From NCBI RefSeq assembly GCF_013369335.1, contig NZ_SZQJ01000002.1, forward strand, positions 1 through 64,000: a stretch of DNA of 64,000 bases, read 5' to 3'. This stretch comes from Vibrio sp. JPW-9-11-11 (GTDB lineage: Bacteria > Pseudomonadota > Gammaproteobacteria > Enterobacterales > Vibrionaceae). The notes beneath the pieces were generated by a model. The model had not been told where the DNA came from, made no database searches, and saw nothing but the letters and a program-made list of their open reading frames with translations. Position numbers and translations under genes: made by a program. Positions 1-64,000 of the stretch are shown here, piece by piece (positions within the stretch are counted from its first letter, which is position 1; each line of letters starts with the position of its first letter).

Positions 1-102
1 GTCCTAAAGGGTTGTTCGAGACTAGAACGTTGATAGGCAGGGTGTGTAAGCGTTGTGAGGCGTTGAGCTAACCTGTACTAATTGCCCGTGAGGCTTAACC
101 AT
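1..102 (+). rRNA. rrl: 23S ribosomal RNA, 3' end (partial)
   Basis: The first ~100 bases match the conserved 3' end of bacterial 23S rRNA, including the GAGCTAACCTGTACTAAT and GTGAGGCTTAACC segments that close the molecule. The gene starts outside the window. The end is placed after the terminal AACCAT by comparison with the E. coli 3' end and may be off by a few bases. The 5S gene and tRNA-Asp follow on the same strand, so this is the distal part of an rrn operon. Confidence 0.95.
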
Positions 103-191
103 ACAACACCCAAAGGGTTTTGATGGACTCAAAGCAAGAACAGATTTGAATGTGTAGAGAACACAATAACAGCTTTCCGAATTAAAGAATT

Positions 192-311
192 TGCTTGGCG
201 ACCATAGCGATTTGGACCCACCTGATTCCATGCCGAACTCAGAAGTGAAACGAATTAGCGCCGATGGTAGTGTGGGGTTTCCCCATGTGAGAGTAGGACA
301 TCGCCAGGCTT
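192..311 (+). rRNA. rrf: 5S ribosomal RNA
   Basis: This is a 120-base 5S rRNA. It begins TGCTTGGCGACCATAGCG and ends CATCGCCAGGCTT, so the two ends pair (GCTTGGCG with CGCCAGGC). The internal CCTGATTCCATGCCGAACTC segment is the conserved loop of gammaproteobacterial 5S. It lies about 90 bases after the 23S end, the normal spacing in an rrn operon. Confidence 0.97.
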
Positions 312-377
312 ACATTTCGTTTTTAGATTTTAGAAAAATCTAAAGGCAAAAGCTTAGACTTAGAGTCTAACCAGTGC

Positions 378-454
378 GGAGCGGTAGTTCAGTTGGTTAG
401 AATACCGGCCTGTCACGCCGGGGGTCGCGGGTTCGAGTCCCGTCCGCTCCGCCA
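378..454 (+). tRNA. tRNA-Asp (anticodon GTC)
   Basis: A 77-base cloverleaf with acceptor stem GGAGCGG / CCGCTCC and an encoded CCA-type 3' end (GCCA). The anticodon is GTC at 412-414 in CCTGTCACG, and the T loop contains GGTTCGAGTCC. It sits 66 bases after the 5S gene, so it is probably cotranscribed at the end of the rRNA operon, as in many Vibrio rrn operons. Confidence 0.97.
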
Positions 455-462
455 CTTATTCC

Positions 463-492
463 AGACCTCAGCAGAAATGCTGAGGTCTTTTC
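463..492 (+). terminator. Intrinsic terminator of the rrn operon
   Basis: A perfect 11-bp stem (463-473 with 478-488) is capped by a GAAA tetraloop and followed by a T tract. It comes nine bases after the tRNA-Asp 3' end, so it is the likely end of the rRNA/tRNA transcript. Confidence 0.9.
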
Positions 493-515
493 GTTTCTAT
501 CAGGTTATTTTGGTC

Positions 516-565
516 TTCGACCAACGAGTCCCGGTTGCCTGCACCCCCAGCCGTCCGCCACTTAT
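516..565 (+). pseudogene. Possible decayed 3' remnant of a tRNA-Asp-like copy
   Basis: Downstream of the first terminator, CGAGTCCCG recurs, and ~30 bases later GTCCGCCACTTATT recurs. Both are found in order in the tRNA-Asp 3' half and its trailer (CGAGTCCCGTCCGCTCCGCCACTTATT). No acceptor or anticodon arm is present, so it cannot be a functional tRNA. A lost tandem tRNA copy, or a recombination scar from another rrn operon, would explain it. This rests on two short matches only. Confidence 0.35.
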
Positions 566-571
566 TTAGAA

Positions 572-597
572 AGCCAGTCTTAGGACTGGCTTTTGTC
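572..597 (+). terminator. Second intrinsic terminator after the rrn operon
   Basis: An 8-bp stem AGCCAGTC / GACTGGCT (572-579 with 584-591) with a TTAG loop and a following TTTT. It may back up the first rrn terminator, or belong to the decayed tRNA copy just upstream. Confidence 0.7.
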
Positions 598-694
598 GTT
601 TTAAAGCACATAATGCCCACAACGCGCTGTACCTATACCCAGATAACAAAAAGGCCAGCAACAGCTGACCTTATATCGACTTGATATTTCCCTG

Positions 695-1702
695 TTAAAG
701 GATAAAGTCTCTGACCTCAGGATCTTTACGCTCTAAGTAGTGAGTCGATTTGATACGGCGAATAGTACGACAACGGCCACGAATTAGCAGGGTTTCCGTA
801 GTCGCGATATTGCCTTGACGAGCAATCCCCTCCAATAAGTCACCCTTAGTAATGCCGGTCGCCGAGAAAATAACGTTGTCGCTGCGAGCCATGTCTTCCA
901 TTGCAAGTACCACGTTTGCTTGAACGCCCATCTCTTCACAACGTTTGAGCTCAGCAGCGCCAAAAATTCGATTTTCTTCGTTATCACCTTTGACTTCATG
1001 GCGTGGTAGTAATCGTCCATGCATATCGCCATCAAGAGCTCGGATCACCGCGGCAGAAACAACGCCTTCTGGAGCGCCGCCGATGCAGTACATTGCATCC
1101 ACTTCGCTATCGGGCATACACGTTAAAATAGATGCCGCAACGTCACCATCTGGTACAGCAAATACTCGCACTCCCATGGCTTGCATTTCGGCAATAACAT
1201 CGTCATGGCGAGGTTTAGCTAGGGTGATGACCACTAATGTATCGATAGATTTGTTAAGTGCAGCGGCAATGTTCTCTAAGTTTTCTTTGAGTGGCTTGTT
1301 AAGGTCGATGCAGCCTTTAGCTCCTGGGCCGACGACCAACTTCTCCATGTACATGTCAGGTGCTTTTAGAAAGCTGCCTTTTTCTCCGGCTGCCAATACG
1401 GCTAGTGCATTGGATTGGCCCATAGCGGTCATTCGCGTACCTTCAATAGGATCGACTGCGATATCTACTGCGTCGCCGCCAAGGCCAACTTGTTCTCCGA
1501 TGTAAAGCATAGGTGCATCATCGATTTCGCCTTCACCAATCACAATTTCGCCGCTGATCTCGGTTTTGTTCAATAGGCTACGCATGACTTCTACGGCGGC
1601 ACCGTCTGCGGCATTCTTGTCGCCGCGGCCAAGCCATTTATATCCTGCAAGGGCAGCGCCTTCGGTAACTCGAGAAAAGGCCATTGCTAAATCGCGTTTC
1701 AT
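695..1702 (-). CDS. glpX: Fructose-1,6-bisphosphatase, class II (GlpX)
   Basis: This 335-residue protein hydrolyses fructose 1,6-bisphosphate to fructose 6-phosphate in gluconeogenesis, in the cytoplasm. Class II (GlpX) features are visible. GEGEIDDAP at 56-64 and DPIEGT at 84-89 form the metal/phosphate site, with acidic residues D33, E57, D84 and E87 where the family has its metal ligands. Length equals that of E. coli GlpX. The ATG is preceded by TTGGAG at good spacing. It is divergent from zapB and stands alone, not with glpFK as in enterobacteria. I am very sure of the family. Confidence 0.96.
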   Translation of the reverse strand: MKRDLAMAFSRVTEGAALAGYKWLGRGDKNAADGAAVEVMRSLLNKTEISGEIVIGEGEIDDAPMLYIGEQVGLGGDAVDIAVDPIEGTRMTAMGQSNALAVLAAGEKGSFLKAPDMYMEKLVVGPGAKGCIDLNKPLKENLENIAAALNKSIDTLVVITLAKPRHDDVIAEMQAMGVRVFAVPDGDVAASILTCMPDSEVDAMYCIGGAPEGVVSAAVIRALDGDMHGRLLPRHEVKGDNEENRIFGAAELKRCEEMGVQANVVLAMEDMARSDNVIFSATGITKGDLLEGIARQGNIATTETLLIRGRCRTIRRIKSTHYLERKDPEVRDFIL

Positions 1703-2017
1703 GATGACTCCAATATAAAGGGGAAAGAGAGAATTTGAATCGGCGGAATTTTAGCATATCAAAAAGGAAACGTTTGCTTTTTTGACGCTCGAGCCATTGA
1801 ACTGGATCAATCATACTGGTTAAATTGGGGCTCAACGTCTCTCAACACCAACGAAGTTAGGGTATTGTCAATTTGCGCTGGATTTTTAATCGAATGGTGC
1901 AAAAACTACAATATAGGGAGTGTTTCTCTGCTCTTGCCTGAGTAGAATGGTAAGTAAATAAGGTTTTGGTCACCGATGATCAAAACTCTTCTCAGAATAA
2001 CCTATAGGTAGGCTAAG
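1703..2017. other. Intergenic region between divergent glpX and zapB
   Basis: This 315-base gap must hold promoters for both glpX (left) and zapB (right). I see no gene in it. The only clear structure is an inverted repeat at 1963-1986, close to the zapB start, listed separately. Confidence 0.6.
1963..1986 (+). repeat. Inverted repeat in front of zapB
   Basis: GTTTTGGTC (1963-1971) and GATCAAAAC (1978-1986) form a stem with a 6-base loop. Eight of nine pairs are Watson-Crick and the ninth would be G-U in the zapB-sense transcript. It ends 31 bases before the zapB ATG. It could be an operator or a leader hairpin, and nothing else identifies it. Confidence 0.4.
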
Positions 2018-2260
2018 ATGTCTTTTGAAGTACTAGAACAATTAGAAGCAAAAATTCAAACTGCTGTTGATACAATCGCCCTTTTACAGATGGAAGTGGA
2101 AGAGTTAAAAGAAGAGAAAGAGCAGCTAGCTGCGGAAGCCAATGAACTGCGTAGCAGTCGAGAAGAGCTAGAGCAGAAAACACAGCAAATGCAGCAAGAG
2201 CATACGGCTTGGCAAGAACGCATCCGTAACCTGCTGGGTAAGATGGACGAAGTCGAGTAA
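2018..2260 (+). CDS. zapB: Cell division protein ZapB
   Basis: ZapB is a small coiled-coil cytoplasmic protein. It binds ZapA at the FtsZ ring and helps order the Z-ring and its link to the chromosome terminus. The 80-residue sequence begins [20 protein letters not shown] and is almost entirely one heptad-rich helix ([22 protein letters not shown]), as in E. coli ZapB. The ATG has TAGGTAGG upstream. It is monocistronic, with a terminator 22 bases after the stop. Divergence from glpX is also seen in enterobacteria, which supports the assignment. Confidence 0.95.
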
Positions 2261-2282
2261 TCATCGCTCCCTCAAATAACAA

Positions 2283-2310
2283 AAGGCTGAACTTAGGTTC
2301 AGCCTTTTTC
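2283..2310. terminator. Bidirectional terminator between zapB and metF
   Basis: A 10-bp stem AAGGCTGAAC / GTTCAGCCTT with a TTAG loop has an A run on one side and a T run on the other. It can therefore end both zapB (plus) and metF (minus), which converge here. Confidence 0.9.
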
Positions 2311-2329
2311 GTTCATATTCTAAAACACT

Positions 2330-3262
<933 letters not shown>

Positions 3263-3268
3263 TTAAAT

Positions 3269-3292
3269 CGACGTTTAGACGTCTATATGTCT
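3269..3292 (-). promoter_or_regulatory. Tandem MetJ boxes (metF operator)
   Basis: Three adjacent 8-mers resemble the MetJ consensus AGACGTCT: CGACGTTT (6/8), AGACGTCT (8/8) and ATATGTCT (6/8). Tandem 8-bp boxes are the known binding pattern of the MetJ-SAM repressor, and metJ itself lies 4 kb away. The array is 49 bases upstream of the metF start, suitable for repression. Confidence 0.9.
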
Positions 3293-3405
3293 ACAGAATG
3301 TATTGAATACGTTTTAAAGTCAACTCTGTCAGCATGAACTTTCCTCAAGTTAATAATGAGAGGTTTTCAACTTAATGATGAGCTCGTGCAGACTTTGTTT
3401 GAGTG

Positions 3406-3435
3406 AAAAAAAAGCGCTAGGTTAATACTAGCGCC
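3406..3435 (-). terminator. Intrinsic terminator of metBL
   Basis: Read on the minus strand, a 7-bp stem (GCGCTAG / CTAGCGC, with a 7-base loop) is followed by a run of eight T. It lies ten bases after the metL stop codon. Confidence 0.9.
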
Positions 3436-3444
3436 TTGGCGTTG

Positions 3445-5859
3445 TTAAAGAAGACTAGAAAGCAAGTTAAGATCCGACTGAATCGCGCCTGCGGTCACCT
3501 CTCGACCCGCGCCAGGGCCTCGAATAACCAGTGGATTGTCTTTGTACCATTTACTCTCTATAGCAAAAATATTGTCACAGGGAAGCAGGTTCGCGAGTGC
3601 ATGCTCTTTGCTGAGTGCCTCTACCCCAACCGTGGCTTTGCCGTTTTTCTCTAGGCGGGCAACATAACGTAGAACCTTGTCTTCACGCTGCGCCTTTTGC
3701 AGCCGCTCTGCGAGTAGCTCACTGAGAAGTTGGCTGTTATCAAAAAACTCATCGAGCGATAGCTCAGTCAGCTCATTGGGCACTAAGCTTTCGACTTTGA
3801 CCGCTTCGGGCTCAAGTGCTAAGCCTGATTCACGTGCGAGGATGACTAATTTGCGCATCACATCCGAACCATCAAGATCGCTTCTTGGGTCGGGTTCGGT
3901 GAGGCCTTGTTGCCAGGCGAGATCGACCAGTTCTGCAAAAGGCACGCTGCCATCATATTGTTGAAATAGCCAAGATAAGGTGCCAGAAAAGATACCGGAT
4001 AATGCCGTAATATCATCACCACTTTCACGCAGATCTCGGACCGTGTGATTAATCGGCAAGCCTGCGCCAACCGTCGCGTTATAGAGCCAGTGTCGATTGA
4101 TCTTAGCAAAGGCATCTTGTACCTGATGATAATACTGACTTGATGCTGAACCTGCGACCTTATTGGCCGATATGAGATGCATTCCTTGCTCGGCTATTTC
4201 CAGGTAGCGACCTGCGAGATCTTTGCTTGCAGTGACATCGAGTACGACTAAATCATCGTAACCCTGCAGCGCGCCCAGCTTAGCAATCCAGTCGCCGTCT
4301 TGATGACTCACGGCTTCTTCATCGAAATGAGCGTTGACTTGAGCTGCATCTATTCCTGCTGGATTAAACCAGTATGTTTGGCTATCAATTACGGCGACCA
4401 GCTCGAAGTTCATCCCATGGCGCTTTTCTAGCTCGGTTTTTTGTTCGCTAAACAGAGTTAGCCAACTTGAGCCGATGTTCCCTTTGCCACATAAGGCGAT
4501 AGCGACACGCTTCTGTGCTTGAAAGAGCTGACTGTGAATCGACTTCACCAGTGGATTGGTATCTGTTTGGCGTAATACCGCCACTAAGCTCAAGCCTGAG
4601 AGCGATTCAGAGATGAACTCGACTGGTGCGTTTTTGAGTTGTTGGTAAAAACCATAGCAGTGATTCGGGTTTTTGGTTACACCAGCGCCAACCGCGGCCA
4701 CCATAGCGTAACCCTCTTTGAGTTTTAGCTCAGCTTCAAAAGCGACGTCTTGCAGGTGCTCTAGTGCGCCCCCGACGATTTCATTGGTATAGGCTAGGTT
4801 TATACGATGCTTGTCGGGTTGGACCTCATAGGTGAGAGGTTCAAGTTGTGCGCGTTTGAGGCTCGCTAATACTTCGCGTTCAACGCGTTCAAAGTTGTGG
4901 CCGGCGGCGAAACTCAATTGGATCAGCAGGACTTCATCAAGAGAAGAAATGATCTTGGCTCCACGTCCTGATGCCAGCACGCGTTCAATGCGAGTCGACC
5001 CTGATTCGGGTTGATAGCTACAACGCAGGTGAAGGTCCATGGCGCTTTGGGCGACGGGCTGCAGCGTGCGACTGTGCAACACAGGGGCGGCTAGGCGAGC
5101 CAGTTCACTGGCTTCATCAAGTCGAAGTAGCGGCAGTAAACAAGCATCGCTGACCAGCCTTGGGTCGGCGCTGTATACGCCCGCGACATCACTCCAGATG
5201 GTCACACGATTAACTTCAGCGAGCGCGCCAATTACGGTGGCAGAATAGTCTGAGCCATTGCGGCCAAGTAACACAGTGTGCCCTTGCATGTCTTGAGCCA
5301 TAAAGCCGGTGATCACCACACGATGATGCGCATGCTGAACAAGGGTTTCTTTCATCAGCGGGTAAGAGCTACCGAAGTCAACTTCTGGTTGTGTTCCTGG
5401 CTCGGCGCGTAAAAATGCGCGCGCATCTTGCGCGACCGAGGCTAATCCCATTTGATTCAGCAAGGCGGCCAGTAGACGTGAAGACCATACTTCGCCATGC
5501 CCAAGCACGGCTGCTTTGTCAGCGTCGGTTAGGGGAGCGGTCAACTCGCCGAGCGTGCTGAATTCATCGTGTAGTGTCGCTAGTAACTGCTGCTGAGCGT
5601 CGCCCTCGATGAGAGATTCGATCAGTTCGGACTGATATTGACGCAAGGATTGCAAAGCCTCGTGGGCAAGTCGGCCATCTTTATGCAGCGCTTCAACAAA
5701 GGCAATCAATCGGTTGGTGGTTTTTCCTGCGGCAGACACGACGACTAAGTCGTCACTATTTGAGTATTCTCTCAAGATGCCGGCGACGCGTTGATAGCAA
5801 TCTGGGTCAGCGAGGCTGCTGCCACCAAATTTATGCAGTTGGCGAGGTGTGACAGACAT
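3445..5859 (-). CDS. metL: Bifunctional aspartokinase II / homoserine dehydrogenase II
   Basis: MetL catalyses the first and third steps from aspartate to homoserine. It phosphorylates aspartate and reduces aspartate semialdehyde. The aspartokinase half starts at HKFGGSSLADP (9-19) and has GRNGSDYSAT near 199-208. The homoserine dehydrogenase half starts at the nucleotide-binding ALCGKGNIGSSW near 455-466. The length, 804 residues, matches E. coli MetL (about 810). Its ATG shares one base with the metB stop (TAATG), so translation is probably coupled. Position in metBL under MetJ control separates it from ThrA. Confidence 0.95.
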   Translation of the reverse strand: MSVTPRQLHKFGGSSLADPDCYQRVAGILREYSNSDDLVVVSAAGKTTNRLIAFVEALHKDGRLAHEALQSLRQYQSELIESLIEGDAQQQLLATLHDEFSTLGELTAPLTDADKAAVLGHGEVWSSRLLAALLNQMGLASVAQDARAFLRAEPGTQPEVDFGSSYPLMKETLVQHAHHRVVITGFMAQDMQGHTVLLGRNGSDYSATVIGALAEVNRVTIWSDVAGVYSADPRLVSDACLLPLLRLDEASELARLAAPVLHSRTLQPVAQSAMDLHLRCSYQPESGSTRIERVLASGRGAKIISSLDEVLLIQLSFAAGHNFERVEREVLASLKRAQLEPLTYEVQPDKHRINLAYTNEIVGGALEHLQDVAFEAELKLKEGYAMVAAVGAGVTKNPNHCYGFYQQLKNAPVEFISESLSGLSLVAVLRQTDTNPLVKSIHSQLFQAQKRVAIALCGKGNIGSSWLTLFSEQKTELEKRHGMNFELVAVIDSQTYWFNPAGIDAAQVNAHFDEEAVSHQDGDWIAKLGALQGYDDLVVLDVTASKDLAGRYLEIAEQGMHLISANKVAGSASSQYYHQVQDAFAKINRHWLYNATVGAGLPINHTVRDLRESGDDITALSGIFSGTLSWLFQQYDGSVPFAELVDLAWQQGLTEPDPRSDLDGSDVMRKLVILARESGLALEPEAVKVESLVPNELTELSLDEFFDNSQLLSELLAERLQKAQREDKVLRYVARLEKNGKATVGVEALSKEHALANLLPCDNIFAIESKWYKDNPLVIRGPGAGREVTAGAIQSDLNLLSSLL

Positions 5860-7025
5860 TATTGCACCTCCTTCACGGCCTTAAAGGCTTGCTTTAGGTC
5901 ATCGATGAGGTCTTCGCTGTCTTCTAAGCCGACAGAGAGGCGCAGCAAGAGTTGAGAAATCCCCGCTTCCGCTAGTGCGACGTCACCCATTGCTCGGTGA
6001 GTCATAGAGGCTGGGTGGCAAATAAGGCTCTCAACGCCACCCAGTGATTCGGCTAAAGAGAATAGTTCAAGCTGGCCGACAAAGGCTTTTAGCTGGTCAA
6101 AGCTGCCTGCAAACTCAAAGCTAAGCATAGAGCCAAAGCCACTCTGTTGTTTCTTGGCAATCTCATGCCCTGGGTGCTCGGGAAGGCTTGGGTGATAGAT
6201 GGTGCCGACCAAAGGCTCGCTTTGCAGATAGTGTAAAATGGCATTGGCACTTTCTTCGTGCGCTTTCATTCTCGCGCCTAAGGTACGGATTCCACGCAGA
6301 GTCATATAGCTATCAAAAGGCGTTCCTGTCGCACCTAGGCAGTTGCCCCACCAGGCGAGCTCTTCAGCATGTTGCTCGGTTTTGGTAATCACCACACCGC
6401 CGATAACGTCGGAGTGGCCATTGATGTACTTGGTCGTAGAATGGATAACAAAATCGGCGCCAAGCTCGAGAGGCTTTTGGAACACGGGAGTCAAGAAAGT
6501 GTTATCGACCGCCACCAGTGCCCCAACTTGATGAGCTTGCTGACAGACTTGTTCGATGTCGACCACACGCACAAGTGGGTTGGATGGGGTTTCGAGTAAC
6601 ACTAGTTTCGGCTTTTGGCTCAATGCCTCGGCGAGGGCTTGTGGATCTGATTGGTCGATAAATCGGACTTTGAAATCCCCTTTATTCGCTCGCGTGTTAA
6701 ACAGACGATAGGTGCCGCCATAACAGTCGTGAGGGGCGACAATTAAATCTTGAGGCCCTAAGAATGCCGATACCCAAAGGTTGAGTGCCGATGTTCCGCA
6801 GTTGGTCACCACCGCGCCTTTGCCAGATTCGAGCTCGTAAAGCGCGGTTTCTAGTAGTCCACGATTAGGATTACCTGAGCGGGTATAGTCATATTTTGGT
6901 ACTTCCCCAAACGCAGGGAAACCATAGTTCGTCGAGAGGTAAATCGGTGGAACAACGGCGTGATGTTGAGTGTCTGACTCGATACCAGTACGTACCGCGA
7001 TTGTGGCTGGTTTGCGGGTGCTCAT
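5859..7025 (-). CDS. metB: Cystathionine gamma-synthase
   Basis: MetB joins O-succinylhomoserine and cysteine to make cystathionine in methionine synthesis, using PLP. I place the start at the ATG at 7025 (MSTRKPATIA), after an AAAGGA ribosome binding site. The open frame continues to 7148, but the extra 41 residues have no family counterpart. The resulting 388 residues match E. coli MetB. The PLP lysine is K199 in HSTTKYINGHSD, and the YDYTRSGNP substrate/PLP loop is at 45-53. It is the first gene of metBL and is divergent from metJ, with MetJ boxes in between. Confidence 0.95.
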   Translation of the reverse strand: MSTRKPATIAVRTGIESDTQHHAVVPPIYLSTNYGFPAFGEVPKYDYTRSGNPNRGLLETALYELESGKGAVVTNCGTSALNLWVSAFLGPQDLIVAPHDCYGGTYRLFNTRANKGDFKVRFIDQSDPQALAEALSQKPKLVLLETPSNPLVRVVDIEQVCQQAHQVGALVAVDNTFLTPVFQKPLELGADFVIHSTTKYINGHSDVIGGVVITKTEQHAEELAWWGNCLGATGTPFDSYMTLRGIRTLGARMKAHEESANAILHYLQSEPLVGTIYHPSLPEHPGHEIAKKQQSGFGSMLSFEFAGSFDQLKAFVGQLELFSLAESLGGVESLICHPASMTHRAMGDVALAEAGISQLLLRLSVGLEDSEDLIDDLKQAFKAVKEVQ

Positions 7026-7136
7026 AGGTGTTTCCTTTCGAACGATCGTGACTTGTTGTGGGTAATACGCTATACCTGAACGGGTAAAAACAGCGTTTCC
7101 TGCTCCATATCTCCCCACTTTACTTGCCAAAAATGC

Positions 7137-7168
7137 GGACGTCAACACTTCTAGACGTCCATATGTCT
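7137..7168. promoter_or_regulatory. Tandem MetJ boxes between metB and metJ
   Basis: Four consecutive 8-mers resemble AGACGTCT: GGACGTCA (6/8), ACACTTCT (6/8), AGACGTCC (7/8) and ATATGTCT (6/8). They sit in the shared promoter region of divergent metBL and metJ, the same arrangement as the five-box operator of E. coli. This implies repression of metBL and autoregulation of metJ by MetJ-SAM. Confidence 0.9.
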
Positions 7169-7240
7169 TTGCTTGTGGACATAAATCCCGCTAAAATTGC
7201 GGTTTCTAATTTTAAACACAATTATTTACAAAGGTGCGCA

Positions 7241-7558
7241 ATGGCAGACTGGAATGGCGAATACATTAGCCCATACGCTGAGCATGGAAAAAAAAGTGAA
7301 CAAGTAAAGAAGATTACGGTTTCTATTCCATTGAAAGTATTGAAGGTTTTAACTGATGAGCGTACACGTCGTCAGATCAATAACCTGCGCCACGCGACCA
7401 ACAGCGAACTGCTGTGTGAAGCGTTTTTGCATGCGTACACTGGGCAGCCTCTACCAACGGACGAAGACTTGCGTAAAGATCGCCCGGATGATATTCCGGC
7501 AGAAGTAAAAAAACTGATGACCGAAATGGGCATCGAGTTTGAAGCATTTGACGAATAA
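7241..7558 (+). CDS. metJ: Methionine regulon repressor MetJ
   Basis: MetJ is a ribbon-helix-helix repressor that uses S-adenosylmethionine as corepressor and binds tandem AGACGTCT boxes. The start is the ATG at 7241 ([20 protein letters not shown]), after AAAGGTG, giving the family's usual 105 residues. The open frame extends further upstream across the operator and is not the start. The beta strand [20 protein letters not shown] and the helix [20 protein letters not shown] are nearly as in E. coli. It is divergent from metBL and controls the metF and metBL operators in this window. Confidence 0.97.
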
Positions 7559-7593
7559 GATAGATCGCACCTCATTTTTCGCTTCTCGCCCAA

Positions 7594-7627
7594 TAAAAAA
7601 ACCGCTGTATCAAACAGCGGTTTTTTT
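7594..7627. terminator. Bidirectional terminator between metJ and maeB
   Basis: ACCGCTG / CAGCGGT (7601-7607 with 7615-7621) forms a hairpin with an A run on the left and a T run on the right. It serves metJ (plus) and the converging malic enzyme gene (minus). Confidence 0.9.
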
Positions 7628-7642
7628 GCAAATGGTGCACGC

Positions 7643-8920
7643 TTACTCGGCCATGTAGTTTTCTGGCATTTCGATACGTGCCACACCTGAATCAACGGCA
7701 GCTTGAGCCACCGCTTTAGCGACTCGAGGTAGCAGCCTTGGGTCCATTGGCTTCGGAATGATGTAATCTGGACCAAAAGAGAGCGCGTCACTGCCTGAAG
7801 CTGTCAGTACTTCAGCAGGGACCTCTTCTTTGGCTAGCTGACGAATCGCTTCGACGGCGGCAAGTTTCATCTCATCATTGATTTCACTGGCGCGTACATC
7901 GAGTGCACCGCGGAAAATGAATGGGAAACACAACACGTTGTTGACTTGGTTTGGGTAGTCACTGCGGCCGGTGCCCATAATTAGGTCTTGGCGAACTTGC
8001 AGAGCAAGCTCTGGTTTGATCTCTGGATCTGGGTTTGAGCAAGCAAAGACCACAGGTTTTTCAGCCATCAGTGCCAGCGCTTCAGGAGCAAGCAGGTTCG
8101 GGCCGGATACGCCGAGGAACAGGTCAGCACCTTCAATCACATCTTCTAACGTACGTTTGTCAGTGTTGTTGGCAAACAGTTGTTTGTACTCGTTTAAGTC
8201 ATCACGACGAGTGTGAATCACGCCTTTACGGTCAAGCATGTAGATTTTCTCACGCATAGCGCCACATTTGATCAGTAGCTCCATACATGCAACCGCGGCT
8301 GCGCCTGCGCCTAAACATACGATCGTTGCGTCTTGTAGTTTCTTTCCTTGTAACTCAATCGCGTTCAGCATACCTGCAGCCGTTACAATCGCGGTACCGT
8401 GTTGATCGTCGTGGAAAACAGGCACATCACAACGCTCGATTAACTGCTTTTCAATCTCAAAACAGTCAGGGGCTTTGATGTCTTCAAGGTTGATGCCACC
8501 AAAGGTATCTGCAATGTTGGCGACAGTATCAACAAACTCTTCGATAGTGCGGTGTTTCACTTCAATATCAATCGAATCAAGACCTGCAAAGCGCTTAAAT
8601 AGCAGTGCTTTACCTTCCATCACAGGCTTTGATGCCATTGGGCCTAGATTACCTAAACCAAGAATCGCCGTGCCGTTAGAGATAACCGCAACCATGTTAC
8701 CTTTCGCAGTGTACTTGTAGACGTTATCAACATTTTGCGCGATTTCGCGTACGGGTTCGGCCACACCTGGGCTATAAGCGAGAGCAAGGTCGTTTGCTGT
8801 CTCAGCTGGCGTGGTGAGTTCGACCGAAATTTTGCCTGGGGTAGGGTAGGCATGGTAATCCAATGCGTGTTGACGAAATTGTTCTTCGGGGGATAGTTCT
8901 TGACGATTGTCATCAGACAT
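7643..8920 (-). CDS. Malic enzyme, short form (malate to pyruvate)
   Basis: This protein decarboxylates malate oxidatively to pyruvate and CO2 with NAD(P). It has the N-terminal malic domain (YSPGVAEPV at 49-57, [18 protein letters not shown] at 88-105), the metal-site region FHDDQHGTA, and an NAD-binding [19 protein letters not shown] segment. At 425 residues it lacks the C-terminal phosphotransacetylase-like domain of E. coli MaeB (about 759 residues), so it is a free-standing malic enzyme. I cannot tell NAD from NADP preference by eye. It is monocistronic and converges on metJ. Confidence 0.93.
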
Positions 8921-9130
8921 AGGTGTAGGTACTCGTTAATCGTTATAAGGAAAGGGGAAATCCATTTTAGAGTAACTAAGTCAAGCTGCATAGGTCAGAA
9001 TGCGAGCGGAAGCAATAAAAAGTTGTAAAAGTCGGCTGATAAGACCAGATCTCAAGAGATATCGCTAGGTCGCCAGGCAGTGAATAACACAATGCTCTGA
9101 TTACTCGCTGAGAACCCTATTATAGGCAAC

Positions 9131-9158
9131 AAAAAAGGACGCCTAAGCGTCCTTTTCT
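9131..9158 (-). terminator. Intrinsic terminator of rpmE
   Basis: A 10-bp stem AAAAGGACGC / GCGTCCTTTT with a CTAA loop is followed on the minus strand by more T. It lies 22 bases beyond the rpmE stop and could also act in the other direction. Confidence 0.85.
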
Positions 9159-9180
9159 TGATTCGATATCTAAGCAGTCA

Positions 9181-9399
9181 TTACTTCTTGCTTGATAGAG
9201 CACCGAAACGCTTGTTGAAGCGATCAACACGGCCGCCTGTATCAACGATACGTTGCTTACCAGTGTAGAATGGGTGACATTTGTCACACACGTCTAGGTG
9301 GATAGAATCTTTGTCTAGCGTTGAGTTGAACTCAAACGAGTTGCCGCAAGAACAAGTTGCTTTTACAGCTTTGTATTCTGGGTGGATACCAGCTTTCAT
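9181..9399 (-). CDS. rpmE: 50S ribosomal protein L31 (zinc-binding form)
   Basis: L31 sits at the bridge between ribosomal subunits. The 72-residue protein begins [20 protein letters not shown] and carries four cysteines (C16, C18, C38, C41) expected to bind zinc. This marks it as the C+ RpmE type rather than the zinc-free YkgM paralogue. The ATG is preceded by AGAGG. It is divergent from priA, as in E. coli, and ends in an intrinsic terminator. Confidence 0.96.
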
Positions 9400-9679
9400 G
9401 GGAGAACCTCTGAATATAGGCCGTGTCGCTATCCGATGCTAAGCCGGACACCACACGTAGTTAATAAAAATTGCTTGGACACCGCTGCCACTTGGCAAGC
9501 CATATCACTAAGGCGCGATATAGTAATGAATCGTGGCACAGGGATCAACCCGTTAGCGAAGAAAACTGCTACTTTTTTAGCCGCAAGAGGCATTGAGTTA
9601 CCTGGCGGTGTCTCTTTCTTGTCTAAGGCTTTTCCCTTAGACTAATCGACGTTCCCTCTCCAAGAGCTTGATAGCCACT

Positions 9680-11881
9680 ATGCGACCAACAATTGCTCGA
9701 GTTGCCTTACCCGTACCACTCGATAAACAATTTGACTATCTGATTCCCAACCATCTGTTTCCTGTTATTGGTGGGCGTGTCTCTGTGCCATTTGGTCGTC
9801 AAACTCTCGTGGGGATTGTGACTGTATTGACCCACGAGTCACAGTTTGATCAAAGCAAGCTTAAACCGATCCAGCAAGTGTTAGACAGTCAACCCGTATG
9901 GCCGCAAACGCTCTACTCGTTATTGCAGTGGTGTAGTCACTTTTATCAATATCCTCTCGGCGATACGCTGTTCAACGCGATGCCGAGTGCGCTGCGCAAA
10001 GGTAAGCCTGCGGATTTTGCTACTTTGGTTTCTTGGCGATTAACCAGCCAGGGTCGCGATCAACTGATGCAGGGCTTTGGTCGAGCGATAAAGCAGGCTA
10101 AGGTCATGCATATGCTAGAAGCTGGACCCGTTGCGCACCAAGCGTTTATCGATCAAGAGGTCGGGTCATCGGTGCTTAAAACGTTGACAGAAAAAGGCTG
10201 GATTGAATCGGTTGAACAGAAACCAGAGGCGAGTCAATGGCCGCAAGATATTGAAGCTATGGTCGATAAACCAAAGCTTAATGCAGAGCAAGCGGTGGCG
10301 ATTGCGACGGTTAACAGTGGTGAGGGCTTTGGCTGTTATTTGCTCGAAGGGGTGACTGGCTCGGGTAAAACCGAAGTTTATCTCAATCTTATCAAACCGG
10401 TACTTGAGAAAGGCGCCCAAGCGCTGGTGTTGGTGCCTGAAATAGGGCTAACGCCACAAACCATCAATCGCTTTAAAAAGCGATTCAATGTCCCCGTAGA
10501 AGTGATTCACTCTGGGCTCAATGAAACCGAACGCTTGAATGCTTGGCTGAGTGCCCGAGATAAAGCCGCAGGTATCGTTATCGGTACCCGTTCAGCGCTA
10601 CTAACGCCGTTTGCCAACCTCGGCATTATTATCGTGGATGAAGAGCACGACGCCTCATACAAACAGCAAGACAGCTTGCGCTATCATGCCCGCGATGTGG
10701 CGGTCATGCGCGCGAGTAAAGAGCAGATCCCGATTGTCCTGGGCTCTGCGACCCCCGCGCTCGAGACCCTATACAATGCGTTAGCCGGTAAATATCATCA
10801 TTTAGTCCTGAGTGCGCGAGCGGGCAATGCGACCGCGACCACTAACAAAGTGCTGGATGTAAAAGGGCTCTATTTGGAAAGCGGTTTATCGGCGCCTTTG
10901 ATTGCCGAGATGCGCAAACATCTCAGCGCTGGCAATCAGGTGATGTTGTTTCTCAATCGACGCGGTTTTTCGCCAGCATTAATGTGCCATGATTGTGGAT
11001 GGATTGCTGAATGCAAGCGATGTGATGCCTATTACACCTACCATCAACATAGTAACGAGATCCGTTGTCATCATTGCGGTTCGCAGCAACCCATCATTCA
11101 TCAATGCCAAGGCTGTGGCTCGACCCATTTAGTGACTGTCGGGGTAGGGACAGAACAGCTCGAACAGCAATTAGCAGAGCTGTTTCCTGATTACAAAACA
11201 ATACGTATCGATCGTGATAGCACACGGCGCAAAGGCAGCTTAGAAAGCGCGTTGGAGTCTATTCGCCGTGGCGACTATCAAATCCTGATCGGTACCCAAA
11301 TGCTGGCCAAAGGCCATCACTTTCCTGACGTAACCTTAGTCGCGTTATTGGATGTGGACGGCTCTCTCTATAGTAGTGATTTCCGTGCTTCTGAGCGCTT
11401 AGCGCAGCTGTTCATTCAAGTAGCAGGTCGAGCAGGCCGTGCGAGTAAACCGGGAGAGGTGATTTTACAAACTCACCATCCTGAGCACAGTTTACTTCAA
11501 GCCCTGCTCAATAAAAGCTACCGTCATTTTGCTGAAACCGCTTTACAAGAGCGCAAGGTGGCTCAGTTACCGCCTTTCTCATTTTTGACTTTGTTTCGCG
11601 CGGAGGCCAATCAGTCCGAGCTGGTGGAAGCGTTTTTACGTCAAGTGCGCCATACCTTAGAATCGCATCCGCTTTTTGACCATGGATGCCAAGTGCTAGG
11701 ACCGACGCCAGCGCCATTAGCGAAGCGAGCGGGTAAGTTCCGTTGGCAGTTACTGCTACAAACCGAGAGCCGCCCCGTGATGCAAAAGCTGTTAACCAGT
11801 GCTAAGCCGGCCATTGCGTTGTTACCCCATGCTAAAAAAGTGCGTTGGACACTCGATATCGAGCCGCAAGACTTGAGCTAG
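9680..11881 (+). CDS. priA: Primosomal protein N' (replication restart helicase PriA)
   Basis: PriA recognises stalled forks and D-loops, unwinds DNA 3' to 5', and loads DnaB through PriB/DnaT. The Walker A motif GVTGSGKT is near 224-231 and DEEHD near 320-324. The helicase core is interrupted by cysteine pairs (CHDCGWIAECKRC, CHHCG, CQGCG) that bind two zinc ions. I chose the ATG at 9680 (MRPTIARVALPVP), giving 733 residues as in E. coli (732). A TTG four codons upstream (9668) is an alternative. It is the first gene of the conserved priA-cytR-ftsN-hslVU order. Confidence 0.95.
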   Translation: MRPTIARVALPVPLDKQFDYLIPNHLFPVIGGRVSVPFGRQTLVGIVTVLTHESQFDQSKLKPIQQVLDSQPVWPQTLYSLLQWCSHFYQYPLGDTLFNAMPSALRKGKPADFATLVSWRLTSQGRDQLMQGFGRAIKQAKVMHMLEAGPVAHQAFIDQEVGSSVLKTLTEKGWIESVEQKPEASQWPQDIEAMVDKPKLNAEQAVAIATVNSGEGFGCYLLEGVTGSGKTEVYLNLIKPVLEKGAQALVLVPEIGLTPQTINRFKKRFNVPVEVIHSGLNETERLNAWLSARDKAAGIVIGTRSALLTPFANLGIIIVDEEHDASYKQQDSLRYHARDVAVMRASKEQIPIVLGSATPALETLYNALAGKYHHLVLSARAGNATATTNKVLDVKGLYLESGLSAPLIAEMRKHLSAGNQVMLFLNRRGFSPALMCHDCGWIAECKRCDAYYTYHQHSNEIRCHHCGSQQPIIHQCQGCGSTHLVTVGVGTEQLEQQLAELFPDYKTIRIDRDSTRRKGSLESALESIRRGDYQILIGTQMLAKGHHFPDVTLVALLDVDGSLYSSDFRASERLAQLFIQVAGRAGRASKPGEVILQTHHPEHSLLQALLNKSYRHFAETALQERKVAQLPPFSFLTLFRAEANQSELVEAFLRQVRHTLESHPLFDHGCQVLGPTPAPLAKRAGKFRWQLLLQTESRPVMQKLLTSAKPAIALLPHAKKVRWTLDIEPQDLS

Positions 11882-12232
11882 TCATTTGCGCATCGGGTGG
11901 CATACTTGATCGACGGCGCGGCTAAATCATCACTACAGCGTTCCCTATGCACAGCTTTTTCATTTATTTGTGATGTTCGTCACCTACCGACCACTAATTT
12001 TGTTAAATCTCCCGTAACTTTGCGTTGTGAAATGAATACACTAGGTGAGTTACAATGCATTGTTTTTACATCATACTTTGCAAGTTAAACGATTGCTTAA
12101 GGCAAGTAATTAGAAGATAGGTTGTAGCCTGCAATTTCGTGCGTTCGGTTTTGCACTGAAGACATGATGTTTTATTTAGAGGCTTGGGTGGCATTGGCTA
12201 CCGGATCGGAATATTTAAGAGGTTAGTAAACT
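11882..12232 (+). other. Intergenic region between priA and cytR
   Basis: This 351-base gap carries the cytR promoter region. The only recognisable signal is a CRP-type site at 11967-11986. No other gene is visible. Confidence 0.6.
11967..11986 (+). promoter_or_regulatory. Predicted CRP site upstream of cytR
   Basis: TGTGA-TGTTCG-TCACC (11969-11984) matches the CRP consensus TGTGA-N6-TCACA at nine of ten positions. cytR of E. coli is driven by CRP and repressed by its own product next to CRP. The site lies about 250 bases upstream of the cytR start, so the transcript would have a long leader. Confidence 0.7.
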
Positions 12233-13240
12233 ATGGCGACAATGAAGGATGTTGCCCAGCTTGCGGGAGTTTCGACAGCGACGGTTTCACGTGCGCTAAT
12301 GAATCCGGAAAAAGTATCATCAGCGACGAGAAAACGAGTAGAAGACGCTGTTTTAGAAGCTGGATATTCACCAAATTCGTTGGCAAGGAATCTGCGCCGC
12401 AACGAATCCAAAACGATCATCGCGATCATTCCTGACATCTGTGATCCTTATTACACTGAAATCATTCGCGGCATTGAAGACGCGGCGATGGAGCACGGCT
12501 ATATCGTGCTACTCGGGGATAGTGGACAGCAGAAAAAACGGGAGAGTTCTTTTGTGAACTTAGTGTTCACCAAGCAAGCCGACGGCATGTTGTTGCTCGG
12601 AACCGACCTTCCCTTTGATGTCAGTAAACCTGAGCAGAAAAATTTACCCCCTATGGTCATGGCGTGTGAGTATGCGCCTGAACTTGAACTTCCTACGGTG
12701 CATATCGATAACTTGACCTCGGCGTTTGAAGCGGTCAACTATCTGACTCAAATGGGGCATAAGCGCATCGCAGAAATATCGGGGCCGCAGGCAGCTGCCT
12801 TGTGTAATTTCCGCCAGCAAGGTTACCAGCAAGCGCTGCGCCGAGCGGGCGTGACTATGAACCCGAACTATCGTGCGTTTGGCGATTTCACCTTTGAATC
12901 GGGAGCCCGTGCTGTACGACAGTTGTTGTCGTTGCATGAGCCGCCTACCGCTATTTTCTGTCACAATGATGCGATGGCGATTGGTGCTATTCAAGAAGCG
13001 AAAAAACTAGGCATTCGAGTGCCACACGATCTGTCGGTGGTTGGTTTCGATGATATTCAGTTCGCGCAGTACTGCGATCCACCGTTAACGACGATTTCGC
13101 AGCCTCGTTACGAAATTGGCCGCCAAGCGATGCTAATGATGCTTGAGCTATTGCGCGGCCACGACGTGCGGGCAGGGTCGCGTTTACTTGAGACGACCCT
13201 GGTGGTTCGTGATAGTGCGGCACCACCACGTATCGTATAG
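12233..13240 (+). CDS. cytR: LacI-family regulator CytR
   Basis: CytR represses nucleoside uptake and catabolism genes together with CRP and is induced by cytidine. In Vibrio it also acts on competence and biofilm genes. The 335-residue protein has the LacI-family helix-turn-helix MKDVAQLAGVSTATVSRALM at about 4-23, followed by a periplasmic-binding-protein-like effector domain (IIAIIPDICDPYYTEIIRGI; VVGFDDIQFA). The ATG has AGAGG upstream. Position between priA and ftsN is the conserved location of cytR. A weak terminator hairpin follows. Confidence 0.94.
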   Translation: MATMKDVAQLAGVSTATVSRALMNPEKVSSATRKRVEDAVLEAGYSPNSLARNLRRNESKTIIAIIPDICDPYYTEIIRGIEDAAMEHGYIVLLGDSGQQKKRESSFVNLVFTKQADGMLLLGTDLPFDVSKPEQKNLPPMVMACEYAPELELPTVHIDNLTSAFEAVNYLTQMGHKRIAEISGPQAAALCNFRQQGYQQALRRAGVTMNPNYRAFGDFTFESGARAVRQLLSLHEPPTAIFCHNDAMAIGAIQEAKKLGIRVPHDLSVVGFDDIQFAQYCDPPLTTISQPRYEIGRQAMLMMLELLRGHDVRAGSRLLETTLVVRDSAAPPRIV

Positions 13241-13253
13241 CTAGATTAAAACC

Positions 13254-13284
13254 AAGCGGCGCATTTTGATGCGCCGCTTCCATT
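13254..13284 (+). terminator. Possible terminator after cytR
   Basis: A 9-bp GC-rich stem AGCGGCGCA / TGCGCCGCT (13255-13263 with 13270-13278) with a 6-base loop is followed only by a weak T-rich stretch (TCCATTTC). It may slow rather than stop transcription into ftsN. Confidence 0.6.
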
Positions 13285-13357
13285 TCAATACTGTCATCGG
13301 GTAGCAATCTGCTTTAACATATCGCTCAGTTGTAATTTATTTCATTGATATTCAGTC

Positions 13358-13906
13358 GTGGCCAATCGAGATTATGTAAAAAGAGGGCGTGGCACTACTA
13401 GCCGCAAGCCAGCTAAAAAGAAAACTACACCACGTGGTAAACCATGGCGCAGTGGTCTATTGGCCGTGTTGTTAGTGGCCGCCTTTGGTTATGGGTTGTA
13501 TTTGCTCAGTCAAGACCCTGAGCCACCGACACCTGTGACTCAGCCGGTGAAACCAAAGCCGAAACCTAAACCGAAAACGACCTTGCCTCCACCACCGGAA
13601 GAAAAGTGGGATTATGTTGAATCGCTGCCGAGTCGTGAAGTCGAAGTCCAAGCCAAAGAACAAGTGGTTTCTGACATTCCTTATATCATGCAGTGCGGCG
13701 CGTTTAAGAACGCAAAAGACGCTGAATCGCGCAAGCTTGATATTGCGTTCCAAGGTATCAACAGCAAGATTCGTAAAAAAGAAAACAGCAGTTGGTATCG
13801 CGTGGTTCTTGGCCCTTATAAGTTCAAGCGCGATGCAGAACGTGACAAGCACAAACTGCAGCGGGCTAAGATAGAGCCGTGTGCGATTTGGAAAGAAGCA
13901 CAATAA
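13358..13906 (+). CDS. ftsN: Cell division protein FtsN
   Basis: FtsN triggers septal peptidoglycan synthesis at the divisome and binds denuded glycan. The 182-residue protein starts at GTG (MANRDYVKRG). It has a basic cytoplasmic tail (1-31), one membrane helix (about 32-50), a periplasmic Lys/Pro-rich stretch (about 62-79) and a C-terminal SPOR domain (about 107-180; IPYIMQCGAFKNAKDAE). It is shorter than E. coli FtsN (319) because the linker is short. It lies between cytR and hslV as expected. Confidence 0.93.
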   Translation: MANRDYVKRGRGTTSRKPAKKKTTPRGKPWRSGLLAVLLVAAFGYGLYLLSQDPEPPTPVTQPVKPKPKPKPKTTLPPPPEEKWDYVESLPSREVEVQAKEQVVSDIPYIMQCGAFKNAKDAESRKLDIAFQGINSKIRKKENSSWYRVVLGPYKFKRDAERDKHKLQRAKIEPCAIWKEAQ

Positions 13907-13918
13907 ATTGACGAAATA

Positions 13919-13945
13919 ACGAACCCTAGCGGGTTCGTTTTTTTT
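13919..13945 (+). terminator. Intrinsic terminator of ftsN
   Basis: ACGAACCC / GGGTTCGT with a TAGC loop is followed by eight T. It separates ftsN from hslVU. Confidence 0.92.
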
Positions 13946-14041
13946 CGGGCGCTGCTACTCCCTGCCTTCCCCTTGAATTCCCATTTCGTCAGCCTCATAT
14001 TGTTTCTATCACTGAATCAAAATTATTATGAGGCCCTACTC

Positions 14042-14584
14042 GTGACTACCATTGTATCTGTACGTCGTAATAACAAAGTCGTCATCGCTGGTGATGGACA
14101 AGTGTCGCTAGGTAACACAGTAATGAAGGGCAATGCGCGCAAAGTGCGTCGCCTTTACAACAATAAAGTACTGGCAGGCTTTGCGGGTGGTACTGCAGAC
14201 GCGTTTACCCTATTTGAGCGCTTTGAAAGCAAACTGCAAATGCACCAGGGCCATTTAACCAAAGCGGCGGTTGAACTGGCGAAAGATTGGCGTAGTGACC
14301 GTGCTTTGAGAAAGTTGGAAGCTTTGCTTGCGGTGGCCGATGAAACGGCCTCATTGATCATCACGGGTAACGGCGATGTGGTGCAGCCAGAAAACGATCT
14401 GATTGCGATTGGTTCTGGCGGTAACTTTGCTCAGGCTGCCGCAACCGCACTATTAGAAAATACCGATTTAGATGCGCGTGAAATCGCGGAGAAGTCACTC
14501 AAAATCGCGGGTGATATTTGTGTCTTCACCAACCATCATCACACTATTGAAGAACTAGAAACCTCTGCCGAACACGCTGAGTAA
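14042..14584 (+). CDS. hslV: ATP-dependent protease subunit HslV (ClpQ)
   Basis: HslV is the proteolytic double-hexamer ring of the HslUV protease, which degrades misfolded proteins and regulators such as SulA. I start it at GTG 14042 ([12 protein letters not shown]), with GAGG eight bases upstream. The frame is open upstream to 13973, but the mature enzyme needs Thr at its N-terminus after Met removal (TTIVSVRR), which fixes the start. [15 protein letters not shown] and [11 protein letters not shown] are family motifs. At 180 residues it is near normal length. hslU follows 41 bases later. Confidence 0.95.
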
Positions 14585-14625
14585 AACCAAAAATAGTGGT
14601 CACCAAATTTTTAAGGAACTGAATT

Positions 14626-15960
14626 ATGTCTGAAATGACACCTCGTGAAATTGTCCACGAACTTAATCGCCATATTATTGGTCAAGAAAAAGCCAAACGT
14701 TCGGTCGCCATTGCTCTGCGTAACCGCTGGCGCCGCATGCAGCTTGAAGAGAGTTTGCGTGTTGAGGTTACCCCAAAAAATATTCTAATGATTGGCCCAA
14801 CCGGTGTGGGTAAAACCGAGATTGCGCGTCGCTTGGCGAAGCTGGCTAATGCCCCGTTTATTAAAGTGGAAGCGACTAAGTTTACCGAAGTGGGTTATGT
14901 GGGTAAGGAAGTGGAAACCATTATCCGTGACCTGACCGACGTGGCGATCAAAATGACTCACCAGCAGGCGATGGAAAAAGTGAAGTTCCGCGCCGAAGAG
15001 CAGGCAGAGGAACGTATTTTAGATGCACTATTGCCGCCAGCGCGTGACGCTTGGGGTCAAAACGAACAGCAAGACGACACGGCTTCGAACACGCGCCAAG
15101 TGTTCCGTAAGAAGCTACGTGAAGGCAAGCTAGACGACAAAGAGATAGAGATTGATGTGGCCGCGCCACAAATGGGCGTAGAGATCATGGCGCCTCCTGG
15201 TATGGAAGAGATGACCAACCAGCTGCAAGGCATGTTCCAAAACCTAGCGGGTGATACCAAGAAGAAGCGCAAACTTAAAATCAAAGATGCGTTCAAGGCA
15301 TTGACGGAAGAAGAAGCAGCTAAGCTGGTCAATCAAGAAGAGTTGAAAGAGCAAGCCATCTACAATGTTGAGAACAACGGTATCGTATTTATCGATGAAA
15401 TCGACAAGATTTGTAAGCGTGGTGAGAGCTCGGGTCCGGATGTGTCTCGTGAGGGGGTGCAACGTGATCTGCTACCGTTGATTGAGGGGAGCACAGTGTC
15501 GACCAAGCACGGTATGGTCAAAACGGATCACATTCTGTTTGTTGCATCAGGCGCTTTCCAAGTGGCTAAACCATCGGATTTGATTCCGGAGCTACAAGGT
15601 CGTCTGCCAATTCGTGTTGAGTTGGAAGCGTTATCAAGCCATGACTTCAAGCGTATTCTGACTGAACCCAAAGCGTCTTTGACCGAGCAGTACATAGCAC
15701 TGATGAAAACAGAACAGGTCGATATCGAGTTTACCGACGAAGGCATTACACAGATTGCTGAAGCGGCGTGGACAGTCAACGAAACCACGGAAAATATCGG
15801 TGCTCGTCGCCTGCATACAGTGATGGAACGTCTAATGGATGAGATTTCATTTGATGCGACTGACAAAGCAGGCACCAAGCTGGTTATTGATGATCAGTAT
15901 GTGAAGACACGCCTTGGTGAATTTGTTGAAGACGAAGACCTGAGTCGCTTCATTCTTTAA
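14626..15960 (+). CDS. hslU: ATP-dependent protease ATPase subunit HslU (ClpY)
   Basis: HslU is the AAA+ unfoldase ring that recognises substrates and threads them into HslV. The 444-residue protein has Walker A GPTGVGKT at 57-64, Walker [12 protein letters not shown] near 250-260 and an intermediate (I) domain between them. Its extreme C-terminus (LSRFIL) is the tail that docks into HslV to activate it. The ATG follows TAAGGA at good spacing. It is cotranscribed with hslV and ends in a terminator. Confidence 0.97.
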
Positions 15961-15987
15961 TCGCATTCAACGCGCCCCTTATTAATT

Positions 15988-16014
15988 GAGCCGACCTTAG
16001 TGTCGGCTTTTTTG
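15988..16014 (+). terminator. Intrinsic terminator of hslVU
   Basis: AGCCGAC / GTCGGCT (15989-15995 with 16002-16008) is followed by TTTTTT. Confidence 0.88.
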
Positions 16015-16194
16015 ATCTCTGCTCTCTCTCATTGCCAATGTGAATTATTCGGGAATAACTCACAAATTTAATCAATCTTTCGATTATTCCTTTGTCTTAT
16101 ATTTTGTTACATTTGGTTGTGTTGAAGAGTTACTAGCAACATCTTGTTTTTGAATGGTTTATGTAACTCAATCAACATTAAATGGAGAAAAACA

Positions 16195-17598
16195 ATGAAT
16201 GATCTTGGCTTAGGACAAAGCTCAAAGGTGGAGAAACGACGTCAGACTCTTCACCGCACGCTTAGAGCAGCGGTATATGGTGTTCCGTTGCTTGCCTTGG
16301 GGTTAACCGTGAATAGCTCGGTATTGATGACAGACGCTGGCTACAGCTATGTACACCAAAACAATATGACGGGTGAGCTGGATGTGTTTACCGAACCCGG
16401 TATTCACTTTCGTATGCCATTTCTGTCAAAGATAACCAAGTACGACCAGGTGATTACCGTTTCATTCGGTAATAGCAAAGGTGAAGATTTCTATCAGCGC
16501 CTTGACCCAGTGCAAGTTCGCTTTGCGGACACCTACATCGGTCAGATCCCGGTGACATTTCGCTTCAAGTTGAGTAACGACCCTCAAGCAATGATAAAAA
16601 TGCACCGAGAGTTTCGTAATAACAGCAACTTGATTGATGCGTTACTGGTTAAAAATGCCCGCAATGTGACCGTGATCACCGCGACACAATACACAGGTGA
16701 GGAGTTTTTCCAAGGTGGTTTGAACCAGTTCAAGTCGAAGCTAGGTGACCAGCTACGGAATGGAATTTACACCACCGAGCGTCGTCAAGTGGAGGTGGAA
16801 GAGTTGGATTTAGCCCCGGTTGGCGTCGACCAGTCGAATGCCAACCAACTGCAACGGACCAATCAGTTGGTGTGGAAAACCGTGCCAGTGCTTGATGTTT
16901 CGGGCCAACCGGTACGTCAGGACAATCCGCTGCAGCAGTACGGTATTCAAGTGACGCAGGTAACGATAGGCGATCCTCAACCCGAGAAGCAGCTTGACCA
17001 GTTGCTGGCAGATAAAAAACGTCTCGTGGCTGATCGAATTCGTGCGATTCAAGAGCAAGAAACGTCGAAGGCACAAGCCGAGACCGAGCAGCTACGTAAA
17101 GAGATTCAACGTACTCGCGAAGTGCAGGATGCTCAGCGCCAGAAAGAGCTAGCGATTATCTCTCAGCAAAAAGAGGTCGAAGTCGCGCGTCAAATTGCAG
17201 AGCGTGAAATTGTCGAGGTAGAGAAGACCAAACGCTTGGCTGAAGTCGACAAAGAGAAAGAACTGGCGATCGCTGAAGCGAACTTAGCGATTCAAAAAGC
17301 CAATGCACTTTCGGCTGAATTCGAAGCGAAAGCGATTCTTGAAAAAGGGCGTGCTGAGGCGGAAATACTAAAAGCTAAGTATGCGGCTCTAGGTGCTAAC
17401 CGCGAAGTCTATTTGGCCGAGTTGAATCGAGATGTTGCGAATTCGCTCTACAACAATCTGCAGAACTTCCAAGTGCAGATGCCCCAAAACTACATTGGTG
17501 GTGGGGACCAAAGCGGGTTGACCACAAATCTGGATGTGATTACTGGATTTGGTGCTCTTGGTTTGATGGATCAAACTAAAAAGGTGGTGCAAAACTAA
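16195..17598 (+). CDS. SPFH/band-7 domain membrane protein
   Basis: The protein belongs to the SPFH (stomatin/prohibitin/flotillin/HflK-C) superfamily, but I do not recognise a named member. I start it at ATG 16195 (MNDLGLGQSS), with ATGGAGAAAAAC upstream, giving 467 residues. One membrane segment lies at about 26-45. A band-7 domain follows (TEPGIHFRMPFL; SFGNSKGEDFYQRL). A long charged coiled coil rich in E, K, Q and R covers about 265-395 (QKEVEVARQIAEREIVEVEK). The Ala/Glu-rich arm is typical of flotillin-like scaffolds. It is monocistronic between hslU and frd. Function unknown; an oligomeric membrane scaffold is the family-based inference. Confidence 0.85.
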   Translation: MNDLGLGQSSKVEKRRQTLHRTLRAAVYGVPLLALGLTVNSSVLMTDAGYSYVHQNNMTGELDVFTEPGIHFRMPFLSKITKYDQVITVSFGNSKGEDFYQRLDPVQVRFADTYIGQIPVTFRFKLSNDPQAMIKMHREFRNNSNLIDALLVKNARNVTVITATQYTGEEFFQGGLNQFKSKLGDQLRNGIYTTERRQVEVEELDLAPVGVDQSNANQLQRTNQLVWKTVPVLDVSGQPVRQDNPLQQYGIQVTQVTIGDPQPEKQLDQLLADKKRLVADRIRAIQEQETSKAQAETEQLRKEIQRTREVQDAQRQKELAIISQQKEVEVARQIAEREIVEVEKTKRLAEVDKEKELAIAEANLAIQKANALSAEFEAKAILEKGRAEAEILKAKYAALGANREVYLAELNRDVANSLYNNLQNFQVQMPQNYIGGGDQSGLTTNLDVITGFGALGLMDQTKKVVQN

Positions 17599-17611
17599 CG
17601 TTTTGACCAAT

Positions 17612-17640
17612 AAAAAAAGCTGGCATCGGCCAGCTTTTTC
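17612..17640. terminator. Bidirectional terminator between the SPFH gene and frdD
   Basis: GCTGGC / GCCAGC with an ATCG loop, flanked by an A run on the left and TTTTTC on the right, lies between two converging genes. Confidence 0.9.
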
Positions 17641-17654
17641 TTTATGTCGTTGGA

Positions 17655-18032
17655 CTAGATCATCGCAATAAAAATTACCGCGAGGGCGGAGATCAAACCT
17701 GCGAAGGCATAACACGCCACTTTACCGACGATGCCTGTGTGGAATTTCAGATCGTGCATACCATGATGAACTCGGTGCATGGCGTGCCACATCGGCAAGG
17801 CTAAAGTTGCGATAATGAACAGTGCTCCGATGATGCTGGTGGCGAAGTCTGCGACGCGCTCATAGCTTAGCGACTCAGGATCAATGATGCCAAGTGGCGC
17901 AAGCACACCGAGAACCAAAATGGTGACGGGTGTTATCATGGCAAACCAAGTGCCGCCCGCACCAAACAATCCCCACCAAATGGGTTCGTCGGAGCGGTTG
18001 GGTGTTCTGTTTACAGAGTAGTTGGGTTTCAT
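17655..18032 (-). CDS. frdD: Fumarate reductase membrane subunit D
   Basis: FrdD is one of two small membrane anchors that bind menaquinol and hold FrdAB on the cytoplasmic face. The 125-residue protein has three hydrophobic helices (about 25-48, 65-87 and 100-124) and the [12 protein letters not shown] histidine cluster between helices 2 and 3. It is last in frdABCD and starts 12 bases after the frdC stop. Length is close to E. coli FrdD (119). Confidence 0.94.
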
Positions 18033-18044
18033 CGTTACTGCTCC

Positions 18045-18428
18045 TTACACCACGATAAGTACAATGAGGGAAATAAAGGCCACTGCCGCCCATTGAGTCA
18101 GAACAATGATCTTCTTATCAATCGGCTTGCCTTTCAGGCGAATCGGCATGACTTGCGGCATCATGCTGAAAAACGTTTGGGCATGAAGTAGGCTACCTAG
18201 TAGCGCGACGATATTGATCGCCACAACAATAGGGTTGGCCATAAAGTCTAACCAGGTTTGCCAAGCTTGCGGACCTTTCACTAACGCGCCTAACCCGACG
18301 GTTAAGAACAAGGTAAATAGGACTAGTGGCAGCACGGTCGCTTCACGTAGCATGTAGAAGCGGTAAAAAGGATGATCTTTCCACCAAGTGCGTTTCATTT
18401 CACGAACGTAAGGTTTGCGGTTACTCAT
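18045..18428 (-). CDS. frdC: Fumarate reductase membrane subunit C
   Basis: FrdC is the second membrane anchor of quinol:fumarate reductase. The 127-residue protein begins MSNRKPYVREMKRTWWKDHP, with the conserved RTWW-K-F-YR region. It has three membrane helices (about 31-52, 69-88 and 107-126). It follows frdB after two bases, so translation is likely coupled. Confidence 0.94.
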   Translation of the reverse strand: MSNRKPYVREMKRTWWKDHPFYRFYMLREATVLPLVLFTLFLTVGLGALVKGPQAWQTWLDFMANPIVVAINIVALLGSLLHAQTFFSMMPQVMPIRLKGKPIDKKIIVLTQWAAVAFISLIVLIVV

Positions 18429-18430
18429 CC

Positions 18431-19189
18431 TTATGCCTCCTCTTTGACCGGCTTGCCATCAGGCTTAAGCATTGCGATAACAAAATCCATTGAAGATTCG
18501 ACTTTGCCTTGGTTTACCGCTGCTGCTGGGTCTACGTTTTTCGGACAAACCTCAGAACAGTAGCCAACGAAAGTACAACCCCAAGCGCCATTTTCGCCAT
18601 TGATCAGTTGCATACGTTCGGCTTTACCATTGTCACGGCTATCGAGATTGTAACGGTGTGCCAGTGTCAGTGCGGCTGGGCCAATGAACTCAGGGTTGAG
18701 ACCAAACTGTGGACAGGCTGCGTAGCACAGGCCGCAGTTAATACAGCCCGCAAACTGTTTGTATTTCGCCATTTGCTCTGGCGTTTGCAAGTTGGTGCCG
18801 TCTTCTGGTTTGCGATCGTTACCAATGATGTAAGGTTTAATCGCTTCGAGACGTTCGATAAACGGCGTCATATCGACAATCAAATCTTTTTCGATTGGGA
18901 AGTTCGCTAATGGTTCGATTTTCACACCATTTGGGTAGTCACGTAAGAAGCTCTTACACGCCAGTTTAGGTACGCCGTTGACCATCACACCACACGAGCC
19001 ACAAATTGCCATGCGACAAGACCAACGGTAAGAGAGGTCTTTGTCTAGGTTATCTTTGATATAACCAATGGCGTCGAGGATTGACATGGTTTCATCGAAA
19101 GGCACTTCGAAGGTTTGTAAATGCGGCTCTGCGTCTTTTTCTGGGTCGTAACGCAGAATATCGACTTTCTGAATACGGTTGGCTGACAT
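18431..19189 (-). CDS. frdB: Fumarate reductase iron-sulfur subunit
   Basis: FrdB passes electrons from menaquinol at FrdCD to the flavin of FrdA. Three cluster motifs are visible: [2Fe-2S] ligands C58, C63, C66 and C78; a first cysteine set C149, C152, C155 and C159; and a second set C205, C211 and C215. The last two together hold the [4Fe-4S] and [3Fe-4S] clusters. At 252 residues it is near E. coli FrdB (244). Its ATG overlaps the frdA stop by one base. Confidence 0.96.
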
Positions 19190-20994
19190 TATGCTTGCTC
19201 CTCTGCGTTCTTCGCTGCTTCTTCTGCTGCGGCTTTTTCAGCGGCTTCACCGTAGAGACGTGCTTTAGGTTGCGACTTAGTGATTGTCACCTTGCTATAG
19301 TCGATACTTGGCGCCGCGTCTTGCTTGAAGAATGCGAGAGAGTGTTTAAGGAAGTTAACATCATCACGCTCTGTGCAACCTTCATCAAGACGTTGGTGCG
19401 CACCGCGAGATTCTTTGCGTAGAATCGCAGAGTGCACCATGGCTTCTGCGACTTCTAAGCCGTAACCGACTTCGATTGCGTAGAGCAGGTCGGTATTGAA
19501 CACCTTGCCCTTATCTTTAATGCTGATGCGCTTGTAACGCTCTTTGAGCTCAGTGATCTTATCAATGGTCGCTTGCATCAGGTCTTCTTGGCGGTAGATA
19601 CCGCAACCGGCTTCCATGGTGTGACCCATTTCAGTGCGGATATCGGCCCAGTTCTCATCACCTTCTTGATTCATCAAGGCTTGGATACGTGCTTCAACCG
19701 CTTTCACTTGCGCTTCAATTGCAGCTTCATTCCAGCCTTTGAATTCAGCCGCGCGTTGAACCGCCTGTTCACCCGCTACGCGACCAAATACCACGAACTC
19801 GGCGAGTGAGTTGGAGCCGAGACGGTTGGCCCCGTGTAAACCAACGGAAGCACATTCACCCACGGCGAATAAGCCTTTAATACGCGTTTCACACTCGCCA
19901 TTGGTCTCGATTCCCCCCATGGTGTAGTGAACCGTCGGACGAATTGGAATCGGCTCTTTGGCGGGATCAACGTTAACGTAGGCTTTCGCCAGTTCACAAA
20001 TAAATGGTAGGCGTTCTTGAAGATACTCTTCACCGAGATGGCGAAGGTCGAGATGTACGACGTCACCTAGCGCATGCTTGATGGTGTTGCCTTTCTGTTG
20101 TTCGTGCCAGAATGCCTGCGAAACCTTGTCGCGTGGACCGAGTTCCATGTATTTGTTCTTGGGTTGACCCACGGGCGTTTCAGGGCCCATGCCATAGTCT
20201 TGCAAGTAACGGTAACCATTTTTGTTGACGATGATACCGCCTTCACCGCGACACCCTTCCGTCATCAAGATGCCGGTACCGGGTAGGCCAGTTGGGTGAT
20301 ATTGAACGAACTCCATATCGCGTAGTGGTACGCCGTGACGATACGCCATCGCCATGCCGTCACCAGTCACAATACCGCCGTTGGTGTTACAGTGATAAAC
20401 ACGACCTGCGCCACCAGTGGCCAGTACCACAGACTTGGCTTTAATCGTGACCAATTCACCTTCAGACATGTGAATTGCGATCAAGCCCTGTACCTCACCG
20501 TCGTCTACGATTAGATCAACGACAAAGTATTCGTCAAAGCGCTTGATGTTCTGATACTTCATTGATGTCTGGAATAGGGTATGAAGCATATGGAAGCCAG
20601 TTTTGTCAGCGGCAAACCAAGTGCGCTCAACCTTCATGCCACCAAAGCGACGGACGTTGACTTCGCCGTTTTCTTTACGACTCCATGGGCAGCCCCACTG
20701 CTCCATCTGGATCATTTCTCGAGTCGCATTTTCTACAAAATATTCAACGACATCCTGTTCGCATAGCCAGTCACCACCACCGACAGTGTCGTTAAAGTGA
20801 TTGTCTAAGCTATCTTCATCCTTGATAACTGCTGCTGAGCCACCCTCTGCAGCCACGGTGTGGGAACGCATTGGATAAACTTTGGAAATCAGTGCGACTT
20901 CTAAGTCAGGGTTTGCTTCAGCTGCTGCAATAGCAGTACGAAGACCAGCGCCGCCTGCGCCGATGACTGCGATATCTGTGATGATAGTTTGCAC
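19189..20994 (-). CDS. frdA: Fumarate reductase flavoprotein subunit
   Basis: FrdA holds covalent FAD and reduces fumarate to succinate as the terminal step of anaerobic fumarate respiration. The N-terminal [13 protein letters not shown] (12-24) binds FAD. H45 in [10 protein letters not shown] is the covalent flavin attachment site. [20 protein letters not shown] carries active-site residues. It starts with GTG at 20994 after a strong GGAGGAT site. At 601 residues, the C-terminus ends in an Ala/Glu-rich tail. It is first in frdABCD and divergent from epmA, as in E. coli. Confidence 0.96.
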
Positions 20995-21434
20995 AGTTAT
21001 CCTCCAGTGTGAAATTGCGGAGTAACCCGCTTGTTATAGTTAAAGGGCGACCTGCGTTTTGCTTGTTACCAAGTGGGCAGGGCGTTTAAGTCCCCAAAAG
21101 TGTTAGGGTTAGTGTAGAAGAGCTGATATGTAGAAAAATTGATGTAATTGGGTTTTTGCATCAGTAATGCATGCAAGGGCATAAAAAATATAGGTTATGT
21201 GACTGTAATCACGCAGGAAAATACAATGAACTAAATGATGTTCGGCGCGCTTGTTACTGGCTTGTTACACACTATTTCTCGGGCAGATAGCGCGAGATTG
21301 AGATCATGTAAATTTAATTGTAGTACGAAAAAAACTGGCTTCAGATTGGCTCGGTGTTAGCGGCATGATTCCGCTAGGAAAACTGCAGCAAAATTGCTAT
21401 GTTCGCCGTGTGATTGAATGATGAGATTGAGAGT
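20995..21434. other. Intergenic region between divergent frdA and epmA
   Basis: This 440-base region must hold both promoters. A CRP-like site lies at 21196-21215. I looked for the FNR site expected for frd (TTGAT-N4-ATCAA) and found only half-matches (TTGATGTAATTGG near 21140). No further gene is visible. Confidence 0.6.
21196..21215. promoter_or_regulatory. Predicted CRP-type site in the frdA-epmA intergenic region
   Basis: TGTGA-CTGTAA-TCACG (21198-21213) matches nine of ten CRP consensus positions. It is ~200 bases upstream of frdA and ~220 upstream of epmA. Either gene could be the target; frdA fits CRP-linked respiratory control better. Confidence 0.6.
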
Positions 21435-22406
21435 ATGACTACTGATTGGCAACCCACCGCGTCTATTGCGCAGCTTCGTCAGCGTGCAGGGATTATCCGT
21501 CAAATTCGTGATTTTTTTAATCAGCGCAATGTACTTGAAGTGGACACGCCGGCCATGAGCCACGCGACTGTGACCGACATTCATCTCCACACGTTTCAGA
21601 CAGAGTTTGTCGGGCCTGGTTACGCCCAAGGTCGTAAACTCTATTTTATGACCAGCCCTGAGTTCCACATGAAGCGTTTATTGGCCGCAGGGAGTGGCTG
21701 TATTTATCAAATCAACAAAGCGTTTCGCAACGAAGAGAGTGGGCGTTATCACAACCCTGAGTTTACTATGCTCGAGTGGTATCGGGTTGGCTTCAACCAC
21801 CATCAACTGATGGATGAGATGGATGCATTATTGCAACGGGTTCTGCAGTGCGGGTTAGCCCAGCGGATGACGTATCAACAAGCGTTCATTGATGTGTTGG
21901 GCGTCTGCCCGCTAGAAGGGTCAATGCTGGCGTTGAAACAAGCAGCGGCAACGCTTGGCTTGAGTGACATTGCCGAGCCTGAGCAAGACCGCGATACCTT
22001 GTTGCAACTGCTTTTTAGTGTTGGGGTTGAAGCGAAGATTGGTCAGGATGTGCCCGCATTTGTCTACGACTTTCCTGCTTCACAAGCTGCTTTGGCGAGA
22101 ATGAATCCTAGCGACTCTAGAGTAGCAGAACGTTTTGAAGTCTATTTCAAAGGTATCGAACTGGCGAACGGCTTTCATGAACTGGATAACTGGCAAGAGC
22201 AGTTGGCTCGTTTTGAACAAGACAACGCGAAACGTATCGACATGGGGTTAGAGCCACAGCCGATTGACCATCATCTTATCGCTGCATTGAAAGCGGGATT
22301 GCCAGAGTGTTCAGGTGTTGCACTTGGGATCGATCGCTTGGTTATGCTGGCGGTCGGTTGTGATCATATCGATCAAATTACCGCCTTTCCTTTTCCGCGC
22401 GCCTAG
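21435..22406 (+). CDS. epmA: Elongation factor P beta-lysyltransferase EpmA
   Basis: EpmA (GenX/PoxA/YjeA) is a truncated lysyl-tRNA synthetase paralogue. It attaches beta-lysine to a conserved lysine of EF-P, which relieves ribosome stalling at polyproline. The 323-residue protein has class II synthetase motifs ([48 protein letters not shown]) but no tRNA anticodon-binding domain. I start at ATG 21435 ([10 protein letters not shown]), close to E. coli length (325). It is divergent from frdABCD, the conserved arrangement. Confidence 0.95.
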
Positions 22407-22550
22407 AGAAATGTGCAACAGATTCTTATTCTGAGTGCTTTTGACTCGCGTAGCCTCTTTATCCTCGTTATACTCCCAATCTGAATTTTAGCCTAGTGCT
22501 GCTGATTTCCACACAGTTGGCAAGCAGCGCTATTATCGAGAGCACAGGAC

Positions 22551-22985
22551 ATGCAAGAGTATATCGCATTTTTTCAAGAGAACATGATTCTCTCTCTGGT
22601 TTGGGTTGGTCTATTGATCGCCCTAATTATGAATATCGTTAAATCAACGACGGCGGCCTACAAAGAGATCACCGCGGCGCAAACCACACAACTGATGAAC
22701 CGTGAAAATGGTGTGGTTGTCGATATCCGCAGCAAAGATGAGTTCCGTAAAGGTCATATTACCGATGCAGTTCACATTTTGCCGTCTGATATCAAAGCGG
22801 GTAATTTTGCCAGCCTTGAAAACCACAAATCCGACCCAATCATTGTGGTATGTAAGTCGGGTCAAACCGCACAAGAGAGTGCTAACTTATTGGCGAAAGC
22901 AGGCTTTGAGAACGTCAACTTGCTGAAGAATGGTTTGGTTGCTTGGAGTGAAGCGAACATGCCATTGGTGAAAGGGAAGAAGTAA
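22551..22985 (+). CDS. Membrane-anchored rhodanese-like protein (YibN type)
   Basis: The 144-residue protein has one N-terminal membrane helix (about 13-30) followed by a single rhodanese domain with active-site cysteine C101 in VVCKSGQTAQESA. The domain should face the cytoplasm and could carry or transfer sulfane sulfur. The ATG has ACAGGA upstream. It precedes secB, the same neighbourhood as yibN in E. coli (yibN-grxC-secB-gpsA-cysE), but no glutaredoxin gene lies between them here. The physiological substrate is not evident. Confidence 0.9.
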   Translation: MQEYIAFFQENMILSLVWVGLLIALIMNIVKSTTAAYKEITAAQTTQLMNRENGVVVDIRSKDEFRKGHITDAVHILPSDIKAGNFASLENHKSDPIIVVCKSGQTAQESANLLAKAGFENVNLLKNGLVAWSEANMPLVKGKK

Positions 22986-23145
22986 TTCAACCTCACCCGA
23001 TACTTTAAGCGCTGATTGAAAAGTCAGCGTTTGTTTTAGAGAGATGTGAAGAGTTCCACGAATTTCATTGGAAACCTAGTCATAGTCACCGCTCTCGGTT
23101 AGTCTCGATGCAGACTATTTATTGCAGGATTAAAGGATTTTTAAA

Positions 23146-23613
23146 ATGGCTGAAGCAGCACCACAACAAGACGCGCAAAACTTCGCAATTCAACGTATTT
23201 TCCTAAAAGACGTCTCTTTCGAAGCGCCAAACTCACCAGATATGTTCCAAAAAGAGTGGAACCCTGACGTGAAGCTAGACCTAGACACGCAAAGCCGTGA
23301 GCTGGGCGAAGGTGTTTATGAAGTGGTTCTACGCCTAACGGTGACAGTGAAGAATGCAGAAGACACCGCTTTCCTATGTGAAGTACAACAAGGTGGTATT
23401 TTCACCGCAGATAACATGGAAGCGGGCCAGCTAGCTCATTGTCTGGGCGCATTCTGCCCGAACATCCTGTTCCCATACGCACGCGAAACAATTTCAAGCC
23501 TAGTTGTGAAAGGAACTTTCCCACAGCTTAACCTAGCGCCAGTCAACTTTGACGCTCTGTTTATGAACTACCTGCAGCAGCAAGCTCAGCAAGAAGATCA
23601 AGCAGAAGCGTAA
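23146..23613 (+). CDS. secB: Protein-export chaperone SecB
   Basis: SecB is a cytoplasmic tetrameric chaperone that keeps precursor proteins unfolded and hands them to SecA. The 155-residue acidic protein contains the family features [19 protein letters not shown] and [14 protein letters not shown]. The C-terminal Gln/Glu-rich tail is where SecA contacts SecB. The ATG has AAAGGA upstream. It is followed by a terminator, so gpsA and cysE probably have their own promoter. Confidence 0.97.
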
Positions 23614-23653
23614 TGACTGCATCACTCTCGGCATTGGCTTAGAGAGTTGGTAC

Positions 23654-23697
23654 AAAATGCACAGAGCGTCACACGTATGATGCACTGTGCATTTTTT
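23654..23697 (+). terminator. Intrinsic terminator of secB
   Basis: An 11-bp stem AAAATGCACAG / CTGTGCATTTT with a 20-base loop continues into a T run, 40 bases after the secB stop. Confidence 0.8.
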
Positions 23698-23796
23698 ATT
23701 TGTATTTATATCACTGGGCGTTTGTTGCTACTCTTTAGCTCACAGAGCGAGAGACTATCCACAAAATTCTAGTCTTGATCAGAACCAGGCGGAACA

Positions 23797-24828
23797 ATGA
23801 AAGATAAGACCAATAATGGCTACAACAAAGAGATTGCCATGACAGTACTGGGAGCGGGCTCGTACGGCACCTCCTTAGCTATCTCTCTGGCACGTAATGG
23901 TGCCAACGTAGTAATTTGGGGCCATGAACCAGAACATATGGCTCGGTTAGAAGCTGACCGTGCCAACCATGAATTTTTACCTGGTATCGAATTTCCGGAG
24001 TCATTGATTGTCGAATCGGACTTAGAGAAAGCCGTTCAAGCCAGTCGAGATCTGTTGGTCGTGGTGCCAAGCCATGTGTTTGGCATTGTGCTGAATAACG
24101 TCAAGCCGTTTTTGAACGATGACTCACGAATTTGCTGGGCGACCAAAGGGTTAGAGCCAGAAACAGGGCGACTGCTCAAAGAGGTCGCACACGATATTCT
24201 TGGTGATGGCTACTCTCTGGCGGTGTTATCCGGACCAACGTTTGCGAAAGAGCTTGCGATGGGCATGCCAACCGCCATTTCCGTGGCTTCGCCTGACGCT
24301 CAATTTGTGGCGGAGCTGCAAGAAAAAATCCACTGTAGTAAGACCTTCCGTGTTTACGCCAACAGCGATTTTATCGGTATGCAGTTAGGCGGTGCGGTGA
24401 AGAACGTTATCGCAATTGGCGCCGGAATGTCTGATGGCATTGGCTTTGGTGCCAATGCACGCACCGCACTGATTACTCGAGGCCTCGCCGAAATGACGCG
24501 TTTGGGGGCGGCGCTGGGGGCTCAGCCAGAAACGTTTATGGGCATGGCGGGTCTGGGCGACTTAGTGTTGACTTGTACTGATAACCAGTCACGAAACCGC
24601 CGCTTTGGCTTGGCGCTTGGGCAGGGGAAAGATGTCGATACCGCGCAACAAGAAATTGGCCAAGTGGTGGAAGGGTATCGCAATACCAAAGAGGTCTATT
24701 TGCTCGCTGAACGCATGGGGGTGGAAATGCCCATTGTTGACCAAATATATCAAGTATTGTATCAAGATAAAGATGCCCATTTGGCCGCGCGAGATCTGTT
24801 AGCGCGCGACAAAAGAGCCGAAGCCTAA
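23797..24828 (+). CDS. gpsA: Glycerol-3-phosphate dehydrogenase [NAD(P)+], GpsA
   Basis: GpsA reduces dihydroxyacetone phosphate to sn-glycerol 3-phosphate for phospholipid synthesis. The nucleotide-binding loop [10 protein letters not shown] comes soon after the start, and the substrate/catalytic region includes [14 protein letters not shown] and [14 protein letters not shown]. The ATG at 23797 has GGCGGA upstream and gives 343 residues (E. coli 339). It is followed 47 bases later by cysE, the conserved secB-gpsA-cysE order. Confidence 0.96.
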
Positions 24829-24875
24829 AGAACGTAGTGACACTGGTCGAGGATTGACCAGTGCTAGGGAATACC

Positions 24876-25697
24876 ATGAAACATTGTGAAAAACAGAAGG
24901 TATGGCAAACCATTGTTCGAGAAGCTCGCGAGCTGTCCGAACAGGAGCCAATGTTAGCAAGCTTCTACCACGCGACCATTATTAAGCATGATAGCTTAAG
25001 TGCGGCACTGAGTTATATTCTCGCCAATAAACTCAAGACGGCATCCATGCCGGCTATGGCGGTACGCGAGGTAGTAGAAGAAGCGTTAAACGCTGATCCG
25101 AGTATTAGCGCCTCGGCGGCTTGCGATATTTGTGCGACGGTTAACCGCGACCCTGCTGTTGCAATGTATTCTATGCCACTTTTGTATCTCAAAGGTTACC
25201 ATGCCTTACAAGGTTACCGAGTGGCGAACTGGTTGTGGAAACAAGGACGAATCGCCCTTGCCACCTATCTGCAAAACCAAATTTCGGTTGCCTGTCAGGT
25301 CGACATTCATCCCGCGGCGCGTATTGGCCGTGGCATCATGCTCGACCATGCGACAGGTATTGTGATTGGTGAGACGGCTGTGGTTGAAGACGATGTTTCC
25401 ATTCTTCAAGACGTGACTCTGGGCGGTACAGGTAAAGAGTGCGGTGACCGCCACCCGAAAATTCGCGAGGGTGTCATGATTGGCGCTGGGGCTAAAATTC
25501 TCGGTAATATTGAAGTCGGTGAAGGGGCTAAAATTGGCTCTTGTTCAGTGGTGCTTCAGCCTGTGCCTCCACACACCACGGTGGCTGGAGTGCCTGCGAA
25601 GATTGTGGGCCGGCCGAAAACAGAGAAACCTTCTCTCGATATGGACCAACAGTTTAATGGTCGCTCACAGAGCTTTATTGGCGGTGACGGTATATAG
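24876..25697 (+). CDS. cysE: Serine O-acetyltransferase
   Basis: CysE acetylates serine from acetyl-CoA to make O-acetylserine, the carbon skeleton for cysteine, and is feedback-inhibited by cysteine. I start at ATG 24876 (MKHCEKQKVW) after AGGGA, giving 273 residues as in E. coli. An in-frame GTG at 24861 is less likely. The C-terminal half is a left-handed beta helix of hexapeptide repeats with the active-site segment HPAARIGRGIMLDHATGIVI. It is probably cotranscribed with gpsA. Confidence 0.96.
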   Translation: MKHCEKQKVWQTIVREARELSEQEPMLASFYHATIIKHDSLSAALSYILANKLKTASMPAMAVREVVEEALNADPSISASAACDICATVNRDPAVAMYSMPLLYLKGYHALQGYRVANWLWKQGRIALATYLQNQISVACQVDIHPAARIGRGIMLDHATGIVIGETAVVEDDVSILQDVTLGGTGKECGDRHPKIREGVMIGAGAKILGNIEVGEGAKIGSCSVVLQPVPPHTTVAGVPAKIVGRPKTEKPSLDMDQQFNGRSQSFIGGDGI

Positions 25698-25751
25698 CGT
25701 CGACAACGCTTAGCTTCGAGATCGGACTTCGCCCTTTGAGAGCCGGCGGAG

Positions 25752-25857
25752 CTGTCATTCCATAGAGTGATGAAGGAGCGAGTAGGGAATCTCTAAGGTT
25801 GTCTACTTGCTCAAAGAGATCCCTAACTCGGTCTCGCTTTCCTTTCGAGGATGACAG
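25752..25857. repeat. 106-bp imperfect inverted repeat, MITE-like
   Basis: The element has matching ends, CTGTCAT (25752-25758) and ATGACAG (25851-25857), and a matching inner AGGGA-TCTCT block on each arm. The arms of about 43 bases surround a 20-base loop. It is GA-rich on one arm and pyrimidine-rich on the other, unlike its flanks. It sits between converging cysE and the next gene. The form is that of a small non-coding palindromic repeat element; copy number cannot be judged from one window. Confidence 0.7.
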
Positions 25858-25872
25858 TTATTTGTTGGTAGC

Positions 25873-25904
25873 AAAAAGGGTTGACGCCATGCGTCAACCC
25901 TTTA
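25873..25904 (-). terminator. Intrinsic terminator downstream of the 25922-26404 gene
   Basis: A 13-bp stem AAAGGGTTGACGC / GCGTCAACCCTTT with a 3-base loop is followed on the minus strand by more T. Confidence 0.85.
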
Positions 25905-25921
25905 AAAAATCTCTCGCTGCT

Positions 25922-26404
25922 CTATTCCGTAAACAAGGTCTCGTATTTAACAAAAGCGGTTTGAGTTTCGCCGTAATAGAGCGTGCCTTCTGACTGGATC
26001 GCGACGCGTAACCAACTCTCTTCAGAAGTGGGTTTGGGCAGTGAAATTGTCCAGTGTTTGCCGCTCTCATCCATTGCCTGCATATCCTTAGGCTGAACAC
26101 TCTTCTCTGGGTTAGCGACGATCGATAACTTGACGCCATCAAGAGGGTACGCCGCTTTCAGTGAAAGCTCGAGTTCTTGGGATGTCAGCTTTTCAGAGCG
26201 AAATTGCACTTTGAATTCACCGTTCTCCATATCACACAAGCCGCTGGTATAACGACAGTTCGACTTTGCTGCCAATTTATAAGTGGCGCCTTCTTTTGCT
26301 GCATGCGGTTTTTCGCTAAGCGCGAGGTCGGTACCGAAATAGGCAATCAAAGATAAGATAGGGGCGATCAGTAAGGCGATGAGAAAGTGCTTATTTTTGA
26401 ACAT
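25922..26404 (-). CDS. Hypothetical membrane-anchored or secreted protein
   Basis: I do not recognise this 160-residue protein. It begins MFKNKHFLIALLIAPILSLI, giving a short basic N-terminus and one hydrophobic helix (about 7-27), so it is anchored in the inner membrane or exported. The remainder is soluble, with a cysteine pair (CRYTSGLCDM) and beta-rich character (FKVQFRSEKL; GVKLSIVANP). AAGGAAG precedes the ATG and a strong terminator follows, so it is expressed as a single gene. No function can be assigned. Confidence 0.75.
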   Translation of the reverse strand: MFKNKHFLIALLIAPILSLIAYFGTDLALSEKPHAAKEGATYKLAAKSNCRYTSGLCDMENGEFKVQFRSEKLTSQELELSLKAAYPLDGVKLSIVANPEKSVQPKDMQAMDESGKHWTISLPKPTSEESWLRVAIQSEGTLYYGETQTAFVKYETLFTE

Positions 26405-26457
26405 CTTGGCTTCCTTGCTACAACAGACTTCAATAACGTTAACTGAAAATAGAGAAT

Positions 26458-26481
26458 AAAAAAGCCCCGAGTGGGGCTTTT
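26458..26481 (-). terminator. Intrinsic terminator of the symporter operon
   Basis: An 8-bp stem AAAGCCCC / GGGGCTTT with a GAGT loop, T-rich on the minus-strand exit side, lies 20 bases after the symporter stop. Confidence 0.9.
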
Positions 26482-26499
26482 GTGTGTTGAGTATTATTA

Positions 26500-28227
26500 T
26501 TAGTGGTCGACTGCTTCGCCAGCACCGACTGGTACACGTACGTGTTCAACCAGATCTTTCACTTCTTGTGGCGTTTCAGCTGTTACTTTCGATACAGCAA
26601 AGGCGACGATGAAGTTAAACAGTGCACCAATTGCACCAAATGCGTTTGGCTCGATGCCTAGGAACCAGTTGCTACCCCAGCTTTCTAGGTAAGTCCAGTC
26701 CGCGACAAATAGGATGCCTTTGTGCTGGAACACGTAGAATAGAGTGATACTGATACCCGCAATCATACCTGCGATTGCGCCTTCCTTATTGATACCCTTG
26801 CTGAAGATACCCATCATCAGTGCAGGGAAGATGGACGATGCGGCGAGACCAAAGGCCAGTGCTACTGTACCTGCGGCAAAGCCTGGTGGGTTGAGGCCAA
26901 GATAACCCGCCACTGCAATCGCCACCGCCATCGAGATTCGACTGGCGAGCAGTTCTTTCTTCTCAGATATATTCGGATTGATAACGCCTTTGATTAAGTC
27001 GTGTGATATCGCGGACGAAATAGCCAGCAATAGACCTGCCGCCGTTGATAGTGCCGCTGCCAGACCACCTGCTGCCACTAGAGCGATGACCCAGTTTGGT
27101 AGCTTCGCAATCTCTGGGTTAGCCAGTACCATGATGTCACGGTCAACTTTTAGCTCATTGGTGGCTGCGCTAGATGTGTATTGGATGTTGCCATCACCGT
27201 TTTTATCTTCGAAACCAAGTAGACCTGTTTTCTCCCAGTTCTTGAACCAGTCTGGACGCTCATCATAAGCAAGGTGCTGGCCTGGAGCTGGGTTAACCGT
27301 ATCCATTAGGTTTAGACGAGCCATTGCCGATACTGCTGGAGCAGTCGTGTATAGGATAGCGATGAAGACTAGAGCCCAACCTGCAGAAGTACGTGCGTCA
27401 CGAACCTTAGGTACAGTGAAGAAACGGATGATTACGTGTGGCAGACCCGCCGTACCGATCATCAGTGACATAGTGTAAACGAACATGTTGAGTGTATCGC
27501 CACGGACTTGGGTGGTGTATTCACTAAAGCCGAGTTCGGTGACCACCTGGTCGAGCCTATCGAGCAGATACACATCGGTGCCTTGGATAGTACTACCTAG
27601 GCCTATCTGAGGTAGAGGGTTACCCGTTAGCTGCAGAGAGATAAAGATTGCTGGAATAGTGTAAGCTAAAATGAGTACGCAATATTGAGCAATCTGCGTG
27701 TAAGTAATCCCTTTCATGCCGCCCATTACTGCGTACATGAATACGATACACATACCGATCAGAAGACCAGTAGAGTAATCCACTTCTAGGAAACGGCCGA
27801 ACGCAACACCCACACCTTTCATCTGACCGATAACGTAAGTGACCGACGCGATGATAAGACACACAACCGCCACGATACGCGCTGCGTTTGAGTAGAAACG
27901 CTCACCTACGAACTCTGGTACTGTGAACTTGCCGAACTTACGTAGGTAAGGGGCAAGTAGAAGCGCGAGAAGTACGTAACCGCCTGTCCAACCCATTAGG
28001 AAGACTGAGCCGCCGTAACCCATAAAGGCGATCAGACCCGCCATAGAGATAAACGATGCGGCTGACATCCAGTCTGCTGCGGTTGCCATGCCGTTAGCGA
28101 TTGGGTTAACACCACCGCCTGCAACATAGAACTCTTTCGTTGAGCCTGCACGTGCCCAAATCGCAATCCCGATGTAGAGGACAAAAGTCGCACCAACTAC
28201 GAGGTAAGTGATAGTTTTCAAATCCAT
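26500..28227 (-). CDS. Sodium:solute symporter, large subunit (acetate/monocarboxylate type)
   Basis: The 575-residue protein is a member of the SSS family with about 13 membrane helices. The N-terminal EFYVAGGGVNPIANGMATAADWMSAASF and the MGGMKGITYTQ region are typical of the ActP-like branch. It is preceded 12 bases upstream by a DUF4212 small subunit. This pairing marks the two-component symporters of marine gammaproteobacteria. Acetate or another short carboxylate is the likely substrate by family, but the sequence does not prove it. AAGGAG precedes the ATG. Confidence 0.9.
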   Translation of the reverse strand: MDLKTITYLVVGATFVLYIGIAIWARAGSTKEFYVAGGGVNPIANGMATAADWMSAASFISMAGLIAFMGYGGSVFLMGWTGGYVLLALLLAPYLRKFGKFTVPEFVGERFYSNAARIVAVVCLIIASVTYVIGQMKGVGVAFGRFLEVDYSTGLLIGMCIVFMYAVMGGMKGITYTQIAQYCVLILAYTIPAIFISLQLTGNPLPQIGLGSTIQGTDVYLLDRLDQVVTELGFSEYTTQVRGDTLNMFVYTMSLMIGTAGLPHVIIRFFTVPKVRDARTSAGWALVFIAILYTTAPAVSAMARLNLMDTVNPAPGQHLAYDERPDWFKNWEKTGLLGFEDKNGDGNIQYTSSAATNELKVDRDIMVLANPEIAKLPNWVIALVAAGGLAAALSTAAGLLLAISSAISHDLIKGVINPNISEKKELLASRISMAVAIAVAGYLGLNPPGFAAGTVALAFGLAASSIFPALMMGIFSKGINKEGAIAGMIAGISITLFYVFQHKGILFVADWTYLESWGSNWFLGIEPNAFGAIGALFNFIVAFAVSKVTAETPQEVKDLVEHVRVPVGAGEAVDH

Positions 28228-28239
28228 CTGAGTTACTCC

Positions 28240-28503
28240 TTACTCATCTACGCCGAATTCACGGTCGATTTGGCGCATCTTCCACGCGTAGTAGAAAATA
28301 ATACCTAGGAAGGTATAGATAGAGCCTTGCTGAGCAAACCAGAAGCCTAGCTTGTAACCACCTAGTTGAAATTGATTAAGTACGTCGACAAATAAAATGC
28401 CGCAGCCAAATGAAACGACAAACCAAACGACCATCAAAGAGATCATCAGTTTTACGTTTTTATCCCAGTAGGCCTTGGCTCGTTCCTGACTTTCAAACGC
28501 CAT
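28240..28503 (-). CDS. DUF4212 small subunit of the sodium:solute symporter
   Basis: The 87-residue protein has two membrane helices (about 19-40 and 52-73) and the family sequence AKAYWDKNVKLMISLMVVWF. DUF4212 proteins are found almost only next to SSS symporters like the one just downstream and are taken as a small partner subunit. AAGGAGA precedes the ATG. It is the first gene of a two-gene operon. Confidence 0.9.
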   Translation of the reverse strand: MAFESQERAKAYWDKNVKLMISLMVVWFVVSFGCGILFVDVLNQFQLGGYKLGFWFAQQGSIYTFLGIIFYYAWKMRQIDREFGVDE

Positions 28504-28600
28504 TGCCGTCTCCTTACGTGTTTGTTGTTAAGAAAATGTTTCAATATCTACATTAGCAAGGGTAGGGCAAGAACTCTTTTCAACTTTAGTCGGGGTGTAA

Positions 28601-28631
28601 AAAACAAAAAGCGCCGCAAAATAAGGCGCTT
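28601..28631 (-). terminator. Intrinsic terminator of the MarC-family gene
   Basis: AAGCGCC / GGCGCTT (28609-28615 with 28625-28631) is followed on the minus strand by a T-rich tract, 85 bases beyond the stop. Confidence 0.8.
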
Positions 28632-28716
28632 AATGGTAGTTGATGAGAAAATGTGATGTTAATGTTGTGTTAAATTAGCCGAAAGTCTAACGTTTGCGGG
28701 TCTATTTAGGTGAATT

Positions 28717-29346
28717 TTAGCCACCGAGATAGAATTCTTTGATCCCCATCAGCAGATTGTTCACCGCCACGGCGGCCAAAATAAGCCCCATTACTCGGCT
28801 GATAATGGCGGCGCCAACATTGCCAATCCATTTTTGTATGTGGGTAGCGCCAAGCAGTAAAGCCAAAGTAATCAACAGCACTGAAATCATTACCGCGGCA
28901 GTCAAACCTTGGTCTATCCACGAATAGCGATGATTGTCGGTGAGCATCACGATTGCCATCATCGCACCTGGTGAAGCAATTGATGGAATCGCCAGTGGGT
29001 ATACCGCGAGATCAGCCAGGTCGGAATGGCTTACCTCTTGTGATAGTTTGGCTTCTTGTTCGGGTTTGGATTCGCCAAAGATCATGGTTAGCGCAAATAG
29101 CAGCAGTACTAATCCACCAGCAGCTTGGAAGGCGGGTAAGGGGATTTGCATTGCTTCAAGTAAAAGCTGGCCCACCACAAGAAAAAACAGCAGCACACCA
29201 GTGGCGATGCCCACCGCTTTTAACGCAACAAGTCTGCGCTGCTTCGCGGTTAAGTGATGAGTTTGTGACAGATAGACGGGAACAGAGCCGACCGGATCAA
29301 TCACGGCCCATAAAACAACGAATTGAGTGATTAAGACACTTAGCAA
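28717..29346 (-). CDS. MarC-family inner membrane protein (UPF0056)
   Basis: The 209-residue protein has six predicted membrane helices and the MarC-family features LWAVIDPVGSVPVYLS near the start and YPLAIPSIASPGAMMAIVML in the middle. Start is TTG at 29346, with GGGAG eight bases upstream. MarC proteins were once linked to multidrug resistance, but no transport function is established. It lies between the response regulator and the symporter operon, all on the minus strand, and has its own terminator. Confidence 0.88.
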   Translation of the reverse strand: MLSVLITQFVVLWAVIDPVGSVPVYLSQTHHLTAKQRRLVALKAVGIATGVLLFFLVVGQLLLEAMQIPLPAFQAAGGLVLLLFALTMIFGESKPEQEAKLSQEVSHSDLADLAVYPLAIPSIASPGAMMAIVMLTDNHRYSWIDQGLTAAVMISVLLITLALLLGATHIQKWIGNVGAAIISRVMGLILAAVAVNNLLMGIKEFYLGG

Positions 29347-29450
29347 GAGATGTACTCCCAGAGTTAGTGAACAGAGGGGTAAATCAGATTGTTGCCTGAC
29401 TCGGTGAGTTTAGCAAAATGTAGTATTAGAAAGTGTCAGATTGGCGTTAG

Positions 29451-30086
29451 TTAAGTTTCAGATTCAAGCTGTTGAAGTAAAATAACGGCTTGAGTGCGAT
29501 TTTTTACCCCTAACTTTCTGAAGATTGCGGTCATATGGGCTTTAATAGTGGCTTCTGAAACATTTAACTCATAAGCAATCTGCTTATTAAGTAAGCCATC
29601 AGATAGCATACCGAGAACTTTATATTGTTGAGGCGTTAAAGTGGCAATTTTTTCCGCTAAGTCATTGCATGCCGCATTGTTGGTGATTGAACCTTCTGGG
29701 AAAAAGGGTTCGCCATTGAGAACTTGATTCAATGCACTGACCAGCTCTCGCATATCACTCGACTTAGGGATAAAACCAAACGCACCGTGGCTTTTTACTT
29801 GGGTAACCACTGCGGACTCTTCGCTGGCAGACACGACGACTATCGGTAGGTCTGGGTACTCCGCGCGTAACTGGATCAAGCCTGACATACCATTAGCGCC
29901 TGGCATTTTAAGATCAAGCAGCAGTAAATCGGGCTCTTGCTCTTTGGCTAACAGCGTCAGTAGTGCTTCAAGTGAGTCTGCTTCGAGTAGGTTCGCGCCA
30001 CTGACCGCCATATGCACCGATTGAAACAGCGCGTTGCGAAATAGCGGGTGATCATCAGCGATGATTATGGTGTAAGTCGAATCCAT
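29451..30086 (-). CDS. NarL/FixJ-type response regulator (candidate CrbR)
   Basis: A 211-residue two-domain response regulator. The receiver domain (about 5-125) has the acidic pair in IIIADDHPLF, the phospho-acceptor Asp in LLLLDLKMPG and the lysine in FIPKSS. The C-terminal LuxR-type helix-turn-helix (about 147-205) has LLNKQIAYELNVSEATIKAH. No histidine kinase gene is adjacent, so it is an orphan. Its place near an acetate-type symporter fits the Vibrio CrbS/CrbR acetate-switch regulator, whose kinase is encoded elsewhere. That identification is from memory of gene neighbourhood and is not proven here. Confidence 0.88.
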   Translation of the reverse strand: MDSTYTIIIADDHPLFRNALFQSVHMAVSGANLLEADSLEALLTLLAKEQEPDLLLLDLKMPGANGMSGLIQLRAEYPDLPIVVVSASEESAVVTQVKSHGAFGFIPKSSDMRELVSALNQVLNGEPFFPEGSITNNAACNDLAEKIATLTPQQYKVLGMLSDGLLNKQIAYELNVSEATIKAHMTAIFRKLGVKNRTQAVILLQQLESET

Positions 30087-30331
30087 GACGTTAACTACTT
30101 ATGAAGGTTTGGTTAATAGAATTATTAACACCTTTGCATTTGTGGACAATATTTATTCGCTAAAAGTCTGAACTGTATCGGGTTTTATTAGCGATATTGC
30201 ATATTGATATCAGCCAAAGCCAACAAATGCCCATTTCTGCTACGCCGTTTATGGATATTTGCTCACTTTGGCTGGTACTTGGTCGCTAACTGCAAGAGCA
30301 CCAATTTACTTACTGGCGCTGTTTGAATTGC

Positions 30332-32131
30332 TTAAAGGTTATGGGTGTCCAAATGCTCGAGGAAGGTATCGGCATCCATAAAACCGGTAATTCGCCCACC
30401 GGTGACATTAGCGCCATCCGTTGACCAAAACTCGATCGTAGGCAGGCCTAACACGTTAAGCTTTTTCAGTAGCTCAATGTCTTCGACTTGGTTGCGGGTA
30501 ACGTCTGCTTGCAGTAACACAAAGTTCTTTAATCTGGCTTCGACTTGTGGCTGGTGGAAGGTGTATTTCTCAAACTCCTTACACGCAACGCACCAGTCTG
30601 CGTAAAAGTCGAGCATTACAGGTTTACCCGCTTGCTTGGCTAGCGCGAGTTGCTGCTCTAGTTGGTCGACATTACTAACACGAATAAACTCGATCTGATT
30701 TTGTTGCTCGCTAGCTGGGGCCGCGAAATAGTATTGTAAAGCGGGTTGTGCAGACGCAAACAGCCCGAGCACTGCTATGATCCCAATGGTGCTCTGTTTC
30801 CAACCGCCGAACTCCAAACTGTTTTTAACATGATAAAGCCAGCCAAAAGCGGCGATACCAAGCACGGACCACAAACCGGTTGCCCACACTGGCGGTAAGA
30901 TACGTTCGAGTAAGAAAATAGGCGCCGCCAGCAACACGAAACCGAACAGGGTTTTGACTCGGTCCATCCAGTTGCCTGCTTTGGGGAGTAGCTTATTGCC
31001 AAATACGGCCACCAACATTAGCGGAATCCCCATGCCGATCGCGAGAGCGTATAGAGCGATGCCGCCAGTCAAAAGATCACCGCTTTGCGCCACATACAGT
31101 AGGGCACCGGATAACGGCGCCGTGGTGCAGGGCGAGCAGACCAAACCTGAAATCGCACCCATCGCGAAGACGCCGAGTGTACTGCCACCTTGCTGCTTAT
31201 TGCTGAGGTTATTGAGCCAAGTTTGCATTCCGCTCGGTAATTGCAGGGTGTAGAGGCCAAACATCGACAGAGCGAGCGCGATGAACAGGACACTTAAGCC
31301 GATCAAGACGTAAGGGTGCTGCATGGCGGCCTGAAACTGCAGCCCAGCGGAAGCGACAACGAGCCCTAGTAGGGTATAAGTGAGCGCCATGCCTTGCACA
31401 TAGATGAACGCGAGGCCCAGCGCGCGACCATGACTCAGCTTGCCACTGCCGAGCACGATACTGGTTAAAATGGGGTACATAGGCAGAACGCAGGGCGTAA
31501 ACGCGAGACCTATACCGAGCGCCAAAAACAGAACTGGCGTCCACCAGGTGTCACTGAGTTTAGAGGCAAGGCTGGCATCGCTGGATTGAGGTGCGACGTT
31601 AGCTGACCCTTGGGTAGAGGCATCGGCCGGTTGTTTTGTCATCACTGTTTCGGCATCAGAAAACTGAAAGCTGGTGATATCGACAATGCGCGTTTCTGGC
31701 GGGTAACAGAACCCTGCTTTGGCACAGCCTTGATATTGGACGATCACACGGGCGCCAGATTGATAGTTGAGCAGAGGCACTTCGACAAACAGAGGTGAAG
31801 TGTAGATGTTAACGTCACCAAAAAATTCATCTTTATACGGCTCACCGTCGCGCATATTGATTTCACCAAGCTCGACGTTTTCCCCCGCCACAGAGATTCG
31901 GTGCTGGTAAAGGTAGTAATCTTCCTTCACTTGCCAATCGAGCATCAGGCGATCGCCTTGCTGGAAGGCATTAAAAGGAAAGGCTTGGTCAACGGGAACG
32001 AAGCGATTGTTATTGGTGAAACCAGTGTTGTCGGTAAAGCTAGGCGCAGCGTTTGAGTTACCAAATAATGCCATCGCTGGCGCAGAGATAACGCTGAAAC
32101 AGAGCAAAAATACAGAAAAGGCGAAGCGCAT
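30332..32131 (-). CDS. dsbD: Thiol:disulfide interchange protein DsbD
   Basis: DsbD carries electrons from cytoplasmic thioredoxin across the inner membrane to keep DsbC, DsbG and the cytochrome c maturation proteins reduced. The 599-residue protein has a signal peptide (about 1-21). A periplasmic N-domain has C136 and C142 in [11 protein letters not shown]. Eight membrane helices follow with Cys in [10 protein letters not shown] and VCSPCTTAP. The periplasmic thioredoxin-like C-domain has C514-V-A-C517. All redox cysteine pairs are present. Its ribosome binding site is weak. Confidence 0.95.
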
Positions 32132-32238
32132 AAATCGTCACAAGAGTAAAATTTGGTTTATTTTAACTCAATCAGACAGGAGAAAGGGGGAATTAGTTTC
32201 ACCCTAAGGTCAGAAATGTTTGATAGGCATAAAGTGAG

Positions 32239-32263
32239 CCGCCACCTCACGGTGAGGTGGCGC
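32239..32263 (-). terminator. GC-rich hairpin downstream of argR-family gene
   Basis: GCCACCTC / GAGGTGGC (32241-32248 with 32254-32261) forms a strong hairpin 11 bases past the stop at 32274. No T run follows on the minus strand, so termination may be weak and some readthrough into dsbD is possible. Confidence 0.5.
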
Positions 32264-32273
32264 GGTAAAACCC

Positions 32274-32762
32274 TTATGCAACGCCTAAACGCGCGCGCAC
32301 GACGCGCTCGCACGCATCGATATGATCGATATCTTTCGGGATCACCAATACAGTGTCATTGCCGCCGACGGTCCCTAAAATTTCTGTATGTGGGTCAATA
32401 TCCACTAGGCGCGCGACCAGTTGCGCGCTGCCTGGGTGGGTTTTTACCACCACCATGGCCTGATTGTGGGTGATAAATTCGATTTGAGACGAGATAGAAG
32501 ACTCAACTCGAACGGGAGCGGTTTCGACGGTAATGCAATAGACCTTCTTACCGCAGGCATTTTGTACCTTTACCACGCCCAGTTGCGAAAGTAACCGAGA
32601 AACGGTCGACTGGCTGATCCCTTCAAAACCGATGTTAATCAGGGCCTCACGGAGCTCGTTTTGAGTGGTAAAGCTTTGTTGTTGCAGTAAGCGCTTACAT
32701 GCAGCAGTCAGTGTTTTGTCTTCACTGTAATCAATCGTGGTTGGATTTAGAGTTTCACTCAT
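32274..32762 (-). CDS. ArgR-family transcriptional regulator with altered arginine site
   Basis: The 162-residue protein has the ArgR layout. A winged helix-turn-helix (about 18-80; ISQSTVSRLLSQLGVVKVQN) is followed by a hexamerising, arginine-binding C-domain (HPGSAQLVARLVD; LGTVGGNDTVLVI). E. coli ArgR has GDDT here, and both Asp contact arginine. This protein has Asn at the first (N135) and keeps the second (D136). It sits beside pyrBI and the arc operon, and candidate ARG boxes lie upstream of its own gene (32979-33016). Vibrios usually carry argR beside mdh, so this may be a second paralogue for arginine catabolism. GAGGAG precedes the ATG. Confidence 0.88.
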   Translation of the reverse strand: MSETLNPTTIDYSEDKTLTAACKRLLQQQSFTTQNELREALINIGFEGISQSTVSRLLSQLGVVKVQNACGKKVYCITVETAPVRVESSISSQIEFITHNQAMVVVKTHPGSAQLVARLVDIDPHTEILGTVGGNDTVLVIPKDIDHIDACERVVRARLGVA

Positions 32763-32978
32763 GGGAACTCCTCAAAAAAACATGACGTAGGGTGGTTCGT
32801 CCATGCAACAATCAGCGCCCTTCTTTCCTTACGGGGCTGGCGAGTCTTGAGCGTTCACTTCTGCGGTGAATTAGTCATTTACTGGATAATACCACCAAAG
32901 TATATGTGGCTTTGTGAATGGGATCGCCAAACAAACAACTAGTTAATTACAAAATAGTTAGAGTTATATTCTAGCGGT

Positions 32979-33016
32979 ACTGGATAATTATTTCACTCAA
33001 GGAATAATTATCCAGT
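32979..33016. promoter_or_regulatory. Tandem ARG boxes upstream of the ArgR-family gene
   Basis: Two 14-base cores resemble the ARG-box consensus TGAATAATTATTCA: TGGATAATTATTTC (32981-32994, 11/14) and GGAATAATTATCCA (33001-33014, 12/14). Their centres are 20 bases apart, and E. coli ArgR hexamers bind paired boxes ~21 bases apart. The two boxes also form a perfect 14-bp inverted repeat (32979-32992 with 33003-33016). Autoregulation is the likely role. Confidence 0.75.
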
Positions 33017-33056
33017 GATAAGGGTAGGTATTGAATGGTACGGCTGCAGTGCCGGG

Positions 33057-33521
33057 TTAACGCGCCTCGGTCATGATTTCACGAGAGAATACTTTTTCAC
33101 AGTAGTGACATTTAAGTTGGACGCTCTCGTGTTTTTGCTGCACTTTAAAGCGGCTCTCGACTGGCTCGCCGTGCGAAATACAGTTGCTGTTCGGGCACTC
33201 GAATACGCTTTCGATGCTATCAGGTAGCACCAAGTTGAGCTTGTTAACGACCTTGTACTCTTCGATTTGATTGACCGTAGCTTTAGGCGCATACAGAGCC
33301 AGTTGATTGGCTTGCTCTTTGGTCAGGTAGACGTTTTCAATCTTGATTAAGTCTTTGCCACCGAGCGCCGATGAAGGCAGATTTAAGCCAATAGTGATGC
33401 GCTGGTTGGCCTTGTGCATCTTGAACAGTTTGAGCACTTTAATGCCGACGTTTGCAGGGATATGGTCAATGACTGAACCATTACGAATCGCTTCTACTTG
33501 TAGTTGAGTTTGTTTCACCAT
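33057..33521 (-). CDS. pyrI: Aspartate carbamoyltransferase regulatory subunit
   Basis: PyrI dimers bind CTP, UTP and ATP and link the catalytic PyrB trimers, giving allosteric feedback on pyrimidine synthesis. The 154-residue protein has the four zinc cysteines C109, C114, C138 and C141 at the same positions as E. coli PyrI, plus [20 protein letters not shown] in the nucleotide-binding domain. It follows pyrB by 17 bases with a good CAGGAGA site. Both are cotranscribed from the attenuated promoter. Confidence 0.97.
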
Positions 33522-33538
33522 GATAAGTCTCCTGCAGA

Positions 33539-34468
33539 TTAAAGGGTTTCGTTAAGAACAAGGGCAAGCAATGCTTCACGCGCGTAGACGCCGTTTTCTG
33601 CTTGCTCAAAGTAGTAAGCGTGTTTGGTTTTATCGACATCAACGGTGATCTCGTCAACGCGTGGGAGTGGGTGTAGCACTTTGAGATTGTCGCGCGCGCC
33701 TTCCAAGGTTGCTGCCGTTAGGATAAAGGCTGATTTCATATGCGCGTACTCTGATTCATCAAAACGTTCTTTCTGTACCCGAGTCATATACAGCACATCC
33801 AGCTCTGGCACCACTTCTTCAATGTTGTTGTGCATGCTGAACTTGATGCCTGCTTCTTCAAGCTCTTCACAGATGTACTCTGGCATGGCCAGTGCGTCGG
33901 GTGCGATAAAGAAGAAACGCACGTTGTTGAACTTGGCTAAGGCTTGAGTCAGCGAGTGAACGGTACGGCCATATTTTAAATCACCGACAAACGCGACATT
34001 GAGGTTATCGAGCGTACCTTGGGTTTCATAGATAGAGAACAGATCGAGCAGGGTTTGAGTTGGGTGTTGGTTGGCACCATCACCGCCGTTAACAATCGGT
34101 ACACCCTTTGAGAACTCAGAAGCCAAACGGGCAGCTCCTTCTTGTGGGTGGCGCATCACAAACGCATCGACATAAGAAGCGATCACTTGAACCGAGTCAG
34201 CTAATGTCTCGCCTTTTTTCGCCAGAGAGGTATTGCCGCCGTTATCAAAACCAATCACGCTGCCTCCAAGGCGTTCAACCGCCGTCTCAAACGAGAGGCG
34301 AGTACGAGTCGATGGTTCAAAGAAACAGCTCGCCACGACCTTGTTTTTAAGCAGTTCTGGGTTCGGTTCTGCTTTCAATTTAGCCGCCGTGTCGACGATC
34401 AACTCCAGTTCTTCACGGCTGAGCTCAGGGATAGAGATAATGTGCTTTTTGAATAACGAATGCGCCAT
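33539..34468 (-). CDS. pyrB: Aspartate carbamoyltransferase catalytic subunit
   Basis: PyrB joins carbamoyl phosphate and aspartate, the committed step of pyrimidine synthesis. The 309-residue protein has the carbamoyl-phosphate loop [11 protein letters not shown] (51-61), the lysine loop [12 protein letters not shown] and HPLPRVDEI for aspartate binding. The ATG is preceded by GAGGAAG. Expression depends on the leader and terminator at 34498-34608. PyrB shares carbamoyl phosphate with ArgF/ArcB and ArcC, encoded next door. Confidence 0.97.
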
Positions 34469-34608
34469 AGCTTACTTCCTCGTCGTAAATGACAGACAAA
34501 AAAAAGCCCCCTAAAAATAGGAGGCTGATGGTAGATCGACGGAGACAAAAAATAGAACAGCGAACGTCCCCGATTCAGGGCGCGTTTTATAACAACGTTG
34601 GGTTGCAT
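34399..34608 (-). CDS. pyrL: pyrBI leader peptide (PyrL-like)
   Basis: A 69-codon frame starts at 34608 ([14 protein letters not shown]), crosses the attenuator hairpin and ends inside pyrB. Its middle, [17 protein letters not shown], resembles E. coli PyrL (GLPFFFPLITHSQPLNRGAFF). The coding run is rich in U (Leu-Phe-Tyr-Phe-Leu), where RNA polymerase pauses when UTP is low. Coupled translation then keeps the terminator from forming. E. coli PyrL is about 44 residues; the overlap with pyrB here is 70 bases. The start site is uncertain because the ribosome binding site is weak. Confidence 0.75.
34498..34526 (-). terminator. Attenuator (rho-independent terminator) of pyrBI
   Basis: On the minus strand a 9-bp stem (34505-34513 with 34518-34526, including one G-U pair) with an AT loop is followed by eight T. 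It lies 30 bases before the pyrB ATG and inside the leader reading frame. This is the layout of UTP-sensing attenuation in E. coli pyrBI. A pyrimidine-rich pause region precedes it at 34544-34557. Confidence 0.88.
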
Positions 34609-34805
34609 TGAGCTGCTTCACTTATGTTCTCCTAGACAAATTGCGGAGGATTATACGGACAAAAACTAGCAACGCAAGCGTTTGCGTGAACTATCCAGAA
34701 AATGGATTTTTATGCGAACTTGGCTGATTTTGAGCCTCTTTTCTCGTCCTTTGTTGCAACTTGGCTTTGGCCGTTTTAGTGGTATTTTGGCTGAACGCGG
34801 GATGA

Positions 34806-34862
34806 AAAAAAATGCGGGCTTTATTCACTGCCTTTTCAAGGCTGAGAACGCCACCCGCATTT
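34806..34862 (-). terminator. Terminator of the arcA-arcC-argF operon
   Basis: On the minus strand ATGCGGG and CCCGCAT pair around a long loop holding a smaller hairpin (GCCTT / AAGGC), and then run into eight T. It lies ~30 bases after the argF stop and separates the arc operon from the pyr leader. Confidence 0.8.
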
Positions 34863-34890
34863 CCCTGCAAAATACACTGACTAGGAGAGA

Positions 34891-35901
34891 TTAGTCGCCT
34901 AGTGTCGCAACCATCACTGCTTTGATGGTGTGCATACGGTTTTCTGCTTCATCGAAGACGATAGAGTGTTTAGACTCAACCACTTCATCTGTCACTTCTA
35001 CGCCATCTTTCAGTTGTGGGTATTCTGCCGCTAGTTGCTTACCTACCGTGGTATCTTCACCGTGGAAGGCAGGTAGACAGTGCATGAATTTCACATGTGG
35101 GTTGCCTGTTGCTTTTAGCATCTCCATGTTGACTTGGTAAGGCATCATTAGGTTGATACGCTCAGCCCACGCTTCTTTCGCTTCGCCCATCGATACCCAT
35201 ACGTCAGTGTATAGGTAGTCACAGCCTTGAACGCCTTCTTGAACGTCTTCAGTTAGAGTGATTTTCGCACCTGTCTCTTCTGCGATTTCGCGACATGTTG
35301 CTACTAGCTCTTCTTCTGGCCAGAACGCTTTTGGTGCGACTAGACGGATGTCCATGCCCATTTTCGCCGCGCCCACCATGAGTGAGTTACCCATGTTGTT
35401 GCGCGCATCACCTAGGTAAGCAAACTTCATTTCGTGTAGCTGTTTGCCGCGGCCGTGCTCCATCATAGTGAGGAAGTCAGCTAGGATTTGAGTTGGGTGG
35501 AATTCGTCTGTTAGGCCGTTCCATACTGGCACGCCAGCGTAAGCGCCTAGCTCTTCAACGATCTCTTGACCGAAACCACGGTACTCGATGCCGTCATACA
35601 TGCGGCCAAGAACGCGAGCGGTATCTTTCATTGACTCTTTGTGACCGATTTGAGAACCCGATGGGCCTAAGTAAGAAACTTGAGCGCCTTGGTCAAAAGC
35701 GGCAACTTCGAATGCACAACGAGTACGAGTTGAGGTTTTTTCGAAGATCAGCGCAATGTTTTTGCCTTTTAGACGAGGTTGCTCATAGCCGTTGTATTTT
35801 GCTTTTTTCAGCTCCGCAGAAAGATCCAAGAAGTGTTGGATTTCACGTGGAGTAAAGTCTAGTAGTTTTAGGAAGTTACGGTTGCGTAGGTTGAAAGCCA
35901 T
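34891..35901 (-). CDS. argF: Ornithine carbamoyltransferase (ArgF/ArcB)
   Basis: This enzyme interconverts ornithine plus carbamoyl phosphate and citrulline. The 336-residue protein has the carbamoyl-phosphate loop FEKTSTRTR (53-61) and the ornithine-site sequence [10 protein letters not shown] near 275. In the order arcA-arcC-argF it would run catabolically (citrulline phosphorolysis) in the arginine deiminase pathway, where it would be called ArcB. I cannot rule out an anabolic role too. It starts after AAGGAAA and ends at a terminator. It lies 172 bases after arcC. Confidence 0.93.
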
Positions 35902-36004
35902 GATGTTTTCCTTCTTAGGGTTTAGCGCTCTCTTATTGCAGGGAAAGAGGTAAGAAAACGCAGCAATTAATAATGTTGGTTGCTTTAAGTGTTTGCCACA
36001 GTGG

Positions 36005-36061
36005 GGAGCGAGGCATGAGTGTCTTGATTCAACGAGGGGTGACCTCTCGATGGCTCGCTCC
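36005..36061 (-). repeat. Intergenic stem-loop between arcC and argF
   Basis: GGAGCGAG (36005-36012) and CTCGCTCC (36054-36061) form a perfect 8-bp outer stem. CAT/ATG and GAGGGGTGACCTC inner pairs extend it into a long imperfect hairpin. It begins 12 bases after the arcC stop. It could be an mRNA processing or stability element that sets ArcC/ArgF ratios, or a partial terminator (no T run follows). Confidence 0.6.
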
Positions 36062-36073
36062 AGCTATAGGTTT

Positions 36074-36985
36074 TTAGCCTTTAGTGATATTGGTGCCCGC
36101 GGTGCCTTGAAGGATGCGTAGGCCATCTTCTAGCGAGCCGATACCGACCACTTTTCCGCCTTGCTTGATGAACTCGCACGAGGCTTCGATTTTTGGTCCC
36201 ATGGAACCTGCATCAAACTCGTATTTCGCCAGCTCAGTTGGCGTTGTGCCGCGCAGTGCGTGTTGGGTTGGTTTGCCCCAATCGAGATAAACAGCATCGG
36301 CGTCAGTGAGGATAAGCAGCGCATCCGCATCAAGCTGTTTCGCGAGGAATGCTGCTGACATGTCTTTGTCGATGACCGCTTCCACACCAACAAGCTTGCC
36401 GTTTTCGCGTTTGACTGGGATGCCGCCGCCACCAGTACAAATCACTAAATGACCTTGTTCGATAAGTGCGGTGATCGCTTCGTGCTCGACAATGCCAGTC
36501 GGTTGTGGGCTTGGCACCACGCGGCGGAAGTGTTTGCCGTCTGGTTTGATGGTCCAGTGGTATTTCTCTGCCAGCTCACGCGCTTCTGCTTCTTCGTAAA
36601 TCGGCCCAATTGGCTTGGTTGGGTCCGCAAAGGCTGGGTCGCTAGGGTCAACGGTCATCTGGGTAAGCATGCAAGTCGCGTTAACGTTAGGCATCTGGTT
36701 TTTAAACTCTTGCATCAGCATGTAACCGATCATGCCTTGCGTTTCGCTGCCCAATACGTCGAGTGGGTAAGGGGCTACTTTTTTGTATTCCAACCCTTGC
36801 AGTGCTAATAAGCCAACTTGTGGGCCGTTACCATGCACTAGCACCACGTTGTACTCTTGTGCGATTTCAGAAATGGTCTTAACCGCGATTTCGATATTGT
36901 GGCGTTGTACTTCTGCTTCTAATGGCTCACCGCGACGAAGTAGAGCGTTACCGCCTAGTGCTACAACAACTGTTTGTTTTGTCAT
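36074..36985 (-). CDS. arcC: Carbamate kinase
   Basis: ArcC transfers phosphate from carbamoyl phosphate to ADP, the ATP-yielding last step of the arginine deiminase pathway. I start it at ATG 36985 (MTKQTVVVALGGNALLRRGE) after AGAGAG, giving 303 residues. The open frame reaches further upstream to 37036 without family support. VALGGNALL at the N-terminus, NGPQVGLLALQ and GGGGIPV are carbamate kinase features of the amino-acid kinase fold. It follows arcA by 55 bases in the same operon. Confidence 0.95.
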   Translation of the reverse strand: MTKQTVVVALGGNALLRRGEPLEAEVQRHNIEIAVKTISEIAQEYNVVLVHGNGPQVGLLALQGLEYKKVAPYPLDVLGSETQGMIGYMLMQEFKNQMPNVNATCMLTQMTVDPSDPAFADPTKPIGPIYEEAEARELAEKYHWTIKPDGKHFRRVVPSPQPTGIVEHEAITALIEQGHLVICTGGGGIPVKRENGKLVGVEAVIDKDMSAAFLAKQLDADALLILTDADAVYLDWGKPTQHALRGTTPTELAKYEFDAGSMGPKIEASCEFIKQGGKVVGIGSLEDGLRILQGTAGTNITKG

Positions 36986-37040
36986 GTTGAAAATCTCTCT
37001 GCAGTGGCGAGAGCCAAACTCTCGCCTTTTAATCACTTAC

Positions 37041-38264
37041 TTAGATGCCGTCACGCTCGATTGGGCAGCTCATGCAGCGCGCGCCGCCGCGACCACGACC
37101 TAGCTCATCACCTGGGATAGGAAGTACAGTGATGCCTGCTTTGTCGTATTTTTCGTTGGTGTAAGTGTTGCCTTCGTAGCCCACCACGACGCCTGGTTTG
37201 ACGGTGAGAACGTTGTTGGCATCGTTCCACTGTTCACGTTCAGCGTGGAAGTTGTCACCTCCGGTAGTGATGAGGTTGAGCTTGTCGACGCCCAATGCTT
37301 TTTCGATGGCCGTAACGAAGTAGCCTTCTTCTTTCACGTTAACAGCGCCAGACTCGTCACCAGTTAGGCTCCAACATTTGACATCTTTGCGTACCACTTC
37401 TGGGTAAACCGAGAAGGTGTCTTCGTTCATGTGTGTCATGACGGTGTCTAAGTGCATGCAAGAACGGTGTTTTGGTAGCTCCATTGCAATGATTTGCTTG
37501 GCTTGACCGTGCTTGAATAGGCCGGATGCTAAGTGTTCAACACCTTGTGCGGTGGTGCGCTCAGACATGCCGATAAGCACGGTGCCGCGACCGATAACTA
37601 AGACGTCGCCGCCTTCGATGGTCGAGTTGTCGTAGTTGATGTTCTCTTCGTCGCCGAAGTACTTGATGAAGTCTTGACCGGCGAAGGTTGGATGCCAGCG
37701 ATAGATGGCACGTACATGGTTGGTCTCACGTTGACGAGCCGGTTTCGCCATTGGGTTAATCGAAACGCCGCCGTAAACCCAGCAAGAAGTATCGCGAGTG
37801 AATAGGTGGTTTGGTAGTGGCTCAATGATGAAGTCTGTTGGCGCATGTAGGCCTTGCATCATTGAAGAAGACTTCATTGGCATCTCTGCGTAAGAAAGGC
37901 CACCTGTTAGAATTTTTGCGAGTTCTAGATTTGGAAGATCACCTAGGTAGCAGCGAACGTCGTTAGCGAATGTTTTACCTAAACGGTAGTCAGACACTTG
38001 GCGATTGAGCAACCACTCTTTCGCTTCTGGCACCGCTAGCGTGTCTGCGAGTAGGTCAGTTAGAAGAAGCACTTCAACCCCTTGCTCACGTAACGTTTGA
38101 GTGAATACATCGTGCTCTTTACCTGCACGTTCAACGGCTAGTACATCATCAAATAGCAGTTCGTGGCAGTTAGATGGAGTTAAGTGAGTCAGAGCTCGTC
38201 TAGGACGGTGAACCAGAACGCGACGTAATTGACCGATTTCAGAACCTACGTAAAACTTACTCAT
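37041..38264 (-). CDS. arcA: Arginine deiminase
   Basis: ArcA hydrolyses arginine to citrulline and ammonia, the first step of the arginine deiminase pathway. It gives ATP and acid tolerance under low oxygen. The 407-residue protein has [14 protein letters not shown] near the start, [24 protein letters not shown] and the catalytic cysteine C397 in [15 protein letters not shown]. It is first in arcA-arcC-argF. AGAGAG precedes the ATG, and an AU-rich stem-loop (38287-38310) sits just upstream. Confidence 0.97.
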
Positions 38265-38286
38265 GATCGTATCTCTCTTATTTATA

Positions 38287-38310
38287 ATTAGTCTTTATTT
38301 AAAAACTAAT
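38287..38310 (-). promoter_or_regulatory. AU-rich stem-loop in the arcA leader
   Basis: ATTAGTCTTT (38287-38296) and AAAAACTAAT (38301-38310) pair at 9 of 10 positions around a 4-base loop. The structure ends 22 bases before the arcA ATG, just ahead of the AGAGAG site. It could affect translation or mark an operator. Confidence 0.5.
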
Positions 38311-38856
38311 AATTAATTTGTAGGGAATAGAAGCGTGAATTAATTTATTCACTTATTTTGTTTCTGGAATTCATATTACGCTTGTTGGTCGGGGAATCTT
38401 AGAGGTCAGTCACAGTTCGTTTTTTATGCTTCAACCCCTGTTCTATAAGGGTTTTAACAATATCTATGCAGTTGTTATCTTGCTGTAACACCCCTAAATA
38501 GCCACTGGATGTGGAAGTTTATGCAGGTCAATATCCAAGATGCTAGATGAGGATTAATTAATAGGAAAAATATGCACTATAAAATTAATGATAGCGCAGT
38601 GAATAAAGTGGAAATATGCAATGATTCATTATAGATAATTGCTTTTCGGGTGTTATTTGTTCGGTTTATAACAAAATATTTGCTAATAAATGCTGTGTTG
38701 GTCACATATTATTATTTTAATTATGTTGGCTGGAGAGAGAAATTAATAATTAAATTTTATTAATAAGGGTACTTTTTCTAATGAATAAGCTAGCGAGACG
38801 GGTAATAGCTTGGCAGCAGGTGAAGCGGAAACCACTCCATGACTTCAACAACAAGA

Positions 38857-38877
38857 AAAGCCGCACAAGGCGGCTTT
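38857..38877 (-). terminator. Intrinsic terminator of the YfcC-type transporter gene
   Basis: AAAGCCGC / GCGGCTTT with a 5-base loop is followed on the minus strand by TTCTTGTTG, a modest T tract, ~60 bases after the stop. Confidence 0.75.
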
Positions 38878-38937
38878 GAGAGGGGCTCACGTCCTGTGAG
38901 CCAGGGTTAGGAAAAGAAACTTTGTTCGTGTGTGAGG

Positions 38938-40386
38938 TTAAATCAACGCACCGACGCTCAATACCACAACACAGAATAGGGTTAAGATAGCCAAAAGAGG
39001 CGCCACCCATTTAACCCAGCGGACATAAGGCACGCGTGCTATCGCCAAGCCCCCCATTACTACAGCTGAGGTAGGAGTAATTAAGTTGACCAAACCTGAG
39101 GCCGATTGGTAAGCCGTAATAACCAGCTCACGACCAACGCCGGCGAAGTCTGCCAGTGGTGCCATGATTGGCATGGTGAGTACCGCTAGACCTGAGGTCG
39201 ATGGTACGAGGAACGATAGCAGAATCTCTAAGAAGAACATCACGTTGATGAACACCACTGACGATAGGCCTGTCACCATCTGCTCTGCAGAGTAAAGAAT
39301 GGTGTCTGTTATCATACCGCGGTCCATCACCACGACGATACCGCGTGCGATACCTATAATTAGGGCAACACCGAGTAGGTCGCGAGCGCCGTCAATAAAG
39401 CTGTTGGTGAACTCTTCTTCGCTCATACGCGCGACAATACCGACGATAATGGTTGCAGCGAGGAACATCGCAGATATCTCTGCCATCCACCAGCCTGCTA
39501 CTGAGACACCGTAAATCATCACACCGAACGAAGCACCGAAGATGGCAAGAATCGCTTTGCGGGTAGTGGTGAACTCTAAGCCTTCTTCAGATTGGTTGCC
39601 GAGGAAGTGCGCTTTATTTTCGTCGTATTTGTCGTAAACGATAGATTTAGATTGGTCTTGACGTACCATGCGTGCATAACGCATCACATAAGCCACACAG
39701 ATAGCCCAGCCAATCACGAGCATGATCACGCGTAGCATGATGCCGTCGGTAAAAGGGATGCCCGATGCGTTGGCGGCAATAACGGTGGCAAATGGGTTAA
39801 TGGTGGAACCCAAGCAGCCGATCCCTGCGCCAAGCAGAACGGTCGCCGCGGCAACAACCGGGTCAAAGCGTGCAGCCATCATCACAGGGACGAGTAAGGT
39901 GTAGAAAGGTAACGACTCTTCCGCCATACCATAGATGGTCCCGCCGGCGGCAAATAGCGCCATCAGTATCGGTATCATCATCTCTTCGCGACCTTCTAGG
40001 CGGTGCGTGACGCGCTCTATACCCGCGTCAATTGCGCCTGTTTTGGTCACTAGGCCAAGGAAACCACCGATCACCAAGATGAATAAGGAAACGTCGATAG
40101 CTGCGGCTTCGTAGCTGTTGTGATCGTAGAACCCATCAATAGGAGCAAGGAGCACATCAATCACGCCTTGAGGGTTGCCTTCAACCGCTTGATAGGTGCC
40201 AGTGACGGGCACTTCTCGCCCTAAGTCTTCGTTCATTGCGCGGTCGTATTGGCCCGCAGGCACAATCCAAGTCAGCATCGCCACTAGGGCAATAAGAACA
40301 AACAGAATCGTGTAGGCGGAAGGGAACTTAAAGTTGGCAAAGAAGCCGCCTTTTTTTTCTTCGGTAGGTACAGTTTGAGTTGTCAT
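38938..40386 (-). CDS. YfcC-family membrane transporter, probable arginine/ornithine exchanger
   Basis: The 482-residue protein has about 12 membrane helices and belongs to the YfcC/DcuC-like group (C4-dicarboxylate and amino acid carriers). An N-terminal WIVPAGQYDRAMNEDLGREV and AESLPFYTLLVPVMMAA are visible. Its place upstream of arcA on the same strand suggests it exchanges arginine for ornithine, the role of ArcD. It is not of the APC-type ArcD sequence. A terminator follows, so it is transcribed apart from arcACB. Substrate is inferred from context only. Confidence 0.82.
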   Translation of the reverse strand: MTTQTVPTEEKKGGFFANFKFPSAYTILFVLIALVAMLTWIVPAGQYDRAMNEDLGREVPVTGTYQAVEGNPQGVIDVLLAPIDGFYDHNSYEAAAIDVSLFILVIGGFLGLVTKTGAIDAGIERVTHRLEGREEMMIPILMALFAAGGTIYGMAEESLPFYTLLVPVMMAARFDPVVAAATVLLGAGIGCLGSTINPFATVIAANASGIPFTDGIMLRVIMLVIGWAICVAYVMRYARMVRQDQSKSIVYDKYDENKAHFLGNQSEEGLEFTTTRKAILAIFGASFGVMIYGVSVAGWWMAEISAMFLAATIIVGIVARMSEEEFTNSFIDGARDLLGVALIIGIARGIVVVMDRGMITDTILYSAEQMVTGLSSVVFINVMFFLEILLSFLVPSTSGLAVLTMPIMAPLADFAGVGRELVITAYQSASGLVNLITPTSAVVMGGLAIARVPYVRWVKWVAPLLAILTLFCVVVLSVGALI

Positions 40387-40399
40387 AGCGATCTCCTTA

Positions 40400-40427
40400 C
40401 TTTTATTTATATACCAATAAATAAAAG
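40400..40427 (-). promoter_or_regulatory. Perfect AU-rich stem-loop before the transporter ribosome binding site
   Basis: CTTTTATTTAT (40400-40410) and ATAAATAAAAG (40417-40427) are perfect inverted repeats with a 6-base loop. On the transcript the stem ends directly before TAAGGAG and 13 bases before the ATG. It is a candidate translational control element or operator. Confidence 0.6.
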
Positions 40428-40766
40428 TGAATCAGCGACTAATAGTTATTAAATAATTCACCCTTTGCAGAGTAAGTTATTGGTATTAGGGATTAAAATT
40501 TGGGTTGGCTCATACCCTATAACGCTATTTTAAAAGCATTAAACGGTGAGTAACTTTGGTGATCTTCACAAAATTATACTGCTGGTTTGGTGGTCTGTTT
40601 TTGCTCACATAAATAGCCGATTATTTGGTTGCAATAGGTGGATTAATATTCCTGATCTATTCTTTTTTTGTAGGGTTTTAGCCTTATGTTTATCGGGGCC
40701 AAAAATAATGCGGAATTTTATTCAAAGCGGCGGATTTAAATGCAGGGAAAGTTTTTGAATACTTTA

Positions 40767-40780
40767 TTGATTAAAGTCAA
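40767..40780. promoter_or_regulatory. Predicted FNR site upstream of the YfcC-type transporter
   Basis: TTGAT-TAAA-GTCAA matches the FNR consensus TTGAT-N4-ATCAA at 9 of 10 positions. It lies between the dcuA terminator and the transporter gene, about 380 bases upstream of its start. Anaerobic activation by FNR would suit an arginine deiminase transporter. Confidence 0.65.
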
Positions 40781-40820
40781 AAATACAATGTGAGCTAGGT
40801 TTTTTTACACTTTGTAAAAT

Positions 40821-40845
40821 AAAAGGGAGCTAAGCTCCCTTTATT
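40821..40845 (-). terminator. Intrinsic terminator of dcuA
   Basis: AAGGGAGCT / AGCTCCCTT forms a near-perfect palindromic hairpin, followed on the minus strand by TTTATTTTAC. It lies 32 bases after the dcuA stop. Confidence 0.85.
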
Positions 40846-40876
40846 GTTATTGCGGTTTAATTAATCTACTACATGC

Positions 40877-42184
40877 CTAAATGAGTAGGCCGCCAAAGGT
40901 GAAACCAAGGGCAACGGCAGAGGCGATAGTCACCACACCTGGGATGAAAAATGGGTGGTTAAATACATACTTACCAATCCGTGTTGATCCCGTATCGTCC
41001 ATTTCTACTGCTGCCAATAGAGTTGGGTAGGTTGGTAGAACGAATAGTGCACTCACTGCCGCAAATGAAGCCACGGCTGTGAGTGGCGCGACACCAATCG
41101 CAAGTGCTGCTGGCATTAGCGCTACCGTAGTTGCACCTTGTGAGTAAAGCAGCATTGAAGCGAAGAACAACACCATGGCCAGCATCCAAGGGTAGTCTGC
41201 TAGCAGCGCGCCCGCGACGTCTTTGATGCCGTCGACGTGCGCGTTGACAAAAGTGGAGCCAAGCCAAGCTACACCGAGTACACACACACAGGCCGTCATG
41301 CCCGAGCGGAATGTCGCCGCAGAAGGAATTTTCGCTGCGTCAATTTTGGTGATCAACACTATCGCGGCCGCCGCCGCTAGCATTACGGTCATGATCGCTT
41401 CGTTTCGGCCCAGGGCAGGATCCTTGATTAGGCCAACAGAGCCTGATATCGCCGCGGCATAACAGACAACAAAGCCAATCGCGGCCAAGAAGATGTAAGT
41501 CGCGGTTTTGGCGGTAGGTAAAATCTCACGTTTTGTTTCACCGCTCAGTTTGATTAAACCTTGCTCGAGACGCTCTTGATAAATGGGATCGTCTTTGAGT
41601 TCACCGCCCATAAAGTTCGCGACAAAAGCGCCAATCATACAGGCGACAAACGTGGTTGGAATGCAGACGGCCAGCAGGGTTAAGTAGTCAACCCCCATTG
41701 GTGCAAGCATCGCCGCAAACGCGACGACAGCGGCAGAAATGGGCGAAGCGGTAATGGCAATTTGTGAGGCAACCACCGCAATCGACAGTGGACGAGATGG
41801 GCGAACACCTTGACCTTTCGCCACTTCAGCAATGACTGGTAGAGTGGAAAACGCGGTGTGACCCGTACCGGCCATCAAGGTCATAAGGAAGGTGACAATC
41901 GGCGCGTAGAAGGTGATGCGCTCAGGGTGTTTACGCAAAAAGTTTTCGGCCACTTGTACTAACCAATCCATACCACCGGCGACTTGCATCGCCGCAATCG
42001 CGGTAATGACCGACATGATAATAAGAATAACGTCGACAGGGATAAACGCTTGGCTGGTGGGGACGCCCAACACCAGCGACAGAGCGATCACGCCCGCGCC
42101 ACCCGCTAAACCAATGCCAATTCCGCCAGTTCTTGCTCCTAAATAGATAAAGAGCAGAACGACAATGAGTTCGACTGCTACCAT
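40877..42184 (-). CDS. dcuA: Anaerobic C4-dicarboxylate transporter DcuA
   Basis: DcuA exchanges aspartate, fumarate or malate for succinate across the inner membrane during anaerobic growth. The 435-residue protein begins MVAVELIVVLLFIYLGARTG and has about ten membrane helices, with DcuA/B-family features such as MAGTGHTAFSTLPVIAEVAK. It is downstream of aspA on the same strand, as in E. coli aspA-dcuA, but 148 bases with an inverted repeat separate them. It supplies fumarate/aspartate for the fumarate reductase also encoded in this window. Confidence 0.95.
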   Translation of the reverse strand: MVAVELIVVLLFIYLGARTGGIGIGLAGGAGVIALSLVLGVPTSQAFIPVDVILIIMSVITAIAAMQVAGGMDWLVQVAENFLRKHPERITFYAPIVTFLMTLMAGTGHTAFSTLPVIAEVAKGQGVRPSRPLSIAVVASQIAITASPISAAVVAFAAMLAPMGVDYLTLLAVCIPTTFVACMIGAFVANFMGGELKDDPIYQERLEQGLIKLSGETKREILPTAKTATYIFLAAIGFVVCYAAAISGSVGLIKDPALGRNEAIMTVMLAAAAAIVLITKIDAAKIPSAATFRSGMTACVCVLGVAWLGSTFVNAHVDGIKDVAGALLADYPWMLAMVLFFASMLLYSQGATTVALMPAALAIGVAPLTAVASFAAVSALFVLPTYPTLLAAVEMDDTGSTRIGKYVFNHPFFIPGVVTIASAVALGFTFGGLLI

Positions 42185-42217
42185 ATTGATACCTCTCTAA
42201 TGTGAATGATGATTCTG

Positions 42218-42254
42218 ATTATCTAACTATTCAGGTTCTAACTAGTTAGATAAT
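42218..42254 (-). promoter_or_regulatory. 12-bp inverted repeat in the dcuA leader
   Basis: ATTATCTAACTA (42218-42229) and TAGTTAGATAAT (42243-42254) are perfect inverted repeats with a 13-base loop, 34 bases before the dcuA ATG. No T run follows, so it is not a standard terminator. It may be an operator or an RNA structure within an aspA-dcuA transcript. Confidence 0.6.
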
Positions 42255-42296
42255 GGGAATTAAATCCTTTGCAAAAGTAAGGAAATGGCTAAAAGG

Positions 42297-42323
42297 CCGA
42301 AAAAAGGGCCGCGAGGGCCCTTT
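42297..42323 (-). terminator. Intrinsic terminator of aspA
   Basis: AAAGGGCC / GGCCCTTT with a 5-base loop is followed on the minus strand by TTTTTTCGG, 10 bases after the aspA stop. It would reduce readthrough into dcuA. Confidence 0.85.
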
Positions 42324-42332
42324 ATCACGCGA

Positions 42333-43784
42333 CTATTCGTAGCGTTTGGCTTTATAGGTTGGATGCATGAAGTTTTCCACCGAGAGGATATCGTCCAACT
42401 CTTCTTCCGTCAGTAGCCCGCGCTCTAGAACCACTTCGCGCACACTCTTGCCAGTTTCTGCACAGATCTTACCGACAATGTCTCCTTCGTGGTGACCAAT
42501 GTATGGGTTGAGATAAGTAACGATACCGATAGAGTTGTAAACGTATGCTTCACATACTTCTTTATTGACCGTGATGCCGTCGATGCACTTGTCGCGTAGG
42601 TTGATACACGCGTTTGATAGGATAGAGATAGATTCAAACATGCTTTGCGCAATCACGGGCTCCATCACGTTGAGCTGGAGCTGACCGCCTTCTGCTGCAA
42701 ACGAAATGGTGTTGTCGTTCCCCAATACTTTAAAGCACACTTGGTTAACCACTTCAGGCACTACTGGGTTGACTTTCGCTGGCATGATGGATGAGCCCGC
42801 TTGCAATTCCGGCAGGTTCAACTCGTTAAGGCCCGCGCGAGGACCCGAAGAGAGCAGGCGCAGATCGTTACAGATTTTAGATAGCTTAACGGCTAGGCGT
42901 TTTAGCGCGCCGTGGGTCATCACGTAAGCGCCGCAGTCTGAGGTCGCTTCAATTAAGTCTTCCGCGGGAACCACGTCTAAACCTGTCACTTCAGCGAGAT
43001 GTTTCACTGCCGCGGCTTGATAGCCTTGTGCAGCGTTAAGCCCAGTACCGATAGCTGTGGCGCCTAGGTTGATCTCCAGCAGTAGTTTGGACGTGTACTC
43101 AAGGGCGCGGATTTCTTCATTTAAGGTCACAGCCCAAGCGTGGAACTCTTGACCGACTGTCATTGGCACCGCGTCTTGAAGCTGTGTGCGGCCCATCTTC
43201 AACACGTCTTTGAACTCTTGGCTCTTGAGCTCGAACGCGCCTTTTAGGTACTCAATTGCTTCAATGAGTTTGGCCACGCTGTTGTACACCGCGATACGGA
43301 ATCCGGTTGGGTACGCGCAGTTAGTCGATTGGCTCTTATTCACGTGATCGTTCGGGTTGATGAACTGGTACTGGCCTTTTTCCTTGCCCATCAGTTCTAA
43401 TGCCAAATTGGCGATCACTTCATTGGTGTTCATATTGACCGAGGTGCCCGCACCACCTTGGAACACGTCTGAAGGGAACTGATCCATGCACTTACCTGTT
43501 TCAAGGATCACATCACACGCTTCAATGATATAGTTCGCGACGTCTTTTGGTACTACGCCCAGCTCCTTATTGGCAAGGGTGGCGGCTTTCTTAGTCATGA
43601 CCATACCACGAACAAACTCAGGGACATCTGAGATGGTCATGTTGGAGATATTGAAGTTTTCAATGGCGCGCAGAGTGTGAATGCCGTAGTAAGCGTCGGC
43701 AGGAACATGACGCTGGCCGAGTAAGTCTTCTTCGATGCGGGTTGCTGGAGTTGCCATTTGAGGGGCATCAGTTAGGGTAGCCAT
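42333..43784 (-). CDS. aspA: Aspartate ammonia-lyase (aspartase)
   Basis: AspA deaminates aspartate to fumarate and ammonia, feeding anaerobic fumarate respiration. The 483-residue protein has the fumarase/aspartase signature [15 protein letters not shown] and the early motifs [20 protein letters not shown] and [21 protein letters not shown] precedes the ATG. It is followed by dcuA. The N-terminus is about five residues longer than in E. coli AspA (478), with other ATGs nearby. Confidence 0.96.
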
Positions 43785-44113
43785 ACAGGATCCTTAGAGA
43801 TTTATTCTGATATTAAGGGTAACTTCTAGCCATATCTGTAGTTTAAGAATCCATTCGGCAGAGTTTTTGGCTGTATAATCCGTCCTGACTTATGTGGCAC
43901 ATAATACTGTACCTAGCGCATAAAAATAGTAACTTGATCACCTTTTTTGCTTTTATTTTCTTAAAGTTCTGCAAACTATGAGCAGGGTAGATATCGCCTT
44001 TTTTGAAGCGAGGAAAAGCTCGGGTCCGGGCGAGTGATAGACACGAATCGTTACCGCTTTCGTTTGAGCTCTTTCACCTTTGCACGTACACTGATCTCAA
44101 CAAAGGAGGGCGT
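43785..44113. other. Intergenic region between divergent aspA and fxsA
   Basis: This 329-base region holds both promoters. The clearest element is the palindrome TTATGTG-G-CACATAA at 43890-43904. No gene is seen. Confidence 0.55.
43890..43904. promoter_or_regulatory. 15-bp palindrome upstream of aspA
   Basis: TTATGTG and CACATAA are perfect 7-base arms around one central G, 106 bases upstream of the aspA ATG. The half-site spacing does not fit CRP (TGTGA-N6-TCACA) or FNR. It may be an operator for another dimeric regulator of aspA or fxsA. Confidence 0.45.
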
Positions 44114-44629
44114 GTGTTTCCTATCTTACTTCTACTCTTTATTTTTGTTCCTATCATTGAAATAGGGCTTTTTATTCAAGTCGGTGGTTATTTGGGGCTA
44201 TGGCCGACCATCGCCTTAGTGCTGGTTACTGCATTTGTTGGTGCGTCTTTGGTGCGTAGTCAAGGATTACAGACTCTGATGTCAGTGCAAGCGCGCTTGC
44301 AGCAAGGGGAACTGCCAGCACAACAGATTTTTGAAGGTGTGATGCTCGCGGTGGCTGGCGTGCTGTTATTAACGCCCGGTTTTATGACTGACGCGCTCGG
44401 TATGCTGGTCTTGCTACCCGCGCCTCGAGCGGCCATTGCTAAATATTTGATGAGTAAAATGGTGGTTAAGTCTGTGGGAGGAGGATTTCACGGTAGCTTC
44501 AATGGCCAACCTTTCGAGCAAGGACCGTTTGATCAAGACCCTTTCAAGCGACATGATTCATCCGGCAATACCTTTGAGGGTGAGTACCAACGCAAAGACG
44601 ATGACGATGATCGTAATCGGCTCAACTAA
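44114..44629 (+). CDS. fxsA: FxsA family membrane protein
   Basis: FxsA is a small inner-membrane protein; in E. coli its overproduction relieves exclusion of phage T7 by the F plasmid, and its normal role is unclear. I start at GTG 44114 (MFPILLLLFIFVPIIEIGLF), just after AAGGAGG. The open frame upstream has no family support. The 171-residue protein has four hydrophobic segments in the first 120 residues (TPGFMTDALGMLVLLP), then a hydrophilic Gly/Asp-rich tail ending in an acidic DDDDD run. It is divergent from aspA, as in E. coli. Confidence 0.9.
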   Translation: MFPILLLLFIFVPIIEIGLFIQVGGYLGLWPTIALVLVTAFVGASLVRSQGLQTLMSVQARLQQGELPAQQIFEGVMLAVAGVLLLTPGFMTDALGMLVLLPAPRAAIAKYLMSKMVVKSVGGGFHGSFNGQPFEQGPFDQDPFKRHDSSGNTFEGEYQRKDDDDDRNRLN

Positions 44630-44648
44630 CCAAACGTGAATCACTTAT

Positions 44649-44676
44649 TAAAGGCGCGTAACAACGCGCCTTTTTT
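44649..44676 (+). terminator. Intrinsic terminator of fxsA
   Basis: AAGGCGCGT / ACGCGCCTT with a 4-base loop is followed by TTTTTT. Confidence 0.9.
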
Positions 44677-44979
44677 GATCTTGAGTGATAAGCTAACGGT
44701 TGAGTACTTACTCTATTTATTAGCAAAAGCTTAATTAATTCAATGCAATAGTCTCATTATTGAAACTTCTGTTATCCTCGAATGTTGAAAGTTTGACCGC
44801 GCTTCAATTATTCATCATATCTATGAGATCGAAATCTCACTGTCACTGAATGTAATTTTTAGTTTCATAAAAAACATCAACACTGAGCATGGTTTTAAAA
44901 TAACTCGTCACACAAAAAGTGATTTGGAACACGCTTTCTCGTTGAGCTTCAACACTGAAAGCGATGCATGGTGGATAAC
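44677..44979 (+). other. Upstream region of xds
   Basis: About 300 bases of AT-rich sequence between the fxsA terminator and the nuclease gene. I saw no clear CRP, Pho-box or other regulator site and no small gene; a promoter must lie here. Confidence 0.5.
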
Positions 44980-47583
44980 ATGAAACAAAAATTAACTCCT
45001 ACACTCCTTGCCGCAGTGGTTGCCGGCGTTCTTTCTTCTCCAGCGATGGCAGACATCATCATCTCTCAATATGTAGAAGGTGGTAGCTACAACAAAGCGA
45101 TTGAGATTGCCAATACAGGTGATAGCGCAGTGTCGTTGGATGGCTATGAGCTGGCTAAACAGAGCAATGGCGCAGGCGAATGGGGCAGTAAGCTCTCATT
45201 AAATGGACAAATGCTGGCGGCGCAAAGCGTTATGGTGGTGGCACATACGAGTGCCAGTGATGACATTAAAGCCGTTGCCGATGTGTTAAACAGTGCAACG
45301 ACGAACTTTAATGGCAACGACCCAATGGCATTGCTAAAAGACGGTGCGGTGCATGATGTGATTGGTAATGTGGATGGCGGTAGCGACAACTTTGCTAAAG
45401 ACGTTACCCTTGTGCGTAATACGGATGCGATGACGCCCTCTTCTACCTATGACGCTTCTCAATGGTCATCGCTGGCGAAAGACAGCATTGAGGGTTTAGG
45501 CACCCTTGATGGCGGCACAGCACCGGAACCGTTCACTTGTACCCAAGATGGCCAGACGCCAAGCTTCACTGCAATCCAAGAGATTCAAGGCGAAGGGGAT
45601 ACCTCACCGTTTATCAACGGCTACCCATACATTACAGATGAAGAGTTCTTCGTTAAAGGTGTGGTCAGCGCTGTAACGACAGGGTTAACCAAAGGCTTCT
45701 ACCTACAAGCGTTAACTGACGACTACAATCCACAAACGTCTGAAGGTTTGTTTGTACACACTAACCAATCAAGCTCTGAGCTAAAAGCGGGGGATGTGGT
45801 GTGTGTCAAAGGTAAGGTGCAAGAGTACTACAATCACACCCAACTCAAAGCAGAGAACAACAACTGGGTGAAGCAAGGCGAACAAGCGGCGCCAAGCGCG
45901 ACAGATATTGAGATCTTAGCCAGTGATGCCAACTTTGACCGTACTCTAGAGCGCTACGAAGGCATGCTAGTGCGCACCACAGAAGCGCTCGATATGCGTG
46001 TGACCCGTACCTTTGGTTACGACTACGCAGCGCGTCGTAATAATATGGTCCTCGCTCAAGGCCGCATCAGTATGCAGCCAAACCAAAACTTCGCTGCAGG
46101 CTCGGAACTGGCTAAGCAGCAGAGTATCGAAAACGCAGAGCGCCGTCTGTATGTCGAATCCGATCAGAAAGCGGCCAATGGTCAAATTCCTTATTACCCA
46201 GAGTTTGGTCGCACAGATGTTGACCAAGATGGCTCAACCGAAGATTACATCCGTGTCGACGACACCATCGTCGGCCTAGAAGGTGTGATCACCTACAACT
46301 ATGGTGACTACCGCCTGATCCCAACCAATACCTTAACTAGCGAAAGCTTTGTACGCAACGACCCACGCACGCAAGATATTGAAATGAAAGAGGGCGACTT
46401 ACGTATCGCGACGTTCAACGTGTTGAACTACTTTAACTCGCCATTTGGTGGCGACGCCAACCCACATGGCAACAATCGTGGTGCCAACAACTTTGAAGAG
46501 TTCGAAGTACAACAAGCGAAGATCGTTAACGCGATTCTACGCCTCGACGCAGACATCATTGGCCTGATGGAAATTGAGAACAACGGCTTTGGTCAAAGCG
46601 GTGCTATTCAACAATTGGTTGAGCAGCTTAACCAGCGCATTGAGCGTAAGAAAGATCGCTACGCCTTTGTTGCTGTCGATAGTAATGGCGACCAAGTCGC
46701 GGATGAAAATGACTACATCGGCACCGATGTGATCACTACTGGGGTGATCTATCGTCCTAAAATGGTCAAGCTTAAAGAGTCTCGCGTGATTGCTATGCCA
46801 AGCCAGCAAGCGCCAGAGGTGCTAGACGATAAAGGCAAAGTGATTGAAGACGGTAAGAACTACCAACGTGATTCTCTAGCGCCAACCTTTAAAGTGAAAG
46901 GCACCAAAGAGACGCTCACCGTTGCAATCAACCACTTTAAATCAAAAGGCTCTAAGTGTTGGGAAGATGCGGCACCTGTTGAGCAAGGTGGTCAAGGCGG
47001 CAAAGATCTCGATAAACAAGGTTCGTGTGAAAACTTCCGTGTAGCGGCCGCCGTTGCACTGGGTGATGCACTGAAAGAGATCGATGGTCATAAAGTGATC
47101 TTGGGTGACATGAACTCTTACGGCATGGAAGACCCAATGTTAGTACTGACCGATTACAGTCAAGAGAAGTACGGCAAAACCATCAAAGCCGCACGTAACA
47201 CTTACATTGGTGGCGAAATGCAGTTTGGCGACCAAGGTGCCGTGATCACCGACAGTTACGGCTATATCAATGCAGTAGCGAAAGCGCATCCAAACAGCTG
47301 GAGCTACTCGTTCAACGATGAAGTCGGCGCGCTCGACCACTTGTTGATTAGCCCAAGCCTAGAGAAGCACTTTGTGGATGCCACAGACTGGCACATTAAC
47401 GGTGGCGAATCGACCTTGTTTGACTACAACGACGAGTACAAAGGTGACCTGCCCAAGTACAGCGATCACTTCCGTTCATCAGACCACGATCCTGCGGTAC
47501 TTGAACTGAAGATGGGCGGCTCTTTTGGCATAGGTGCCATGATGTCGCTATTCGGCCTAGCGCTGTGGCGTCGTCGCCGCTAA
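44980..47583 (+). CDS. xds: Extracellular nuclease Xds (ExeM/NucH family) with GlyGly-CTERM tail
   Basis: This large secreted nuclease degrades extracellular DNA; in V. cholerae Xds acts in biofilms, phosphate scavenging and escape from neutrophil traps. From ATG 44980 it has 867 residues (a start at 44968 would add four). It shows a signal peptide ending near PAMA, a lamin-tail-like beta domain (IIISQYVEGGSYNKAIEIAN), an OB-fold region (about 215-310), and an endonuclease/exonuclease/phosphatase domain (LRIATFNVLNYFNS; LMEIENNG; ILGDMNSYGMEDP; SDHFRSSDHDP). A C-terminal GlyGly-CTERM signal (GGSFGIGAMM...LWRRRR) is for rhombosortase and type II secretion. It is monocistronic. Confidence 0.93.
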   Translation: MKQKLTPTLLAAVVAGVLSSPAMADIIISQYVEGGSYNKAIEIANTGDSAVSLDGYELAKQSNGAGEWGSKLSLNGQMLAAQSVMVVAHTSASDDIKAVADVLNSATTNFNGNDPMALLKDGAVHDVIGNVDGGSDNFAKDVTLVRNTDAMTPSSTYDASQWSSLAKDSIEGLGTLDGGTAPEPFTCTQDGQTPSFTAIQEIQGEGDTSPFINGYPYITDEEFFVKGVVSAVTTGLTKGFYLQALTDDYNPQTSEGLFVHTNQSSSELKAGDVVCVKGKVQEYYNHTQLKAENNNWVKQGEQAAPSATDIEILASDANFDRTLERYEGMLVRTTEALDMRVTRTFGYDYAARRNNMVLAQGRISMQPNQNFAAGSELAKQQSIENAERRLYVESDQKAANGQIPYYPEFGRTDVDQDGSTEDYIRVDDTIVGLEGVITYNYGDYRLIPTNTLTSESFVRNDPRTQDIEMKEGDLRIATFNVLNYFNSPFGGDANPHGNNRGANNFEEFEVQQAKIVNAILRLDADIIGLMEIENNGFGQSGAIQQLVEQLNQRIERKKDRYAFVAVDSNGDQVADENDYIGTDVITTGVIYRPKMVKLKESRVIAMPSQQAPEVLDDKGKVIEDGKNYQRDSLAPTFKVKGTKETLTVAINHFKSKGSKCWEDAAPVEQGGQGGKDLDKQGSCENFRVAAAVALGDALKEIDGHKVILGDMNSYGMEDPMLVLTDYSQEKYGKTIKAARNTYIGGEMQFGDQGAVITDSYGYINAVAKAHPNSWSYSFNDEVGALDHLLISPSLEKHFVDATDWHINGGESTLFDYNDEYKGDLPKYSDHFRSSDHDPAVLELKMGGSFGIGAMMSLFGLALWRRRR

Positions 47584-47601
47584 GTGATTAGTTGACATGT
47601 G

Positions 47602-47631
47602 AACGCCAGCCAATTAATTGGCTGGCGTTTT
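47602..47631. terminator. Bidirectional terminator between xds and the flavin reductase gene
   Basis: A 14-bp palindrome AACGCCAGCCAATT / AATTGGCTGGCGTT, flanked by T on the right, lies between two converging genes. Confidence 0.88.
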
Positions 47632-47645
47632 GTTATCTCTAACTA

Positions 47646-48239
47646 TTACATCCCATAGGTAAAGTCTTTGCCCAGCGGCAGCATATCGCGGTGTATTGGC
47701 GCAAGGGCGCTGGCATAGCTGCTGAGTAGTTTTAATGTGTATTGGGTGCGCGCAACAAAGTGGTGGTCATCGCTATCGGCGTTTTCATCGATCAGTATGT
47801 CGCTGTTGCGCACGATCAGGTGATCGGGCAAGAAGCACACATGATTATTTTTACTGCCAGTCATGCGCAGTTCGCTGATCGGATAAACACCGTTGATGCT
47901 CACGCTCACACTGACTAATAGCGCAGGTTTATGTGCCAATTCGTTAGCTGTTGTCAGTAAGAGAAAATTTTTCAGCGCTGGCGTGGCCATGCCGTGCCAT
48001 TCTGGTGTGATAAACACAAACGCGTCGGACTGTTTCAATGATTGCGCGATTGGTGTCCAGACGTCCCACTCTTCACTGCCTTGCCACACCCCCTCATTCC
48101 AAAAGGGCAGATTCAATTCATAGAGATCAAGAATCTCCACTTGGTCGAACTCTTGCAAACTATGTTGCTGGAGAAAGCGCGCCACGTTGAGGCTTTGTGA
48201 GTGAGCTCTTTGGCTGCCAGAGATAATAGTCAATTTCAT
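47646..48239 (-). CDS. NADPH-dependent FMN reductase family protein
   Basis: The protein has a flavodoxin-like fold: N-terminal MKLTIISGSQRAHSQSLNVA (FMN phosphate loop), then FVFITPEWHGMATPALKNFL, the typical PEYN/PEWHG loop of FMN reductases and azoreductases. I start at ATG 48239, after AAAGGA, giving 197 residues; the open frame extends seven codons further. It lies 17 bases after the EamA exporter gene. The pair is probably an operon controlled by the divergent MarR gene. The substrate is unknown, perhaps a quinone or an electrophile. Confidence 0.85.
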   Translation of the reverse strand: MKLTIISGSQRAHSQSLNVARFLQQHSLQEFDQVEILDLYELNLPFWNEGVWQGSEEWDVWTPIAQSLKQSDAFVFITPEWHGMATPALKNFLLLTTANELAHKPALLVSVSVSINGVYPISELRMTGSKNNHVCFLPDHLIVRNSDILIDENADSDDHHFVARTQYTLKLLSSYASALAPIHRDMLPLGKDFTYGM

Positions 48240-48256
48240 CGTTGTTTCCTTTTGGT

Positions 48257-49147
48257 TCAATCCGTAATGAGTGGGTGTTGTTTTGTTGAGTTTTGTGTAG
48301 CGGAGGCGAAAAAGATCGAAATCAGTATCGCTCCCGCGCCTAATAACTGCATAGGTGTGAGCGTTTCATCTAAAAATACGAACCCTAACAGGCTGGCCGA
48401 GACGCTGCTGAGAAAGCCGAGAAACGCAACATTAGTGGCAGGAAGGCGCTCGATGCCTCTAAACCACAACGCATAAGCCATCACCGCCCCGACTAGGGTT
48501 AAGTAGCTATATCCTGCAATATTTTTCAGTGAAATGGCCTCCGGGATGCCCTCAAGCCATAACGCCGCAGGTAGCAAGAGTACGCCGCCTACCAATAGTT
48601 GCCAGCCAGTGAAAGCGAGTATCGACATGTTGTCTGGGCGCCCCCAGTACTTCGTCAATACCACGCCTGTTGCCATGCTTAATGTCCCCAGCACAGCCAG
48701 AATGATGCCTTGCACACTGAGCTGCACCGTTTCGTTAATGACGATCAGTGCCACTCCTACTATCCCGAAAATGGCGGCGATACCGTGTCTTAAAGCGATG
48801 CGAGTTTTGAGCACTAGCCCGCTAAGGAGCATCACAACGATAGGTTGGCTCGACATGACTAGCGCCGCTGTTCCCCCAGGGAGATAGCTGGCGGCGAAAA
48901 ATAGGCAGTAAAAGAACAGCCCGATATTGAGTGCCCCTAAACAAGCGAGTTTTCCCCACCAGTGCTGGCTGGGGAGGCGGCGAGTGTATGCAATGAGCAA
49001 CAATCCTGCGGGCAAAGCGCGGATCGTAGAGGCGAGCAGAGGGCTGTTTGCTGGCAACAGCTCTGTGGTGACGATATAGGTACTGCCCCACACGATAGGG
49101 GCAATCGCAGTGAGCAGGATTGCTTGAATCCTTTCAATATGTATCAT
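48257..49147 (-). CDS. EamA-family (DMT) transporter
   Basis: The protein has ten predicted membrane helices in two EamA repeats. WGSTYIVTTELLPANSPLLA is in the first half and AYALWFRGIERLPATNVAFL in the second. I start at ATG 49147 (MIHIERIQAI) after AAGGAAGG, giving 296 residues. The frame is open upstream across the operator. Family members export amino acids, drugs or metabolites. It is divergent from a MarR gene, with two copies of a candidate operator between them, so inducible export of a small toxic compound is the inference. Confidence 0.88.
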   Translation of the reverse strand: MIHIERIQAILLTAIAPIVWGSTYIVTTELLPANSPLLASTIRALPAGLLLIAYTRRLPSQHWWGKLACLGALNIGLFFYCLFFAASYLPGGTAALVMSSQPIVVMLLSGLVLKTRIALRHGIAAIFGIVGVALIVINETVQLSVQGIILAVLGTLSMATGVVLTKYWGRPDNMSILAFTGWQLLVGGVLLLPAALWLEGIPEAISLKNIAGYSYLTLVGAVMAYALWFRGIERLPATNVAFLGFLSSVSASLLGFVFLDETLTPMQLLGAGAILISIFFASATQNSTKQHPLITD

Positions 49148-49161
49148 TTTTCCTTCCTTAA

Positions 49162-49238
49162 AAGTATCTTTTTTGAAAGATTGTTTTTTAAAAGTAATGG
49201 CGTTTTTTCTTTTGGTCAAGTATCTTTTTTAAAAGATT
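49162..49238. promoter_or_regulatory. Duplicated MarR-type operators between the EamA and MarR genes
   Basis: The same inverted repeat, ATCTTT-N4-AAAGAT, occurs twice: 49166-49181 and 49222-49237. Both copies are preceded by AAGT and followed by T. Centres are 56 bases apart. One copy abuts the EamA ribosome binding site and the other precedes the MarR start by 31 bases. This is the usual arrangement for a MarR repressor controlling itself and a divergent operon. Confidence 0.8.
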
Positions 49239-49268
49239 TATTTTTGGTAATGGCTGTGAAAGAGAAAT

Positions 49269-49748
49269 ATGGACGGTGTAGATAAAATCCTGCAGCAATG
49301 GCAGCAAGCGAGACCTGACTTAGACTGTTCTTCTATGGGCGTGGTAGGGCGGATTCGCCGTGCGGCCATCTTCTGGGAGCGGCTCAATGCACAAGTGTGT
49401 TCAGAGGCCGGGATCAGTGCGATCGAGTTCGATATTCTGGCGACGCTAAGGCGGAGCATTGAACCCGTCACCCCCACCACTCTTTATAAAACACTCATGC
49501 TCTCGTCTGGTGCGGTCAGTACCCGTTTAGAGGGATTGGTACAAAAAGGCTGGGTACACCGTGTCGCGAGCGAAAGCGACCGCAGAAGTAACCGAGTGAC
49601 ATTAACGCAAGAGGGTATCGTCTTCTTAGATAACGTATTGGAAGCGCACGTGGCCAGTATGGAACGGCATCTAACTTGCTTGGAGCCCGCAGAGCGAGCC
49701 GCGTTAGAGAGTTTACTGAGTAAATTCCTACAAGCTGAAGTCGAGTAA
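49269..49748 (+). CDS. MarR-family transcriptional regulator
   Basis: The 159-residue protein has the MarR winged-helix core, ISAIEFDILATLRRS then SSGAVSTRLEGLVQKGWVHR for the recognition helix, and the wing ESDRRSNRVTLTQEG. It is a probable repressor of itself and the divergent EamA/flavin-reductase operon through the repeated ATCTTT-N4-AAAGAT sites. Its ligand is unknown. The ATG at 49269 follows AGAGAA. It is 69 bases ahead of pabA, with no clear terminator between. Confidence 0.9.
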   Translation: MDGVDKILQQWQQARPDLDCSSMGVVGRIRRAAIFWERLNAQVCSEAGISAIEFDILATLRRSIEPVTPTTLYKTLMLSSGAVSTRLEGLVQKGWVHRVASESDRRSNRVTLTQEGIVFLDNVLEAHVASMERHLTCLEPAERAALESLLSKFLQAEVE

Positions 49749-49817
49749 CGGATCGGACTTGCGTTTAGATAAAAAGGCGGCACAATACTCGCTTTCAGGT
49801 TTCTACGATGTACGCCA

Positions 49818-50405
49818 ATGCTGTTAATTATCGATAATTACGACTCGTTCACTTACAACCTCTACCAATATTTTTGCGAGTTAGGGGCTGAAGTGAAAGT
49901 GGTGCGTAACGATGAGATTGATATCGCAGGGATTGAGGCGCTGAAGCCGAGCCATTTGGTTATCTCACCTGGGCCGTGTACGCCGAATGAAGCAGGCATT
50001 TCGCTGGTGGCGATAGAGCACTTTGCTGGCAAGTTGCCGATTTTAGGGGTGTGCTTAGGGCATCAGGCGATTGCGCAAGTGTTTGGTGGAAAGGTGGTGC
50101 GCGCTCGGCAGGTAATGCACGGTAAAACTTCTCCGATCCGCCACAATAACCGCAGTGTGTTTGCTGGCTTGAACAATCCTCTTACCGTGACGCGCTACCA
50201 TTCTCTGGTGGTCAAAAATGGCACTTTGCCTGACTGCTTTGAACTCACGGCTTGGACGGAGCGAGAGGATGGCTCAATGGACGAGATCATGGGCTACCAA
50301 CACAAAACTCTGCCGATTGATGCGGTGCAGTTTCATCCCGAGTCGATTAAAACAGAGCAAGGGCACCAGATCCTTGCTAATTTTATCGCGCGCCAACCAC
50401 TTTAA
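49818..50405 (+). CDS. pabA: Aminodeoxychorismate/anthranilate synthase glutaminase component
   Basis: PabA supplies ammonia from glutamine to PabB for 4-amino-4-deoxychorismate, the p-aminobenzoate branch of folate synthesis. Some relatives also serve anthranilate synthase. The 195-residue class I glutaminase begins [19 protein letters not shown]. The nucleophile is C79 in [10 protein letters not shown] and the His/Glu dyad is in [12 protein letters not shown]. Location beside argD is the same as pabA-argD in E. coli. The ribosome binding site is weak. Confidence 0.93.
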
Positions 50406-50805
50406 ACATTTTAGTCAGGTTTTTTCGCCATGCTAAAGCCTGACTAAGATCACCTTTCTTAACATTTCTTTCATAATTCCCCACTTGAATAGTCTGTGAA
50501 AAACTATGCGAGCAGTTTGTCGCGCCTACGCTCCAGCCCTTATTGAGACTATGATTAACCTAAGCTTATCTTTGCTATAAGAATATATTGCTTCATAAAA
50601 GTGATGGCGTGATGCATAAATACTCATAGATGGTGAGTGTTGCCCTCCGAACGGGTAACTAAAAAGAATAAATCACTATTGAAATGGTTAATTAAATGTA
50701 AATACAATGCCGTGATTGCTTAATGGCAAAACAATATCTTATTTCATTGAATCGAAGTAAGGACACCATATTCGCTATGCATGCGGTATCGAGAGGGAAT
50801 GTGCA
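50406..50805 (+). other. Upstream region of argD-astA-astD
   Basis: This 400-base gap has no gene. It carries an ARG-box-like 14-mer at 50613-50626 and is otherwise AT-rich. I looked for a sigma-54 promoter (TGGCAC-N5-TTGC), which drives ast in E. coli, and saw none. Confidence 0.55.
50611..50628. promoter_or_regulatory. Candidate ARG box upstream of argD
   Basis: TGCATAAATACTCA (50613-50626) matches 11 of 14 positions of the ARG-box core TGAATAATTATTCA. I found no convincing partner box 20-21 bases away, so confidence is modest. ArgR control of argD (repression) or ast (activation) is known in enterobacteria. Confidence 0.4.
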
Positions 50806-52020
50806 ATGACTGTAGAAAATAAAGTAGAACGCGGTTTGTTTGATGAGGTGATGGTGCCTTGTTATAACCCAATGGAAATGATCCCAGTAAAAGGCGAGGG
50901 CTCTCGCGTATGGGACCAGCAAGGCAATGAATATATCGATTTTGCTGGTGGTATCGCCGTGAGCTGTCTAGGTCATTGTCACCCAGCGATGGTCAATGCA
51001 TTGACTGAACAAGGGCAAAAGCTTTGGCACCTTAGTAACGTCATGACCAACGAGCCCGCTCTTCGCTTGGCGAAAAAACTCACCGAAGTGAGCTTTGCTG
51101 AAAAAGTCTTCTTTGCTAACTCAGGTGCAGAAGCGAACGAAGCCGCACTTAAGCTTGCTCGTCGTTACGCGGCCGATAAATTTGGCCCAGAAAAGTCAGA
51201 AATCATCGCCTTCACTCAAGGCTTCCACGGCCGTACATTCTTTACCGTCACGGTCGGTGGGCAAGCGGCATATTCAGATGGCTTTGGTCCTAAACCAGGC
51301 GATGTCACTCACTTGCCTTACAACGATGTGGATGCGTTGCGAGAGCACATCTCAGACCGTACTTGTGCAATTATGATGGAACCTTTGCAAGGCGAAGGCG
51401 GCATCATTTCACCAACCGACGAGTTTGTTCAAACCGTACGCGAGCTGTGTGACAAGCACAATGCACTGCTGATCTTTGATGAAGTTCAAACCGGTAATGG
51501 CCGTACAGGTAATTTCTATGCTTACCAAGGTCTCGGTGTCACGCCAGATATCTTAAGTACCGCAAAATCACTCGGTGGTGGTATTCCAATCGGTGCGATG
51601 CTAACCACGACTGAGCTCGCGCAGCACATGAAAGTCGGCACTCACGGCTCAACTTATGGCGGTAACCCACTGGCCTGTGCAGTAGCAGAAGCGGTGGTTG
51701 ATGTCGTGAGCCAACCTGAAACGCTTGCCGGTGTGGCGAAGCGCGAAGCGCTATTCCGTGAGGGGTTAACTAAGCTTAACGACAAATACCACATCTTTGC
51801 CGAAATTCGCGGTAAAGGCCTATTGCTTGGTGCCGCAATGAACGAAGCGTGGCAGGGCCGTGCTCGTGACGTACTTGTAGCGGCGGGTAAACAAGGTTTG
51901 ATGGTGTTGGTGGCAGGGGCAAACGTGGTGCGTTTTACTCCGTCACTGGTTATCACTGAAGAAGAAATTCAACAAGGACTCGATCGCCTAGATAAAGCAC
52001 TAGCGACATTAGTTAAATAA
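50806..52020 (+). CDS. argD: Acetylornithine / succinylornithine aminotransferase
   Basis: This PLP enzyme transfers the amino group of acetylornithine in arginine synthesis, or of succinylornithine in arginine breakdown. The same protein often does both. The 404-residue class III aminotransferase has [31 protein letters not shown] and the PLP lysine in [21 protein letters not shown] precedes the ATG. It is first in argD-astA-astD, so a catabolic (AstC) role is likely, and it may be the only argD of this chromosome. A large stem-loop follows before astA. Confidence 0.94.
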
Positions 52021-52062
52021 TAATTCAACAAACCGGAGGGCTGTTTTGTCATAGCTCTCCCA

Positions 52063-52135
52063 ATACCAGTGCTACTGGTCCTCTATTCGGGTTATTGCGT
52101 AGCAACAACGAATAGAGGACTGGTAGCATTGGTAT
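52063..52135 (+). repeat. 73-base intercistronic stem-loop between argD and astA
   Basis: Bases 52063-52089 pair with 52109-52135 along all 27 positions: 24 Watson-Crick pairs and three G-U pairs (69-129, 76-122 and 77-121 in the last digits). A 19-base loop contains a further TTGC-GTA-GCAA mini-stem. The structure is fully paired only in the argD-astA sense RNA and ends eight bases before the astA AGGAGGG site. Possible roles are mRNA processing, decay protection of argD or translational control of astA. A repeated palindromic element is the main alternative. Confidence 0.85.
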
Positions 52136-52158
52136 CCCGCATCAGGAGGGAAGTATCG

Positions 52159-53178
52159 ATGCTGGTTGTTCGCCCTATCGCAATGTCGGATTACGACGCG
52201 CTGCATACCTGCGCAGTGGAGTCGGGTCACGGATTCACATCTCTACCGGTTAACGAAGAACTGTTAACCAATCGCATTACCCATTCAGAGTACAGCTTTG
52301 CTAAACCCAAAGTGACCGAACCCGGTGACGAAGGTTATTTGATGGTCGGTTTTGACCATGAAACCGGCGAAGTGGCAGGCTGTACGGGTATTGAAGCGTC
52401 AATCGGGTGGGATGTGCCTTTTTACTCCTACCATATTAGTACCGTGGTTCATTCATCACGCAAACTGGGCGTTAATAATACGGTTAAACTTCTGACTTTT
52501 GGTAACAACTACACCGGTTGTAGTGAGATTTGTACTCTGTTTCTACGTCCGAGTTTCCGTCAAGGATTGAATGGACGCTTGATGTCGAAATGTCGATTTT
52601 TGATGATGGCCGAGCACCCGCACCGTTTCTCGAAAACCATTTTTGCTGAAATGCGCGGTGTTTCAGATGACGACGGCAACTCGCCGTTTTGGCAGTGGCT
52701 GCAAGAACACTTTTTCTCGATTGACTTCACCATGGCCGATTATCTGACTGGTATTGGGGCTAAAGGCTTTATCGCAGATCTGATGCCAAAACTGCCGATT
52801 TATATCAACTTATTGAGCAAAGAAGCACAAGAAGTGATCGGTAAAGTGCACGAAAACACTAAGCCCGCACTGAGACTACTAGAAAAAGAGGGCTTTACTT
52901 GCCGCAACTACGTCGACATTTTTGATGCAGGCCCGACGGTTGAATGTGATCTTCGCAATATTGAGTCGGTACGCCACTCAATTCGCGCCAAGGTGACGGT
53001 TGCCGAACACTCAAGCTCGCAAGATTTCCTGATTGCGAATACCTCATTTGAACACTTCCGCGCAACCGCAGCGAAAGCGGCGTACGACAAAGAAACGGAC
53101 TCTGTGATCCTCTCACCAACGGTCGCTGAAGCGCTGCAGGTGAAAGAGGGTGAGTTTGTGCGTATGTTGCCTCAGTAA
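52159..53178 (+). CDS. astA: Arginine N-succinyltransferase
   Basis: AstA transfers succinyl from succinyl-CoA to arginine, the first step of the AST pathway, which breaks arginine down to glutamate and succinate. I start at ATG 52159 (MLVVRPIAMSDYDALHTCAV), with AGGAGGG upstream, giving 339 residues, close to the E. coli length (344). The open frame runs upstream through the stem-loop and is not used. LFLRPSFRQGLNGRLMSKCR and FAEMRGVSDDDGNSPFW are AstA family features. It is followed by astD after 16 bases. Confidence 0.95.
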   Translation: MLVVRPIAMSDYDALHTCAVESGHGFTSLPVNEELLTNRITHSEYSFAKPKVTEPGDEGYLMVGFDHETGEVAGCTGIEASIGWDVPFYSYHISTVVHSSRKLGVNNTVKLLTFGNNYTGCSEICTLFLRPSFRQGLNGRLMSKCRFLMMAEHPHRFSKTIFAEMRGVSDDDGNSPFWQWLQEHFFSIDFTMADYLTGIGAKGFIADLMPKLPIYINLLSKEAQEVIGKVHENTKPALRLLEKEGFTCRNYVDIFDAGPTVECDLRNIESVRHSIRAKVTVAEHSSSQDFLIANTSFEHFRATAAKAAYDKETDSVILSPTVAEALQVKEGEFVRMLPQ

Positions 53179-53194
53179 ATAAAGGATATTAGTC

Positions 53195-54652
53195 ATGACA
53201 CATTGGATTGCAGGAGAGTGGCTCGCAGGAGAAGGCGAGCCGATGGACTCGACGAGCCCATACAACAACGAGGTGATTTGGCAAGGCGTGAGTGCAACGC
53301 CAGATCAAGTGGAACAAGCTGTAACGGCGGCACGCCACGCCTTCGTCGGTTGGAAAAAACTCAGCTTTGCCGAACGTGAAGCCGTGGTGCTGGCATTTGC
53401 CGAACAGGTCAAACAGCACAGTGAGCAAATAGCTGAAATCATTGCTAAAGAAACCGGTAAGCCGATTTGGGAAACGCGCACTGAGGCCGCGGCGATGGCG
53501 GGCAAGATTGCGATTTCTATTCGTGCCTATCATCAACGTACCGGTGAGACACAACGCGAAGCGGCGGGCAATCAGATTGTATTGCGCCATCGACCGCTGG
53601 GTGTGATGGCGGTATTTGGCCCGTATAACTTCCCGGGGCACTTGCCAAATGGTCATATCGTGCCTGCGCTGCTCGCCGGTAACACTGTGGTATTCAAACC
53701 TTCAGAGCAAACCCCGCTAACGGGTGAGTTTGCGATGAAGTTGTGGGAAAAAGCGGGCTTGCCAAAAGGCGTGATCAACTTGGTGCAAGGCGCTAAAGAA
53801 ACCGGCATCGCCCTAGCTGAGTCTAAAGGTATTGATGGTGTGCTATTCACGGGCAGCGCCAACACAGGTCATATTCTTCACCGTCAGTTTGCAGGACAAC
53901 CAGGCAAAATGCTCGCTCTAGAAATGGGCGGCAACAACCCTATGGTGATTTCTGATCACTATGGTGATGTCGATGCGACGGTTTATACCATTATTCAGTC
54001 GGCCTTTATCAGTGCGGGGCAACGCTGTACTTGTGCGCGTCGCCTGTATGTGCCTATCGGTGAAAAAGGTGACCTGTTGGTCAACAAATTGGTTGAAGCG
54101 ACCAATAAGATTCGTGTCGACCAGCCATTTGCCGAGCCAGCTCCGTTTATGGGCCCACAGATCTCGAAAGCCGCCGCCGACTTTATTTTGGCAGCGCAAG
54201 CAAACTTGCAACAGCTTGGTGGTAACAGCCTAGTTGAAGCGAAAGCGGGTGAAGCCGCATTCGTCACGCCGGGCATCATTGATGTCACCGCGATTGAAGC
54301 GCTACCAGACGAAGAATACTTTGGCCCACTATTGCAAGTGGTTCGCTACCAAGGTTTGGAGCAAGCCGTTGAACTGGCCAACGACACGCGGTTTGGCTTG
54401 TCGGCGGGCTTAGTTTCAACCGATGACAGCGAGTGGGAGTACTTTGTCGACCACATTCGCGCAGGCATCGTCAATCGCAACCGCCAGTTAACCGGAGCCA
54501 GTGGTGATGCGCCATTTGGTGGGCCTGGGGCGTCGGGCAATTTACGTCCGAGCGCGTTTTACGCCGCCGATTATTGTGCTTACCCAATGGCCTCAATGGA
54601 AGGCGAAGCCACTGAGCTACCCGCTAGCTTGAGCCCGGGTGTTGAACTCTAA
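53195..54652 (+). CDS. astD: N-succinylglutamate 5-semialdehyde dehydrogenase
   Basis: AstD oxidises succinylglutamate semialdehyde to succinylglutamate with NAD, the fourth step of the AST pathway. The 485-residue aldehyde dehydrogenase has the catalytic cysteine in [11 protein letters not shown], the conserved glutamate in [10 protein letters not shown], and [20 protein letters not shown], typical of AstD. AAGGA precedes the ATG. No astB or astE follows, so the rest of the pathway is encoded elsewhere. A terminator follows. Confidence 0.95.
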
Positions 54653-54716
54653 AAAAATAATAGAATAAGTTCCCTTTTTTGCCCCCGAGCTGGGGGCATA
54701 GCAACGTCACAGGCTG

Positions 54717-54766
54717 AAGGCTATCGGATTGACTTTTCTGGACACGTCGGTCCGGTAGCCTTTTTT
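54717..54766 (+). terminator. Intrinsic terminator of argD-astAD
   Basis: AAGGCTATCGGA (54717-54728) pairs with TCCGGTAGCCTT (54751-54762), with one wobble, followed by T. A second GC-rich hairpin (GCCCCC / GGGGGC, 54681-54697) lies just upstream. Confidence 0.8.
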
Positions 54767-54814
54767 ATAACTCAAACAACTATATAACGTAAACAACCCC
54801 AACAAGGAGGCGGT

Positions 54815-55606
54815 ATGTCGCCAGATGTTTTATTCCAGTCGTTATGGAGTGACTATATTCAACGCTTGTGTCCCTCTGCTGAAAAAGTGCATCAATTGCT
54901 GCAAGAGGATGACGCGCTCATTAATGACCACATTGCCCTACGCACATTCAATGTTGCCCCGCTTGGTATCGCAACCTTAGCTCAGCCTTTTCTAGATGCG
55001 GGCTACAAGCCATGTGGCGATTATGTTTTTGAAAGTAAAAAATTGGTCGCTAAGCACTACGAGCACCCAGATCCGAAACAGCCAAAAGTCTTCATCAGTG
55101 AGCTGAAAGTGGATGAGTGCTCTAGTGATTTACAAGCGATCGTTGCCAAGCTAGTAGAGCAAGTAGACACCGATAAGCTAAAAGGTCATGAGTTCTTATA
55201 CGGTGGACGTTTGTGGGATCTGAGTTACGCGGATTTTCAAACGCTTGCTAAAGAGAGCGAGTACGCGGCTTGGTTAGCTGCGCATGGCTACGGAGCCAAC
55301 CACTTTACCGTGAGCGTTAACCAGCTTAATGCGTTTGATGAAGTGAAAGGGGTGAATGACCATCTTCGTGACGCCGGATTTACTATTAACGAGTTTGGTG
55401 GTGAAGTAAAAGGCACGCCCGAAGTGTTACTCGAGCAGTCGTCGACTATGGCGGATAAAGTCGCGGTGCAGTTTAGCGAAGGCAGTGAAATGATTCCTGG
55501 CGGTTTTTACGAGTTTGCTAAGCGATACCCGATGGAAAACGGCGAGTTGTATCCAGGGTTTGTTGCGGCATCCGCAGACAAGATTTTCGAGAGTACCAAC
55601 GGCTAA
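54815..55606 (+). CDS. DUF1338 domain protein (2-oxoadipate dioxygenase/decarboxylase-like)
   Basis: The 263-residue protein belongs to DUF1338. Characterised members (HglS/YdcJ) are Fe(II) enzymes that convert 2-oxoadipate to 2-hydroxyglutarate in lysine breakdown. Candidate metal ligands are visible: His in NDHIALRTFN (about 39), His in GANHFTVSVN and an acidic C-terminal segment. It is shorter than HglS (about 460), the compact form common in marine bacteria. It directly follows the arginine catabolic genes but has its own AAGGAGG site and comes after their terminator. Substrate unknown here. Confidence 0.82.
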   Translation: MSPDVLFQSLWSDYIQRLCPSAEKVHQLLQEDDALINDHIALRTFNVAPLGIATLAQPFLDAGYKPCGDYVFESKKLVAKHYEHPDPKQPKVFISELKVDECSSDLQAIVAKLVEQVDTDKLKGHEFLYGGRLWDLSYADFQTLAKESEYAAWLAAHGYGANHFTVSVNQLNAFDEVKGVNDHLRDAGFTINEFGGEVKGTPEVLLEQSSTMADKVAVQFSEGSEMIPGGFYEFAKRYPMENGELYPGFVAASADKIFESTNG

Positions 55607-55628
55607 CCTGCTTCGGGAATGAAAAGAA

Positions 55629-55659
55629 AAAGCCACCCATGTTTCCATGGGTGGCTTTC
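55629..55659. terminator. Bidirectional terminator between the DUF1338 gene and crp
   Basis: A 13-bp stem AAAGCCACCCATG / CATGGGTGGCTTT with a 4-base loop lies between two converging genes. Confidence 0.9.
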
Positions 55660-55681
55660 AATATTCATACGTTAAACGAAA

Positions 55682-56314
55682 TTAACGAGTACCGTAGACC
55701 ACGATGGTTTTACCGTGAGCAGAGATCAGGTTTTGCTCTTCTAGCATCTTCAAGATACGACCCACAGTCTCACGAGAACAGCCAACGATTTGGCCGATTT
55801 CTTGACGGGTGATCTTAATTTGCATGCCGTCTGGGTGCGTCATTGCATCGGGTTGCTTCGCTAAGTTAAGTAGCGTTTGTGCGATGCGGCCTGTCACGTC
55901 AAGGAAGGCAAGGTCACCCACTTTTTGGCTAGTCACTTGTAGGCGGCTTGCCATTTGCGCGGAAAGGCGCATTAGGATATCTGGGTTCACTTGGATCAGT
56001 TGACGGAACTTCTTGAATGAGATTTCCGCTACTTCACAAGGAGATTTTGCACGAACCCAAGCGGTACGTTCTTGATCTTCTTCGAATAAGCCAAGTTCAC
56101 CGATAAAGTCGCCTTGGTTTAGGTAAGAAAGGATCATCTCCTTACCTTCTTCGTCTTTGATAAGAACCGCTACAGAACCTTTAACGATGTAGTACAAAGT
56201 TTCCGCCTTTTCGCCCGCGTGAATTAGCGTGCTTTTTGAAGGGTACTTATGAATATGACAATGTGAAAGGAACCACTCTAATGTAGGGTCGGTTTGAGGT
56301 TTACCTAGAACCAT
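55682..56314 (-). CDS. crp: cAMP receptor protein (CRP)
   Basis: CRP is the global cAMP-dependent regulator of carbon use and, in Vibrio, of competence, chitin use and quorum sensing. The 210-residue protein has the cyclic-nucleotide domain with the phosphate-binding region [20 protein letters not shown], the long dimer helix, and the helix-turn-helix [20 protein letters not shown] near the C-terminus. It ends VYGTR as in E. coli. AGAGGAAG precedes the ATG. A CRP-like site upstream (56506-56525) suggests autoregulation. Confidence 0.98.
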
Positions 56315-56505
56315 AATATCTCACTTCCTCTGCAGGGTACGCTTGCTGCTTTCCATGTTGTAGCAAGCCTTAAATCAAGACTTACTAGGATAAGAGCACT
56401 TTATCAATGCTGCAAGCCAACTTGTGTTTCGGTATCAAATAGTATCCTTTTTCGAAAACGATTTCTTGATTTTAATCGGGTCCGAATAGGGTTTTAGTAA
56501 GCAAA

Positions 56506-56525
56506 AATGTGCACATGATCACGGT
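56506..56525. promoter_or_regulatory. Predicted CRP site in the crp upstream region
   Basis: TGTGC-ACATGA-TCACG (56508-56523) matches eight of ten CRP consensus positions. It lies ~195 bases upstream of crp and 32 bases past the prkB stop. The E. coli crp promoter is autoregulated through a similar upstream site. Confidence 0.6.
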
Positions 56526-56556
56526 ATGAAAAGTAATCGTGTTTTGGCTGTGAGCC

Positions 56557-57426
56557 CTAGCCAATTTTTCCAGTTTCAATCAATTGCTGCAGGATTGGCC
56601 TGACAATCAATTCCATCGCAAAGCTCATTTTCCCGCCCGGTACCACTAGGGTGTTGTGACGTGACATAAAAGAGCCGTCAATCATGGCGAGTAAATAAGG
56701 GAAGTCGACATTCTTTATCCCACGTAGGCGAATGACGACGAAACTTTCGTCTAAACTCGGGATGCCTTTGGCGTTGAGTGGGTTAGAGGTATCGACGGTT
56801 GGTACGCGTTGAAAGTTAATATGCGTGCGCGAAAACTGCGGCGTGATGTAGTTGAGGTAGTCATCCATCGAACGAACAATCGAGTCCATTACCGCTTCGC
56901 GCGAGTGGCCGCGATCGCGGGTGTCTCGAACGAATTTTTGAATCCACTCTAAGTTAACGATAGGGACCATGCCTATCAGGAAGTCTACGTGCTGTGCGAC
57001 ATTGACATCGCCATCGACCACACCACCGTGCAACCCTTCATAAAACATCACGTCGGAGTTTTCCGGCAGGTCTTGCCACGGCGTAAACGTACCCGGCATT
57101 TGGTTGTAAGGCACGGCTTCATCGAAAGTATGTAGATAGCGACGAACTTGGCCGATGCCTTCTTGTCCGTACTTGCGGAAAAACTCAGCCAGTGCACCAA
57201 AATCATTGGCTTGAGGACCAAAGTAACTGATATGGCGGCCTTGCTCACGGGCTTTGCGAATTTCGACGTCCATTTCTGGGCGGGTGAAACGGTGGAAGCT
57301 GTCGCCTTCAACCCAAGCGGGTTTGATGTTCATCATATTGAACATCTTACGAAACGCTTCTGAAGTCGTTGTCGTCCCGGCGCCAGATGAACCCGTCACC
57401 GCGATAATAGGGTGTTTTGCTGACAT
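56557..57426 (-). CDS. prkB: Phosphoribulokinase-family protein PrkB
   Basis: The protein belongs to the phosphoribulokinase/uridine kinase P-loop family. The loop is GSSGAGTTTT near 12-21, followed by WVEGDSFHRFTRPEMD and MFYEGLHGGVVDGDVN. Bacteria like this have no Calvin cycle, and the cellular role of PrkB is unknown despite its conservation. It is 289 residues, the same as E. coli PrkB, and lies in the same crp-prkB-yheU-yheT order. AAGG precedes the ATG. Confidence 0.93.
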   Translation of the reverse strand: MSAKHPIIAVTGSSGAGTTTTSEAFRKMFNMMNIKPAWVEGDSFHRFTRPEMDVEIRKAREQGRHISYFGPQANDFGALAEFFRKYGQEGIGQVRRYLHTFDEAVPYNQMPGTFTPWQDLPENSDVMFYEGLHGGVVDGDVNVAQHVDFLIGMVPIVNLEWIQKFVRDTRDRGHSREAVMDSIVRSMDDYLNYITPQFSRTHINFQRVPTVDTSNPLNAKGIPSLDESFVVIRLRGIKNVDFPYLLAMIDGSFMSRHNTLVVPGGKMSFAMELIVRPILQQLIETGKIG

Positions 57427-57517
57427 GACAAACCTTGTCTGTGAATAACTTTCCTGTAAACGCTGACCACTATAACACGCTTTTTCTGCGAGTCACTGTA
57501 TGACGTGCGTTAAATGC

Positions 57518-57730
57518 TCAGAACTTGTTTCTCATCTGAATATCAACACTCTCATGCAGTTCAGAGTAGACCACGACGGCCTCGCCTGACTCAAGTTGAG
57601 GCTTGATTTGGTCAACCTTTTCTTGCAATGAGATCTCTTTGTCGCCGTAGTCAGTGCCCTCTCGAAGTACAAATTCTCGAATAAGGTTGTCTAAGGTTTC
57701 TGGGTCGATTTGTTGCCATGGAACGATCAT
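57518..57730 (-). CDS. yheU: YheU family protein (UPF0270)
   Basis: This 70-residue protein begins [20 protein letters not shown], the conserved UPF0270 start, and continues with [20 protein letters not shown]. Structure and function are not established for the family. GAGG precedes the ATG. It lies 41 bases after yheT and before prkB, in the same operon order as E. coli. Confidence 0.93.
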
Positions 57731-57771
57731 AAATACCTCGTCATTTTATGCTCGATAGTGCAGTGCGGCTA

Positions 57772-58749
57772 TTATGCCGAAACCGCCAAACTTTCATAGT
57801 AGGCAGGGAGACTCTCTTCTAGCCAAAAGCGCGGTTTGAGTGCGCTACCGGTAACAAAGCCCACATGACCACCTTGATCAAAAAGTCGATAATCGATGTT
57901 ATCGGGCAGGATATATTTAGGGATCACCGCGTCGGTCATAAAGGGATCGTCTTTAGCGTGGATGATCTGAGTCGGCAGTCGAATCTCTTTTAGGCGATGG
58001 ATCCCCGAGCAGCGCTGATAGTAATCTGCCGCATCTTTAAATCCATGCAGTGGGGCGGTGATGAGGTCATCAAAATCGTACAAGCGAGTGACTCGCTTAA
58101 TATGTTGATAGCTGACACCCAGTTCGCCTTTGAGTAGATGGTGTTTTTGCAAAGCACTTTTTTTGAGAGAAGAGAGTAAGTAGCTTTTGTATAGCTTGGA
58201 AAAGCCTTTCTCGATCCGTTCTGAACAAGCAGAAAGGTCTAGCGGCGCAGAGACAATGGTGGCGGCATCGAGCAAAGGATCGTTGCTGTATTGGGCTAAG
58301 TAGTTAGCCAGCATGTTGCCGCCTAGCGAAATGCCAACTGCGACCTTTTTTTGGTTGGGGAAGTGCTGATTGAGGTGTTTGAGAAACAAGCGAGCGTCTT
58401 CGATTTCACCTGAGTGGTAAGCGCGCGCCAGCTTGTTGGGTTTACCGCTGCAACCACGAAAGTGCATGATGACAGATAACCAGCCTTGGTTGGCAAAGGC
58501 GTGCATCAACCCATTGGCATACGGGCTATAAAAACAGCCTTCGAGGCCATGAAACAGGACAAACAGAGGCTTGTTTTGCGCGCTGGGTTGGTCGTAAGGC
58601 TCACTCCAAGCAATATCGAGAAAGTCACCATCTGGGGTATCTAGAGTTTGCCACACGGGCTCAAAGAGCGCTTTTTTACGAATCAAACGCGGGGCTAATG
58701 TCTGCAAGTGCGGATTGGCTAAACCGGTTGCCGCGATAAATTGAGTCAT
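57772..58749 (-). CDS. yheT: YheT-family alpha/beta hydrolase
   Basis: The 325-residue protein is an alpha/beta hydrolase of the YheT/ABHD1 group. The nucleophile elbow is GISLGGNMLANYLA, the oxyanion region is LFHGLEGCFYSPYANGLM, and late catalytic residues are in HAKDDPFMTDAVI and DQGGHVGFV. Family members may be esterases, but the natural substrate is unknown. It starts nine bases after the upstream gene's stop and is part of the yheS-yheU operon. Confidence 0.92.
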   Translation of the reverse strand: MTQFIAATGLANPHLQTLAPRLIRKKALFEPVWQTLDTPDGDFLDIAWSEPYDQPSAQNKPLFVLFHGLEGCFYSPYANGLMHAFANQGWLSVIMHFRGCSGKPNKLARAYHSGEIEDARLFLKHLNQHFPNQKKVAVGISLGGNMLANYLAQYSNDPLLDAATIVSAPLDLSACSERIEKGFSKLYKSYLLSSLKKSALQKHHLLKGELGVSYQHIKRVTRLYDFDDLITAPLHGFKDAADYYQRCSGIHRLKEIRLPTQIIHAKDDPFMTDAVIPKYILPDNIDYRLFDQGGHVGFVTGSALKPRFWLEESLPAYYESLAVSA

Positions 58750-58758
58750 GGCTTGTCC

Positions 58759-59238
58759 CTAATGGTTGGCGATGTTGTCGTACGGCTGGGAGAACACGGA
58801 ATACAGGGGCTCTCCACCCAGTTGACGGCAGTAGCGCAGGGTGAGTGGTTCGCCATGATTGGGGGCTAACGAAATATTATTGATGCAGTCGACCAAATCC
58901 GACTGTTGCTGCTTTTCGAGCTGCAGTTCAAACTGGAGTGATTCACGATAGAGAGTGTCTGGCAGGTGAAATTTTAGTTTGCGCCTCAGTTCGCGATAGT
59001 TCAGTAATAGCGCTTCGCTGCGACCTAGGCACTCTTCGACCTGATGCCAATCTTGTTCTGAAAAACAGACCTGCTGCTCATCTAACCATTTGAGCAGCAG
59101 CAGCAGATTCACATTGCCTTTGAATTGGTTTTGCAGGGCTAGGCACGCCTCTTTGACCTCCCGAACACTATAATATTGCAAGCTAAATTGCCATAAGTGC
59201 TCGAGGGTTAAAGAGAGTTTGGCGTGCTCTGAACTCAT
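58759..59238 (-). CDS. TIGR02444-family protein
   Basis: The 159-residue, mostly helical, Leu/Gln-rich protein has SLQYYSVREVKEACLALQNQ and VNLLLLLKWLDEQQVCFSEQ, which match the TIGR02444 family of small gammaproteobacterial proteins. No function is known. Its ATG overlaps the yheS stop by four bases (ATGA), so it is translationally coupled to the ABC-F ATPase gene and expressed with it. It is absent from the E. coli version of this operon. Confidence 0.82.
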   Translation of the reverse strand: MSSEHAKLSLTLEHLWQFSLQYYSVREVKEACLALQNQFKGNVNLLLLLKWLDEQQVCFSEQDWHQVEECLGRSEALLLNYRELRRKLKFHLPDTLYRESLQFELQLEKQQQSDLVDCINNISLAPNHGEPLTLRYCRQLGGEPLYSVFSQPYDNIANH

Positions 59239-61157
59239 TGACTATTGAACTCCAGTTCCATCTGTTCTAGCTGCTCTTGTACAGCCATCCATTCCATCTC
59301 TACCTCTTCAAGCGCACTTTTACTGTTGGCTTGAACGGCGAGTACTTCGTTAAGTTTAGCTTTATTTTCGGCTTGATAAAGCGAGTTGTCTGACAGTTGC
59401 TGTTCGGCTTGCTCTAGCGCGACGCCTAACTTATCCATTTTCTCTTCGAGTTTTGTCAGGTTTTTGCGAATTGGCGCGGTTTGCTTACGAAACTCTGCTT
59501 CACGACGTTTTTGCTCTTTTTTCGCAGCGGCACTATTGAGCGAATTTTTTTCAGGCTGCTGCTCTTGCGCCTCGCGTCTTTCCTGTTTTTGTTGCTCGGT
59601 GAGCCACTTATAGTAATCGCTTAGGTCGCCATCGAAAGGCGCGACCTGTCGATCGTGAACCAAGTACAGATCATCAGTGGTCGCGCGCAGTAGGTAGCGG
59701 TCGTGCGAGACAATCACCATCGCTCCCTCGAAGGTCTGTAGCGCCAGAGTGAGCGCCTGACGCATATCGAGATCAAGGTGGTTGGTGGGTTCGTCAAGCA
59801 ACAACAGGTTCGGCTTTTGCCATACCAGCAACGCCAATACAAGACGTGCTTTCTCGCCACCGGAGAAGGGCGCCACTTTTTCCAGCGCTTTCTCACCTTG
59901 GAAACCAAAACTACCCAAATAGTTACGCAGTTCGAGTTCGTTTTTGTCCGGTGCGATTTGCATCATGTGTTGCAGTGGCGTCTCTTCTGGATGCAAAGTT
60001 TCTAATTGATGCTGGGCAAAGTAGCCAATCTTAACGCCTTGGGAATAAGTGAGGTCGCCACCTTGGGCCTTAAGATCGCGTGAGAGCAACTTGATCAAAG
60101 TCGACTTACCCGCACCGTTGCGACCAAGTAAGCCAATACGACTGCCCGGAACTAGGTTGAGACGAATCTTCTCTAAAATTAGGTTGTCGTCGTACCCAGC
60201 AGAGACATCATCCATCATGATGATCGGGTTAGGCAGGGCGGCTGGCTGACGAAACTCAAAACTAAATGGGTTGTCGAACTGGGCAGGCAGAACTTTCTCC
60301 ATTCGTTCCAGTGCTTTAATACGGCTCTGAGCTTGGCGCGCTTTCGAGGCTTTATAGCGAAAACGGTCAATGTAGCTTTGCATATGCGCCATCTGCTTTT
60401 GTTGTTTTTGGAACATGGCTTGTTGTAGCAGAAGCTTTTGCGCGCGCTGGTCTTCAAACGACGAGTAGTTACCTGTGTATTCGTTGAGCAATTGGTTTTC
60501 GACGTGAATAATTCGTCCGACGATAGGGTCGAGGAAATCTCGGTCGTGAGAGATCAATACCAAGGTCCCCGGGTAATTTTGCAACCAGCGTTCTAGCCAC
60601 ATCACAGCGTCTAAGTCTAAGTGGTTGGTTGGTTCGTCGAGCAGCAGCAAATCAGACCGGCACAACAGCGCTTGTGCCAAATTAAGGCGCATGCGCCAAC
60701 CACCGGAGAATTGAGTCAGGCTCCAGCTCATTTGTTGTTGGCTAAAACCAAGGCCATCGAGTAACTCTGCTGCGCGAGCGCGAATGCTGTACCCACCGAT
60801 GGTTTCAATTTTTCCGTGGATCTCTGCCACTAAGGTGCCGTTATCTTGTTGTTCCGCCGTCACCAGTTCCGCTTCTAAGCGGCGGTACTCACGATCGCCA
60901 TCGATGACATACTCAATAGCGCTGCGTTCGAGCGCGGGCGTTTCTTGCGCAACCCAAGCGAGTTCCCAATGGGCCGGTTTCGCAAAATGTCCTGCGTCGA
61001 TAGACAGTTCATCTTTAATTAAGGCGAATAGGGTCGATTTTCCGCAGCCGTTTTTTCCCACTAGGCCGACTTTGTCGCCTGGCTGAATGGTTGCCGACGC
61101 TTGGTCAAGCAGAGGTTTGCCGCCGCGCAGTAGCTGTATGCCAGAGAAGGTAATCAT
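59235..61157 (-). CDS. yheS: ABC-F family ATPase YheS
   Basis: ABC-F proteins have two ATPase domains but no membrane part and act on the ribosome. Walker A motifs GKNGCGKST (about 34) and GRNGAGKST (about 346) and signatures FSGGWRMRLNLAQALL and FSGGEKARLVLALLVW are visible, each followed by a LLLLDEPTNHLDL Walker B. A charged coiled coil rich in Q, K and E follows (about 525-640). Its length, 640 residues, matches E. coli YheS (637). It is first in the yheS-TIGR02444-yheT-yheU-prkB operon and divergent from kefG. The ribosome binding site is weak. Confidence 0.95.
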   Translation of the reverse strand: MITFSGIQLLRGGKPLLDQASATIQPGDKVGLVGKNGCGKSTLFALIKDELSIDAGHFAKPAHWELAWVAQETPALERSAIEYVIDGDREYRRLEAELVTAEQQDNGTLVAEIHGKIETIGGYSIRARAAELLDGLGFSQQQMSWSLTQFSGGWRMRLNLAQALLCRSDLLLLDEPTNHLDLDAVMWLERWLQNYPGTLVLISHDRDFLDPIVGRIIHVENQLLNEYTGNYSSFEDQRAQKLLLQQAMFQKQQKQMAHMQSYIDRFRYKASKARQAQSRIKALERMEKVLPAQFDNPFSFEFRQPAALPNPIIMMDDVSAGYDDNLILEKIRLNLVPGSRIGLLGRNGAGKSTLIKLLSRDLKAQGGDLTYSQGVKIGYFAQHQLETLHPEETPLQHMMQIAPDKNELELRNYLGSFGFQGEKALEKVAPFSGGEKARLVLALLVWQKPNLLLLDEPTNHLDLDMRQALTLALQTFEGAMVIVSHDRYLLRATTDDLYLVHDRQVAPFDGDLSDYYKWLTEQQKQERREAQEQQPEKNSLNSAAAKKEQKRREAEFRKQTAPIRKNLTKLEEKMDKLGVALEQAEQQLSDNSLYQAENKAKLNEVLAVQANSKSALEEVEMEWMAVQEQLEQMELEFNSQ

Positions 61158-61311
61158 AATATTTGCTTTATCTTTGCTCGTAATGGGTCGAATAGTAGGG
61201 TAGTTGACAGACTATGTCGATTATTGCGTTATTCTAGCGAACAACGTATAACAAACTGATAACGACTGTTCCCCCCTAACTCCCAGATATGTAAGGATTG
61301 CAATCGAATTC

Positions 61312-61902
61312 ATGGAGACTACAGCCGCAGACAAACCCAAAGTGTTGGTGCTTTATGCTCACCCAGAGTCACGAGCGTCGGTGGCCAACCAAGTCATGAT
61401 CAAAAAAATTGAGTCACTTGATCACGTCACCGTACACGACCTTTATGCCCACTATCCTGACTTCTTTATCGACGTGGTTGCCGAGCAAGCGCTGCTCGAT
61501 GCCCATGACGTGATTGTTTTTCACCACCCGCTCTATATGTATTCTTGCCCGGCGCTGCTCAAAGAGTGGCTGGATCGAGTGTTGGGTAAAGGTTTTGCGT
61601 TTGGTAAAGGCGAAGCACTAAAAGGGAAATATTGGCGCAGTGTGATCACGACGGGTGGTAAAGAAGAAGCGTTTGGTAAGTCAGGTTACAACCGCTATCC
61701 GTTGGCCGAAATTCTACAACCATTTGAACTGACCGCCGCACTGTGTCAAATGCACTGGATAGAGCCTTTGGTACTCTACTGGGCGCGGAATGTCTCAGAG
61801 GCAGATCGTTACCAACACGCCGAGGCTTATCGCCATTGGTTACTTGACCCATTAGCCGTTTTTGAATCTGAGCAAGGAGCCGCCAATGGCATTGGAAAGT
61901 GA
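61312..61902 (+). CDS. kefG: Glutathione-regulated potassium-efflux ancillary protein KefG
   Basis: KefG is a flavodoxin-fold protein that binds KefB and is needed for its full activity in electrophile defence. The 196-residue protein has [20 protein letters not shown] near the start, [40 protein letters not shown] and [10 protein letters not shown]. Its 3' end overlaps kefB by 17 bases, so the two are translationally coupled. The start at 61312 has AAGGA about 15 bases upstream, rather far. Confidence 0.94.
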
Positions 61903-63682
61903 TTTTCTTCAAAGTAGCGTCATTTTTCTTACCGCGGCCGTGGTCGCCGTACCCATAGCTCAGCGCTTAGGGTTGGGTTCGGTACTGGGATACTTGCTGG
62001 CTGGGGTGGCCATTGGCCCATGGGGACTGGGGCTTATCAGTGATGTGGAAGCGATTCTCCATTTTGCCGAATTTGGCGTGGTGCTGCTGCTGTTTTTAAT
62101 CGGGCTAGAGTTGAATCCGAAAAAGCTATTGCAAATGAAAGGCCCTATCTTAGGTCTGGGTGGGGCTCAGGTGGTGATTACGACCTTGATTCTGGCCAGT
62201 ATCGCCTACTTGGTGGGCACCTCGTGGCAAACCAGCGTGGTGATTGGCATGGGGTTGGCGCTCTCTTCCACTGCGATTGCGCTGCGCGTGATCGATGAGC
62301 AAGGATTGGCGGGGAGTGAAACGGGCCAGTCGGGTTTTGCTGTGTTGCTGTTCCAGGACATTGCCGTGATACCTATGCTGGCGGTATTACCGATTCTGGC
62401 TGGCAATACGGCAGGCGATTGGCTCGACGCGCTATGGATGTTAGCGGGTGTGGCCGGGTTGTTGGTCGGTGGCCATTTTTTGCTGCGGCCTCTGTTTCGT
62501 TATGTGGTACTCAGCGGCGTACGTGAACTCTTTACAGTCGCCGCGCTGCTGTTAGTGATTGGTATCGCTTTAGTGATGAAGCAGATCGGCCTCTCGATGG
62601 CGCTGGGTACGTTTCTCGCTGGCGTGATCCTGGCGGAAAGTGAGTATCGCCACGAGTTAGAAATTGCCATCGAGCCGTTTAAAGGGTTGTTGCTTGGGCT
62701 ATTTTTTATCGCAGTAGGCATGGCGGTTAACTTAGGCTTGCTGGCTCTAAAGCCATTGGCGGTACTGTCTGCTGTGGTTGTCTTAGTGGTGGTGAAAGGC
62801 TTTATCCTCTATTTATTGGCACGCTTGGCCGGCAGTCATGCCAAATCGCGCAGTAAGATGGCGGCGATTTTAAGCCAAGGGGGCGAGTTTGCGTTTGTGA
62901 TCTTTACCGCCGCCAGCAGTGAAGGTTTGCTTAATCAACAACAAACCGCTTTTCTGCTAGTGGTGGTCAGTTTGTCTATGGTGACCACCCCGTTATTGTT
63001 GATGGTGCAAAGCAAATGGTACGCAAGGCGTTTGAACAGTGAGACCCAAGAACTACTGAAAAGCGACGTTATCAATAAGCAGCCGCGTGTGATCATCGCG
63101 GGTTTCGGTCGTTTCGGCCAAATCATCGGCCGTCTGATGTACGCCAACAAAATCAAAGTGACCGTACTTGAGAGTGACGCCAGCCAAATAAAGTTGCTGC
63201 GTAAATATGGCTATAAGGTGTTTTATGGCGACGCCACCCAACTCGACTTGTTGCGCGCTGCGGGCGCGGATAAAGCTGAAGCAATGATCATTTGCACCGA
63301 CTCGCCGGACGAAATCATGCAAATTGTTGAGCTCTGCCAAACCCACTTCCCAAACCTAAAACTATTGGCGCGTGCGCGCAGTCGTGTTGAGGCCTACCAG
63401 CTGTTGAGTCACGGTGTCGACAGCTATTCGCGTGAAACCTTCTTAGGGGCGCTCGATCTGGGTCGTCAGGCATTAGTCAGCTTAGGTATGCACCCTTATC
63501 AAGCCAAACGCGCCGAAGCGCATTTTAGAAAACTGGATAATGCGATGCTGAAAGAGTTACTTCCTCAGCATAATGATGATAAACAATTGGCCTTAAGAGC
63601 CAAGGAAGCCCGTAAAGAACTGGAAGAGATTTTTGGTCGTGAATTAGAGAGCGATCAACAAGCCAAGAAGTTCTGGGATTAA
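61886..63682 (+). CDS. kefB: Glutathione-regulated potassium-efflux protein KefB
   Basis: KefB is a K+/H+ antiporter held closed by glutathione and opened by glutathione adducts, which acidifies the cytoplasm during electrophile stress. I start at ATG 61886 ([20 protein letters not shown]) after AAGGAGC, giving 598 residues (E. coli 601). The first ~380 residues form 12 membrane helices of the CPA2 type. A KTN/TrkA-N nucleotide-binding domain follows ([20 protein letters not shown]). It is coupled to kefG. Confidence 0.95.
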
Positions 63683-63702
63683 ACCAATAACTGAGAAGTC
63701 AC

Positions 63703-63897
63703 ATGAAAAAAAGATTTATTGCTGGCGCCGCTTGCCCAAAATGCGGTGTGCAAGATACCTTACGCTGGTGGATTGAGAACAATATCGAACTGGTTGAGTG
63801 TGTTGAATGTGGTCATCACGATCAACGTAAACCTCAAACTGTCGAAAAAAGTGAACACAGCAGCCAAGAGATGATTGGGATTTTTAAACCCGATTGA
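63703..63897 (+). CDS. yheV: YheV family zinc-ribbon protein
   Basis: The 64-residue protein has two cysteine pairs, C11-P-K-C14 and C33-V-E-C36, followed by GHHDQ, forming a zinc ribbon. It begins MKKRFIAGAACPKCGVQDTL, as in E. coli YheV. The function is unknown. It follows kefB by 20 bases in the conserved kefG-kefB-yheV-slyD order and is probably cotranscribed. A hairpin follows. Confidence 0.92.
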   Translation: MKKRFIAGAACPKCGVQDTLRWWIENNIELVECVECGHHDQRKPQTVEKSEHSSQEMIGIFKPD

Positions 63898-63945
63898 TTG
63901 TGTTTCTATAAATCATCCCCATAATAGGCGGAGTCGTAAATTTGC

Positions 63946-63973
63946 AGACCAGAGTGACACTCCGGTCTTTTAT
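63946..63973 (+). terminator. Intrinsic terminator after yheV
   Basis: AGACCAGAGT (63946-63955) pairs with ACTCCGGTCT (63959-63968) with one mismatch, followed by TTTATCCT. Confidence 0.7.
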
Positions 63974-63989
63974 CCTCCTTGGAGTTAAT

Positions 63990-64000
63990 ATGAAAATCGA
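63990..64000 (+). CDS. slyD: Probable start of slyD (partial)
   Basis: An ATG at 63990 follows TTGGAGTTAAT and opens a frame beginning M-K-I before the window ends. SlyD, a peptidyl-prolyl isomerase and metallochaperone, follows yheV in related genomes and often begins with similar residues. Only three codons are visible, so the call rests mainly on gene order. Confidence 0.4.

Follow-up and report, generated by a model that had tools for sequence, protein, structure and literature searches.

A repeat-derived predicted RNA hairpin in the argD-astA spacer of Vibrio sp. JPW-9-11-11

The window, the whole stretch of 64,000 nucleotides from Vibrio sp. JPW-9-11-11 that was analysed here, carries argD, astA and astD in succession on the forward strand. 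The spacer between argD and astA contains two hairpins in the predicted fold, the second of which has a stem of 27 pairs and is the subject of this report. The features of the locus are as follows.

50806..52020, + strand: argD/astC-type acetylornithine/succinylornithine aminotransferase (NF003468, TIGR03246 and TIGR00707 above cut-off)
52035..52060, + strand: hairpin 1, a 10-pair stem in the fold (52035-52044 with 52051-52060), 14 nt past the argD stop and with no U-tract
52063-52089, + strand: left arm of the 27-pair stem, starting with the repeat's terminal ATACCA
52090..52108, + strand: loop region between the arms, 19 nt
52109-52135, + strand: right arm of the 27-pair stem, ending in TGGTAT
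52144..52149, + strand: Shine-Dalgarno (SD) sequence of astA, AGGAGG, outside the stem
52159..53178, + strand: astA, arginine N-succinyltransferase (TIGR03244, 447.7 bits against a cut-off of 391; ATG at 52159)
53195..54652, + strand: astD, succinylglutamate-semialdehyde dehydrogenase (TIGR03240)

The argD product is probably bifunctional, as it passes the NCBIfam cut-offs of both TIGR00707 (argD) and TIGR03246 (arg_catab_astC). The first-pass annotation, made from the DNA letters alone, suggested that the stem could separate a biosynthetic ArgD from a catabolic AstA, a division that is too sharp for an aminotransferase scoring above the AstC model cut-off. A 2016 regulon study describes astAD as part of the conserved ArgR core of gammaproteobacteria and argD as one of the taxon-specific members (PMC5343134), so that the unit joins both directions of arginine metabolism. 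A GTG-started frame from 52069 passes through the stem and continues in frame into AstA (52069-53178, 369 aa); this in-frame GTG may lead annotation to report a longer AstA. Such an extension is unlikely to be conserved, however, since the open frames around astA vary from 339 to 384 aa between genomes among the full-length matches listed. In the other junctions shown, a common form of the SD is GCATC[AT]GGAGGG.

All 27 positions of the stem pair, as had been proposed, and the non-Watson-Crick pairs are exactly 52069-52129, 52076-52122 and 52077-52121, all of them G-U on the sense strand. The distance from the stem to the ribosome binding site (RBS) of astA was likewise given correctly, as eight bases (52136-52143) precede AGGAGG at 52144. 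The view that the stem is fully paired only in sense RNA holds in that the three G-U positions are unpaired in the antisense, but the contrast is modest: the antisense fold (−41.5 kcal/mol, z −10.7) is nearly as strong as the sense fold (−46.9 kcal/mol, z −11.7; as good in 0/200 shuffles). The three wobbles are also a weak argument by themselves, since by our arithmetic three transitions in one orientation have a probability of 1/4 if either strand counts. The length of the stem is exceptional. In a set of 89 same-strand spacers 50-310 nt long, 17 of them from the window and 72 from 400 kb of contig C5 (genes taken from a simple script), no uninterrupted helix is longer than that of the argD-astA spacer, with 27 pairs; the next, at 18, is in the spacer after astD. 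The stem matches no Rfam 15 family at gathering score. Other long inverted repeats in the window lie at 30208-30277 (27 nt, 78%) and 23651-23698 (24 nt, 83%).

A BLASTN search with the 73 bases of the stem, a check for other genomic copies put forward in the first-pass annotation, returns from the genome only the stem itself and a mirror match, as the core that unites the family to which it belongs has been deleted; a long-form query does find family copies. The argument that a single-copy sequence is not a repeat was therefore rejected, the link to the family being shown by searches with the long-form core and by the match to Vibrio coralliilyticus described below. The family consists of palindromic, MITE-like repeats of ~163 bp with ATACCA/TGGTAT ends. 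A dispersed full copy used as query matched in 85/159 Vibrionaceae genomes, from 5/13 genera, with many matches spanning all 163 bases; usually only 5 candidates were scored per genome, so copy numbers from this survey are lower bounds. The V. tubiashii copy as query gave matches in 11/12 genomes, including 22 in G161, 18 in G310, 11 in V. tubiashii T33 (G062) and 3 in the window's own genome, counts that include the junction copy where one is present, although the three in the own genome lie elsewhere than the junction. That genome thus holds at least three other family copies. The three that span the whole of the dispersed-copy query are all outside the window.

C1:170694-170856: dispersed family copy
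C5:617665-617842: dispersed family copy
C36:40675-40834: dispersed family copy

In 15 of the 22 dispersed copies examined, ATACCA...TTGGTAT occurs at the expected spacing, the rest having decayed ends. Full copies, mostly 163 bp, fall below the limit of about 500 bp for MITEs and have terminal inverted repeats, and the family is dispersed in many copies with different flanks (as many as 22 matches in one relative, and three further copies in the genome of the window). The term MITE-like is used because target duplication could not be shown: a search of 16 relatives with the sequences on either side of one own copy gave no clean empty site or target duplication. The nearest to an empty site is in G310, where a 49-bp core-less version lies next to the counterpart of the own C1 site, and a pattern search found core-less 48-bp versions in 2/192 genomes. 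Three loci carrying dispersed copies (L069, L072 and L077) match no Rfam family at gathering score, and searches of mainly open-access literature gave no description of the family.

The same argD-astA spacer carries a long form of 157-180 bp in V. coralliilyticus (G147), V. nereis (G180), V. hepatarius HF70 (G081), V. tubiashii T33, Vibrio sp. RE88 (G186), V. ouci (L178) and two further genomes (G114 and G132). When the first 40 and last 33 bases of the window element are aligned to the two ends of these eight long forms, 50-60 of the 73 positions agree, compared with a maximum of 36 in 2000 shuffles of each. A direct BLAST search links the right-arm segment 52101-52135 to the end of the V. 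coralliilyticus form (91%, E 3.2e-7). Relative to the 157-180-bp orthologues, a scar of core deletion lies near 52102/52103, and V. salilacus has the same scar. Short forms occur in V. salilacus (73 bp, 61/73 identical to the window), V. pacinii (61 bp, 47/73) and Vibrio sp. RE86 (47 bp, 41/73). The window stem is a diverged copy of the repeat family from which the core has been lost, an origin that the first-pass annotation had missed; it had named membership of a multicopy repeat found in many unrelated intergenic regions as telling against its reading, and this is in part what was found, the stem being a core-deleted remnant of such a repeat. Agreement between a dispersed family copy and the window arms is limited to 40/73 positions (shuffle maximum 31). 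With up to three mismatches, the junction-arm pattern occurs in 14/196 genomes, ten of which have it at the argD-astA junction and four as single arms. In two of these four, G109 and G177, dispersed copies have arms nearer to the junction type, so the divergence of the arms may partly reflect subfamily variation and not change in place.

A tree of argD and astA (78 rows) groups the window with V. salilacus and V. pacinii at 99/99 support, and the junction type of the window is found in 10/21 rows of a clade with 100/99 support, the remaining rows having other types. The simplest reading of this history is one old insertion, a core deletion in the line of the window species, V. salilacus and V. 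pacinii, another in RE86, and replacement in several lines. V. fluminensis (G188, L117), which lies outside the supported clade, has, immediately past the argD stop, a standard full family copy and then a different hairpin. BLAST groups this junction with the window type on account of the shared repeat family, but its place and sequence suggest a second, independent entry of the repeat into the spacer.

Hairpins derived from repeats are familiar in such positions. REP/BIME hairpins between cistrons, as in malE-malF, protect the upstream mRNA segment from 3′-to-5′ decay, and REPs are units of 20-40 bp. The window stem is likewise an intercistronic repeat hairpin but differs in being the arm pair of a longer element with ATACCA ends. 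The present family is not known to share sequence with Correia/NEMIS or ERIC. It is like these elements (Correia/NEMIS of Neisseria, ERIC of enterobacteria and Vibrio) in comprising short intergenic palindromes, present in many copies and bounded by terminal inverted repeats, that would fold once transcribed, and unlike them in its length of about 163 bp and in the loss of the core from the window copy. A 2024 review reports that RNase III cuts the Correia-bearing mtrCDE mRNA and that ERIC acts via an RNase E site in Yersinia (PMC10969869). A 2008 survey, whose relevant text names V. cholerae as the only Vibrio, gives for it an ERIC family with a model length of 103 and a Vic-1 family of 14 members with a model length of 184, and states that the V. 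cholerae ERIC copies are not predicted to fold (PMC2267715); ERIC-related repeats in V. cholerae also receive mention elsewhere (PMC2759123). Like ERIC and Vic-1 as they are portrayed there, the present family is a repeated, stem-loop-containing sequence family of a Vibrio genome. By analogy with these systems, the window stem would be a repeat-derived intercistronic RNA hairpin, a kind already known.

Whether the pairing of the remnant has been maintained was assessed in an alignment of the outer 20 pairs of the orthologous elements, with loops left out, that comprised 12 genomes or loci and 7 distinct rows. Pairing is found in 95% of cells. Six of the 20 pairs have changed on both sides, which contradicts the prospect, raised in the first-pass annotation, that relatives lack compensatory changes; the number itself is not striking, being reached by 16/500 shuffles. 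The covariation score of the arms was 0.329 versus 0.183 when shuffled (0/500 as high), with slid partners reaching at most 0.104. Distinct non-Watson-Crick states comprise 9 G-U, 2 A-C (both in G132) and 4 others, and the resulting 9:2 bias towards the sense strand is small (one-sided binomial about 0.03 by our arithmetic), its force as a wobble argument being weakened by the G-U that the outer stem of the family itself carries on this strand. A count of G-U over the conserved helices of other junction groups leans towards G-U by construction and was not used. Hairpin 1 provides a second instance of covariation (0.850 versus 0.357, 0/500 shuffles; 5 distinct rows and 8 outer pairs), with changes on both sides in 5/8 outer pairs (12/500 shuffles reach 5); its number of pair types is not striking, as 217/500 shuffles reach it. 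In this alignment RE88 and G114 share the eight pairs of V. coralliilyticus, V. tubiashii T33 and G132 were omitted because of bulges in the stem, and V. ouci was not included. These data support selection on RNA pairing, as judged from the aligned sequences. The same proposal in the first-pass annotation thus gains from the covariation of the arms, the 9:2 distribution and hairpin 1, while the three wobbles on which it was built carry little weight alone. Overall, the earlier interpretation is partly supported.

An alternative explanation is that the stem is a neutral remnant, an old repeat copy minus its core with no function in the mRNA, in which complementarity derives from template-switch repair and slippage favoured deletion of the core. 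The multicopy nature of the family fits this proposal, as does the occurrence of core-less 48-49-bp versions elsewhere (G310; 2/192 genomes), and positions 16-27 of the window arms are identical when read from both arms, as one template-switch repair event could give. It accounts less readily for double changes that include transversion pairs in different lineages (pair 16, G-C to U-A; pair 19, A-U to C-G), for the 9:2 sense bias, for the covariation of the separate hairpin 1 and for pairing that outlived the loss of the copy's own core. We consider neutrality unlikely, though far from negligible.

The favoured reading, in which the remnant has been retained for its structure, is set in a wider frame by the argD-astA spacer of relatives. 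In the genus search, astA was found in 193/196 genomes. The junction set drew on 122 loci, reduced to 121 as G001, at a contig edge, gave none, and on 79 of 81 rows (80 named loci and the window), yielding 132 distinct junctions. BLAST placed these in 42, 37, 32 or 15 groups at E cut-offs of 1e-4, 0.01, 0.1 and 1, respectively, and the number of independent hairpins is uncertain to the extent that it depends on this cut-off. As controls we used 88 spacers of the window's own genome, based on rough gene calls (one, 53178-53242, rests on a late astD start), whereas the junctions come from many species. The junctions are more structured than these controls. A median z below −2 was observed in 34/42 junction groups versus 51/88 control spacers (19/43 controls without T5), and the median of the longest helix was 11 in junction groups versus 9 in controls (p 5e-5) and 8 in controls without T5, a contrast that persists at 32 groups (p 6e-4). 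Energy per base was −0.324 in junction groups versus −0.241 in the 88 controls (p 1e-14), a contrast inflated by differences in median length (99 versus 144 nt) and G+C (0.46 versus 0.41); the shuffle z, which corrects for both, differs less, with medians of −2.75 for the junctions versus −2.43 for the 88 controls (p 0.008) and −1.68 for the 43 without T5 (p 1e-4). Nearly all junctions (130/132) have a helix of 6 or more pairs ahead of the SD, but this measure does not discriminate, as 84/88 control spacers also reach that length. In other genera of the Vibrionaceae, our own reading of the folds identified clear hairpins in 18/20 junctions, and the two junctions with no strong hairpin (30- and 43-nt spacers) indicate that the hairpin is typical of the argD-astA spacer and not obligatory. 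Most relatives examined therefore have hairpins in this spacer, often differing in sequence. Hairpins are present in the control spacers too, and stem-loops are described as concentrated at the 3′ ends of genes generally in a study of 40 bacterial genomes (PMC1590033).

These comparisons raise the possibility, which we hold only tentatively and think rather doubtful, that the boundary favours a strong hairpin but not a particular one, such that unrelated hairpins and repeat copies (apparently from two entries, one in the window clade and one in V. fluminensis) have replaced each other. Were this so, a functional RNA structure would have been kept through the turnover of its sequence.

The position of the hairpins bears on two further explanations. 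The stem could control translation of astA by holding open the sequence immediately 5′ of the RBS or by aiding restart after argD. Consistent with such a role, the SD is left free in the window, and in 29/36 measurable groups (of 37) the last hairpin has its 3′ end at a distance of 4-18.5 nt from the SD core; in the other 7/36, however, the distance is 26-65.5 nt, and the whole-spacer fold of the window leaves the SD unsequestered by the stem. Translational control is, on balance, improbable. A transcriptional attenuator or terminator between argD and astA is less probable again, to the point of being barely credible. T-rich tails, with at least 5 T in the 8 bases after the last hairpin, do occur in some other species but only in 9/130 junctions, while the stem in the window is directly followed on its 3′ side by CCCGCATC. 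The junctions are accordingly structured for the most part without a U-tract. An intrinsic terminator (G+C-rich stem followed by a U-tract) was sought and rejected, with 0 sites in 51950-52250, and neither a promoter-like nor a terminator-like site was found in that interval.

We favour, with reasonable though far from complete confidence, a model in which the repeat remnant has been retained as a structural boundary in the argD-astA mRNA, acting in transcripts much as ERIC and Correia elements do. In this model a ~163-bp copy of the repeat would have lain in the spacer in the common ancestor of the clade of V. coralliilyticus, V. nereis, V. tubiashii, V. salilacus and the window species. The line that gave rise to the window species, V. 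salilacus and V. pacinii then lost the core, and the remaining arms form an almost perfect RNA hairpin in the fold, whose pairing would have been preserved in the transcript of argD, astA and astD. This remnant and hairpin 1 would most likely act as a structural boundary, at which 3′-to-5′ decay into argD would be blocked after a cut in the spacer. In addition, or instead, the stem may offer a duplex to RNase III, with whose substrates a length of 27 pairs is compatible, or nearby single strands to RNase E. The segments of argD and of astA-astD could then differ in stability while the RBS of astA stays free. The repeat origin, the loss of the core, the covariation of the arms, the absence of a terminator-like site and the hairpins in this spacer of most relatives examined are results of the computation; that the spacer is transcribed and processed, and that expression is affected, is inferred.

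Viewed in this way, an isolated hairpin becomes a traceable history of repeat insertion, core loss and retention of the arms alone with compensatory changes. The spacer also provides, at one and the same gene boundary, a natural set of hairpins that fall into 32-42 sequence groups at the stricter cut-offs, which lets one ask whether structure, whatever its sequence, sets the stability of an mRNA segment, and this in an operon that serves both arginine synthesis and breakdown.

Two other structured elements were observed in the window. On the reverse strand, 9406-9457 matches the L31-Gammaproteobacteria ribosomal protein leader (Rfam RF03157, 60.2 bits). The spacer after astD (54653-54814) has an 18-pair helix followed by TTTTTT and is terminator-like; its sequence is similar in several relatives, in contrast to the fast-changing argD-astA spacer.
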